Positions 1 through 51,365 of a stretch of DNA of 51,365 nt are shown here, piece after piece. This DNA is from Candidatus Mediterraneibacter norfolkensis (GTDB lineage Bacteria; Bacillota; Clostridia; Lachnospirales; Lachnospiraceae), in the NCBI GenBank assembly GCA_019120615.1, contig DWUT01000300.1, positions 1 to 51,365 on the forward strand, given 5' to 3'. The position numbers were made by a program, and so were the translations under genes. Numbering within the stretch: position 1 is the stretch's first letter; each line of letters begins with the position of its first letter. The notes beneath the pieces were generated by a model. That model made no database searches. It was not told the origin of the DNA and was given only the letters and a program-made list of their open reading frames with translations.

Positions 1-1
1 C

Positions 2-769
2 TCTTCTGCCCTTCCTCAGCCGGACGACTTTCATATGCTTCCCGGACACGGTGTATCTGCTCTGACAGAGGGACGGGAGATACTCGCGGGGAACCCGGAG
101 CTTCTCGCAGAACATGACGTCCGGATCCCGGAAAAGTTCTTCCGTCGTGCAGATAAATATATAGACGACGGATGTACCGTCACCTGGCTTGCTGTGGACC
201 GGAAGGCCGCCGGATTTATCGCTCTGTCTGACACGCTCCGCCCGGACGCGGAAAAAACCGTTGCCGGGATCCGTGACGCAGGGGTTTCCCCGGTGCTTCT
301 CACAGGAGATCACGAGAACGCCGCCGGATTTATTGCCGGACAGATCGGCATAACGGACGTCCATTCCGGATGCCTTCCTGAAGATAAGCTTCAGTGGATC
401 GATGCCTGTCAGGAAAACAGTGGCCATGTCTGCATGATCGGCGACGGGATCAATGACGCGCCTGCGCTCAAGAAGGCGTACGTTGGAATTGCCATGGGAA
501 AAGTAGGAAGTGACATCGCGGTGGATGCGGCAGATATCGCCCTGGTTGACGATGAGATAAAAGAGCTCCACCATCTGCTGAAGCTCTCAAAAAAAATGAT
601 GACCACCATCAAACTGAATCTCACCTTTTCCATGACCCTGAATTTTATCGCCATCATCCTGGCGATCACAGGGATCCTGAATCCGGTGGTCGGCGCGCTG
701 GTACATAACGCCGGTTCGGTGCTGGTCATCATCAATTCTGCTCTTCTTCTGAAATGGAAGAAAAAGTAA
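2..769 (+). CDS. Heavy-metal translocating P-type ATPase, C-terminal part (5' end outside window)
   Basis: Frame is open from base 2 (SSALPQPDDFHMLPGHGV...). Contains GDGINDAPALKKA hinge motif, LTGDHENAA and terminal TM helices. Confidence 0.9.
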   Translation, partial: SSALPQPDDFHMLPGHGVSALTEGREILAGNPELLAEHDVRIPEKFFRRADKYIDDGCTVTWLAVDRKAAGFIALSDTLRPDAEKTVAGIRDAGVSPVLLTGDHENAAGFIAGQIGITDVHSGCLPEDKLQWIDACQENSGHVCMIGDGINDAPALKKAYVGIAMGKVGSDIAVDAADIALVDDEIKELHHLLKLSKKMMTTIKLNLTFSMTLNFIAIILAITGILNPVVGALVHNAGSVLVIINSALLLKWKKK

Positions 770-787
770 GTCAGATCAGAAGCAGGG

Positions 788-1267
788 TCAGAAATAACTG
801 TTATTGGTAAATGTTGTCCTCCCGCGGTACTGCGCTGAGCCGAAAGCCAGGATCATCGTAAAGATCGGTCCCGCGATCCAGAGTCCGACGCCAAAGAGTT
901 TTCCCTTTCCAAAGCTTGACGCCAGACAGATACAGTACAGGAAATTGATCACGGCATAAGCCAGTCCGCAGACTGCGGCGAGGATCCCGAACAGAGAGAA
1001 CGAATTTCCTCCCAGGACCTCAAAAATCCCCTGCGCCACTGCAAGAGCAATTCCCAGCCAGAATATCCTCGTATCCCATGCGATCTTATAAAACGTATAG
1101 CTGTCATAAATCGGGATGATGCTCTTCCATCCCGGCTCGCCTGCTTTGCTGAGAACCTTCCAGTCCGCCACAATCATAAGAATCCACCATATGATCGAAA
1201 ATATTATATAGAAGATTCCGCCGATCAACTCAAATAATGTAAAGATCAGTCCGCCAAGCATATCCAT
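788..1267 (-). CDS. DUF5684-like small membrane protein
   Basis: Hydrophobic protein with WKVLSKAGEPGWKSIIPIYDSYTFYKIAW motif typical of DUF5684; directly abuts the upstream YkgJ ORF. Confidence 0.7.
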   Translation of the reverse strand: MDMLGGLIFTLFELIGGIFYIIFSIIWWILMIVADWKVLSKAGEPGWKSIIPIYDSYTFYKIAWDTRIFWLGIALAVAQGIFEVLGGNSFSLFGILAAVCGLAYAVINFLYCICLASSFGKGKLFGVGLWIAGPIFTMILAFGSAQYRGRTTFTNNSYF

Positions 1268-1945
1268 CTACCTCCCTAATTGAAGTTTTTCTTTCGTTTC
1301 ATCCATCCTTTTCCAGAATTCTTTATAGAACTCCTCCTCTTCTCCCTCAAAAGGATTCTGGAAAAAGATACGGAGCACATAAATCCTGAGTATACGGGCA
1401 TTCTGTTCATCCAGCTCTTTCAGGCCTTCCTCGCACCGGATCAGAAAATCATGCCAGTCAATGATATATCTCTCATATTTCTTTATGTCCGGAATACCCA
1501 GCCATTTCTTTACCTTGATCTTGCTTCTGTTTTTCTTCCTGCACTCATAGATCTGGAGAAAATAGCGAAAGCCGCCGTCATCCTCATAATATCTTCCCAG
1601 AGGAAACAGCCTGCAGATCCCCGGGCGTACATCGTGAATGGAACACCGACCGTCCTCGTCCAGAAAGCGGCATGTTTCTTTTTCATCAGACATCGCAAAA
1701 TGGGGCAGGATCATTCCGTCCGCGATCCCCAGTTCCACATATCCTTTCTTCACAAGTTCCGTGAACTCCATCCCGGTTCCTCTGTACAGCCTCCAGATAT
1801 CCATAGGGTCCAGAATGACCGAATCACCCATACCGCTGCAGCACGCCGAACATCCCTGACAGTCGTGACAGTCCGCCCGGACCATGTCTTCTGCCGTATA
1901 CAGTCTTCCGTCTGAGATTTCTCTCAGGTCAACATTTCGTTTCAT
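1268..1945 (-). CDS. YkgJ family cysteine cluster protein
   Basis: DCHDCQGCSACCSGMGDSVILDPMDIWRL ... CRFLDEDGRCSIHDVRPGICRLFPLG Cys-cluster pattern. Confidence 0.85.
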   Translation of the reverse strand: MKRNVDLREISDGRLYTAEDMVRADCHDCQGCSACCSGMGDSVILDPMDIWRLYRGTGMEFTELVKKGYVELGIADGMILPHFAMSDEKETCRFLDEDGRCSIHDVRPGICRLFPLGRYYEDDGGFRYFLQIYECRKKNRSKIKVKKWLGIPDIKKYERYIIDWHDFLIRCEEGLKELDEQNARILRIYVLRIFFQNPFEGEEEEFYKEFWKRMDETKEKLQLGR

Positions 1946-2841
1946 AGACTCCCCCGTTCTCTCAGCACTTTTATTACCTCTTCCATTTCCGGGACCGCCT
2001 CCGCCGCCCCTCTTCTGGACACTGCAATGGCGGAAGCCATGGATGCCCTGCGAAGAGCCGATGCGGCGTCGCCGGACGCCAGGTACTCTGTGATAAAATA
2101 TCCGCTGAAAGTGTCTCCGGCTCCCGTTGTGTCCACGGTCTCTGTGGGAAAGATCTCCTGTCTCAAAACCTTTCCTTCTCCGGAATACATGGATCCGTCC
2201 GCGCCGAGCGTGAGCACGATCCGGGCACCTGGGTATCTGCGGCGCATTTCCTGCAGGATTCCCTCCGGCTCCTTCATCCCGGTCAGCTGAGCGCCTTCCA
2301 CCTCATTCAGGATAAAAAGCCAGACCTTTTCAAGATCACACTCTTTCAGCCGCTCGTCCATCGGCGACGGATTCAGGATGATCTTCATCCCTCTCTCCCA
2401 CGCCCTGTCAATAATATAAGGAAGACTGCTGATCTCATTCTGGAGAAGGATATGATCTTCCGATCCAAATGATTCCAGGACCCGGTCGGCAAACTGCTCG
2501 TCCACTGCCCGGTTCGCTCCCGGAAAGAGGATGATACAGTTCTGGCCGCTGTCATCCACCTGGATAATGGCATTGCCCGTTCTCACATCGGACACGCCGA
2601 TAAACTGTGTGTCCACTCCGCTTTCCCTGCAGATCTCCTCGAGGATCCTTCCGTCCTCTCCGATCAGTCCCGCATGACATACCACAGCTCCCGCCCGCGC
2701 CAGAGCGACAGACTGGTTCAGTCCCTTACCTCCCGGACGTACCTCCTGGCTGCGGGACGTCAGCGTTTCCCCCGGAGCCGCGATATGCGGTACCCGGTAA
2801 GTATAGTCCAGGTTCAGCGAACCAAAATTAAGTATGCTCAT
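1942..2841 (-). CDS. rbsK: Ribokinase (PfkB family)
   Basis: GSLNLDYTYRVPH, RPGGKGLNQSVALARAG, DTTGAGDTFSGYF signatures; overlaps the YkgJ gene by 4 bp. Confidence 0.85.
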   Translation of the reverse strand: MSILNFGSLNLDYTYRVPHIAAPGETLTSRSQEVRPGGKGLNQSVALARAGAVVCHAGLIGEDGRILEEICRESGVDTQFIGVSDVRTGNAIIQVDDSGQNCIILFPGANRAVDEQFADRVLESFGSEDHILLQNEISSLPYIIDRAWERGMKIILNPSPMDERLKECDLEKVWLFILNEVEGAQLTGMKEPEGILQEMRRRYPGARIVLTLGADGSMYSGEGKVLRQEIFPTETVDTTGAGDTFSGYFITEYLASGDAASALRRASMASAIAVSRRGAAEAVPEMEEVIKVLRERGSL

Positions 2842-2929
2842 AGCGCCTCTCCTCTTACCTCAAAATTTCCAATCTCAGTGTAGCATATCCACATCCAGGT
2901 GACAATCACCGAATCCGTAGAAATAGTTA

Positions 2930-3030
2930 GAACTCTGAAAAACCGGCGTTAAGCCTTACAATGGTGATTGTCTGAGCCCAGGGCGAGTTGCACCATTGTA
3001 AGGCTTGTCATTAGCCGTTTTACAGAGTTC
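2930..3030. repeat. Structured intergenic inverted-repeat element between galE and ribokinase
   Basis: Outer arms GAACTCTG (2930-2937)/CAGAGTTC (3023-3030); inner perfect 14-bp arms GCCTTACAATGGTG (2953-2966)/CACCATTGTAAGGC (2991-3004). Confidence 0.75.
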
Positions 3031-3040
3031 CTAGTATTTC

Positions 3041-4057
3041 TCAGTCATTATACCCATTGGGGTTCTGGCTCTGCCATCTCCAGGAGTCTTCGCACATCTC
3101 GTCGAGACCTCTCTCGGCTACCCAGTGGAGCTCCTCCTTCGCTTTTGAGGCATCGCAGTAACATGTAGCGATATCTCCGGCACGGCGCGGTTTGATCTGA
3201 TAAGGGATCTTTTTCCCGCAAGCCTTCTCGAAGGCTTTTACCATATCCAGAACAGAGTATCCTTTTCCGGTTCCCAGATTGTAGACAGATACTCCTGCGT
3301 TTTCTTTAAGTTTTTCTACTGCGCGGACATGGCCGACAGCAAGATCCACTACATGGATATAATCACGCACTCCTGTTCCGTCCGGAGTGTCATAATCATT
3401 TCCGAATACGCCCAGACACTCCAGTTTACCGATGGCAACCTGTGTGATATATGGCATCAGGTTGTTCGGTATTCCCTTCGGATCCTCTCCGATCAGTCCG
3501 CTCTTATGTGCACCGATCGGATTGAAATAACGGAGCAGGACAACATTCCACTCCGGATCTGCAGTATGCAGATCTGTCAGAATCTGCTCCAGCATCCACT
3601 TTGTCCATCCATACGGGTTGGTACATGTTCCTTTCGGGCATTCCTCTGTGATCGGAATGAATGCCGGGTCTCCATATACGGTAGCTGAAGAACTGAAAAT
3701 GATATTCTTCACACCGTGGTTTCTCATCACGTCGCAGAGAGTTATCGTTCCGCCGATATTGTTTTCATAGTACTCCAGCGGCTTCACTACAGATTCACCA
3801 ACGGCTTTGAGTCCCGCGAAATGGATCACGGACTCGATCTCCTCATTGTCAAACACTTTGTTCATGGCTTCCCTGTCGCGGATGTCGGCCTCATAGAACT
3901 TCAGGTCCTTTCCTGTGATCTCTTTTACTCTCTCCAGTGCTTTCGGGGAAGCATTGTACAGGTTGTCGACCACAACTACGTCATATCCTGCATTGAGCAG
4001 TTCCACACATGTATGGCTTCCGATGAATCCGGCTCCTCCGGTTACTAAAATAGACAT
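3041..4057 (-). CDS. galE: UDP-glucose 4-epimerase
   Basis: [73 protein letters not shown]: full-length GalE. Confidence 0.95.
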
Positions 4058-4141
4058 ATCATTTCCTCCTTCAACTGTTTTATGGGTCAGGTTTGGCTGT
4101 GTGTAAGCTCTGATACCCGGTTATGTATCTCTTCCGCTTAC

Positions 4142-4159
4142 AGTTACAGTATAGCACAG
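4142..4159 (-). promoter_or_regulatory. Putative galE promoter core
   Basis: Reverse complement carries TATACT; the 18-nt string agttacagtatagcacag matches the lacZ promoter region (8421-8438) at 17/18. Confidence 0.45.
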
Positions 4160-4241
4160 CCTGGCGCAGACTTCTTTATACTTTTATCCCATCTTTTGGT
4201 AAAAATGTTGCATACTTTTCTGTGATGATCTTCAGATGCAT

Positions 4242-5165
4242 CTATTTCTGCCGCAGTTCCTGCGGGTAGACACCGGCATCCTTCAGCGCCTGGATCGCGG
4301 CGACAACGACCGGTTTGTCTTCTTTGTATGTCACTCCGTACCACTTATCTTCTGATTCAAGCACTGTGACTGTCGCCTTTCCTTCCTCCAGCAGATCACT
4401 CACTACAGCCGGAAGATAATACTCGCATTTCATCGGGTTCTCCGACAGTCCCTTTTCAAGAAACGCAGAGAAGCCTGCCTTGATCTCATCCAGGATGCTG
4501 TGAGTGAAGCCCCACATATTCATGGAAACCAGCGTGTCCGGATCAAGGTTCGTCCATGTCGCCCCATCATCCTCGGAATACGCGATCCCGTCTCCCCGCT
4601 TCTCGATCCTGGTCCTCTCATTGATCGCCACAAGACGGTTTTCAGGATCCAGTTCGCAGATTCCTCTCGAGACATGACCGTTATCCGTGACTGTATTTTT
4701 CAGGCGGTAACCCACCATCGTATAGCGGTACTTCTCATCATCCTCATGAGTCGTCAGGTAGTCATAGATCACCTGGAATGCATGACGTCCGTAATAATCG
4801 TCCGCGTTGATCACGGCAAAGGGACCGTCCACCTCATCCATCGCGCTCAGGACAGCATGAGCGGTACCCCACGGCTTTACACGACCTTCCGGCACCTGGA
4901 ACCCGTCCGGGATCTGATCGATATCCTGGAACACATAGGCTACGTCCATCACCTGTTCCATCCTGCGCCCTACCGCCTCTTTAAAATCCTTTTCATTTTC
5001 TCTCTTGATGATAAACACGACTTTCTCGAATCCCGCTCTTTTTGCGTCATAGATCGAGAAATCCATGATGATATGCCCTTCTTTGTCCACCGGATCGATC
5101 TGCTTGAGACCACCGTAACGGCTCCCCATCCCTGCCGCCATGATAACTAAAACTGGTTTTTGCAT
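4242..5165 (-). CDS. Sugar-phosphate nucleotidyltransferase (NTP_transferase family)
   Basis: MQKPVLVIMAAGMGSRYGGLKQIDPVDKEGHIIMDFSIYDA nucleotide-binding N-terminus; start trimmed to the internal Met at 5165. Confidence 0.8.
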   Translation of the reverse strand: MQKPVLVIMAAGMGSRYGGLKQIDPVDKEGHIIMDFSIYDAKRAGFEKVVFIIKRENEKDFKEAVGRRMEQVMDVAYVFQDIDQIPDGFQVPEGRVKPWGTAHAVLSAMDEVDGPFAVINADDYYGRHAFQVIYDYLTTHEDDEKYRYTMVGYRLKNTVTDNGHVSRGICELDPENRLVAINERTRIEKRGDGIAYSEDDGATWTNLDPDTLVSMNMWGFTHSILDEIKAGFSAFLEKGLSENPMKCEYYLPAVVSDLLEEGKATVTVLESEDKWYGVTYKEDKPVVVAAIQALKDAGVYPQELRQK

Positions 5166-5240
5166 CGCTGTTACCTCCATTGACTTCAAACATTACTTCA
5201 TCATTTTAAAATAAAATGCCATAAAAGTCTATATGCGAAC

Positions 5241-5278
5241 GGAGACAGCCCCAATAAAAGAAAGCTGTCTCCTTTTTT
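5241..5278. terminator. Stem-loop downstream of lacZ (GGAGACAGC/GCTGTCTCC)
   Basis: 9-bp perfect arms 5241-5249 and 5264-5272; the T-tract lies on the + strand, so polarity relative to lacZ is odd. Confidence 0.5.
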
Positions 5279-5288
5279 AGTCCCTGTC

Positions 5289-8200
5289 TCAGATTCCTTT
5301 GAACGAGAAAGAGAATTCCATTTTTTCATCTGGCCTGAGCAGATATTCCGGATGAGTCGGAGATCCCCAACTGTCGTCTCCGGCAATGCCCATCTGCCCC
5401 ATCGCTGCCCGGATCACCGTGTAATGTACCTCAGGAAGCTCATAGGGATGTCTTGCATTTTCCACCTCGTGGGGCGTGTATGGCAGTGCGGAGAACATCA
5501 TCGGTCCGCTCTTCTCGTCCATCTCAAAGAGCATCCCTCTTCCCTTTCTGTCAGTCACCTTTGCATAGCGCACACCGACTTTTGCACCGCATTCCTGAGG
5601 AACGATGTAGGACGCCATATTGTCCTTCACCAGGTTCCTGTAGATTCCCAGCTTCGCTCCCTTCTGTCTGTCGGCATAAGTCTCTGCCGGTCCGAGACCG
5701 TACCACTCCAGATGGTCATAGTCAGCATTGATCTTGAACATGACTCCGAACTCAGGCATATCGCCCAGCTCTTTCACCGGATCGTAGGAAAGCGTTGTCT
5801 TCACCTTTCCTTCTCCGTCCACTTCATAGGAAAGAGTACATTTCCCTTCCGGTGTCGTCGGAAGGACATATGTAAATGTCACAGTCGCCGTATTTCCGTT
5901 TACCTCCAGTTCCGGCTTCATAGTCCTTGCATAGGTGCTCTCATGATAATCTTTATGGGTCAGATACAGGCTTGCGATCTTCCACTGTGCATATCTTGCC
6001 GGCATAAAGTTTCCGTTGTCGTTATCAGTAGGCGCTCTCCAGAAGTTCGGCTTCGGGATGGCTTCGATCATTTCTTTTCCTGCATATTTATAGGAAACAA
6101 GTCCACCGTTGAGCACGGAGAACAGCACTTCAAAATGCTCGCCCCTCACTCCGATATTGTGGATGCTGCGGATCACTTCGATCTCTTTGTCCACGCTCTT
6201 CTTCCCGCCTTCGACCGTATAGACATACTGTCCGAACGCTACTTCATGACCTGCCTTTGCCCAGATCTTATCTTCCTTAAGTCGGAAAGATACAGTGACG
6301 GCGTACTCTCCTGCCTTCGTCTCCTCCGGAACCGGAAGAGCATAGGTCTTCTCGCTGAGCGGTTCTACATCCGTCTCAAGCGCTTCCTCCCGGATCAGTC
6401 TTCCGTTTCTCTCAACAGTTACGATACATTCAAATGTATTCGTATTGACAAAAAGATTCTTATTTATTACGCGGACATTCTCCCGTCCCGGTTCCGCGGT
6501 AATGTTCTGATAATTGAATTTTACCTCCTGCATCTTCGGAGATGGGTTTCTCTCTCCGCCGTAAGCGATACCGTTGGCGCTGAACTCATAGTCTGTCGGA
6601 CGTTCGCCGAAATCACCGCCATATGCCTGGAACTCTTTTCCATATCTGTCCTTCTTGTAGAGCGTCTGATCGATATAGTCCCAGATAAATCCGCCCTGGT
6701 ACAGGGGCTCTGTGTCTGTCAGATCAGTGTATTTATGCATTGCGCCACAGGAATTTCCCATCGCATGCGTATACTCACAGCAGATAAACGGTTTGCTCCT
6801 GTCTTTTGCAAGGAACCCTTTAATCGACTCAACTGACGGATACATCTGACTTTCCATATCGCTGGTATCATTATATCTGCGGTCATGGAAGATTCCTTCG
6901 TAATGAACCAGACGTGTCGGATCCTCTCTGCGGAAAAACTGTGACATCTCATAGATATCTTTTCCGCCATAAGATTCGTTTCCGCAGGACCAGATCAGGA
7001 TTGCCGGATGATTCTTATCTCTCTGATACATGGAATTGGCGCGGTCCAGCATCATATCAAGCCACTCCGGTCTGTCGTTCGGCACGATCATTGACGTATC
7101 TCCGGTCTCATGCACTGTATCCCAGGAACCATGGGTCTCCAGGTTCGTCTCGTCGATCAGATACAGACCATACTCGTCGCAGAGCCGGTACAACGGAGAG
7201 GAATCCGGATAATGACAGGTACGGATCGCATTGATATTATTCTGCTTCATGGTCACAAGGTCTTTGATCAGTTCTTCTTCTGACACATGCCGCCCCGTCA
7301 CTGAACTGAACTCATGCCGGTTTGCTCCCTTGAACACAATTCTCTTCCCGTTCAAAGTCATGATGCTGTTTTTCATTTCAAATCTGCGGAAACCAACTTT
7401 CTCCGGAATAAATTCCTGAAGTCCGCCCTCTTCGTCGTACACCTCAACAGAAAGGTCATACAGCTGGGGATCTTCCGCGCTCCAGAGTGCCGGATTCTCG
7501 ATCTCCATCGCAATACCGCCGCTCTCGAGGTCAAATTCATTTTCAAAAGATACGTTGCTGTTGGACAGTCTTATCTTTGCCTTTCCTTTTCCCCACACTT
7601 CGGTCCTGATTTCCAGAGTTCCTTTTTTCAGGGACTCATCCGGGATCGCCCGGATCCGGAGATCACGGATATGTACGTCGGGGACAGTATAGAGATACAC
7701 GTCGCGGTAGATTCCTGAAAATCTGTAGAAATCCTGATCCTCGCACCAGCTGCTGCTGGTCCATTTGAACACCTGCGCCGCCAGTTTGTTCACTCCGTCT
7801 TTTATATAGTCTGTCAGCTCGAATTCAGATGGAGTAAAGGTATCCTCACTGTAGCCTACAAACTCTCCGTTCAGCCAGAGGGCAAGTCCGCTCTCCGCGC
7901 CCTGGAAAGAGATAAAGATCCTCTTCCCTTTCATGCGCTCAGGAATCTCAAAATATTTCACATAGCTGGCCACCGGATTAAAACGCTCCGGTATTTCTCC
8001 GGGCAGGATCTCTTCGTGTCCTTCCCAGGGGTACTGCGTATTCGCATACTGAGGCACATCATACCCCTCAAGCTGGATATGAGCCGGAACGTGGATGTCG
8101 TCCCAGTCGCGGCAGTTATAATCCTCGGTCTCAAATCCGGAGATCGTCGAGGCATAGTTGCGCGCATAGTGGAATTTCCACAGTCCGTTCAGGCTCTCTG

Positions 8201-8327
8201 TAAAAGAACTGCTCTCATCACGGTATTCTTCCTCACCGGCATAATAGCGATGATCCGAATGAGCGTCCAGTCTTCCATCACGGAAATACTGCGGATCCTT
8301 TACTTTCTGATAATCAAAACTCCTCAT
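5289..8327 (-). CDS. lacZ: Beta-galactosidase, GH2 with beta-gal small-chain domain
   Basis: CHYPDSSPLYRLCDEYGLYLIDETNLETHGSW, SCGNESYGGK, NFWRAPTDNDNGN. Start placed at 8327 because GGAGG lies just upstream. Confidence 0.93.
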   Translation of the reverse strand: MRSFDYQKVKDPQYFRDGRLDAHSDHRYYAGEEEYRDESSSFTESLNGLWKFHYARNYASTISGFETEDYNCRDWDDIHVPAHIQLEGYDVPQYANTQYPWEGHEEILPGEIPERFNPVASYVKYFEIPERMKGKRIFISFQGAESGLALWLNGEFVGYSEDTFTPSEFELTDYIKDGVNKLAAQVFKWTSSSWCEDQDFYRFSGIYRDVYLYTVPDVHIRDLRIRAIPDESLKKGTLEIRTEVWGKGKAKIRLSNSNVSFENEFDLESGGIAMEIENPALWSAEDPQLYDLSVEVYDEEGGLQEFIPEKVGFRRFEMKNSIMTLNGKRIVFKGANRHEFSSVTGRHVSEEELIKDLVTMKQNNINAIRTCHYPDSSPLYRLCDEYGLYLIDETNLETHGSWDTVHETGDTSMIVPNDRPEWLDMMLDRANSMYQRDKNHPAILIWSCGNESYGGKDIYEMSQFFRREDPTRLVHYEGIFHDRRYNDTSDMESQMYPSVESIKGFLAKDRSKPFICCEYTHAMGNSCGAMHKYTDLTDTEPLYQGGFIWDYIDQTLYKKDRYGKEFQAYGGDFGERPTDYEFSANGIAYGGERNPSPKMQEVKFNYQNITAEPGRENVRVINKNLFVNTNTFECIVTVERNGRLIREEALETDVEPLSEKTYALPVPEETKAGEYAVTVSFRLKEDKIWAKAGHEVAFGQYVYTVEGGKKSVDKEIEVIRSIHNIGVRGEHFEVLFSVLNGGLVSYKYAGKEMIEAIPKPNFWRAPTDNDNGNFMPARYAQWKIASLYLTHKDYHESTYARTMKPELEVNGNTATVTFTYVLPTTPEGKCTLSYEVDGEGKVKTTLSYDPVKELGDMPEFGVMFKINADYDHLEWYGLGPAETYADRQKGAKLGIYRNLVKDNMASYIVPQECGAKVGVRYAKVTDRKGRGMLFEMDEKSGPMMFSALPYTPHEVENARHPYELPEVHYTVIRAAMGQMGIAGDDSWGSPTHPEYLLRPDEKMEFSFSFKGI

Positions 8328-8426
8328 CTGTCTTTTTCCTCCTTTGATTGTTTCATGATCAGCCCGCTCCGCAGCAAGGATCAGATCCCGGAAAAGATCT
8401 GTCCGCAGCGGATTTAACTTAGTTAC

Positions 8427-8493
8427 AGTATAGTACAGATGGACATTCCTGTGTATCATATGTTAAACTAAACAATATAACATTTCGAAACAG
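8427..8493 (-). promoter_or_regulatory. lacZ promoter/operator module, copy 1
   Basis: Aligns without gaps to 15793-15859 (54/67 identical by hand). Reverse strand has TATACT and a weak TACACA at 17-bp spacing. Confidence 0.65.
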
Positions 8494-8504
8494 GAGGTAT
8501 TTTT

Positions 8505-9320
8505 ATGCCCATCATCTTCCGGAGCGCCCCTTTCCATGAACCTTTCACTTTTGATTCCCTCGGAAATAACTGGTATCAGGATCCGGTATCCAGGCCGAAC
8601 GGCTATCCTTTCTACCACTATCTGCAGACAGAAACCGGTACCGGAAGGGTCGAAGCAGACGGAAAGACCTATCTCCTCCGGGAGGGCGAAGGTATTCTTC
8701 TGGCGCCTTTTATCCGGCACTCTTATTCCATGGAAAGCGAGAGCTGGTATACTCTTTTCGCCTCTTTTACAGGAACTGTGGAGAGCGTTCTTCCCCGGAT
8801 CATGGAGAACCGTCCGGTGATACTCACCGGCAGGGAACAGGGCAAACGGATTGCCTCCCTGATCGAAAACTGTATGTCCCTGTGCGGGAAACGTCCTCTC
8901 GATGAACGCGCACTCTCCGTCAACTGTTACAGTATCCTTATGACATTCGTGGACGGCGTCCACACAAGGAAACTGGAACAGGATCCTCTGTATCGGCAGT
9001 ATATCGCGCCTGTAATAGAAGAAATTGAAATCAATTATGCCCTGGATCTGAGCGTGGAGGATCTGAGCAGAAAGGTGTTCATCACTCCCCAGTATCTCTC
9101 CAGGCTGTTCCGGAGATTTCTGGGCTGTTCCACCTACGAATACCTGACTTCCTTCCGGATCAGCCGCGCGAAGGAACTTCTTATCACGGATATCCGGCTT
9201 GAGGTCCAGGATATCTCCCGTCAGACCGGATTTTCCGATCCCAGCCATTTTATCGCAGTATTCAAACGGATCACCGGGATGACTCCTCTCGAATTCCGCA
9301 GGCTCAACCGGGCAATTTAA
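8505..9320 (+). CDS. AraC family transcriptional regulator, divergent from lacZ
   Basis: N-terminal cupin-like sensor; C-terminal DLSRKVFITPQYLSRLFRRFLGCSTYEYLTSFRISRAKELL ... FSDPSHFIAVFKRITGMTPLEFR double HTH. Confidence 0.9.
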   Translation: MPIIFRSAPFHEPFTFDSLGNNWYQDPVSRPNGYPFYHYLQTETGTGRVEADGKTYLLREGEGILLAPFIRHSYSMESESWYTLFASFTGTVESVLPRIMENRPVILTGREQGKRIASLIENCMSLCGKRPLDERALSVNCYSILMTFVDGVHTRKLEQDPLYRQYIAPVIEEIEINYALDLSVEDLSRKVFITPQYLSRLFRRFLGCSTYEYLTSFRISRAKELLITDIRLEVQDISRQTGFSDPSHFIAVFKRITGMTPLEFRRLNRAI

Positions 9321-9370
9321 GAATCATTTCAGCGAAAACGGTTCAAGGGGCTCCAAATGACTTTTGATGT

Positions 9371-9402
9371 AAAAAAGGCCGCCGGAAAATGGCAGCCTTT
9401 TT
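9371..9402. terminator. Bidirectional terminator between convergent genes
   Basis: aaaaaaGGCcGCC-ggaaaat-GGCaGCCttttt. Confidence 0.7.
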
Positions 9403-9416
9403 CTTCGTTATTCTGA

Positions 9417-10256
9417 TTATTTGACAGCACCCGTGATACCTTCTGCAAACTGTTTCTGAAGAACGAAGAAAACGATCATCGTCGGAACAGAACAGAACAG
9501 GACGCCCATCATCAGCAGACCGTAGTCCGTTGTATATCCGGAAGCCAGGTTCGCAATCAGCAGAGGCATTGTCTGCGCATCAGGATTTGTCAGTATTACT
9601 CTTGGCCACAGATACGCATTCCATGAGTTCATGAATGTGATAACTGCTGCAGCAGCATATGTAGATTTCATCATCGGCATGTACATGCGGTAGAAAATCT
9701 GAATCTCATTCAGGCCGTCAATACGCGCCGCCTCCATAGTATCAATCGGGAAGTTCCTGGAATTTTGTCGGAACATCATGATCAGGAACGGCGTTGAAAT
9801 AGACGGAAGGATAAATCCCCAGACGCTGTTTAACAGTTTTGCTGTTGACAGCAGCTTAAACAGAGGAATCATCGTTGCAACCTGCGGGACCATCATTGCA
9901 AGAAGAAGGATAGTAAACACGATATCCTTGCCCTTGTCATGATAAAGTTCAAAACCAAATCCGGCGAGAGAGCAGATCACCAGCGCAAGAAGTGTCTGGA
10001 CAACTGCATACAGGAGAGAGTTTCCCATTGCTCCCCAAAGATCATTGCCCTGGATCAGGTTCTGGAAATTCTGCAGCGCGTAGGTACCCGGAATGATCTT
10101 TCCGCGTGCCACGTCAATAGACTGGTTTGTTGCCGCTGAGATCATCCAGTAAAACGGGAACACGGATATAAATGACCAGATGATCAGGAAAATGTAGGTC
10201 GGGATCAGCCGACGCTGGATCATACTCTTGTTCTTTTTCTCAGTCACGTGTATCAC
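9417..10256 (-). CDS. Carbohydrate ABC transporter permease (MalG type, CUT1)
   Basis: Six-TM permease with EAARIDGLNEIQIFYRMYMPMMKS EAA loop. Confidence 0.9.
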   Translation of the reverse strand: MIHVTEKKNKSMIQRRLIPTYIFLIIWSFISVFPFYWMISAATNQSIDVARGKIIPGTYALQNFQNLIQGNDLWGAMGNSLLYAVVQTLLALVICSLAGFGFELYHDKGKDIVFTILLLAMMVPQVATMIPLFKLLSTAKLLNSVWGFILPSISTPFLIMMFRQNSRNFPIDTMEAARIDGLNEIQIFYRMYMPMMKSTYAAAAVITFMNSWNAYLWPRVILTNPDAQTMPLLIANLASGYTTDYGLLMMGVLFCSVPTMIVFFVLQKQFAEGITGAVK

Positions 10257-11139
10257 CTACTTTCATATTGATTAACGCCAGGATACCCACGACAATAAAT
10301 ACGAAGAACGACATCGCACAGGCGTATCCGAAGTTTGCAACGCCCTGTCCCAGCGAGTTATTGTAAATGTAGTGTGACATGGTGATCGTCGCATTTGCAG
10401 GACCACCGTTTGTCAGGTTTACTGACTCATCGTACAACTGCAGCGTACCGTTGATAGACATGATGAACGTCATGATAATGGTAGGCTTCAGAAGCGGAAC
10501 CGTGATCTTCCAGAATGTCTTCCATCCGTTTGCGCCGTCAATCTTTGCAGCCTCATATACAGAGTACTCAATATTCTGGAGTCCGGCGAGGTAAAATACC
10601 ATGTTGTATCCTGTCCATCTCCAGATCAGAGCGATGATAATGACTGCTTTCGCACTTGCCGCATTTCCGAGGAAATTATAGTTTTCCTGCAGAATATGCA
10701 GATTGACGAGAATCGTATTGATCAGTCCTTCTGTAGCAAACAGAGACTTGAAGATGATGGAGTAAGATACCAGTGAAATCGCACATGGCAGGAATACACA
10801 GGTACGGAACAATCCTTTGAATCTCAGATGTTTGTTATTCAGAAGCTGTGCCAGAAGGATCGCAAGGATCAGCATGATCGGCACCTGGATTATAAGATAC
10901 AGGAATGTGTTGCCTACGGAACGCAGGAACAGCTTATCCTGGAACATTCGCGTATAATTGTTGAAAATCGGTTCGGCCCAGGCCATGTTTGCACTGGAGC
11001 CTGTCTGAAGTGACATAATAAATGCCTGGATCATCGGCCAGAACGCCGTGATCGCGATCAGGATGGTGCCCGGGAGCAAAAATCCCCATCCTGCCGCTGA
11101 CTGCTTCTGCAGCAGTGTCATCCTTTTTTTCTGTTTCAC
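10240..11139 (-). CDS. Carbohydrate ABC transporter permease (MalF type, CUT1)
   Basis: EAAKIDGANGWKTFWKITVPLLKPTI EAA loop; overlaps downstream permease by 17 bp. Confidence 0.9.
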   Translation of the reverse strand: MKQKKRMTLLQKQSAAGWGFLLPGTILIAITAFWPMIQAFIMSLQTGSSANMAWAEPIFNNYTRMFQDKLFLRSVGNTFLYLIIQVPIMLILAILLAQLLNNKHLRFKGLFRTCVFLPCAISLVSYSIIFKSLFATEGLINTILVNLHILQENYNFLGNAASAKAVIIIALIWRWTGYNMVFYLAGLQNIEYSVYEAAKIDGANGWKTFWKITVPLLKPTIIMTFIMSINGTLQLYDESVNLTNGGPANATITMSHYIYNNSLGQGVANFGYACAMSFFVFIVVGILALINMKVGDTRD

Positions 11140-11238
11140 GTAAGAGCCCCTCCTTTTGCAAACAGGCAGGGTAACGGACTCTCTCCGCCCCCCGCCTGCT
11201 TCTCATTTACTCTATTGGCGTTTTTTCAGTTATAAAAC

Positions 11239-12552
11239 TTAGTTGCCCATCTCGAAATTGAGCTGATCTTCTGCATCTTTAAGAGCAGATGCGGTATCTG
11301 CGCCGTTGATGATATTGATGATCGCAGATCCTACATAGTTACGTGCTGAATAGTGATACGGGCTCTGCTCAACGATCGGCACCTTTGTGGTCATCTCAGC
11401 GATATCTGCATAGATCGGCTGATCATTGAAGTACTCAACGCCTTCCTGATAAACCGCAGACTCGCCTGCCGGAGCGTATGTTGTAACAACGCCGCCGTTT
11501 TTCAGTGCATTGTCATATGTAACTGTGCTGCCGCCGAATGTGTAAGCAAGGAAATCTTTTGCGAGATCTACGTTCTGGCAGTTTGCTGTAATATACAGGG
11601 AAGAACCGCCGTTACTTGCATATCCTTCTTCACCTGAGAATGTAGGCATTGATGTGATCTCCCATTTTCCGCTGTTCTCCGGAACTGCTTCGATTGTGGG
11701 GATGATCCAGTTTCCGTTCATAACGCCTGCAACCTGGTCGCCCTGGATTGCTGTGTTTGTGTAATCCTCCCAGCTGTTCGGAAGAAGGCAGATACCCTCG
11801 TTTACAAATTTAACGATTGTATCAACAACCTGTACCAGCGTCTCGTTATCTGTGATGTACGGCTTGCCGTCCTTGAACTGAGATACGCCCTCTGCCTGGA
11901 GCATCATATAAACAAGGTCGTTACCGTCGCTGTTCATACACATCATGTACTTGCCTGTTGCCTCTTTCACATCAAGAGCGATCTGCTCAAATTCGTCCCA
12001 GGTACATCCTGTGAGCTCGTCGATCGTATGTCCTGCCTGCTCCAGAAGGTCAACACGGTAAGCGCAGATAACAGTACCGCCGTCTACCGGCATTCCGTAG
12101 TGTACACCGTCGATCGTGGAGAAGTTCAGTTTCTCAGCTGCGAAGTTGTCCCAGTCAACATCAACATCATCAAGCGGCACCCATACATCCGGATAATCGG
12201 ATACATACTGCTGAATGTAGTGATCCTGGAAAAGAACGATATCCGGCAGTGTGCTGTAGTCTCCTGCAGAAGCAGCTGTTGTGATCGCTGTCTCAACATC
12301 CTCGGATGCTGACTGCTCTATAACCTCAAGGTTGAAGTCAGGATCCACATTTTCCTTGTAGTCAGCTCCGGCCGCTTCCATTGCCGGGATATTGAAGTTC
12401 GGATCCCATGCGTAAAGTGTCAGTGTATGTCCGTCGCCGCCGGATGCGGAATCCCCGCCGCCGGATGAAGAATCACTTCCTCCGCCGCCACAGGCTGCAA
12501 GTGACAGTGCCATAGTGCCTGCCAGTAATGCTGCAAATACTCTTCTCTTCAT
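11239..12552 (-). CDS. Extracellular sugar-binding lipoprotein (ABC transporter)
   Basis: MKRRVFAALLAGTMALSLAACGGGGSDSSSGGG lipobox/linker; SBP family 1 body. Start taken at internal Met 12552. Confidence 0.9.
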   Translation of the reverse strand: MKRRVFAALLAGTMALSLAACGGGGSDSSSGGGDSASGGDGHTLTLYAWDPNFNIPAMEAAGADYKENVDPDFNLEVIEQSASEDVETAITTAASAGDYSTLPDIVLFQDHYIQQYVSDYPDVWVPLDDVDVDWDNFAAEKLNFSTIDGVHYGMPVDGGTVICAYRVDLLEQAGHTIDELTGCTWDEFEQIALDVKEATGKYMMCMNSDGNDLVYMMLQAEGVSQFKDGKPYITDNETLVQVVDTIVKFVNEGICLLPNSWEDYTNTAIQGDQVAGVMNGNWIIPTIEAVPENSGKWEITSMPTFSGEEGYASNGGSSLYITANCQNVDLAKDFLAYTFGGSTVTYDNALKNGGVVTTYAPAGESAVYQEGVEYFNDQPIYADIAEMTTKVPIVEQSPYHYSARNYVGSAIINIINGADTASALKDAEDQLNFEMGN

Positions 12553-12620
12553 AATGCTTGTCCTCCTTTTCTGAATAAGCAATTCTCATTCTGCCTTTAA
12601 CGAATTGCCCTATGTCCTAT

Positions 12621-12675
12621 ATTATAGCAAAGAGATGGAGGTATTTGTGTGCATAACCGGTCGGATAATGTGCAT
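12621..12675 (-). promoter_or_regulatory. Promoter of the ABC operon with AraC-like direct-repeat operator
   Basis: Reverse strand TATAAT at 12621-12626; direct repeats TGTGCAT at 12648-12654 and 12669-12675, 21-bp period. Confidence 0.5.
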
Positions 12676-12878
12676 TTTCGATCATGATTATAGATTTTGC
12701 ACTATTTTCCTGTCTTTGAATCTGATTTTTTATTCATTTTATATTGTTAATTTTCTGACATAATCGTTTTTTTATGTCATATTTCAACATATTCCGCGCT
12801 TTTTTATATTAATAAAGACGATAGGCACGTTTCTGTTTTATGCCATTTTTATATTTCATTCAAAATTTATTCATCTTT

Positions 12879-13394
12879 TTATGCAAAAAAGACCCTGTCC
12901 GGGTACATCCGCTTGATATTCTGCATCATCTCATCCGTAAGATCCAGAAGAAGCTTGATCTTTTTCTTATTCTCCGTGATGATCATTGTATAGTAAGGAA
13001 TATCATCGTCATAAGATGTATAATCAAATTTGGGCAGACGTACAGTCCCCCCCTTGATCCGGTATTTCGCCACTGCGTCATGCCAGTTCGGAGCAAGGAC
13101 TTCCAGTTCCTGAAGGTTAAGCTCATGTCTGTTTTTCCGGTACCGCTTCCCGTAGATCACATCGATTGACAGGGTTCCGTTTTCCAGCGTGTACTCATAC
13201 CCTCTCTGACCGAAGACATCATACACAAAGTACAGCAGAGCCATCAAAAACCCCGGAAGCATAAATCCTCTTGAAAACACGATTCCCATAAGGATAAAGA
13301 GCACTGCAAGGATAATCATGCAAGCGCGGAGCACTCCGCTGAATTTCTTTTTCTTTCTTTCCACCTGTGTGACAATCCTGTAATCTGTATACAT
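12879..13394 (-). CDS. Small membrane protein, YcxB-like
   Basis: Two hydrophobic segments then a soluble beta-rich region; second to start after AraC stop. Confidence 0.6.
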   Translation of the reverse strand: MYTDYRIVTQVERKKKKFSGVLRACMIILAVLFILMGIVFSRGFMLPGFLMALLYFVYDVFGQRGYEYTLENGTLSIDVIYGKRYRKNRHELNLQELEVLAPNWHDAVAKYRIKGGTVRLPKFDYTSYDDDIPYYTMIITENKKKIKLLLDLTDEMMQNIKRMYPDRVFFA

Positions 13395-13400
13395 GTATTC

Positions 13401-14348
13401 TTACCATCCTTCCTCTAAATGTATGTCAAATTTCAGCAGCTCGCGCTCGTAATTCTCCGGCCGCCTTCTCCACTCCATCGGAGTGACTCCCATATACTGC
13501 CTGAAATTCCTGTTAAATGTAGAATTTGTAGAAAATCCACACTTTACCGCAATTTCGGCGATCGGCTCATCTGTTCTCTTCAACTGCTCACAAGCCATCC
13601 TGATCCGCACCTGATTGATATACTCCAGCGGGCCTGTATTCATATACGAAGAAAAAATCCTCCGGAAATGAGTCTCGCTGATATGGCACATGTCCGCAAG
13701 CTCTTTTACCTTGATCGGCTCATTGTAATGAGCGTTGATGTATTCAAGGACATGGGCGATCATATCGGAAAACTTGCTTCCCTCCATCCCGCTCTCTTCG
13801 CGCTCACTGCTTTCCGTGTTGAGCCTTGCGATTCCCGCCAGAAAAGAGGTCAGAAGCCCTGTCGCCTCCTCCTGATAGAACTCTTCTGTCTTCCTCATGA
13901 TGTCAAGGATTGCCCTCACCTGAGCCCCCAGTTCGGGATAATCTTTCTCTCTGAGAAAGCGTGCCCGCGAATTAATCCTTCTTATCATACGTTCTGTGCG
14001 CATGGGATTGTCTCCCCCATGTGCGGCCCGCAGAACTGCATCCGCATCCACGAAAAGGAACTCCCATCTGCTTATCGTCTTATCATCGCTGTTGGTCGTA
14101 TGTGGATAGTTCTGAGGGATCACCGAAAATTCCCCGCCCCCGAACCTGAGATCTTTTTTCCCGAGAGTCAGAACGCCGCTGCCCTCATAACAGTATCCGA
14201 TTTCCATATAATTGTGAAAATGAAGGAAATCCTCATCCCTCCCGTAATGCTGTCTCCATTTTTCTCCGAGAAGAGCGAAGAGCTTCCTCCCCTCCGGCAT
14301 CCTGTAATACCGGAACTCCATTTTTGGCTTTTTCTTCTTTGCGCTCAA
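13401..14348 (-). CDS. AraC family transcriptional regulator
   Basis: HFHNYMEIGYCYEGSGVLTLG cupin; VKELADMCHISETHFRRIFSSYMNTGPLEYINQVRIRMACEQL ... GVTPMEWRR HTH; overlaps MATE gene by 4 bp. Confidence 0.9.
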   Translation of the reverse strand: MSAKKKKPKMEFRYYRMPEGRKLFALLGEKWRQHYGRDEDFLHFHNYMEIGYCYEGSGVLTLGKKDLRFGGGEFSVIPQNYPHTTNSDDKTISRWEFLFVDADAVLRAAHGGDNPMRTERMIRRINSRARFLREKDYPELGAQVRAILDIMRKTEEFYQEEATGLLTSFLAGIARLNTESSEREESGMEGSKFSDMIAHVLEYINAHYNEPIKVKELADMCHISETHFRRIFSSYMNTGPLEYINQVRIRMACEQLKRTDEPIAEIAVKCGFSTNSTFNRNFRQYMGVTPMEWRRRPENYERELLKFDIHLEEGW

Positions 14349-15736
14349 TTGTCTGCACCTGCCTTGCTGTTCTTATCTTGGCGGGCATGGTCTGCAAGCA
14401 GAGAAGCTTTTCTCTCCCAGCCTCCGGAATAGTAACGTACCGCTCCGACAAGCGCGGCACAGATCCATGTAATGGGTGATACAAACCACAGCCCCCTGTA
14501 TCCGAAAATACCAGGAAGAAGAAATGCGCACCCGATCCTCGTGATCACCTCACTGACTCCCATGAGTACAGTTACTGCCACGTCGCCGGATGCCCTTAAA
14601 ATATTATGATAAACCACCAGAACGCCTCCTGCAAGGAAAAAAACAGTAAAAATCCTCATGTATTCCATTCCATACGCAATCGATTCGGGCGTGTCCGTAA
14701 ACGCCTTCATGATCGGCTCTGCCAGGAAGAACACCCCGGGGCAGAACACTCCGTAACAGATAATATTGAGCAGATAAGCGGTTCTTACCCCTTTTTTCAC
14801 TCTTTTCAGATTTCCTGCCCCCGCATTCTGTCCGGCAAAAGTTCCCATTGCCGATCCGATGGCATCGGCAATCTGAAAGCCGAGTCCCTCTACTTTCAGC
14901 GCCACGCCATATGCCACGATCATCGCAGTGCTGTATGTATTGATCACAGCCTGCAGGGTCATGTCCGAAATCGAGATAATACTCATCTGGAGTCCGGTGG
15001 GCAGGCCATAACGTAGGATCTGCCCGATCAGATACCGGTCCGGTTTCCATTCCTTTGCACTCAGCCTCAGAACCGGCAGGATCTTCAGGGCATATGCCAG
15101 GCAGAGACCACCGGACAGGAGCTGAGAAAGCACAGTAGCATAAGCAGCTCCCTGTACCCCCATGGGAATCCAGGATACAAACGCCACATCCAGGAACACG
15201 TTCAGTACGCTGGACAGGATCAAAAACACAAGCGGCACCACAGAATTACCCAGAGCCCGCAGCACTGCAGACGCAAAATTATACAGCATTGTCGCGCCGC
15301 ATCCAGCATAAATGATCAAAAGATACGCCGACGCATCCGGCATCAGTTCTCTGCTCGTCTGAAGGAGACGCAGGAGAGGCTCCGTCGTCGCCGCTCCTGC
15401 TGCAGTGATCAGAACTGCCATCCATATGGATACATGTATACCGGCAGAAAACGTCTCTCTGATCTTTCTGTTTTCTCCTGCCCCGTAAAACTGAGAGATC
15501 ACGATACTCACCCCGGTGGTCACTCCCATCATGACCGAGGTCATCATGTACATCGCAGTCCCGGAGATGCTCACCGCCGCCAGCGCCTGATCCCCCAGAT
15601 ATCTTCCGACGATATATGCATCCGCAAAATTATAGATCCTCTGGAACAGCATCCCCAGAAGCACCGGAAGGGCAAATACTGCCATCTGACGAAATACCGG
15701 TCCATGTGTCATATCGGTGGTTTTTTCTTTTCCCAT
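14345..15736 (-). CDS. MATE family efflux transporter
   Basis: 12-TM protein: MFQRIYNFADAYIVGRYLGDQALAAVSISG, TGVSIVISQFYGAGENRKIRETF. Confidence 0.92.
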   Translation of the reverse strand: MGKEKTTDMTHGPVFRQMAVFALPVLLGMLFQRIYNFADAYIVGRYLGDQALAAVSISGTAMYMMTSVMMGVTTGVSIVISQFYGAGENRKIRETFSAGIHVSIWMAVLITAAGAATTEPLLRLLQTSRELMPDASAYLLIIYAGCGATMLYNFASAVLRALGNSVVPLVFLILSSVLNVFLDVAFVSWIPMGVQGAAYATVLSQLLSGGLCLAYALKILPVLRLSAKEWKPDRYLIGQILRYGLPTGLQMSIISISDMTLQAVINTYSTAMIVAYGVALKVEGLGFQIADAIGSAMGTFAGQNAGAGNLKRVKKGVRTAYLLNIICYGVFCPGVFFLAEPIMKAFTDTPESIAYGMEYMRIFTVFFLAGGVLVVYHNILRASGDVAVTVLMGVSEVITRIGCAFLLPGIFGYRGLWFVSPITWICAALVGAVRYYSGGWERKASLLADHARQDKNSKAGADN

Positions 15737-15792
15737 ATCTGGCTGCTCCTTCTCATCTGTTTATATTTTCCGTCACATTGACGTCTTCTTCA

Positions 15793-15859
15793 AGTATAAT
15801 ACAGACCGGCTTTCATGTGTATCGCATCTCATACTAAACAATACAATATTTCGAAACAG
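15793..15859 (-). promoter_or_regulatory. MATE-operon promoter/operator module, copy 2
   Basis: Gapless homology to 8427-8493; TATACT and TACACA in the same 17-bp register. Confidence 0.65.
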
Positions 15860-15861
15860 AC

Positions 15862-15898
15862 AGAAAAAAGCCGGAAGCTCAATGCCTCCGGCTGTTTC
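15862..15898 (-). terminator. Rho-independent terminator of uxuA/uxuB cluster
   Basis: Reverse strand AGCCGGA-loop-TCCGGCT followed by TTTTTT. Confidence 0.8.
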
Positions 15899-15918
15899 CG
15901 TCATCGTCCCCGAAACAG

Positions 15919-16767
15919 CTATACTCCTGAATAAGCAGAATATCCTCCGTCGATCGGGATACATACTCCTGTGATGAATCCGGCCGCGTCATTGTTGATC
16001 AGGAACAATACCGCTCCCACCAGTTCCTCCAGTTCTCCGAAACGTCCCATTGGAGTTCCCGCAAGGATCTTCTCGGTACGTGCCGTAGGCGTTCCGTCTT
16101 CGTTAAAGAGAAGCCCTCTGTTCTGATTTCCCACAAAGAATCCCGGCGCAATGGCGTTTACGCGGATTCCTGACTTTGCAAAGTAAGTTGCGAGCCACTG
16201 TGTAAAGTTTACGATGGCCGCTTTCGCTCCCGAATAAGCCGGAATCTTTGTCAGCGGTGTATATGCGTTCATGGAAGCAATATTCAGGATATTGCCATTC
16301 CTGTCGATCATATCCGGCGCAAACACCTGTGTCGGGAGCAGAGTTCCCAGCCAGTTCAGAGCAAACACGAATTCTACGCCGTCCTTGTCCAGATCAAAAA
16401 ATGTTTTGCAGTTTTCCATATCTTTTGCTTCAAAATGGAACTCATTGTCTGTTGTTGCACGGGGATTGTTTCCGCCTGCTCCATTTATCAGGACATCACA
16501 TGGTCCGAAATCAGCAAGGACCTGCTCATGAACCTGATCCAGATTTGCGCGGTCCAGCACATTTGCCTTATAGGCCTTTGCCGTGCCGCCTTCTGCTGTG
16601 ATCTTATCTACAACTTTCCGGGCAGCCTCCTCATTCAGGTCAAGAACTGCCACCTTTCCGCCTGCTGCCGCAAGCTTTTCTGCAAACATTCCGCAGATCG
16701 CGCCGCCTGCACCTGTGATCACACACACTTTTCCTGTCAGGTCTGTATTCAGTACATTTTTCTCCAT
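15919..16767 (-). CDS. uxuB: SDR-type D-mannonate oxidoreductase (fructuronate reductase)
   Basis: VCVITGAGGAICGMFAEKL Rossmann, INGAGGNNP, YSGAKAAIVNFTQWLA; directly downstream of uxuA. Confidence 0.85.
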   Translation of the reverse strand: MEKNVLNTDLTGKVCVITGAGGAICGMFAEKLAAAGGKVAVLDLNEEAARKVVDKITAEGGTAKAYKANVLDRANLDQVHEQVLADFGPCDVLINGAGGNNPRATTDNEFHFEAKDMENCKTFFDLDKDGVEFVFALNWLGTLLPTQVFAPDMIDRNGNILNIASMNAYTPLTKIPAYSGAKAAIVNFTQWLATYFAKSGIRVNAIAPGFFVGNQNRGLLFNEDGTPTARTEKILAGTPMGRFGELEELVGAVLFLINNDAAGFITGVCIPIDGGYSAYSGV

Positions 16768-16802
16768 TTTCAGTCTCTCCCATCTTTTTTCTGTTTTATC
16801 TT

Positions 16803-17855
16803 TTATTTCTTTCCCAGTTCTTTCTCACATGCTTCGAACAGCCCGTTTAAGTAAGCAGCTCCGAGGGCACGGTCATACAGGCCGTATCCCGGTTTTCCGG
16901 TCTCTCCCCAGATCATCCTGCCGTGATCCGGACGTACATAGCCGTCAAATCCTGTCTCTACAAGAGCTTTTGTTATTTCGTACATATCAAGCGATCCGCA
17001 GGATGAAAGGTGGGCTCTCTCCTCAAAAGAACCGTCGTCCATGATCTTGACATTTCTCATGTGCATGAATCCGATCCGGTTCATAGAAGAATATTTCCGC
17101 ACCATTGCCGGAATGTCATTAAATCTGGCGCATCCCAGGGATCCGGTACACAGGCAGAGTGTATTGGACGGAGAATCCACTATGGAAAGATAACGGTCCA
17201 GGTTCTCCTCGCAGGTGATCACACGTGGAAGACCGAAGATCGGATACGGCGGATCATCCGGATGCAGAGCCATTACTACGCCGCACTCCTCTGCTACCGG
17301 GATCACTTTCTTCAGAAATACTTCAATGTTCTCCCAGAGCCCGTCTTCGCCCAGTTCGCCGTATGCCTGGATCAGCCCGCGCACTTCATCCTGGGTGTAA
17401 CTCGCATCCCATCCGGGCAGATTGATATCATCCTTGAGCGGATCCAGCCCTTTCATCTGATCCCAGTACATGACAAGGCTTGTGGATCCGTCTGGCGCTT
17501 TTTTGTCCAGCTGTGTACGTGTCCAGTCAAACACAGGCATGAAGTTATATGTAATACACTTGATACCGTATTTCGCACAGCGACGGATATTCTCACAGTA
17601 AACATCGATGTGTCCGTCTCTTTTTTCTGTCCCGAGTTTGATATCCTCAGATACCGGGACAGACTCTACCACATCAAAGATCAGTCCATGAGCCTCGCAG
17701 TCTGCCTTCATCTTTGCCAGGCTTTCCTCCGGCCATACTTCCCCAGGTTTCACATCATATACGGCAGAGACGATCGAGCGCATCCCGGGGATCTGAGAGA
17801 TATACTCCAGAGAGATCGGGTCAGACTCGCCATACCATCTAAAAGACATCTTCAT
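16803..17855 (-). CDS. uxuA: Mannonate dehydratase
   Basis: [91 protein letters not shown]. Confidence 0.95.
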
Positions 17856-18014
17856 GATTCTTTCCTCCTTCTTCTTTCAGGAGTCCTTGATCCTCCTGCT
17901 GTTCCTGCCAGTTATTGTACCACTTTTCCCAGGAATTCCTCATAGTATTTTCTGCTTGAAACATGGCAATAAATGCTCTATGATAAGTACCGGAAAGACA
18001 AGTGAGGTGATATT

Positions 18015-18875
18015 TTGTCCATTTTGCGTAAAGATGAATTTTCCCTTCGGCAGACCATGGTCCGGCCCGATTTTGAGTGCTATCACTATCTGGACCAGGT
18101 CGCTCCTGAAGTTGATTTTCATGAACACGAGTTTTACGAAGTATTCTTTTTTCTGTCAGGAAATGTTTCATATAATATCGAAGGACGTACATATCTCCTC
18201 CGGCCCGGGGATATCCTCCTTACCGACAACAAGGATATTCACAAACCCGAGGTGACACCGGGAAAACCCTATGAAAGATATGTTGTCTGGATCACACCGG
18301 AATTTCTTCAGGAACAGGAAAAATACGGTCCAAATCTGACGGACTGTTTTAAAGACGCAAGCCGGAAGGAATATAAACTGATACGCCCCGACGGGAAAGC
18401 GGTCGCGCACCTGAAAAGCATTCTGGACAAGATCCTGGAATGCCGCGAGAGCAGCGAGTTCGGGAGTTCCACTCTGGAATATATTTACCTGAATGAATTT
18501 ATGGTCTTCCTGAACCGGGCGTATTTCTCCACACCGGATACAATCCCGGAGGATATCACAGAAAATGAAAAGATCAACAAGGTTGTCGCGTATATCAACG
18601 AAAACCTGGCGGAAGACCTGTCGCTCGATCGGCTTGCGGAAGTATGTTTTATAAGCAAATCCTATCTGTCCCATCAGTTCAAACAGTATACCGGTCTGAG
18701 CCTCGTTCAGTTTATCATTAAAAAAAGGCTTACTGTAGCGCGGAACATGATCCAGGAAGGCACTCCTGTCATGGAGGCGTGCATGGAATGCGGATTTAAC
18801 GATTATTCCAACTTTCATAAAGCGTTCAAAAAAGAATTCGGGGTAAGCCCGAAAGAGTTTCGGTCCGTCCGATAA
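18015..18875 (+). CDS. AraC family transcriptional regulator divergent from uxuA (TTG start)
   Basis: Cupin HEHEFYEVFFFLSGNVSYNIEG; HTH LDRLAEVCFISKSYLSHQFKQYTGLSLVQFIIKKRL ... FGVSPKEFRSVR; GAGGTG RBS before TTG. Confidence 0.88.
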   Translation: MSILRKDEFSLRQTMVRPDFECYHYLDQVAPEVDFHEHEFYEVFFFLSGNVSYNIEGRTYLLRPGDILLTDNKDIHKPEVTPGKPYERYVVWITPEFLQEQEKYGPNLTDCFKDASRKEYKLIRPDGKAVAHLKSILDKILECRESSEFGSSTLEYIYLNEFMVFLNRAYFSTPDTIPEDITENEKINKVVAYINENLAEDLSLDRLAEVCFISKSYLSHQFKQYTGLSLVQFIIKKRLTVARNMIQEGTPVMEACMECGFNDYSNFHKAFKKEFGVSPKEFRSVR

Positions 18876-18882
18876 AAAGTGA

Positions 18883-18950
18883 ACATAGAAAAGCGGATCC
18901 TGCTGCCGGCATATCATCATGCCGTATCGCAGAGATCCGCTTTTCTATGT
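18883..18950. terminator. Very long bidirectional hairpin terminator
   Basis: Perfect 17-bp arms ACATAGAAAAGCGGATC (18883-18899)/GATCCGCTTTTCTATGT (18934-18950) with further inner pairing CTGC/GCAG and CGGCAT/ATGCCG. Confidence 0.8.
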
Positions 18951-18995
18951 CTCAACTTTTTCTATTTTTATCTTTTCTTCCCACTTCTTCTTTTC

Positions 18996-20174
18996 TCAAT
19001 TTTTACGCGTCTTTCTGATCACTCCCGTGTGCATGATCACCATGAGTACCATGATCACCAGAAGATACCACGGAAGCAGAGACGCAGAGATATGGTTTGC
19101 CAGAAGTCCGAACACCGGAGGCATCAGGCAGCTTCCCACGTAGGCGCTCGCCATCTGGACTCCTATGAGTGCCTGGGACTTGTCTGCTCCGAAGTTGGCC
19201 GGTGTGGAATGGATGATGCAGGGATAGACCGGCGCACATCCCAGCCCGATCAGGATCAGTCCTCCTACTGCCGTCACCTTCCCAAAGGGAAGGAGCAGGA
19301 TCACAATCCCGGCAATGATCACCGCCTGTCCCGCCCGGATCATCTGATTATCTGTAAACCGCATCATCAGGAATCCGTTAAAAAACCGGCCAACTGTAAT
19401 GCCGATACAGAACAGGCTGGCGTAGGACGCCGCCTCCTCCGCCGTCAGGCCGTTATGGAGTACCATATAACTGCTGCCCCAGAGCATACTGGTCTGTTCC
19501 ACGGCGCAATAGCAGAAAAAAGTCACCATGATCTCCTTCGCGCCCGGGATCCGGATGATCTCTTTCAACGTGAGAGCCTTTCCGGAAGAGGCGCCTTCTT
19601 CCGGAACTGCAGTCCCCGCTCTCTTCTCCATCTTTCTCCAGATTGGCAGACTCAGGAACAGAGCCGCGCTCAGGACAACTTGGATCAGGGAGATAATCAG
19701 GTATCCCCGGTTCCAGGTCATGCCGTTTGTCAGGGCATATCCCATAACATAAGGTCCCACGATCGTCCCCACACCCCACATGCAGTGGAGCCAGCTCATG
19801 TCCCGGCTGGTATAATGAAGCGCCACATAATTGTTCAACGCCGCGTCAACGCTGCCGGCGCCTAATCCGTATGGAATCGCCCACAGGCAGAGGATCGGGA
19901 AGGATCCGCTGATGGAAAAACCGAACAGCGCCACAGCCGTCATGGCAACGCTGATGGCTGTCACCATTCCTGCTCCCAGCTTTTTCGTCAGTCGGTCGCT
20001 CTGAAGACTGGAGATGACCGTCCCCACGGAAATAATCATGGAGATGATCCCCGCATAGGAAACCGGCACCGACATTTCCCGGTACATGGACGGCCAGGCA
20101 GAGCCGAGCAGTGCGTCCGGAAGGCCCAGACTGATAAAGGAAACATATATAATTGCCAAAAGTATCTGTACCAT
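18996..20174 (-). CDS. MFS transporter
   Basis: 12-TM protein; GLPDALLGSAWPSMYREM, SDRLTKKLGAGMV, LWAIPYGLGAGSVDAALNNYVA. Confidence 0.88.
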   Translation of the reverse strand: MVQILLAIIYVSFISLGLPDALLGSAWPSMYREMSVPVSYAGIISMIISVGTVISSLQSDRLTKKLGAGMVTAISVAMTAVALFGFSISGSFPILCLWAIPYGLGAGSVDAALNNYVALHYTSRDMSWLHCMWGVGTIVGPYVMGYALTNGMTWNRGYLIISLIQVVLSAALFLSLPIWRKMEKRAGTAVPEEGASSGKALTLKEIIRIPGAKEIMVTFFCYCAVEQTSMLWGSSYMVLHNGLTAEEAASYASLFCIGITVGRFFNGFLMMRFTDNQMIRAGQAVIIAGIVILLLPFGKVTAVGGLILIGLGCAPVYPCIIHSTPANFGADKSQALIGVQMASAYVGSCLMPPVFGLLANHISASLLPWYLLVIMVLMVIMHTGVIRKTRKN

Positions 20175-20282
20175 TTTGATTTCCTCCTGTGTAACTGTAA
20201 TTAAGCCACAGGATATTCTACTCTATAAAAATTGCCATGTCCAGTTAAATCAATTTAAAACGAAAACCCGGACAAGCAGTTT

Positions 20283-21863
20283 TTATGTATTAACCTCCGC
20301 CGGTCTTGCCGGAATCCCTGCGCTGTTGTACAGGTTCACAAGGTACCATCCAGTCTGAGCCAATCGTACCTGTGTCGGAACAGAAGATCGTATCTCTGCT
20401 CCCGTCACGATAACCTGATTTCCCCTCGCCGCGGCTTTCATCTCTTCCATTTTCAGTCCCTGTCCGTTCTGGAATATCTGCAGACCGCCCAGAGTTTCTT
20501 TTCCCACCGCCTGGCCGTAGGGGACATTCTCCGTCAGATACAGTCCGTCCCCGGCATTGTCGAATGTAAGGACGACCTTACCTTCTTCCACCTGAATTTC
20601 CTTTAACGAAGGGGCTTCGCACAGCACATTTCCGTCTCCGTACACTTTATTCTCAGCAAGAAGGGCAAGGCGGTGTCCCACCGGCTGTTTCTTCTTAGGA
20701 TGGATATCGAACTGCATTCCCACATCCGTGATCACTGCCATCCCTGTATCCGGGACTGTCTCCGCCGTATGCTGCTGCGCGTTCCGTATCTCCACATAGT
20801 TTTTCCCGCAGCAGTCCATCCACTGCTCCAGCGGAGCGATCTGCACAAACAGGAATGGAAGTTCTTCCTTCCAGAGCGCTCTCCAGCTCCGGATCATGGC
20901 AGGAAAGAGAGTCTTATATACTTCCGGATGGCAGTCCCCGTCCGTCTCCCCCTGATACCAGATCACACCCCGTATCCCATAGGGAGCGACCTGTTTCAGC
21001 ATGGACTCATAAAGTCCGCAGGGGCGCCGCTCATATTTTGGTCCCATCACGGGCTGAAACTCCGCAGGATCCGACTCCGAAGCATCGGCTCCCAACTCTT
21101 CCATTTTTTTCTGAAACTCCTCCGGTGTGCATCCGAACATCAGCAGATCACCAACGGGATCTGCCAACTGATCTGTCCGCCAGTTCATCGGGTTGTTTCT
21201 GAAGTTTCTTTCATATTCCTGGAGATCAAGATTTCTTAGTGACTTCTCATACTCATCCAGATAAATCTGCCCGCCGCCTTCCCGGACCATATCTTCCGGC
21301 ATCCATGCGCAGGCAGGAGTACCTCCCCAGTTGCATCCCACGATTCCCACAGGGATATTGTATTTTCTTTGGAGGTCCTTTGCGAAATAATATGCGACAG
21401 CAGAGAACCGCTCAAGCTGATCCGGCTCCGCCTTCCTCCAGAATCCGTATTGACTGAGGAAATCCGCCTCGTCGATCTGCCCCGCATAGGAAACTTCCGG
21501 ATAGTCAAAAAACCGGATGTTATCGTTTTGGCAGATTTTTTTCTCCTCCGCCATATCCGCATCATATCTCATATGAAATTCCATGTTGGACTGTCCTCCC
21601 GCCAGCCACACTTCGCCCACCTGAATGTCTCCGAGTATGATCTTATCTGAACCGGAAACGATCGTCATCTCTTCCCGAAACGATGTTTCGAAAGGTCCGC
21701 AGAGAACCTTCCACTTTCCCTCGCTGTCAGCAGCCGTATCCGAAGTCTTCCCCTGCAAGGAGACGGATACCGATGCGCCGGGATCGGCGGTTCCCCAGAC
21801 CGGGATTTCTTTGTCCCGCTGAAGTGTCATATGATCCTGAAATAACAATGCTGTCTTTAACAT
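20283..21863 (-). CDS. Sialate O-acetylesterase-like (SGNH) hydrolase
   Basis: LAGGQSNMEFHM catalytic block, GVIWYQGETDG, DIHPKKKQPVGHRLALLA. Confidence 0.88.
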   Translation of the reverse strand: MLKTALLFQDHMTLQRDKEIPVWGTADPGASVSVSLQGKTSDTAADSEGKWKVLCGPFETSFREEMTIVSGSDKIILGDIQVGEVWLAGGQSNMEFHMRYDADMAEEKKICQNDNIRFFDYPEVSYAGQIDEADFLSQYGFWRKAEPDQLERFSAVAYYFAKDLQRKYNIPVGIVGCNWGGTPACAWMPEDMVREGGGQIYLDEYEKSLRNLDLQEYERNFRNNPMNWRTDQLADPVGDLLMFGCTPEEFQKKMEELGADASESDPAEFQPVMGPKYERRPCGLYESMLKQVAPYGIRGVIWYQGETDGDCHPEVYKTLFPAMIRSWRALWKEELPFLFVQIAPLEQWMDCCGKNYVEIRNAQQHTAETVPDTGMAVITDVGMQFDIHPKKKQPVGHRLALLAENKVYGDGNVLCEAPSLKEIQVEEGKVVLTFDNAGDGLYLTENVPYGQAVGKETLGGLQIFQNGQGLKMEEMKAAARGNQVIVTGAEIRSSVPTQVRLAQTGWYLVNLYNSAGIPARPAEVNT

Positions 21864-21881
21864 GGGCTTCCTCCTCTGTCA

Positions 21882-22895
21882 TCATCTGTTCTTCGGGATG
21901 CTTTTCAGTTTGTCCGAGATTTCCTGCAGTTTATCTGTTGTAAAATTCATAAATCCGAGGATATCTTTCAGGAGCATGGTGTTTACCATATCCGGAATTT
22001 CTTCCACGTGCATGTGCTCCATCATAGGCTGGAAATAAGGCAGTAACAGATCCTTCACTTCTTTGTCCTTCAGCAGATATCCCATTGTACAGTCAGGATT
22101 ATAAAACGGATCGCGGTTTCCGTTTATCCTCGCCTTACATTTCGGTTCTGTCATCTCCTGGTTTCCAAAATCGCCGAGAACATCTTTCAGCCATTCCAGG
22201 CTGTCCTCTACCCAGTGCGGGACACGGCTGCAACAGTCAAATCCCGCCGCAACAGAAGTATCGCCGGTTGTAAATCCGTGAGGCGCGTAAGCATAGATAT
22301 GGCTCTCGAATGAGATATCGTACTTTGTCAGAGCCTCCATCATTTTTATCGTATTCTTCACCGGTACCGTGGAATCGTTCCTGCTGGCAAACAGAAAACA
22401 GGGACAGGTATTGTCATCCACCGCCTCAGCGGCATCCGGTGCCGACGGCAGGTATGTGGATACCGTCTCCTTATCTATTACGGGATAGCCAAGTATTGCA
22501 GCGTTGGGGCGGTTTTTCGACATTACCGCGGCGCTTGCTGCAAGATGTCCGCCTGCCGAGAATCCGATGACCGCGATCTTGTCCGGGTACAGGCTCCATT
22601 TTTCCTCATTAGAACGGATCAGCTCCATCGCCTTTTCGTAATCCTCAAGCGGATTCGGCCATGTGGCATGTTCTCCCACAGAATAGCGAAGGATAAAAGT
22701 CTGATATCCCGCTTTTAAATAAGGGAACGCAACCGGATCAGCCTCCCGATCGGAACACATGGTGTAACCGCCGCCTGGCAGGATCAGAACCGCGGGACGT
22801 CTGCTGATGTTTCTGAATTCTCCTCCTGCCGGCTGCAGATATGCTGTCAGTGTCACGTTACGCTCTTCATTCAGGATCATGTTTTCTGTCTTCAT
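21882..22895 (-). CDS. Alpha/beta hydrolase (acetyl-xylan-esterase-like) with C-terminal helical tail
   Basis: LILPGGGYTMCSDREADPVAF, AVIGFSAGGHLAA (GxSAGG), HGFTTGD. The tail after about residue 263 is not part of the hydrolase fold. Confidence 0.85.
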   Translation of the reverse strand: MKTENMILNEERNVTLTAYLQPAGGEFRNISRRPAVLILPGGGYTMCSDREADPVAFPYLKAGYQTFILRYSVGEHATWPNPLEDYEKAMELIRSNEEKWSLYPDKIAVIGFSAGGHLAASAAVMSKNRPNAAILGYPVIDKETVSTYLPSAPDAAEAVDDNTCPCFLFASRNDSTVPVKNTIKMMEALTKYDISFESHIYAYAPHGFTTGDTSVAAGFDCCSRVPHWVEDSLEWLKDVLGDFGNQEMTEPKCKARINGNRDPFYNPDCTMGYLLKDKEVKDLLLPYFQPMMEHMHVEEIPDMVNTMLLKDILGFMNFTTDKLQEISDKLKSIPKNR

Positions 22896-23033
22896 TTTTA
22901 GCCCTCTTTTCTTTATGTAGTCTGTTATATTATAACTCTTTTCTGTTCCTTCCTGTCACTTTTATCCTTTTCTTTTCTATTTTCTATATAAACTGTTCGA
23001 ATGAAATACGAAAAATTTCCTGTCAGTATCTGT

Positions 23034-25781
23034 TCATAAAACATATTCTCTTTCCCAAATCCCGTTTCCCATTTCTTCTGTCTGCTCCCCGATCCTGAGG
23101 ACCGCACTTGTGTTTGCCGGAATCTCGGCCTTTATCTTTATGTTTCCGTTATCTTTCTTTTCCCATTTCACACGGATCCTGCCGTGGACACTGTCATAAT
23201 ATCCTTCTGCCGAGGTGACCGGACCGTCTGTCAGTGGAGCAATCTCAACCCTGCCATATCCCGGAGACTGACTTCGGATTCCCAGGATATTGCGGTACAT
23301 CCAGTCTCCCACACAGCCGAACGCATAATGATTGAAAGAACATCCGTCCCTGTTTCCATCCTCATCAATGGCGTTCCATGACTCCCACATGGTCGTAGCA
23401 CCCCGGTCTACTTCATAGAGCCAGGACGGGCATTTGTCCTGAAAGAGCAGCTTCCACGCCTCCTCTTTCTCCCCGTTCTCCGTCAGCACATCCATGATAT
23501 GTGGGACAGACATGAACCCACAGTCCATACATCCGTCATTTTCCCGGATCTTTTCAAGAAGCCGCTTCATGATCTGCCCCCGGTGATTTTCTGATACCAT
23601 ATCCATCCTGAGAGTCAGGATATAGAGCCCCTGCAGGTCTCCTTCCAGCGTCCCGTCCGGTTTCAGATAAGTCCGCTCGAACGCCTGCCGTATTCTTTTC
23701 GCCAGCTTCCGGCACTCTTCCGCCTTTTCTTCGTCTCCCAGTATCTCTGCAATCCTGCCCAGCTTATCTGTGGTATCCGCATAGATTGCCGTTGCCACCT
23801 TGTGTCCCGTCAGGAAAGAGGATGCAGGGCCGTCCGCGAACCCCTGCTCATTTTTCACGCTGGGGACCAGCCAGTCTCCAAAATGAAACCCTGTATTTAA
23901 AAGATAATGCTGATCCTCCAGTTCCTCCCCCTCAAGCTTCGCCGCCTCCGGACTCATCTGGTTCTCCGCTTCGTTTCTCAGGAAGGCATGCCACTTTTTC
24001 ATCGCGTCATAATTTTCTTCCAGCACGGAACGGTCGCCGTAAATCTGGTACAGCTGCCACGGAAGTTCTACGATCACATCTCCCCACCCGGTCGACGCGC
24101 CGCCGATCTGCTGTATGTAATTTCTGATCAGAGGCACTGTGTTCTGTATCCCGCCGTTTTCCATCTGTTCCGCGCGCACAGACTTCAGCCATTCTTCATA
24201 GAATGACAGAAGATCCTGATTAAAGCAGGATGTCCTGCCGTAAATATATACATCCCCGGTCCAGCCCGCCTTCTCTCTGGTAGGGCAGTCTGTAGGGATC
24301 CCGACCAGATTGGAACGCTGGCTCCACATGATATTTTGCTGAAGTCTGTTCAGTCGTCTGTCAGAGCAGGAAAATTCTCTGGACTTATCATTGTCACTTC
24401 CTATGACAATGCCCGTAAACTGTTCCGCTTTCCAGTCCATGTCCGAATCGGAAGTAATACGGACATATCGAAATCCATGATAGGTCATGGCAGGCTCAAA
24501 ACTTTCATCACCTTTCCCGTTCAGGACATAGATATCTTTCTGCTTTTGCTCCCCGTCCGAGAAAGGATAGATAAAGTTCTCTGCTTTGTCCAGTTCCTCT
24601 GTATGCTCAAAGATAATCTCCTGTCCCCGTGTACCGTTGATCCCTGTCACCCTGATATGCCCGGCAAAATTCTGTCCAAAATCAAGGATCTTTTCTCCTC
24701 TGCCGTTTATAAACAGTCTTTTCGGCTTTAATTCCATCAGACTGCGGATGGGAGCATCCGTCTGTGCCTTCAGCACCGACAAATCCTCTTCTGTCTTATG
24801 GACCGGTTTCCATCCTTTCGTGTCCATCTCCGACGTTGCAAATCCGGAAATCTCATATCGCCCGTCAACAGTCTGGCCGTTATACAGATCCGCTCTCCGG
24901 ATCGGTCCCTCATAACTGAACAGGAATTCTTCATCTGTACAGAGGCAATACTTTTCCCCGTCTTTCATTATCACATCAATTTCCATAAGAAGCCCCGGAT
25001 TATCTCCGTATTCGCACCCGCATCCTGATGCGATCTTCCCTTTATACCATCCGTCCGCAATCACGGCCAATACAGCGTTCCCGCCCTTTTTAAGGAACTC
25101 TGTCACGTCATACACCTGATATTTCAGGATCTTGTCATACGTCGTAAACTCCGGCTCCAATTCGGCATCTGACGCTTTTCTTCCGTTAATATATAACTCA
25201 TAGATCCCATGAGCCGTAATGTACGCCCTCGCTTTCTGAGGGGTATCCTCAAGCATAAATTTCCTGTACATCATAACTGCCGGATAATAAGGCTGGCTTG
25301 GCTGAGCTTTCAGATAAGCGTCCGTGTCGAAAAACTCCGCCTGCTGCCTGGTAAATAATTTCTGCAGAAAAGCATTCCACTTTTTCCTGCACTCTTCAAG
25401 CGGATCAAAATCCAGTCCGGGAAGTTTATCCGGTTCCACAAAACATGCCTTCCATTCCGAGGAATCCAGGATCACAGTCTCAAATATATTTTCTTCTGAT
25501 ACAAGTTTTTCTCCTGTGGTGAGTCCTGTCTCCACCTTCCAGGTGTAGTTCTCCCGGCTGGCGAGCGGTCTTCCGGCATACCGGACCCCGAAAGACTGTC
25601 TGCTCTGCACTTTCCCGCTGTCCCAGCAGATGCCCTTTTTGTCTCTTATGGTGATCCGGTACCACTCCTGATATACATTATCCAGTTCCGAACGGATCTG
25701 CCAGGAGAATCTCGGCTTTTTTGTATCTATATTGATGGGATTGATCTTATTTTCACATTTCGGGTACGTGATCTGCGACAT
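23034..25781 (-). CDS. Alpha-L-rhamnosidase, GH78 (DCPTREKAGWTGD subtype)
   Basis: IPTDCPTREKAGWTGDVYIYGRTS, DRGATTMWESWNAIDEDG, SFNHYAFGCVGDWMYRNILGI. Confidence 0.9.
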   Translation of the reverse strand: MSQITYPKCENKINPINIDTKKPRFSWQIRSELDNVYQEWYRITIRDKKGICWDSGKVQSRQSFGVRYAGRPLASRENYTWKVETGLTTGEKLVSEENIFETVILDSSEWKACFVEPDKLPGLDFDPLEECRKKWNAFLQKLFTRQQAEFFDTDAYLKAQPSQPYYPAVMMYRKFMLEDTPQKARAYITAHGIYELYINGRKASDAELEPEFTTYDKILKYQVYDVTEFLKKGGNAVLAVIADGWYKGKIASGCGCEYGDNPGLLMEIDVIMKDGEKYCLCTDEEFLFSYEGPIRRADLYNGQTVDGRYEISGFATSEMDTKGWKPVHKTEEDLSVLKAQTDAPIRSLMELKPKRLFINGRGEKILDFGQNFAGHIRVTGINGTRGQEIIFEHTEELDKAENFIYPFSDGEQKQKDIYVLNGKGDESFEPAMTYHGFRYVRITSDSDMDWKAEQFTGIVIGSDNDKSREFSCSDRRLNRLQQNIMWSQRSNLVGIPTDCPTREKAGWTGDVYIYGRTSCFNQDLLSFYEEWLKSVRAEQMENGGIQNTVPLIRNYIQQIGGASTGWGDVIVELPWQLYQIYGDRSVLEENYDAMKKWHAFLRNEAENQMSPEAAKLEGEELEDQHYLLNTGFHFGDWLVPSVKNEQGFADGPASSFLTGHKVATAIYADTTDKLGRIAEILGDEEKAEECRKLAKRIRQAFERTYLKPDGTLEGDLQGLYILTLRMDMVSENHRGQIMKRLLEKIRENDGCMDCGFMSVPHIMDVLTENGEKEEAWKLLFQDKCPSWLYEVDRGATTMWESWNAIDEDGNRDGCSFNHYAFGCVGDWMYRNILGIRSQSPGYGRVEIAPLTDGPVTSAEGYYDSVHGRIRVKWEKKDNGNIKIKAEIPANTSAVLRIGEQTEEMGNGIWEREYVL

Positions 25782-25833
25782 GATGTTCCTCCTTCTTGTT
25801 CATATGGGCTGACCATCTTATAATTTTATTATT

Positions 25834-28560
25834 TCAATTTTCCTGTCTGTTCAAAGCCGCCACAACCGCCTCATACATCGGTCTCGCCTCCGGCGCGGCC
25901 CCCAGCATCTCGGAAAGGGTCATCTGTTTTGCAAACTGGATCATAGGATTATCCAGCATTCCCGGGACCATCTGGTTGAACATCTGTACTGCGAGAGGCT
26001 GCTGAAGGATCTCGCCGAATGTACTGTCCATGCTGAACCGTTCTGCTTTCAGACTTGTTGCAGTGTCATACTCATATTCATAGACTCCGGAGCCGGTCTC
26101 GATCTCTCCTTCCTTTTCCGGAAGGACGATAACCGCGGTTGTATTTGCCGGTATTTCCACATGGATCTGTATCTTTCCGTCTTTGCAGCTGTATCTGCTG
26201 ACGATCTTTCCGTAGGGTGATTCCAGTTCTGCCCCTGCTTCCTCGATCCCTTTTACGAACATCGGCCTGATCAGGATCTTCTTATATCCCGGCTCAAGCT
26301 GATTGATTCCTGCGATCTTCCGGTACATCCAGTCTCCGATGGAACCATATGCATAGTGATTCAGGGAATTCATGCCCGATTCATCAAAAATGCCGTCCGG
26401 CCTGATTGAATTCCATCTCTCCCATATTGTTGTCGCCCCCATATTTACCGCATAAAGCCAGGACGGATAATCCTCCCTCATAAAGAGTGTTGATGCCATA
26501 TCGTGAGCACCGTTTTCCGAGAGCGCATGACAGATATACGGGGTTCCCACAAATCCTGTCGCCAGATGATTCTTATGGTTTTCAATGTTTGTAAGCAGCG
26601 TTTTCAGTATCCTTCCGCGGTCTTTCTCCCTTGCCAGATTAAAATACAGGGAAAGTATACATCCTGTCTGCGTCTCGCTGACAATTCTTCCCGTCTCTGT
26701 ATAATATTCTTTTCGGAATGCCGCCAGTGTTTTCTCATACAGATGTGCATACTTCTCCGCTTCGTCTTCAAATCCGAGCACTTCTGCGGTCTGCTTTACC
26801 AGATCTGTCACATAGAGATAATAGGCATTGGCGATCATATATTTATCCGTAGCCCCGGTGCGGTCCGCGCTTTCCTCCTTGTCAAGGGCAAGCCAGTCGC
26901 CGTACTGGAAACCGCTCATCCAGAGACCGTTCTCTTCACAGTGGTTTGTGATATAATCCACCCACTCATGCATGCATTTCCAGTTTTCTTCCAGAATCCG
27001 TTTATCTCCGTAAGTCTGATACACTACCCACGGAATGATGACCGCAGCGTCGCTCCATGCGGAAGAGCTGTACTGTTCCAGGATATCGGGAACCACATGA
27101 GGGACCCCCTGTTCCAGTGAAGAATCCGCAGAAACATCCCGCATCCATTTCGTAAAGAACAGCGCCGTATTTCTCAGATAAGAGGCAGTCCAGGAAAATA
27201 CCTGCGCGTCTCCCATCCATCCGAGACGCTCGTCCCTCTGCGGGCAGTCTGTCGGAATATCAAGAAAGTTGTCTCTCATTCCCCAGGAAATATTACTCTG
27301 CAGCTGATTTACCTTCTTGTTAGAGCAGGAGAAAGTACCGGTCTGCTCCATATCCGAGTGCATGACGCAGGCAGTGAACATCTCCGGCTTCATCTCTTCA
27401 ATCCCATCCACCTTGATATAACGGAATCCATGAAATGTGAAATGAGGAAGAAATATCTGTTCTTCTCCATTACAGATGTATGTGTCTTCTGACTTTGCGG
27501 AGCGGAGTGTCTCCGGATAGAAGTTGCCGTCTTTGTCCAGTGTCTCTGCATGGTGTATTACGATTTTCTGGCCCTTCCCCCCCCTGATCTTCACTTCCAC
27601 CAGCCCGGTCAGGTTCTGTCCGAAATCAACAAGACGCTCCCCTTTTGGAGTCACGATCAGATCTTTTGCCGGAATCCGCTCCGTAATCCGCACCGGCTCA
27701 TTTTCCTGGGCAGTGAGAACGGATTTATCAAACTCCATGACAGAGACATTTCCTGTCCGATAATCTGTCGTTACTGTGTCGATCGTCTCTCCCATATAGA
27801 TTTCGCTGTAACGGATCTCCCCGGTACGGACACCCCAGTCTCTGTCCGTAGCGATGACTTCTCTTGTCCCGTCTTCATATGTGATATGCAGTTCTGCAAA
27901 CACGCCAACCCTGTCGCCATACCGGTCAGGCTTCAGGTCAAAGCCGAAAATTCCCTTATACCATCCGTTCCCCGCCGTGATCTCAATCCGGTTGTCCTGG
28001 CGGATCTGGGAAGTAATATCATACTCCTGATACTGGAGCCTTTTATGATAGCTGGTCCATCCCGGCGTCATCCGGTCCGCTCCGATCCGCTCTCCGTTCA
28101 GAGACATCTCATACACACCCAGCGCAGTGGCATATACAACAGCCTTTTTTACCGGCTTCTCTGTATAGAACTCTCTGTAAAACACCGGGCAGGAAGTCTC
28201 TTCCGCCGGAAAGTCATGAGTGATCATCCGGGCATGAAATGTGCGGGGGTCAAAAATCCCGGTCTCAAAGGAAGTCTCCGCGCTGTCTGCCCTTCCATAG
28301 TTATCCCATACCGTTGCCTTTACCCGGTAAAGGGTTTCGTCTTTCAGAGGCATTCCTTCATACGGGATCAGGACAGAATCACTGCTCTCCCTCATTCCCG
28401 TGTCCCAGACGCAGTTCTCTCCGTCCATGACCCGGATCCGGCAGATCGTCTGCATTACATTTTTCTCATCCGACCGTATTTTCCATGAAAATCTCGGTTG
28501 TCTAACAGACAGTCCGAACGGTGATTTCCTGTATTCTGTTCTGAGATCATATATTTTCAT
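25834..28560 (-). CDS. Alpha-L-rhamnosidase, GH78 (DCPQRDERLGWMGDA subtype) with C-terminal helical tail
   Basis: IPTDCPQRDERLGWMGDAQVFSWTA, NMGATTIWERWNSIRPDG, LNHYAYGSIGDWMYRKIAGI. Start set at 28560 (GGAGG upstream). Confidence 0.9.
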   Translation of the reverse strand: MKIYDLRTEYRKSPFGLSVRQPRFSWKIRSDEKNVMQTICRIRVMDGENCVWDTGMRESSDSVLIPYEGMPLKDETLYRVKATVWDNYGRADSAETSFETGIFDPRTFHARMITHDFPAEETSCPVFYREFYTEKPVKKAVVYATALGVYEMSLNGERIGADRMTPGWTSYHKRLQYQEYDITSQIRQDNRIEITAGNGWYKGIFGFDLKPDRYGDRVGVFAELHITYEDGTREVIATDRDWGVRTGEIRYSEIYMGETIDTVTTDYRTGNVSVMEFDKSVLTAQENEPVRITERIPAKDLIVTPKGERLVDFGQNLTGLVEVKIRGGKGQKIVIHHAETLDKDGNFYPETLRSAKSEDTYICNGEEQIFLPHFTFHGFRYIKVDGIEEMKPEMFTACVMHSDMEQTGTFSCSNKKVNQLQSNISWGMRDNFLDIPTDCPQRDERLGWMGDAQVFSWTASYLRNTALFFTKWMRDVSADSSLEQGVPHVVPDILEQYSSSAWSDAAVIIPWVVYQTYGDKRILEENWKCMHEWVDYITNHCEENGLWMSGFQYGDWLALDKEESADRTGATDKYMIANAYYLYVTDLVKQTAEVLGFEDEAEKYAHLYEKTLAAFRKEYYTETGRIVSETQTGCILSLYFNLAREKDRGRILKTLLTNIENHKNHLATGFVGTPYICHALSENGAHDMASTLFMREDYPSWLYAVNMGATTIWERWNSIRPDGIFDESGMNSLNHYAYGSIGDWMYRKIAGINQLEPGYKKILIRPMFVKGIEEAGAELESPYGKIVSRYSCKDGKIQIHVEIPANTTAVIVLPEKEGEIETGSGVYEYEYDTATSLKAERFSMDSTFGEILQQPLAVQMFNQMVPGMLDNPMIQFAKQMTLSEMLGAAPEARPMYEAVVAALNRQEN

Positions 28561-28650
28561 ATTGCATTCCTCCTTGCGTTTTCCTGATTCAGATACAGCG
28601 GACCGCAGACTTCCCTGCGCTCCGCTGTATTTTCTTCTGGGGCGTTTCAT

Positions 28651-30054
28651 TTAGTTTTTAGATTTTTTCTTTTCCAGCTCTGCCTGAATCTCCGGAAGTT
28701 TCTTTTCCAGATCAAATTTCATGGCAACAATGAACATGATCACAAACATCGCCAGCGGAGCATAGATGTTAAATGTAAAGATTGCCTGTTTCACCGCCGG
28801 AGTAAGTACCGTCGCCGTTGCGTCATACGCCGCGATCGCCAGGCACCATCCGATCATGGACGCTCCTACCCCGTTTCCTACTTTTGAGCCGAAGCTGGCA
28901 GCCGCCTGAGAAGAACCGACCATTCGTTTTCCAAACTTGAATTCATTATAGTCGATAGACATCGCCGTTACAGTTCCGAGGAGGCACATCATCGGAATAT
29001 TCGCAAATGTGGAGAAGCATCCCAGAACCGCGTTGTAAACAAAGTTATATGGATTGATGATCCTCAGGACATTTCCGATGATACCGATCACAAAGGAAAC
29101 CCGAAGTGATTTTGTAACACCCAAAGTCTTGATCAGGATCGGTGTCACAGCAAATCCGATCACAGTCGGAATCAGGCCTACACCGCCCAGGATTCCAACC
29201 AGGTTATCGTTTCCGTAGATCCATTTGCAGTAATATGTTCCTGACGAGTTTGACAGTCCGTAGAATATATTTGAGCATACTGCAAGGATCAGAGCCATAA
29301 CCCAGTATTTATTGTGGAAGAGACATTTCAGTGTCTCACCAAATGGAAGGCTCTCTTCTTCCTCCGCTGCAGGAGCCTCTGCCTCCTGTCCTTCAACCGC
29401 GACATACTCTTTGCTTGTCTTATAGGTTACGAACAGAAGAATTGCAGAAACTACAGCGAGTCCGGCACTGAACATAACCCATGCCTTCTGATCCCCGCCC
29501 AGCATATTTGTGATAGGGATGATCATGACTGCGATGATCATTCCGGACACATAACCGGCCGCTGCACGCCATGTTCCCATCTTCGCGCGTTCTTCCTGGC
29601 TGTTTGTGCGGACGACCATGATCGCCTGATAAGGCACACAGATGATCGTATAGATCACTGCTGTAAACAGGAAGTTTGTAATGAACATATATGCAATCTG
29701 AAGCGGCGAACTCACATTCGCGGGAACCGTGAACATCAGTACCATCACGACTGCCATGGGGATGATCATCCGGAAGATCCAGGGTCTGTACTTCTCTTTT
29801 CCCGGTTTCGTGTGGTCAACAACATATCCCATGATGATATCCGTAAAAGCATCCAGTATCTTGACGATCAGAAGCGCTGTGGCAATCGCTCCAGCCGCAA
29901 CTCCTACTTTGTCTGTATAAAAATATGTAAGCTGTCCGACCAGCCCGCTGATCGCGTTCAGGGAAAACTGCCCTGCCGCATCTCCCAGGTAATCCGGCAT
30001 CCGCATTACTTTCTGGATTCCCATCTTATCTTTTCCAAGTGGTTTCTTTGCCAT
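28651..30054 (-). CDS. Glycoside-pentoside-hexuronide (GPH) symporter family transporter
   Basis: YLGDAAGQFSLNAISGLVGQLTYFYTDKVGV, DAFTDIIMGYVVDHTKPGKEKYRPWI typical of GPH:cation symporters. Confidence 0.9.
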   Translation of the reverse strand: MAKKPLGKDKMGIQKVMRMPDYLGDAAGQFSLNAISGLVGQLTYFYTDKVGVAAGAIATALLIVKILDAFTDIIMGYVVDHTKPGKEKYRPWIFRMIIPMAVVMVLMFTVPANVSSPLQIAYMFITNFLFTAVIYTIICVPYQAIMVVRTNSQEERAKMGTWRAAAGYVSGMIIAVMIIPITNMLGGDQKAWVMFSAGLAVVSAILLFVTYKTSKEYVAVEGQEAEAPAAEEEESLPFGETLKCLFHNKYWVMALILAVCSNIFYGLSNSSGTYYCKWIYGNDNLVGILGGVGLIPTVIGFAVTPILIKTLGVTKSLRVSFVIGIIGNVLRIINPYNFVYNAVLGCFSTFANIPMMCLLGTVTAMSIDYNEFKFGKRMVGSSQAAASFGSKVGNGVGASMIGWCLAIAAYDATATVLTPAVKQAIFTFNIYAPLAMFVIMFIVAMKFDLEKKLPEIQAELEKKKSKN

Positions 30055-30081
30055 TTTAATTCCCTCTCTTCCTTTCTTATC

Positions 30082-32376
30082 CTACTGTGCGTTCAGCGCA
30101 TCTACTAACTGCTGCAGCATCTCCCGTGTCACCCCGGGCACAAAACTTAAAAGCTGCCTGAGCGGCATATCCTCCATCATCGCCGCCATCATCTCACTGC
30201 TGACTGCTGCAGAGGGATCTTCCGCCTGTTTTTCCTGCTGCTTCTGCATTTCCACCGCATCCGTGTTCTGCGCCATACCGCCCATGAACGAGCCCATCAC
30301 CGCCTGTGCCTTCGGATCTCTCAACAGCGGTCCGAGACACGTGTTGAGTGTATATACTGTCGGGATGACTTTTGTTCCCTGTACCTGCACCGGTGCGCTC
30401 AGGACCATCTCCCGGGCGTTCTTTCCGATCATCACCTGATATTCTCCGCTGTCCACATACCAGTCATGGATTTCTTCATTCCAGTATGCAAAGGCTCTCT
30501 GATCCAGTGTGAAAGATACTTCTTTTTCTTCTCCCGGTTCCAGCGCGATCTTATCGAATCCCCTCAGCTCCACCGCCGGACGGATCGTTTCACCTGCGGC
30601 GGGTGAGACATAGAGCTGTACTACTTCTTTGCCTTTTCTGGCGCCTGTATTCTTCACTTTCACCGTCACTGTCAGAGTATCCTGATCTGTCATCTGCTCT
30701 CTGTCGAGCTTCAGATCACTGTATGTAAACCTGGTATAGGAGAGTCCATACCCAAAGGGGAACAGCACTTCTCTGCCCACAGAGGTATAATACCGGTATC
30801 CGACGAACACGCCTTCCTGATATACCGCATGATCGCCGCCTTTTCCATAGGTCAGATAACAGGGTGTATCCCCCAGTCTTGCCGGGAATGTCTCCGGCAG
30901 ACGTCCGCTGGGGTTTTTCCTTCCATACAGAATGTCTGTCACTGCTCTTCCCACTGCCTGGCCGCCCAGATATGCTTCAATGATTCCCTTTACTTTATCT
31001 TTCCAGGGCATCAGTACCGGTGAGCCGTTATGCAGGACGACAACCACATTTTCCTGTACTTCTGCGATCTTCTCGATCAGCCTGTTCTGACATTCCGGCA
31101 TATTCAGGTGCTTCCTGTCATACCCTTCGGATTCGAAGCTGTCCGGAAGCCCGGCGAAGATCACAGCAACATCCGCTTCTTCCGCAGTCTTCACCGCCTC
31201 AGCCACCAGACTCTCATCACTCCGGTCTTCCGCGTCGTCATACCCCTTCGCATAGGTTACTTCTGCAATTCCTTTTACCGCTTCCAGGGCAGATTCTACT
31301 TTCCAACTGTTGATGTGGGAACTCCCTCCTCCCTGGTACCGGGGCGCCTCCGCATATTTCCCGATAAATGCCACTTTCTTCTCCCCCGAAAGCGGAAGGA
31401 TATCTTCTTCATTCTTCAACAGTACGATACATTCTTCTTCAATAGAGGCTGCCGTCTCATGGTCTTGTTCCAGATCCAGCTTTGCCGTCTTATCCCGGTT
31501 TTCAGAGTAGCGGAAAATGATATCTATGATCCTCTCACACGCCGTATCCACCACACTTTCATCCAGTGTGCCATCCTTTACCGCCTCAATGATCAGGGCA
31601 TCGTTCATTCCGCCGCTCGAAGGCATTTCCAGATCCAGACCTGCCTTGAGACCTTCTACACGGTCGTTGACCGCCCCCCAGTCGGACATCACATAACCGT
31701 CAAATCCCCATTCCTCTCTCAGGATATCTGTAAGATATTTTTTTGACTCACCTACATAGTCCCCGTTGATCCGATTGTAGGAATTCATGACAGTCCACGG
31801 TTTTCCTTTCTTCACCGCGCCTTCAAAAGCTGCCAGATAGATTTCCCTGAGTGTTCTCTCATCGACGTCTGAAGAGCTGGTCATCCTGCGTTTTTCCTGA
31901 TTATTCGCCAGAAAATGTTTTACGCTTGTCCCCACATTTCTGCTCTGCACGCCCTGGATCATGGCCGCCGCCAGTTCCGATGCTACGAAGGGATCTTCGG
32001 AATAATACTCGAAGTTCCTGCCGCAGAGGGGCGAACGTTTAATGTTTATGGCCGGGCCAAGGATGGTGCTGACGCCCATTGCCTGACACTCCTGTCCAAT
32101 GGTCTCCCCCAGCTTTCTCAGGACATCCCGGTCAAAGCTGGACGCAGTCGCGCATCCAGCAGGAAAGCAGACCGCCTTTTCACTCTCGTTGATCCCGAGA
32201 TGATCTGCGGCTTCCGCCTGCTTTCTCAGCCCGTGAGGTCCGTCAGTCACCATGACAGACGGGATACCCAGCCTTTCCACACCTTTCAGCTGCCAGAAAT
32301 CTGCCCCGGAGCACATGCCTGCTTTTTCCTCCAGTGTCATCTGTGCCACCAGATCTCTAATCTTCTCTCTTGTCAT
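30082..32376 (-). CDS. Beta-glucosidase, GH3 with Fn3-like domain and C-terminal helical tail
   Basis: VMTDGPHGLR, KHFLANNQEKRR, GFDGYVMSDWGAVNDRVEGLKAGLDLEMPSSG; YTRFTYSDLKL Fn3-like domain; no signal peptide. Confidence 0.92.
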   Translation of the reverse strand: MTREKIRDLVAQMTLEEKAGMCSGADFWQLKGVERLGIPSVMVTDGPHGLRKQAEAADHLGINESEKAVCFPAGCATASSFDRDVLRKLGETIGQECQAMGVSTILGPAINIKRSPLCGRNFEYYSEDPFVASELAAAMIQGVQSRNVGTSVKHFLANNQEKRRMTSSSDVDERTLREIYLAAFEGAVKKGKPWTVMNSYNRINGDYVGESKKYLTDILREEWGFDGYVMSDWGAVNDRVEGLKAGLDLEMPSSGGMNDALIIEAVKDGTLDESVVDTACERIIDIIFRYSENRDKTAKLDLEQDHETAASIEEECIVLLKNEEDILPLSGEKKVAFIGKYAEAPRYQGGGSSHINSWKVESALEAVKGIAEVTYAKGYDDAEDRSDESLVAEAVKTAEEADVAVIFAGLPDSFESEGYDRKHLNMPECQNRLIEKIAEVQENVVVVLHNGSPVLMPWKDKVKGIIEAYLGGQAVGRAVTDILYGRKNPSGRLPETFPARLGDTPCYLTYGKGGDHAVYQEGVFVGYRYYTSVGREVLFPFGYGLSYTRFTYSDLKLDREQMTDQDTLTVTVKVKNTGARKGKEVVQLYVSPAAGETIRPAVELRGFDKIALEPGEEKEVSFTLDQRAFAYWNEEIHDWYVDSGEYQVMIGKNAREMVLSAPVQVQGTKVIPTVYTLNTCLGPLLRDPKAQAVMGSFMGGMAQNTDAVEMQKQQEKQAEDPSAAVSSEMMAAMMEDMPLRQLLSFVPGVTREMLQQLVDALNAQ

Positions 32377-32470
32377 TACTGTTCCTCCTTTAACTGATCT
32401 TATTCTATGACAGAATCAAGATTCAGTATTTTATATTTGTCCTGCATTTTATAAAATTGTTTTCTTTTTC

Positions 32471-32656
32471 TTGACGAATTCTTTACATCTTATAAAAAAG
32501 CTGCTTAAGTACACTGACAAATCTGTCAGCATCATAAGCAGCTATCTTTGCTTCTCCAATCAGAATCATTTTCAGAGTGTATTTAAAAAACAGTACGGAA
32601 TCACACCGCTGCAGTACCGGAAGGATCCTTCCCTGGCAGAACATTCCGCATGATAA
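32471..32656 (+). pseudogene. Remnant of an AraC-family regulator (C-terminal HTH only)
   Basis: 60-aa TTG-start ORF: VSIISSYLCFSNQNHFQSVFKKQYGITPLQYRKD matches the second AraC HTH; no sensor domain upstream. Confidence 0.65.
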
Positions 32657-32668
32657 AATGCACATGTT

Positions 32669-34390
32669 TCATTCCATATATCCGCCCTTCATTGGGGAAA
32701 CCGCGGTTTCTGCAAACAATTTCAGCACGCCGTGGGTATAGCGGCTCTTCCTGGGTTTCCATGCCTTTCTTCTCTCGGAGAGGATCCGCTCTATCTCTTC
32801 TTCCGTTCTTCTCTCTCCATTTACTCCCACGATACGAAGGATCCTCCGGGGAATGCTGACCTCGATCAGGTCGTCCTCCCCCACAAGCGCGATAGGGCCT
32901 CCTTCTGCCGCTTCCGGAGAAATGTGTCCGATTGCAGGACCTTTGGACGCTCCGGAAAAACGTCCGTCTGTCAAAAGTGCGATACTCGCCCCCAGCTCTG
33001 CGTCCGAAGCGATGGCCTCCGTCGTGTAAAACATCTCCGGCATGCCGCTCCCTTTTGGTCCCTCGTACCGGATGATCACTGCATCCCCGGGACGGATCTC
33101 ATGTGTCAGCACTGCATGGATCGCATCCTCCTCACAGTCAAAGGGCCTTGCCCGGAGGATTGCCTCGAACATCTCCTTCGGTACTACTGTATGCTTTACC
33201 ACAGCTCCGTCAGGCGCCAGGTTGCCTTTCAGGATGGCGATACTTCCGTCAGCCCCAAATGGTCTGTCAAAGGGCCGGATCACATCTTCTCTCTTTAATT
33301 TCCACTGATCCAGATATTCCTGACATTTATCGTAATATCCGTTTTTCTTCAGCTCCTCCAGATTCTCTCCCAGTGTCTTTCCGGTCACTGTCATCACATC
33401 AAGATGGAGCATGTCTCTGATCTCCTCCATGATCCTGGGAACACCTCCCGCATAATAGAAAAACTGTGCCGGCCATTCCCCTGCGGGACGGATATTCAGA
33501 AGATAATGTGCTCCCCTGTGCAGACGGTCAAATGTATCCGCGTCAAGGTCGAAACCAAATTCCCTGGCGATCGCAGGAATATGGAGCAGGGAGTTGGTAG
33601 ATCCGGAGATCGCGGCATGGACCATGATGGCGTTTTCAAAAGATTCCATAGTCACGATCTTCCCGGGCGTCAGATCGTTCTCCGCCAGCCATACCGCCTG
33701 TTTTCCCGCACGCCTTGCCGCATCCTTAAGATCCGGGCTTGTGGCAGGCATAAGCGCAGTGCCGGGGAGCATCAGACCAAGCGCCTCCGCCATGATCTGC
33801 ATGGTGGAAGCTGTCCCCATAAAGGAACATGCCCCGCAGGACGGACAGGCATTGTGTTTATAGAAATCCATCTGTTCCTTTGTGATCTCTCCCCGCTCGT
33901 ACATGGCGCTGTATTTTCCGATCTGTTCCAGCGTCAGAAGATCCGGTCCCGCATCCATGACACCTCCGGTCACCACTACAGACGGAATATTGATCCTTCC
34001 GACAGCCATCAGATGTGCGGGCATGCTCTTGTCACAACTTGCGATAAATACACCTCCGTCAAAAGGAGTGGCGTTTGCATGGATCTCGATCATATTTGCC
34101 ATCATATCCCTGGAAGGAAGGGAATAGTTGATACCGTCGTGTCCCTGTGCCTCGCCGTCACATATATCTGTGCAGAAATATCTGGCTCCGTGTCCGCCTG
34201 CCTCGGCGACGCCTTTTCTTGCTTCTTCCACAAGTTCCAGCAGATGTCCGCTCCCCGGATGACTGTCTCCGAAGGAGCTTTCGATAATGATCTGTGGTTT
34301 TGACAGATCCTCCGGTTTCCAGCCTGTCCCAAGGCGCAGCGGATCCAGTTCCGGTGCAATCTCTCTCAGTTTCTGACTCCTCAGTTCCAT
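32669..34390 (-). CDS. IlvD/Edd family dehydratase, probably a sugar-acid dehydratase
   Basis: SCDKSMPAHLMAVGRINIPSVVVTGG, NACPSCGACSFMGTASTMQ, DGRFSGASKGPAIGHISPEAAEGGPIALV. Confidence 0.9.
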   Translation of the reverse strand: MELRSQKLREIAPELDPLRLGTGWKPEDLSKPQIIIESSFGDSHPGSGHLLELVEEARKGVAEAGGHGARYFCTDICDGEAQGHDGINYSLPSRDMMANMIEIHANATPFDGGVFIASCDKSMPAHLMAVGRINIPSVVVTGGVMDAGPDLLTLEQIGKYSAMYERGEITKEQMDFYKHNACPSCGACSFMGTASTMQIMAEALGLMLPGTALMPATSPDLKDAARRAGKQAVWLAENDLTPGKIVTMESFENAIMVHAAISGSTNSLLHIPAIAREFGFDLDADTFDRLHRGAHYLLNIRPAGEWPAQFFYYAGGVPRIMEEIRDMLHLDVMTVTGKTLGENLEELKKNGYYDKCQEYLDQWKLKREDVIRPFDRPFGADGSIAILKGNLAPDGAVVKHTVVPKEMFEAILRARPFDCEEDAIHAVLTHEIRPGDAVIIRYEGPKGSGMPEMFYTTEAIASDAELGASIALLTDGRFSGASKGPAIGHISPEAAEGGPIALVGEDDLIEVSIPRRILRIVGVNGERRTEEEIERILSERRKAWKPRKSRYTHGVLKLFAETAVSPMKGGYME

Positions 34391-34477
34391 AATACGCTCT
34401 CCTTTCCATGCAGAACAGATATACTGATACCCCTCTGCTGTTCTGCGTCAAAACATCATATCATTTACTTGAAAATA

Positions 34478-34492
34478 ATTCATCTGATGATT
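34478..34492. promoter_or_regulatory. Putative FadR/GntR operator 1
   Basis: ATTCATCTGATGATT; core CATCtGATG palindrome. Confidence 0.6.
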
Positions 34493-34541
34493 TTCTCCGT
34501 TTTTCAGATTAAATTTGTATATTATGCCAAAATTGTAAATA

Positions 34542-34556
34542 AATCATCTGATGATT
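34542..34556. promoter_or_regulatory. Putative FadR/GntR operator 2
   Basis: AATCATCtGATGATT perfect palindrome, 64 bp from operator 1. Confidence 0.65.
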
Positions 34557-34706
34557 TTATTCTATACTATTTACACAAAAAATCAATCAGTAATTATAGA
34601 CAATATACCATCCGGTTTTTTATTCATATTTATGGTTTGACTTTGGATTTTCTATATACTATTCTTTAGATAACAGTTATTATTTTGAATAAAGGCAGGA
34701 AATCAT

Positions 34707-35384
34707 ATGATGAATTCGGAGGAAAAGAGTCTGCCGGAAAAACTGGCCGACGATATTGTAGACTATATACTGAAAGAGAAACTGCAGCCAGGAGACCGTC
34801 TGCCAAACGAGAGCATACTCGCCGAAACACTGGGTGCGGGGCGCAGTTCCCTGAGAGAAGCAGTGAAACTTCTGGCGTCCCGGAATATCGTAACAGTACG
34901 CCAGGGCTCCGGAACCTATATTTCTTCCACACCGGGGATGGTGGAAGATCCCCTGGGCTTCACTTTTATTGAGGACAAAAAGAAGCTTGCTGAGGACCTG
35001 CTTGAGATCCGCTTTCTCCTGGAGCCTTCCATTGCAGCAAAAGCGGCTGAGAATGCGTCTGCTGATGACGCGGAGCATATCCTCGATCTGTGCGCAGAAG
35101 CAGAGCGTCTGCTGGAAGAAGGGAGAGATCACACCGCAAAGGATATCGAATTCCATACAGCCATTGGTATGAGCAGCAAAAATATGGTCGTTCCCCGTCT
35201 GATCCCCATCATCAATTCTTCTATTCCTCTGTTTATCGATCTCACAGAGAACGTATTGAGCCGGGAGACCATAGATACCCACAGAGAGATTGCAGATGCC
35301 ATTCTTTCCCACGATCCGGTCCGGGCTCATGACGCCATGTATCTTCACCTTGTCTACAACCGCAGACGGATCCATTCTGTATAA
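34707..35384 (+). CDS. FadR/GntR family transcriptional regulator
   Basis: LADDIVDYILKEKLQPGDRLPNESILAETLGAGRSSLREAVKLLASRNIVTVRQGSGTYIS wHTH; FCD-type C-terminal domain. Confidence 0.92.
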   Translation: MMNSEEKSLPEKLADDIVDYILKEKLQPGDRLPNESILAETLGAGRSSLREAVKLLASRNIVTVRQGSGTYISSTPGMVEDPLGFTFIEDKKKLAEDLLEIRFLLEPSIAAKAAENASADDAEHILDLCAEAERLLEEGRDHTAKDIEFHTAIGMSSKNMVVPRLIPIINSSIPLFIDLTENVLSRETIDTHREIADAILSHDPVRAHDAMYLHLVYNRRRIHSV

Positions 35385-35413
35385 TAAAAGAAGGCGCTGC
35401 CCCATCAGGGACT

Positions 35414-36469
35414 TCAGCGTTTTACATGCCGGATCATCCCCAGCACCGATTCATTCGCATTGATCACAGTCAGCGTGATATCCGGATGCTGATTCTGAAA
35501 GACGCGAAATACTTCATCTGCAAACCCCTGCCCCATGAAATCAATACCGCTGAAATCAAAGATGATCTCCCGGAATTCGTCCAGACGCCGGAGGATCCGT
35601 CTTGCCTGAGATCTGGCTACCGGATCGCCCAGCGGACACATCTCTTTCATTGGGATCATCGTTTTTACAAAACCTTCTTCCAGCGGAGCAAATGCGTCGA
35701 AAATCTCCTTTGAAGTCCTTTTCGATTCATTTTCCAGTTTCATCACAGCCATCGTTCCTATCCTCTCCATCTTCGTGTAATAAGAAATCAAATGAGACTG
35801 CACAAACCGGTCTCTGTCATCACACCGGTAAGAATAGACCGTATTCTCAGACCAGACGGCAAACTCTGAAAGCATTTTCGATACAAAAAAAATCCCTTCT
35901 CCTGAATGTCTTTCCGGATCCGTAGTCATCCTTCCTTTATACAGTTCCATGGCAGCCTGCTCAGAATTCAGTGATATTCCTGCCTGTTTTTTGAAATAAT
36001 CCTGTATATTATGAAATATCCCCACACCATTATCCACAATTGAAATTTCCGTATACAGGGCATCTTTCTGTATTCCGAACCGGATCCGATCCCCATCTGA
36101 ATGGTCAATTGCATTATTCATGATTTCCGTAAATGAATAGTACCAGATATCCTGTACATTGCCGGGCAGCTCATCCAGTAACGGACTGATATACTTCCAG
36201 TACAGGTCATCTTCTTCCAACATACCGGAATTTTCCAAATTCCACTGCTCTGTCACTGTCGTAAGAAAAAGACCTGTCTTCCTTTCCGCGTCTTCCGTAA
36301 CTGTCCCCTTATCCAGGCAGTCCTTAATATATCTTCGCACGGATGTCTCTGATATTCCAAAATTCTCAGCAGTCTTTTTTATAAAATCCGCATCATCACA
36401 TCGTATCTTGTCCAGCATATATTTGCGGATTGCTTTTCTCTTCGCCTCAGTAAACGACATCCTTTTCAC
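35414..36469 (-). CDS. HTH - GHKL ATPase - STAS-like (DUF4325) fusion regulator
   Basis: N-terminal HTH (NFGISETSVRRYIKDCLDKG), ATPase N/G boxes (FTEIMNNAIDHSDG, IVDNGVGIF, SGEGIFFVSKML), C-terminal REIIFDFSGIDFMGQGFADEVFRVFQ. Confidence 0.8.
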   Translation of the reverse strand: MKRMSFTEAKRKAIRKYMLDKIRCDDADFIKKTAENFGISETSVRRYIKDCLDKGTVTEDAERKTGLFLTTVTEQWNLENSGMLEEDDLYWKYISPLLDELPGNVQDIWYYSFTEIMNNAIDHSDGDRIRFGIQKDALYTEISIVDNGVGIFHNIQDYFKKQAGISLNSEQAAMELYKGRMTTDPERHSGEGIFFVSKMLSEFAVWSENTVYSYRCDDRDRFVQSHLISYYTKMERIGTMAVMKLENESKRTSKEIFDAFAPLEEGFVKTMIPMKEMCPLGDPVARSQARRILRRLDEFREIIFDFSGIDFMGQGFADEVFRVFQNQHPDITLTVINANESVLGMIRHVKR

Positions 36470-36550
36470 CTTATCATTTCATATTTGAACTATAAATTCT
36501 GTTTTTACAACTATATCACACTATTATCATACATACAACAGGGAAACAGA

Positions 36551-36596
36551 TAAAAAGAGCGCCGCATGAGAAAATAAATTCTTCATGCGACGGCTT
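36551..36596 (-). terminator. eno terminator
   Basis: Reverse strand GCCGTCGCATGA-loop-TCATGCGGCGCTCTTTTT. Confidence 0.75.
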
Positions 36597-36600
36597 CCTT

Positions 36601-37935
<1,335 letters not shown>

Positions 37936-38179
37936 TCAGGTATTACGGAACAAAGGAGTTCACATGATTCATTCACATACAGTTAGATTAAACTAACCAT
38001 ATGTATCATACCAGAATGTAGGATTATATTCAACTCTTTTATTGAGATTGATTATCAATTATTTAGTATTTCACGAAGGTTTTCCTGTTTTCCTGTCTTC
38101 CCGTTATCCTTTCCCGGACATCGCTCTTTTATACCTGAAAACAGCGGCAGAATCTTTTCCCCTCTCCGATTAAGCCGTC

Positions 38180-38815
38180 TCAGTTCTTTTTCCCGTTCTT
38201 TCTTTTCCTGTTCGTATTTTTTCTGCCCGTGCTTTTCTTTCCAGCCGTTTTTTTCTTTCTCACACTGTATCCAAACGTCCCCAGTTTTTTTCCAAGCCCC
38301 AGATACTCACCGTGAGAATATGCCAGAAGTCCTGTCCGGTTCAGTTCAAATTTCCCTTTCTCATCCAGATAAGAATCATCCACCCGGACTGCCGTAACCT
38401 CAGCAAGAAACATATGATGACTGCCCAGTTTCTCAGTCCTGATCACCCGGCATTCGATATTGACCGGAGATTCTTTTATACAGGGTGCATATTTCAGAAA
38501 CTGGGCGGGCTCTGCGGTCAGGGAGCACTCCTTCCACTTATCCACATCCCGCCCCGAGCGCACGCCGCAAAAATCCGCGGCCCATGCCAGTTTTTCTGTT
38601 GTAAGGTTGATGACAAATTCTCCGCTCTCTTCGATCATGTGATAAGAGTACCGCTCCGGGCGGACCGAGATATATGCCATGGGAGGATTCGTGCATACCG
38701 TTCCTGTCCACGCAATGGTCAGTATATTTGTATTTCCGCTTTTATCCGCAGTGCTGACCATGACGGCCGGCAGCGGATAGATCATATTTCCCGGTTTCCA
38801 GACCTGTTTGCTCAT
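38180..38815 (-). CDS. Flavin reductase family protein with Lys/Arg-rich C-terminal tail
   Basis: NTNILTIAWTGTVCTNPPMAYISVRPERYSYHMI FMN-binding split barrel; tail RKKKTAGKKSTGRKNTNRKRKNGKKN. Confidence 0.85.
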   Translation of the reverse strand: MSKQVWKPGNMIYPLPAVMVSTADKSGNTNILTIAWTGTVCTNPPMAYISVRPERYSYHMIEESGEFVINLTTEKLAWAADFCGVRSGRDVDKWKECSLTAEPAQFLKYAPCIKESPVNIECRVIRTEKLGSHHMFLAEVTAVRVDDSYLDEKGKFELNRTGLLAYSHGEYLGLGKKLGTFGYSVRKKKTAGKKSTGRKNTNRKRKNGKKN

Positions 38816-38850
38816 CTTCTCTTCCTCTCCGTTTCTCTGTTATCCGCTTC

Positions 38851-40497
38851 TTACTGCTGAAGCGCTCCCACCAGAGTGGGAACCAGCTGTTTTTTCCTGG
38901 AAACCACGCCTTTGAGCATGATCTCCCCCGTCTCCTCCGGCAGGTCATACGCACTTAAAATCTTCTCTCGCGCTTCCGGTCCGCAGCAGAGCAGTTCCGA
39001 AGACTCCGTAATAATATTGGTCAGCATGAAAAAGATCATATTCAGTCCATGGCTGTTCCGAGCCTTTTCCAGATGCGGCTCTACGATCTTCTTCAGTTCC
39101 TTGAGTTCCTCCGCGCTCATAGAATTGACCTGTCCCACACCGAATACAGTATCGTTCACTGTAAACTGTTTAAAATCAAGGAAACAGATTTCTTCCGCGC
39201 TCTTTCCTTTCAGATTGCTTCCCGCATTAAACATCTCCTGCGCAAGAGATTCAATCTCGATTCCCGCAATCTCAGCCAGCGTATGAGCCGCCTTTTCATC
39301 CACCGGAGTACATGTGGGAGAACGGAACATAAGGGTATCCGAGATGATCGCGGAGCAGAGGAGTCCCGCATTGACCGGATCGATCTCTTCTCCCGCCTCC
39401 TGATACATCTGCCATACGATCGTTGCCGTGCAGCCCACCGGCTGATTCCGGAAAAATACAGGCCCCATGGTCTCAATGCTGCTCAGCCTGTGGTGGTCAA
39501 TGATTTCCAGCACATCCGCTTCCTCCACGCCGTCCACAGCCTGGCTCTTTTCATTATGATCCACAAGGATCACTTCTTTTTTCTTCACATTGAGAAGGCG
39601 GCGCCTGGAGATCAGTCCCAGGAACTTTCCCTTATTGTCTACAATAGGGAAATCGCGGAATCTCTTTCTTGCCATGACTTCCTTTACATCGTCCACATAA
39701 TCCTTCATCTTAAATGTGACCAGATTTCCCTTTGTCATGAAATATTTCACAGGAATGCTCTGATTGATATGCTGCGCCGCCGTAAATGTATCATGGGGCG
39801 TGCGGATGATCACGATCTGCTTTTCCGACGCCTCACGTATGATCTCATCGGAGACCGGCGCATTCTGGCACACCACCATACAGCTCACATCTCTGTCGAC
39901 GGCACAGCGCTGTGCATCCTTTCTGTCCCCCATGATCACCAGATCGTCCCGATCTATAAAATCTGACATCAGAATCCTGCTTGAAGCCGCGATCACAACC
40001 TTTCCTTTCAGAAGATAGCTGTGTTCATTCCCGGTCAGCACCTCTCCCTCCACTGCTCTGGCTATATTGCGGTACTGAGTCCTCGCCTTTGACAGGATCA
40101 TGCTGTCGTATACTTCCATATAAGTCTTCGCGATATCACCGATCGTGATCACGCCTTCCAGCTTTCCGTCCCTGGTCACCGGGAGAGTGTGTATATTGGA
40201 TTCCTTCATTTTTTCCCATGCCGTGCGAATGGAAATGCTGCTTCTAAGCCCCTCCACTTCCTTGAGTTCCACATCCTTGATCTGTTCCCTCAGATCCGTC
40301 AGCAGACTTGGTGTTTTTACATGAAAATGTTCCAGGACATACTGCGTCTCTTCATTGGGCTGTCCCGCTCTGCGCGGCTCATGAGTTCTTCCTGTCAGCT
40401 TTGTCTTCAGTGCCGCATATGCAATCGCAGAACAGATGGAATCCGTATCCGGATTTTTATGTCCCACCACGTATACTTTTCTTTCTTTTTCCCTGCT
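38851..40497 (-). CDS. Manganese-dependent inorganic pyrophosphatase with CBS/DRTGG regulatory insert
   Basis: VVGHKNPDTDSICSAIAYA, two CBS segments, LEIIDHHRLSSIETMGPVFFRNQPVGCTATIV DHH motifs. Confidence 0.9.
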   Translation of the reverse strand, partial: SREKERKVYVVGHKNPDTDSICSAIAYAALKTKLTGRTHEPRRAGQPNEETQYVLEHFHVKTPSLLTDLREQIKDVELKEVEGLRSSISIRTAWEKMKESNIHTLPVTRDGKLEGVITIGDIAKTYMEVYDSMILSKARTQYRNIARAVEGEVLTGNEHSYLLKGKVVIAASSRILMSDFIDRDDLVIMGDRKDAQRCAVDRDVSCMVVCQNAPVSDEIIREASEKQIVIIRTPHDTFTAAQHINQSIPVKYFMTKGNLVTFKMKDYVDDVKEVMARKRFRDFPIVDNKGKFLGLISRRRLLNVKKKEVILVDHNEKSQAVDGVEEADVLEIIDHHRLSSIETMGPVFFRNQPVGCTATIVWQMYQEAGEEIDPVNAGLLCSAIISDTLMFRSPTCTPVDEKAAHTLAEIAGIEIESLAQEMFNAGSNLKGKSAEEICFLDFKQFTVNDTVFGVGQVNSMSAEELKELKKIVEPHLEKARNSHGLNMIFFMLTNIITESSELLCCGPEAREKILSAYDLPEETGEIMLKGVVSRKKQLVPTLVGALQQ

Positions 40498-40736
40498 CAT
40501 ATATTCAGTCTCCAATCTATACTGTCTCGTTTTCTACCCAATAGGTTGCCATTTTTTTGCTTTTTCGTCAACCCAAATTTCATTTTCCTGATCCGCTTTC
40601 CCCACCCCCTCCCATGATCCTCCGGTTTTTAAGGCTTTTTTCTGTCTGGGATTGTCTTCAACTGTTGTTTTTTTCTCAGACTTTATGATATACTGTTCAT
40701 GTTGAACAAAAAGAATTTAAATCGAGGTGCTGCACA

Positions 40737-41480
40737 ATGAGCGAAGAAATGAGAGAAGAATTACAGACAAATGAAACCGCAGAGGCGGTTGAAAACACAT
40801 CCGCTGAAAACGAAACTGCGGAAACTGCATCCGGCGAGACAATGGCGGATTACGAAGAGCATTTTGACGACGCCAACCCCTGGAACAGGGTTCAGGAATA
40901 TATGGAGAAAAAAACTGTCCTTCCTGTTAAAGTCGAAGGCGTGGTAAACGGCGGAGTCATCGCTATGGTAGAGGGATTAAGAGGATTTGTTCCTGCTTCC
41001 AAGCTCTCCCTCTCCTACATCGAAGATCTTGAAACTTATCTTCTCAAAGATATTGAGGTACAGGTTATCGACGTGGATCAGGCAAACAACCGTCTTGTGC
41101 TCTCCGCGCGTGAGATCCTCAAAGAGAAAGAAAGAAAAGCACGCGAAGAGCAGATTGCAAACCTGAAAGTCGGAACTGTAATGAAAGGTACTGTTGAAAC
41201 ACTCCAGAATTACGGCGCATTCGTAAAGATGGAGAACGGACTTTCCGGACTGGTACACGTATCACAGATTTCACAGAAGCGTGTAAAACTTCCGTCTGAC
41301 GTTCTGAACGTAGGAGACGAAGTCAATGTGAAGGTCATCGGCATCAAAGACGGCAAGGTCAGCCTGAGCATGAAAGCCCTGGAAGAGACAAAGGATGAAC
41401 CCGAGGAGAAGGTTGTGATCCCGAAGAGCGAGAATATCGGGACGAACCTCGGAGATCTCTTCAAGAACCTGAAACTGTAA
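40737..41480 (+). CDS. S1 RNA-binding domain protein (two S1 repeats, acidic N-terminus)
   Basis: VLPVKVEGVVNGGVIAMVEGLRGFVPASKLS; GTVMKGTVETLQNYGAFVKMENGLSGLVHVSQIS. Confidence 0.88.
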   Translation: MSEEMREELQTNETAEAVENTSAENETAETASGETMADYEEHFDDANPWNRVQEYMEKKTVLPVKVEGVVNGGVIAMVEGLRGFVPASKLSLSYIEDLETYLLKDIEVQVIDVDQANNRLVLSAREILKEKERKAREEQIANLKVGTVMKGTVETLQNYGAFVKMENGLSGLVHVSQISQKRVKLPSDVLNVGDEVNVKVIGIKDGKVSLSMKALEETKDEPEEKVVIPKSENIGTNLGDLFKNLKL

Positions 41481-41643
41481 TTTCCCGGGACGGGATGTTA
41501 CAGGTACGCCGGAAGTATATATTGCTTTCAGGCCCGCTCCCGCTTGGAGAAGCAACGCAGCGGATACGCAGGGGCGTGAGGGATGCGCCGGAGGCGCTGT
41601 TCCCGGAAAATAGAAAGTGGAAGCGCAGAATTTGTACAAAAAC

Positions 41644-41686
41644 AGGGGAACGCTATTGTCATAAACCATTAGCGTTCCCCTTTCTA
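41644..41686 (+). terminator. Terminator downstream of S1 gene
   Basis: GGGGAACGCTA-loop-TAGCGTTCCCCTTTCT. Confidence 0.8.
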
Positions 41687-41705
41687 CTTTAAATCCGTAG
41701 AAATA

Positions 41706-41987
41706 TCAGGCAGTTGCTCCCGCCAGTATTTCTTCCAGCGCATTCTTACTGCTGGTATGACACCGGATCACATCTGCATTGCATCTGCCCGCCTCCTCTA
41801 CCGCACAGCGAACCATCTTATGAGAAACCGTATTGGTAAAGAGTACGATCAGATCCGGACTTCCGATCTGCTTACTCAGATTCGCCGACATCTGGGTAAA
41901 TACCTTTGCCTTGCATTTATACTGTTTACAGATTTTCTTATACTGACATACCATCCTGTCATGACCGCCTATGATAACAACACTCAT
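41706..41987 (-). CDS. DUF2325 domain-containing protein
   Basis: MSVVIIGGHDRMVCQYKKICKQYKCKAKVFTQM ... DLIVLFTNTVSHKMV. Confidence 0.8.
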   Translation of the reverse strand: MSVVIIGGHDRMVCQYKKICKQYKCKAKVFTQMSANLSKQIGSPDLIVLFTNTVSHKMVRCAVEEAGRCNADVIRCHTSSKNALEEILAGATA

Positions 41988-42200
41988 ATCAGACCTCCCG
42001 AATATTTTATCTGTTATATCGATCCTTTGGTTAGTTGTTTCTAACTTATGAATATATGATACATTAATTGAGAACGGATATCAATATTATTTATTGAGAT
42101 ATTTTATCATTCAGTCACCGGAAGTGGCAAGAGACATATTCCAGGACCGCAGAGAGCCCCGGGATTCCGGATCTTTTCCGGCTTCGACTTTTCGCCGTTG

Positions 42201-42229
42201 CAAAAAGGATCCTTCGCAGAAGGATCCTC
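42201..42229 (-). terminator. Terminator downstream of DUF3737 gene
   Basis: Reverse strand GGATCCTT-CTGCG-AAGGATCCTTTTTG. Confidence 0.75.
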
Positions 42230-42271
42230 CATACAATGTTTCTTTACTGTTTTTGTTTGCCTGAAAAGGCC

Positions 42272-43135
42272 TCAGGCACAGCTGCATACCTTTTTCTGTA
42301 CGTTTTCTCCGATCAGGATCTGTCCTTTTGCCTCCTTGTCATCCATGATGATCTCGTCTACGGCAGGCACACGGATCCATCCCGAGCGCGGATTCTTGAT
42401 ACTGAGAACCGGAGTTGTTACCTCCGCCTCAACTTCAGATTTCTCAAAGCAGAGGTCCGTGTCGATCATCTCACAGTTGATCAGCTTCAGATTCCTGCAA
42501 TAGCAGAATGGCTGAGTCCCGATAATCTTACAGTTGATCAGTGTCAGACCGTCTGAATACCATGCAAGATACTCCCCTTTCACAACGCTGTCCCTTACCG
42601 TAATATTCTTTCCGTGCCAGAAAGCATCCTTTGTATCAAATTTACAGTTTTCAAAAACCGCATCCCTGATATACTGGAAGGAATATTTTCCCTTGAACTC
42701 CACATCTGAGAAGCGAAGATTTTCTGATCTCATCATAAAATATTCGCTTTCTGCCTTCGTATTTTTCATCTCGATATTTCTTACGGACCAGCCGAATTCC
42801 GGAGAAAGGATATCGCAGTTGTCCACCACAGCGCTGCACTCCCGAAGCGCCTTGATTCCATGCATCTTTGTACCGGTGATCCGGATATTATCAGAATACC
42901 ACAGCGCTGCACGGCACAGTTCCGTCATCTCCGAATCTGAGATCACAAGTCCGTGATCATGCCAGAAGGGATAACGCAGATTACAGAATGTATTTTCCAC
43001 AACAATGTTACTGCTTTCTTTCAGGGCACTTTCACCGTCCGCCGGTCCGTCAAACGCACATCCTTTCAGGTGTACCCCCCTGCTTCCATAAAGCGCTCTT
43101 TCTTCATCAAATGTCTGACCTTCGATCATTTTCAT
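42272..43135 (-). CDS. DUF3737 family protein (pectate-lyase-like beta-helix repeats)
   Basis: SRGVHLKGCAFDGPADGESALKESSNIVVENTFCNLRYPFWHDHGL, repeated beta-helix coils. Confidence 0.85.
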   Translation of the reverse strand: MKMIEGQTFDEERALYGSRGVHLKGCAFDGPADGESALKESSNIVVENTFCNLRYPFWHDHGLVISDSEMTELCRAALWYSDNIRITGTKMHGIKALRECSAVVDNCDILSPEFGWSVRNIEMKNTKAESEYFMMRSENLRFSDVEFKGKYSFQYIRDAVFENCKFDTKDAFWHGKNITVRDSVVKGEYLAWYSDGLTLINCKIIGTQPFCYCRNLKLINCEMIDTDLCFEKSEVEAEVTTPVLSIKNPRSGWIRVPAVDEIIMDDKEAKGQILIGENVQKKVCSCA

Positions 43136-43152
43136 TATAAATTCCTCCTTCT

Positions 43153-43389
43153 TTATACAGCAATATTTTTACGGCTGATCTGATAAACAAGATAATCCAG
43201 ACAGTCGATCTTTTTTTCTTCTGCATGGACCCGTTCCAGAAGCTTTTTTCTGTGCTTTTCCAGGAGACGCAGCTGTCCGTTCACATCACTCTCATCACGG
43301 CATTTCATAAAATCTCTGATCACTTCCGGATCACATCCTGCGTCTCTCAGATTACAGATCAATGCCTCTTTCTTTTCACCTTCATGCAT
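43153..43389 (-). CDS. Small conserved-looking coiled-coil protein, function unknown
   Basis: MHEGEKKEALICNLRDAGCDPEVIRDFMKCRDESDVNGQLRLLEKHRKKLLERVHAEEKKIDCLDYLVYQI; start at internal ATG. Confidence 0.6.
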   Translation of the reverse strand: MHEGEKKEALICNLRDAGCDPEVIRDFMKCRDESDVNGQLRLLEKHRKKLLERVHAEEKKIDCLDYLVYQISRKNIAV

Positions 43390-43648
43390 TATTACACATC
43401 CTTTTCCACTCAACATTATAGCTCGCTGCACCTTCGACATCAAATGCCTGCAGCACATACTCAGCTATACCTTCCGGTAATACCAGATTTTCCGGAACTG
43501 TCCTCTCATTTATCCCTCTCTCTGATCACACTTTAGCACCGTTTGGAAAGAATAGCAATTATTTATATTTTATCAATTACCATAATTGAAAACTATACTT
43601 ATTCATGTTACAATGAGACTGTCAAACTAACTGAAAAGGAGGGGCATC

Positions 43649-44560
43649 ATGGAACTTCGTGTTCTTCAATACTTTCTTGCGGTGGCCAGAGAGCAGAGCA
43701 TTTCCAGAGCGGCGGAATCCCTTCACCTCTCTCAGCCCACTCTGTCCACACAGCTCAAACACCTGGAGGAGGAACTGGGGAAAACACTGATGATACGGGG
43801 AACCAAAGGTTCCCGGAAGATCGTACTGACCGAGGAAGGGATGATCCTCCGGAAACGCGCGGAAGAAATCCTTGATCTGGTAAGAAAAACAGAAAATGAG
43901 ATCACTCTTTCTGATGACTCGGTTGTCGGAGATGTGTATATAGGTGCAGGCGAAACAGATATGATCCGTCTTGTGGCAAGGACAGCACAGGCTATGAACG
44001 AAGAATATCCTGATATCCATTATCATATTTCCAGCGGAAATACCGCTTTCGTCATGGAACAGCTGGATAAGGGACTCATAGATTTCGGAATCCTCTATGA
44101 TTCTGTTGATCTGTCCAAGTATGACTCTGTAAAGATACCGGAATCTGACGTCTGGGGCGTACTCATGCGCAGGGACGCACCTCTTGCCAGCAAGGAGGTG
44201 ATAACGCCCGAGGATCTGTGGGACAAGCCTCTGATACTCTCCCAACAGGAAAATCAGAAAAGCGAACTGGCAGTATGGATGCGCCATGATCTCTCAAAAC
44301 TAAACGTTGTCGCCACATACAATCTGATCTTTAATGGTTCTCTGTTCGTGGACGAAGGGATGGGCTATGCCGTCTGCTTTGACAAACTGATCAATGTATC
44401 AGGTGATTCCACGCTCTGCTTTCGCCCCCTGAGCCCTGAACTGAAGGCTGCCCCCTATCTTGTATGGAAAAAATATCAGATCTTCTCAAAAGCATCTGAA
44501 AAATTTATGGAATATTTCCTGAAATACTTGAAGAAAGAAACAGACTCCCGCCCGGCATGA
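43649..44560 (+). CDS. LysR family transcriptional regulator
   Basis: MELRVLQYFLAVAREQSISRAAESLHLSQPTLSTQLKHLEEELGKTL HTH. Confidence 0.93.
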   Translation: MELRVLQYFLAVAREQSISRAAESLHLSQPTLSTQLKHLEEELGKTLMIRGTKGSRKIVLTEEGMILRKRAEEILDLVRKTENEITLSDDSVVGDVYIGAGETDMIRLVARTAQAMNEEYPDIHYHISSGNTAFVMEQLDKGLIDFGILYDSVDLSKYDSVKIPESDVWGVLMRRDAPLASKEVITPEDLWDKPLILSQQENQKSELAVWMRHDLSKLNVVATYNLIFNGSLFVDEGMGYAVCFDKLINVSGDSTLCFRPLSPELKAAPYLVWKKYQIFSKASEKFMEYFLKYLKKETDSRPA

Positions 44561-44588
44561 TCTGCCCTGCGGGAGTCTGTTTCTTTTT
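44534..44588. terminator. Bidirectional terminator overlapping LysR 3' end
   Basis: Perfect 17-bp arms AAAGAAACAGACTCCCG (44534-44550)/CGGGAGTCTGTTTCTTT (44570-44586). Confidence 0.85.
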
Positions 44589-44664
44589 CTGTTTTACTCT
44601 GTGTTTTCTTTTTATTTCAAATATTTTGCTGATCTGAAGTACTATATACTTTGTCACGCTCTTC

Positions 44665-45426
44665 TCAGGGACATACTTTTTTTTCTATCTGTGCTTTTGT
44701 CGTCAGAATAAATTCTGCAAGTTTCTCTATTCTTTCATCATCCATCCGGCTCACCGGAGCAGATATACTGAACGCATATCGCACCCGCCCCGTATAATCC
44801 CTGAGATCTACCGCAATACAGCGCACTCCGCTCTCATTTTCCTCATTATCCAGAGCATATCCCCGCTTTCTTACCTCATCAAGTTCCCTGCAGAACGCCC
44901 CATAATCCGTTATTGTATGGGATGTCAGCGGAGTGATACTGCTGCTTTTCCAGATTGCCTCCACTTCTCTCCTCTCCAGATCAGCAGCAATCGCTTTTCC
45001 GACCCCGGAACAGTACAGCGGTATCCTGCTTCCTATCCTCGATACCATCTGTATCCCGTTTCTCGGGCATTCCACTTTGTCGATATATACCGCTTCCGTC
45101 CCTTCTCTCTCCACAAAGTGCACCGTCTCCTCCGCCTGTTCCATCAGGGTTCTGAGATACGGGCGTACCACATCCACGATATCTATATTTCCCATGATCC
45201 TGCCCGCCATATCCACAAGCTTCAGCGACGGTTCGTATTTTCCGCTTGTCTCGTTCTGTCTCGCATATCCCATATAGATAAGAGAATTCAGGACACGGTG
45301 AGCAGTGCTTTTGTTCAGCTTCAGTTCTTCACTGACCTCCATCAGACCTGCTCCTCCGCTTTCCACCAGAAATTCCAACGCTCCGAAAAGTCTGTCCGCA
45401 ACCTGGATCGGATTTTTTTCTTCCAT
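44665..45426 (-). CDS. IclR family transcriptional regulator, KdgR-like by context
   Basis: NPIQVADRLFGALEFLVESGGAGLMEVSEELKLNKSTAHRVLNSLIYMGYARQ wHTH; divergent from kdgA/kdgK. Confidence 0.88.
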   Translation of the reverse strand: MEEKNPIQVADRLFGALEFLVESGGAGLMEVSEELKLNKSTAHRVLNSLIYMGYARQNETSGKYEPSLKLVDMAGRIMGNIDIVDVVRPYLRTLMEQAEETVHFVEREGTEAVYIDKVECPRNGIQMVSRIGSRIPLYCSGVGKAIAADLERREVEAIWKSSSITPLTSHTITDYGAFCRELDEVRKRGYALDNEENESGVRCIAVDLRDYTGRVRYAFSISAPVSRMDDERIEKLAEFILTTKAQIEKKVCP

Positions 45427-45459
45427 AAATAATTATTTCCTCCGTAATGCGCATCAATA

Positions 45460-45476
45460 GTTTCATATTATGAAAC
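45460..45476. promoter_or_regulatory. Putative IclR/KdgR operator
   Basis: Perfect 17-nt palindrome GTTTCATAtTATGAAAC in the divergent intergenic region. Confidence 0.65.
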
Positions 45477-45558
45477 ATATATTATCACAATCTGAACATC
45501 GAATCAATCCCCTGAAATAAACCAAAAAATCGTGCGAAAAAATAAAAAAATTGTAGTC

Positions 45559-45586
45559 TTGACTTTTCTCTTGCCAGGAGTATACT
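45559..45586 (+). promoter_or_regulatory. kdgA promoter
   Basis: TTGACT (45559-45564), 16-bp spacer, TATACT (45581-45586), preceded by A-rich tract. Confidence 0.65.
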
Positions 45587-45652
45587 GATAGTTAGATAGA
45601 TCACATTGCAAAACTTGATTCCACATTATGAAACTTTAAGGAGAGGTAAAAG

Positions 45653-46294
45653 ATGAACGAAGTTTTAAAACAGATTGAAGAGATCGGTATTGTTCCTGTC
45701 GTTGTTCTGAATGATGCAAAAGATGCAGAGCCGCTTGCACAGGCACTGTGTGACGGCGGGCTTCCCTGCGCGGAGGTGACCTTCCGTACGGATGCTACCG
45801 AGGAATCTATCCGCATCATGACAGAGAAATTCCCGAACATGCTGGTAGGCGCAGGAACTGTCCTCACTACAGAGCAGGTGGACCGCGCGGTAGCCGCCGG
45901 AGCCAAATTCATCGTAAGCCCGGGACTTAACCCGAAGGTTGTCAGATACTGTGTTGAGAAAGGAATCCTCATCACACCGGGCTGCGCAAATCCCAGCGAT
46001 GTTGAGCAGGCCATCGAGAATGGACTTGAAGTCGTAAAATTCTTCCCTGCTGAGCAGGCAGGCGGACTTGCCTATATCAAAGCTATCGCCGCTCCTTATG
46101 TAGGAATAAAATTCATGCCTACAGGCGGGATCAATCCGAAGAATGTAAGAGATTATCTCGCATATGACAGAATCCTTGCATGCGGCGGAAGCTGGATGGT
46201 AAAAGGTGATCTTGTAAAAGCCGGCGAATTTGATAAGATCAGAGACCTTGTCAAAGAGGCGGTAGAAATCGTAAAGGAAAGCAGAGGTAAATAA
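45653..46294 (+). CDS. kdgA: KHG/KDPG aldolase
   Basis: IGIVPVVVLNDAKDAEPLAQALCDGGLPCAEVTFRTDAT, VGAGTVLT, KFFPAEQAGG. Confidence 0.93.
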   Translation: MNEVLKQIEEIGIVPVVVLNDAKDAEPLAQALCDGGLPCAEVTFRTDATEESIRIMTEKFPNMLVGAGTVLTTEQVDRAVAAGAKFIVSPGLNPKVVRYCVEKGILITPGCANPSDVEQAIENGLEVVKFFPAEQAGGLAYIKAIAAPYVGIKFMPTGGINPKNVRDYLAYDRILACGGSWMVKGDLVKAGEFDKIRDLVKEAVEIVKESRGK

Positions 46295-46296
46295 TA

Positions 46297-47322
46297 ATGG
46301 CAAAAAAAGTAGTTACATTTGGCGAGATCATGCTGCGTCTCGCACCGGAAGGATATTATCGTTTTGTACAGGCTGATACATTCGGCGCAACTTACGGCGG
46401 CGGCGAGGCGAACGTAGCCGTATCACTCGCAAACTACGGATTCGACGCAAAATTTGTCACAAAACTCCCGAAACATGAGATCGGACAGGCTGCTGTCAAT
46501 TCTCTGAGAAAATACGGTGTGGACACTTCCTTCATCGCACGCGGCGGCGACAGAGTCGGAATCTATTTCCTGGAAAAGGGTGCTTCCCAGCGTCCTTCCA
46601 AAGTAATTTATGACCGTGCGGGCTCTTCCATCGCGACAGTATCCAGAGATGACTTCAACTGGAAAGAGATCTTTGATGGAGTTGAATGGTTCCATTTCAC
46701 AGGGATCACACCGGCGTTGGGTGATGAAGTTGCCGAGATCTGCCTGGATGCATGCAAGGCTGCAAAAGAAGCCGGGATCACAGTATCCTGCGACCTGAAC
46801 TACCGCAACAGACTGTGGTCAAAAGAGAAAGCCGGTCAGGTAATGGGCGAGCTCTGTAAATATGTTGACGTCTGCATCGCAAACGAGGAGGATGCCGCTG
46901 ACGTATTCGGCATCAAGGCTGCAGACACAGACGTAACAAAGGGAGAGGTAAACCGCGAGGGATACAAGGATGTTGCAAAACAGCTTGCGGACCGCTTTGG
47001 ATTCTCCAAAGTAGCGATCACACTCCGCGAGTCCCTCTCCGCAAACGACAACAAATGGTCAGCTATGCTGTATGATGGAAATGATTTCTTCTTCAGCAAA
47101 AAATATACAATGCATATCGTAGACCGTGTAGGCGGCGGCGACAGCTTCGGAGGCGGACTGATCTGCGCCTGCTTAAACGGTTATGATTCTCAGAACACGA
47201 TCGAGTTTGCTGTGGCGGCTTCCTGCCTGAAACACTCGATCGAGGGAGATTTCAACATGGTATCTATGGACGAAGTCTTAAAGCTCGCCGGCGGCGACGC
47301 GTCCGGACGCGTTCAGAGATAA
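46297..47322 (+). CDS. kdgK: 2-keto-3-deoxygluconate kinase (PfkB family)
   Basis: GEIMLRLAPEGYYRFVQADTFGATYGGGEANVAVSLANYG; DRVGGGDSFGGGLI. Confidence 0.9.
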   Translation: MAKKVVTFGEIMLRLAPEGYYRFVQADTFGATYGGGEANVAVSLANYGFDAKFVTKLPKHEIGQAAVNSLRKYGVDTSFIARGGDRVGIYFLEKGASQRPSKVIYDRAGSSIATVSRDDFNWKEIFDGVEWFHFTGITPALGDEVAEICLDACKAAKEAGITVSCDLNYRNRLWSKEKAGQVMGELCKYVDVCIANEEDAADVFGIKAADTDVTKGEVNREGYKDVAKQLADRFGFSKVAITLRESLSANDNKWSAMLYDGNDFFFSKKYTMHIVDRVGGGDSFGGGLICACLNGYDSQNTIEFAVAASCLKHSIEGDFNMVSMDEVLKLAGGDASGRVQR

Positions 47323-47439
47323 TCAAATCAGATGACGCAAAAACCATATATAGATCCAAGCCTTAAAAAAGGGGATGCTTTCTGCCATGTAGCATCCCCA
47401 CAATTATATCCGGAAATATTCTTAAAGGAGGTATATCTT

Positions 47440-48462
47440 ATGAGCAAATCCTTTGATCTTCTTTCACTCGGCGAAGTTCTTCTCCGTCTCTCTCCTCCGG
47501 GAAATGAGCGTCTCGTCCGAGGCGGCACGCTCCAGGAACAGGTCGGCGGCGCGGAACTCAATGTCGTATCCGGCGTCTCTCTTCTGGGACTGCGGACCGG
47601 GATCATCTCAAAGCTTCCCGCAAACGATATCGGTACATACGCAAAGAACCAGATCCGTTTCTGCGGGGTGAGCGACGACTATCTTGTCTATGATTCTTCC
47701 GAGGACGCCCGTCTCGGCATCTACTACTATGAAAACGGCGCATATCCGCGAAAACCGGGCGTTGTCTATGACAGACGGCATTCCAGTATCAACACGATCT
47801 CAGTGGAAGATTTCGAGGACTCTCTTTTTACTTCCACCAGATGCTTTCACACAAGCGGGATCACACTCGCTCTGAGTCCCGAGTGCCGCAGGACCGGTAT
47901 GGAAATGATCCGGAGGTTCAAAGAAGGCGGCGCGCTCATTTCTTTTGATGTAAATTTCCGCGGCAACCTGTGGACCGGCGACGAGGCAAGAGAATGTATC
48001 GAGCAGATCCTTCCCTATGTAGATATCTTCTTCTGTTCTGAGGAAACCGCCCGACTCACATTCCTGAAAAAAGGCGATGCAAAGAGCATCATGAAGAGCT
48101 TTACGGAAGACTATCCGATCTCCATCGTGGCCTCCACCCAGCGTATAGTGCACAGCCCGAAGATCCATACTTTTGGTTCCATCATCTATGACGCCCGCAG
48201 CGATCATTTCTATGAAGAGGAACCCTACCGGAACATCGAGGTGGTGGACCGGATCGGAAGCGGAGACGCCTATGTATCCGGCGTTCTCTTCGGACTCCTC
48301 TCCGACCCGGACAACTGTCAGAGAGCGCTCGAGATCGGCAACGCCACCAGCGCTGTAAAAAATACGATCCCGGGAGACCTTCCCTCCTCCGGCCTGAGAG
48401 AAATTGAAAATGTGATCCGTTCTCACAAGAGCACGGGGCCTCAGCCTGAAATGTCGCGGTAG
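47440..48462 (+). CDS. Second PfkB-family sugar kinase, paralogous to kdgK
   Basis: LGEVLLRLSPPGNERLVRGGTLQEQVGGAELNVVSGVSLLGL; DRIGSGDAYVSG; AAAGGAGG RBS upstream of the ATG at 47440. Confidence 0.88.
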   Translation: MSKSFDLLSLGEVLLRLSPPGNERLVRGGTLQEQVGGAELNVVSGVSLLGLRTGIISKLPANDIGTYAKNQIRFCGVSDDYLVYDSSEDARLGIYYYENGAYPRKPGVVYDRRHSSINTISVEDFEDSLFTSTRCFHTSGITLALSPECRRTGMEMIRRFKEGGALISFDVNFRGNLWTGDEARECIEQILPYVDIFFCSEETARLTFLKKGDAKSIMKSFTEDYPISIVASTQRIVHSPKIHTFGSIIYDARSDHFYEEEPYRNIEVVDRIGSGDAYVSGVLFGLLSDPDNCQRALEIGNATSAVKNTIPGDLPSSGLREIENVIRSHKSTGPQPEMSR

Positions 48463-48583
48463 ACAGGATCCTATTTCAAAAGAATCGTGCTACTTTAAGG
48501 CAATCCCGTCATTGCTCAGATTTTACTTTTGATCTAAAATAATATACAAAGAATACTCTCATTAATGAGAAGGAGGTAAAACG

Positions 48584-49987
48584 ATGAAACAATTTATACA
48601 TGAAGATTTCCTTCTGAACACTGAGACAGGACGACAGCTCTATCACGAAGCGGCGGAAAATCTTCCTATTCTGGATTTCCACAACCATCTGAATCCGAAA
48701 GAGATCCTGGATGACAAGCGTTTCTCCACGATCACGGAAGCATGGCTGGGCGGCGATCATTATAAATGGCGCGCCATGCGGGCTCACGGAATACCTGAAG
48801 AGCTTGTCACAGGCTCCGGTGATCCCCATGACAAATTCAACGCATGGGCTGAAACTGTACAGAATGCATTTGGAAACCCGCTATACCACTGGACTCATCT
48901 GGAGCTGGCGCGGTATTTCCATATCTACGATACGCTTTCTCCCTCCACTTCCGATAAGATCTGGGCAGAGTGCAATCGCCAGCTCGCTGATCCGGACTTC
49001 TCGGCCCGGGGCCTGCCGAAAAAACAAAACGTGTGTATTCTCTGTACTACCGATGATCCTATGGACGATCTTGCCGCACATCGCAGTTTAAAAGAACTCG
49101 GGATCGGCTTTGGGGTCTATCCTACATTTCGTCCGGAGAAAGCGATGGCGATCGACAAACCGGATTTTACAGACTACATCAACAATGCTGCTGATAAATA
49201 CGGAAAGTCCATCACCGCGCTCTCTGACCTACTCGATCTTCTGAAGGAACGTCTGGACTACTTCTGCTCCTGCGGATGCCGTATCACGGACCACAGCCTG
49301 GAAGGTGATTTCTACCGTCCTGCTACATATGAGGAGGCAGACGCTATCTTTAAGAAACGCATGAAAGGCATAATGCCGTCAAATGAAGAAGGGGCACAGT
49401 ACCGAGCATACATCCTGACAGAACTCGGAAAAGAATACTGCAGGCGGGATCTTGTCATGCAGCTTCATATCGGAGCGATCCGGAACAATTCCACACGCCT
49501 GTTTGAGAAGCTGGGGCCGGATACCGGACTTGACAGCCTCAACGATTTCTGCTTCGCACCACAGATTGCTTCCCTTCTCGACGCAATGGACAGGACCGAC
49601 GAACTGCCGAAGACAGTCCTTTACTATCTCAATCCAAAAGATGCGGATATGCTCGCTGCAATGGCAGGAAACTTCCAGAGCAACTCAAAAGGATACCGGG
49701 GAAAAGTACAGCTCGGAAGCGCATGGTGGTTCTGCGATCACAAGTATGGCATGGAACAGCAGCTGGAGACACTTGCCCACACCGGTCTACTCTCCACATT
49801 TATCGGAATGCTGACAGATTCCCGCAGTTTCCTCTCCTTCCCGAGACATGAATACTTCCGCCGCATTCTCTGTGAGTATGTGGGAAGAAAGGTCGACAAC
49901 GGTGAGTATCCTAAAGATATGGATTACTTAAAACAGATGATCTCAGGGATCTGCTATTACAATGCAGAGAAGTTCCTGAACTTCTGA
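48584..49987 (+). CDS. uxaC: Glucuronate (uronate) isomerase
   Basis: LPILDFHNHLNPKEILDDKRFSTITEAWLGGDHYKWRAMRAHGI; MQLHIGAIRNNSTRLFEKLGPDTG. Confidence 0.96.
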   Translation: MKQFIHEDFLLNTETGRQLYHEAAENLPILDFHNHLNPKEILDDKRFSTITEAWLGGDHYKWRAMRAHGIPEELVTGSGDPHDKFNAWAETVQNAFGNPLYHWTHLELARYFHIYDTLSPSTSDKIWAECNRQLADPDFSARGLPKKQNVCILCTTDDPMDDLAAHRSLKELGIGFGVYPTFRPEKAMAIDKPDFTDYINNAADKYGKSITALSDLLDLLKERLDYFCSCGCRITDHSLEGDFYRPATYEEADAIFKKRMKGIMPSNEEGAQYRAYILTELGKEYCRRDLVMQLHIGAIRNNSTRLFEKLGPDTGLDSLNDFCFAPQIASLLDAMDRTDELPKTVLYYLNPKDADMLAAMAGNFQSNSKGYRGKVQLGSAWWFCDHKYGMEQQLETLAHTGLLSTFIGMLTDSRSFLSFPRHEYFRRILCEYVGRKVDNGEYPKDMDYLKQMISGICYYNAEKFLNF

Positions 49988-50000
49988 TTATAAATAATTT

Positions 50001-50046
50001 AACAGAATGGCCCCGTTCTGATCCGCGGTCATTCTGTTTTTCATTT
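50001..50046 (+). terminator. uxaC terminator
   Basis: AACAGAATGGCC-loop-GGTCATTCTGTTTTT. Confidence 0.75.
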
Positions 50047-50146
50047 TTGCTCCTTTTTCTTCCTTTTATCCCGAAAACGTTGTTTTTTCCAGAATCCGAA
50101 AGTATAATGATCTTTATATGAGGAAATACGGAAAGAGGAATCAGAC

Positions 50147-51292
50147 ATGCATTATACATTCCCACATTATTATAAAAGATTCAGCTGCACAGGCGGATCC
50201 TGTCCAGATACCTGCTGTGCGGGATGGCAGATCCAGATTGATCCCGCCTCTCTGAAGAGATACAGAAAAACCAAGGGGCTCATCGGCAGCCGTCTGAAAA
50301 ATGAAATCAACTGGAAAGACCAGTGTTTCAGACATTACGGCGGCAGATGTGCCTTTTTGAATGACGACGGACTCTGCGATCTCTATCTGGAAGGAGGCGG
50401 GGAAAAAGCATTCTGCCGGACATGCCGCACCTATCCCCGGCATATCGAGGAGTTTGAGGGGCTGCGTGAAATATCACTTTCTCTCTCCTGCCCTGCCGCT
50501 GCAGCGCTCATTCTTGGAAGCAGTGAACCTGTCCGTTTCATCGAAACGGATGTTTCCTCAAAGGAAGAGACCTATCCGGACTTTGACTTTTTTCTTTTTA
50601 CCAAACTGACCGACGCCAGAAGCCTGGCCTTTAAGTTCCTCCAGGACCGCAGCCATCCGTTTCAGACAAGAGCGGCCATTGTCCTTGCTCTTGCCCATGA
50701 CCTCCAGGAACGGATCGACCGTAACGCCCTTTATGCCGCGGACGAACTTCTGGAACGTTATGCGTCACCCTCTGTGTGGTCCTGGTTTGAAAAAAAGCTT
50801 GACCAGATCCATGTCGGCGGAAAATATCCCGTAAACACCGCGCAGACCCGCGGAAATCTTTTTGTGATCCTGAACCAGCTTGAGGTCCTGAGGCCTGAAT
50901 GGAAAGAACGGCTCCGCCACGCCCGGACGACGCTCTCCGCCGCCTCGCCCTTTTCTGACAAACAGAAGGAGGATTTCCGGAAACTTTTTTCCGATATCAC
51001 AGCCGAACAGCTCATGGTCTATTTTGTCTTCATCTATTTCTGCGGAGCAGTCTACAGTGGAAACGCCTATGGAAAGATGAAATTCGCCTTTACATGCACA
51101 CTCCTGATCCGGGAGCTGGTCAGAGCAGAGTGTATCCGGAAATCAGGGAATATATCCTATAAAGATGTCATCTCCATTGCACAGAAGTTTTCCAGAGAGA
51201 TAGAGCATTCAGATTATAACAAATTTCGGATGGAAAAGATGCTGGATGATGAAGAGAGATTTGGATTGGAAAAGATGTTTGCGATATTGTGA
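50147..51292 (+). CDS. FliB-like flagellin lysine-N-methylase family protein
   Basis: YYKRFSCTGGSCPDTCCAGWQIQIDPASLKRYRK; CAFLNDDGLCDLYLEGGGEKAFCRTCRTYPRHIEEF Cys cluster. Confidence 0.82.
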   Translation: MHYTFPHYYKRFSCTGGSCPDTCCAGWQIQIDPASLKRYRKTKGLIGSRLKNEINWKDQCFRHYGGRCAFLNDDGLCDLYLEGGGEKAFCRTCRTYPRHIEEFEGLREISLSLSCPAAAALILGSSEPVRFIETDVSSKEETYPDFDFFLFTKLTDARSLAFKFLQDRSHPFQTRAAIVLALAHDLQERIDRNALYAADELLERYASPSVWSWFEKKLDQIHVGGKYPVNTAQTRGNLFVILNQLEVLRPEWKERLRHARTTLSAASPFSDKQKEDFRKLFSDITAEQLMVYFVFIYFCGAVYSGNAYGKMKFAFTCTLLIRELVRAECIRKSGNISYKDVISIAQKFSREIEHSDYNKFRMEKMLDDEERFGLEKMFAIL

Positions 51293-51294
51293 AG

Positions 51295-51346
51295 TTTTTA
51301 ACGGGTGCCGTGTACTTCGTACGAAGTACACGGCACCCGTTAAAAA
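51295..51346. terminator. 52-nt perfect palindrome, bidirectional terminator-like
   Basis: TTTTTAACGGGTGCCGTGTACTTCGTAC centred at 51320/51321, mirrored exactly by GTACGAAGTACACGGCACCCGTTAAAAA. Confidence 0.85.
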
Positions 51347-51365
51347 AATATCAATACCACCTTAC

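Follow-up and report, generated by a model that had tools for sequence, protein, structure and literature searches.

A 67-bp promoter/operator module is present twice in the DNA analysed here (the window, a stretch of 51,365 nt from a Mediterraneibacter MAG, Lachnospiraceae). AraC1, the AraC-family regulator encoded beside the first copy (copy 1), probably controls both the lacZ gene at that copy and, in trans, the MATE-AraC2 operon at the second (copy 2), to judge from the conservation and distribution of the site. To the whole model, with AraC1 as sensor, a shared operator, copy 2 as a duplicate and an AraC2 step leading to an importer, we give a probability of about 0.8.

The order in the window is lacZ, copy 1, araC1, ABC importer genes, the gene of a 171-aa protein, araC2, MATE, copy 2, uxuB terminator, uxuB and uxuA. 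The features are as follows (R1 and R2 are sequence profiles described below):

5289..8327, minus strand: lacZ, GH2 beta-galactosidase (NCBIfam NF052611, 1445 bits)
8427..8455, minus strand: lacZ promoter TACACA-17-TATACT, conserved in orthologs
8427..8493, minus strand: copy 1, a bidirectional operator/promoter module with araC1 on one side and lacZ on the other (69.3 bits with R1, copy 1 being one of the 20 sequences from which R1 was built)
8440..8469, plus strand: araC1 promoter TGGACA-18-TAAACT with TG before the -10 (TATG-T-TAAACT), from a promoter scan
8467..8491, minus strand: copy 1 operator core GTTTCGAAATGTTATATTGTTTAGT (model columns 3-27), kept in AraC1-linked and unlinked copies
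8505..9320, plus strand: araC1, AraC-family regulator with an AraC_binding (cupin-type) domain and a C-terminal HTH (Pfam, orthologs)
9417..11139, minus strand: two ABC sugar permease genes, 10240-11139 and 9417-10256 (Pfam PF00528)
11239..12582, minus strand: ABC transporter sugar-binding protein (Pfam PF01547)
12619..12708, minus strand: conserved promoter block before the importer genes, candidate AraC2 operator (R2)
12879..13394, minus strand: 171-aa protein, third operon gene, beginning 6 nt after araC2
13401..14348, minus strand: araC2, the second regulator of the AraC family, with a 4-nt overlap at the MATE stop codon
14345..15736, minus strand: MATE-family transporter, first gene under copy 2 (Pfam PF01554 and TIGR00797, above cut-off)
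15793..15859, minus strand: copy 2, predicted to hold operator and forward promoter for MATE-AraC2, with a decayed reverse promoter (54/67; R1)
15833..15857, minus strand: copy 2 operator core GTTTCGAAATATTGTATTGTTTAGT (linked/unlinked comparison)
15869..15893, minus strand: uxuB terminator, a 10-bp hairpin with a T tail found directly upstream of copy 2

Copies 1 and 2 match without gaps at 54 of 67 positions, exactly the count that an earlier note on this DNA had given. Any other placement of either 67-mer in the window reaches at best 33-34 in the ungapped comparison, and the match is thus far above chance. TACACA-17-TATACT is found on the minus strand of both copies, again as the note had described. 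In the whole genome (3.58 Mb, 317 contigs), a search allowing up to 3 mismatches returned two occurrences only of the 27-nt block CTGTTTCGAAATNTTNTATTGTTTAGT and none of a reversed control pattern. The proposed genome-wide check, whether the block lies at random positions, therefore had a clear answer: it is limited to the two promoters. A random repeat or mobile element is ruled out by this count of just two copies, both at promoters. The same site, specific within the genome, stands at more than one promoter, as in a shared-operator regulon.

At copy 1, the longest lacZ ORF listed begins at 8459, inside the module. The likely true start is the ATG at 8327, preceded by AGGAGG, which would place the promoter about 90 nt upstream. 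Judged by its letters, this forward promoter is weak, with TACACA as its predicted -35. The araC1 promoter overlaps both the operator and the lacZ promoter. In AraC1, Pfam identifies the C-terminal double helix-turn-helix of the AraC/XylS family (PF12833, E=9.8e-23; PF00165, E=1.5e-15) and the N-terminal sugar-type ligand-binding domain of the AraC subgroup (PF02311, E=1.4e-9), and the protein resembles the E. coli AraC DNA-binding domain 2k9s.

Roughly half of the Mediterraneibacter genomes sampled carry an AraC1 ortholog (57-97% identity). The relatives that have names belong to Mediterraneibacter; most are gut MAGs, and M. glycyrrhizinilyticus An427 and M. catenae are among the isolates. 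An427 bears the site at lacZ, at the MATE operon and, thirdly, at a further MATE gene. The module lies between an AraC1 ortholog and a beta-galactosidase gene in about 30 genomes of the genus, and in other genera too. In nearly all intact genus loci inspected, lacZ or a GH42 gene stands divergent from araC1, which is the gene arrangement of the BgaR type. Alignment of the DNA 5′ of the ortholog start codons reveals one conserved block, GTTTCRAAATNTTATATTNTTTAGTTTAACATATNATACA, then GTCYA, then TATAAT. Profile R1 was built from sequence only, using 20 araC1-linked sites and leaving copy 2 out, and was searched against 58 genus genomes. It found one strong site (48-70 bits) in AraC1-bearing genomes, between AraC1 and lacZ/GH42 in every locus opened. 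Both searches covered 49 genus genomes; in these, strong R1 sites go with a full-length AraC1 ortholog in 26, and the exceptions are G029, with AraC1 split across contigs, and G015, whose site lies 113 nt from the end of a contig. Over the first HTH recognition region, most AraC1 proteins that come with the site are 85-100% identical, against 31% for a Lactiplantibacillus relative. The best plasmid-borne relatives are only about 30% identical. The Lactiplantibacillus relative, which is on a plasmid beside a PTS-type sugar transporter gene, was set aside for its 30% identity and different recognition helix. Two matches were set down to chance: a weak R1 match in G016 (19.8 bits), which overlies a predicted ORF and whose genome has no AraC1 ortholog, and one in G026:C123, without a promoter-like continuation.

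The internal organisation of the module emerges from a comparison of 43 araC1-linked with 9 unlinked copies. Conserved letters of the operator core (columns 3-26) are kept at 96% in linked and 92% in unlinked copies, those of the forward -35 (columns 38-41) at 94% and 100%, and those of the forward -10 at 92% and 83%. In contrast, the araC1 -35 motif, GTCYA (read as TGGAC or TAGAC from the opposite strand), is whole in 37/43 linked copies and in none (0/9) of the unlinked ones (Fisher p=1.4e-6; counted as five independent loci, 2.7e-4; since the copies are kin by descent, these p-values overstate independence). Columns 28, 30, 32, 35 and 36, mostly inside the TATG-N-TAAACT -10 of araC1, have been lost or have weakened across many of the unlinked copies: the loss is complete in copy 2 of the window and mild in the G007:C47 and g58 lacZ copies. 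The converse is seen in G116, where the araC1-linked copy, which does not face lacZ, is without the forward -10, whereas the lacZ copy keeps it. As predicted from these patterns, the AraC1-linked copy is a pair of overlapping promoters on one operator, forward for lacZ/GH42 and reverse for araC1, and of this bidirectional promoter only the forward half survives in copy 2.

Copy 2 is the second-best R1 site of its genome (36 bits, E=1.7e-8, with a profile built without it). The first gene behind it carries PF01554 in two stretches (176.9 bits), i.e. the two MatE repeats of the MATE family. For the 171-aa protein, Pfam and NCBIfam gave no family at E<=0.001. Given the 4-nt overlap of MATE and araC2 and the 6-nt gap to the 171-aa gene, the three should form one operon. 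The earlier note had copy 2 running into the uxuB terminator with no AraC gene there; indeed, the hairpin lies at 15893-15869 and no AraC gene flanks it. As this terminator separates the operon from uxuB, copy 2 is its natural promoter. Four of the 30 most conserved operator positions are lost in copy 2, and the predicted affinity for AraC1 may therefore be lower. Counterparts of copy 2 are found in the same place in G046 (36 bits) and G042 (32.8 bits with R1). The isolate G007 has a weaker one (17.8 bits), 7.4 kb from its copy 1 and upstream of the MATE ortholog.

Further sites lie away from araC1. In G007:C47, a site of 46.7 bits precedes a different MATE, only 22% identical. In G038:C7, one of 33.6 bits precedes a GH42 beta-galactosidase gene followed by a MATE gene, the araC1-lacZ pair being on another contig. 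A weak site in G003:C12 (19.7 bits) is upstream of a LacA-like acetyltransferase and has a -10 at the right spacing, though the profile match stopped short of it. When 397 family genomes were searched, 17 besides the source genome had sites at E<=0.001. In most of these AraC1 adjoins the site, with lacZ, GH42 or, in G231, a MATE ortholog opposite. G231 belongs to another genus: its AraC1 (52%) is divergent from an ortholog of the window MATE (66%) with the operator between them, and its lacZ lies elsewhere without a detected site, the sole site found being that at MATE. In genus g58 (G116, G434), a site precedes lacZ with no araC1 nearby, and araC1 is on another contig with its own site. For three weaker family matches (G193, G122, G338) no clear target is evident; these may be due to chance. 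MATE genes number about 20 per genome (41 half-domain matches in the source genome), which is about 0.6% of an assumed gene total of about 3,300. That the site landed repeatedly on MATE genes by chance is thus unlikely; the independent cases are few.

A second conserved block, unrelated to R1, stands before the importer genes at 12619-12708. It consists of AAATAGTGCA, two TGCA boxes 21 nt apart and TATAAT. Its profile, R2, found 12 strong sites in the 58 genomes, one per genome. Those placed against examined loci precede the importer binding-protein gene beside AraC2. G042 is without an R2 site, and that part of the cluster is deleted there. The block is likely the AraC2 site. Neighbouring genes elsewhere (lacto-N-biose phosphorylase, which the MATE-AraC2 genes follow in a Blautia relative, and, in another clade, a GH53 galactanase with its ABC transporter, beside AraC1) point to beta-galactosides.

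Retention of operator and forward promoter in unlinked copies, together with the AraC1-operator-MATE order of G231, supports trans control of MATE-AraC2 by AraC1, and agrees with the earlier suggestion that one AraC protein (8505-9320) governs both promoters. One could instead regard copy 2 as a duplication remnant with a working core promoter, on which AraC1 control is no longer meaningful, in view of its altered operator-side columns (28, 30, 32, 35, 36) and of the greater decay of its G007 ortholog. We find this improbable: most unlinked copies have lost these very columns, which fall together with the araC1 reverse promoter, while copy 2 retains its operator core along with a forward -35 and -10, and persists in the isolate G007 plus three MAGs. 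That AraC2 (13401-14348) or another AraC paralog binds the shared operator in place of AraC1 is very unlikely. AraC proteins often autoregulate, and the operon under copy 2 includes the AraC2 gene; yet many site-bearing genomes, for example those of the GH53-linked clade, have AraC1 and no AraC2 beside it, the site tracks the presence of AraC1 and abuts the araC1 start codon, and AraC2-linked loci have a different conserved block before the importer genes.

The origin of copy 2 can be approached through close relatives. G023 and G003 have an AraC1 close to that of the window and the MATE-AraC2 operon in the same cluster. No operator was found before MATE-AraC2 in these two or in the Blautia genome, even with search filters off, and G023 and G003 carry TTGACT-17-TATSAT in its place. 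The AraC1-MATE link is thus not general in the genus, and copy 2 looks like a lineage-specific promoter capture. Among the genomes examined, uxuB is directly upstream of MATE only in the four copy-2 genomes. The simplest reading of these arrangements is that, in the ancestor of those four, a duplicated lacZ promoter came to stand before the operon. A different history, with the same function, would be the loss of an araC1 paralog once divergent from MATE. G231 shows that exact order; however, copy 2 is nearer to copy 1 of the window (54/67) than to the G231 site (39/67), and in the two close relatives that possess the MATE operon a different promoter stands at this place, with no trace of araC1. 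We consider such a loss unlikely and retain the duplication of the lacZ promoter.

From the duplication, conservation, genome specificity and split retention of the module we infer a scheme for binding, activation, ligand and the AraC2 step. AraC1 would be a BgaR-like AraC-family sensor of beta-galactosides that binds the conserved site GTTTCRAAATNTTATATTNTTTAGT, with the edge of the site 11 nt upstream of the weak -35 TACACA; with inducer bound, it would activate the forward promoter. In linked copies, the araC1 promoter would run back to back through the same DNA, with its transcription start predicted near 8476, inside the operator, so that AraC1 binding should repress araC1 while activating lacZ. 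Copy 2 would be a duplicate of the module which, in one lineage, came to serve the MATE-AraC2-171aa operon as promoter, and AraC1 would act on this operon in trans. AraC2 then probably switches on the adjacent ABC importer via 12619-12708. The cascade proposed earlier, from a sugar enzyme to an exporter, is supported in this scheme with its end revised: it probably runs through AraC2 to the adjacent importer and does not stop at the exporter.

If correct, this gives a beta-galactoside sensor from a major gut genus a defined regulon and operator, both open to test. The regulon assignment is of a familiar type; the natural dissection of the bidirectional operator is unusually clear, copies separated from the regulator keeping one half and one copy separated from the enzyme keeping the other. 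MATE proteins are usually annotated as drug pumps, and tying them to sugar catabolism offers a route to their natural substrates. A tentative and rather doubtful extension is that exporters of the MATE family belong to beta-galactoside regulons in Lachnospiraceae as a recurrent functional component. On at least three occasions, one would have been recruited through the capture of copies of a bidirectional AraC operator that can be split, to act as an overflow or detoxification valve for galactosides or their aglycones. The recruitments meant are the window MATE family, the unrelated MATE of G007:C47 and the GH42-MATE operon of G038.

Our literature search found no open-access paper on AraC1, its operator or a MATE in such a regulon. 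The nearest described system is BgaR/PbgaL of Clostridium perfringens, in which, in the parts of the descriptions consulted, an AraC-family protein with lactose as ligand drives a beta-galactosidase promoter, giving a lactose-inducible system (PMC8151288, PMC10312008). AraC1 is likewise of the AraC family and paired with a beta-galactosidase, a likeness of family and of gene pairing. Unlike BgaR as portrayed in those parts, AraC1 has predicted trans targets (MATE-AraC2, GH42) and a second AraC step.

The araBAD-araC region of E. coli also has divergent regulator and enzyme genes; the site from which AraC activates ends close to the -35, and its overlap with the araC promoter gives autorepression. 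In the window, by comparison, the two promoters overlap physically in a span of 67 bp, and other operons have acquired copies of the module. The SetA-type sugar efflux transporters of E. coli suggest what an exporter under joint control with sugar uptake may do, namely relieve stress from sugars or sugar analogues; the exporter of the window may have a like role, although it is a MATE protein and SetA belongs to the MFS.

A second conserved promoter block lies upstream of the ABC sugar importer genes. It differs from the operator duplicated before lacZ and the MATE operon, and is likely the operator of AraC2, the regulator encoded in that operon. The features concerned are:

Window 12619-12708, minus strand: importer promoter block
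Window 12879-13394: 171-aa protein without known family, between AraC2 and the importer
L109 9179-9243 (G007:C47): a further copy of the operator, the third carried by M. glycyrrhizinilyticus An427, an isolate
L109 7765-9135: unrelated MATE gene downstream of this copy
L110 7705-9558, also L068, L078 and others: 617-aa protein, adjoining GH53 galactanase and ABC transporter genes

The 171-aa protein was kept in this position in the AraC2-containing loci examined. The 617-aa protein, mostly >90% identical across many genomes, matched no Pfam family.

In G231, from another genus (L162 / L175), the operator lies between AraC1 and a divergent MATE ortholog; no operator site was detected at the lacZ of this genome, located elsewhere. 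In G042, the nearest relative, AraC2 and the importer binding protein are gone from the locus on contig C7 and both operators are kept. There, a deletion has produced an in-frame fusion of the N-terminal part of MATE with the C-terminal portion of permease 1 (L113 11007-11879), which reflects either a true deletion or an assembly join.

AraC1 of the An427 isolate (L069 9001-9807) shares only 64% identity with that of the window, whereas the adjoining lacZ and permeases share 89-94% with their counterparts; this sequence comparison suggests that the regulator gene was replaced in this isolate.
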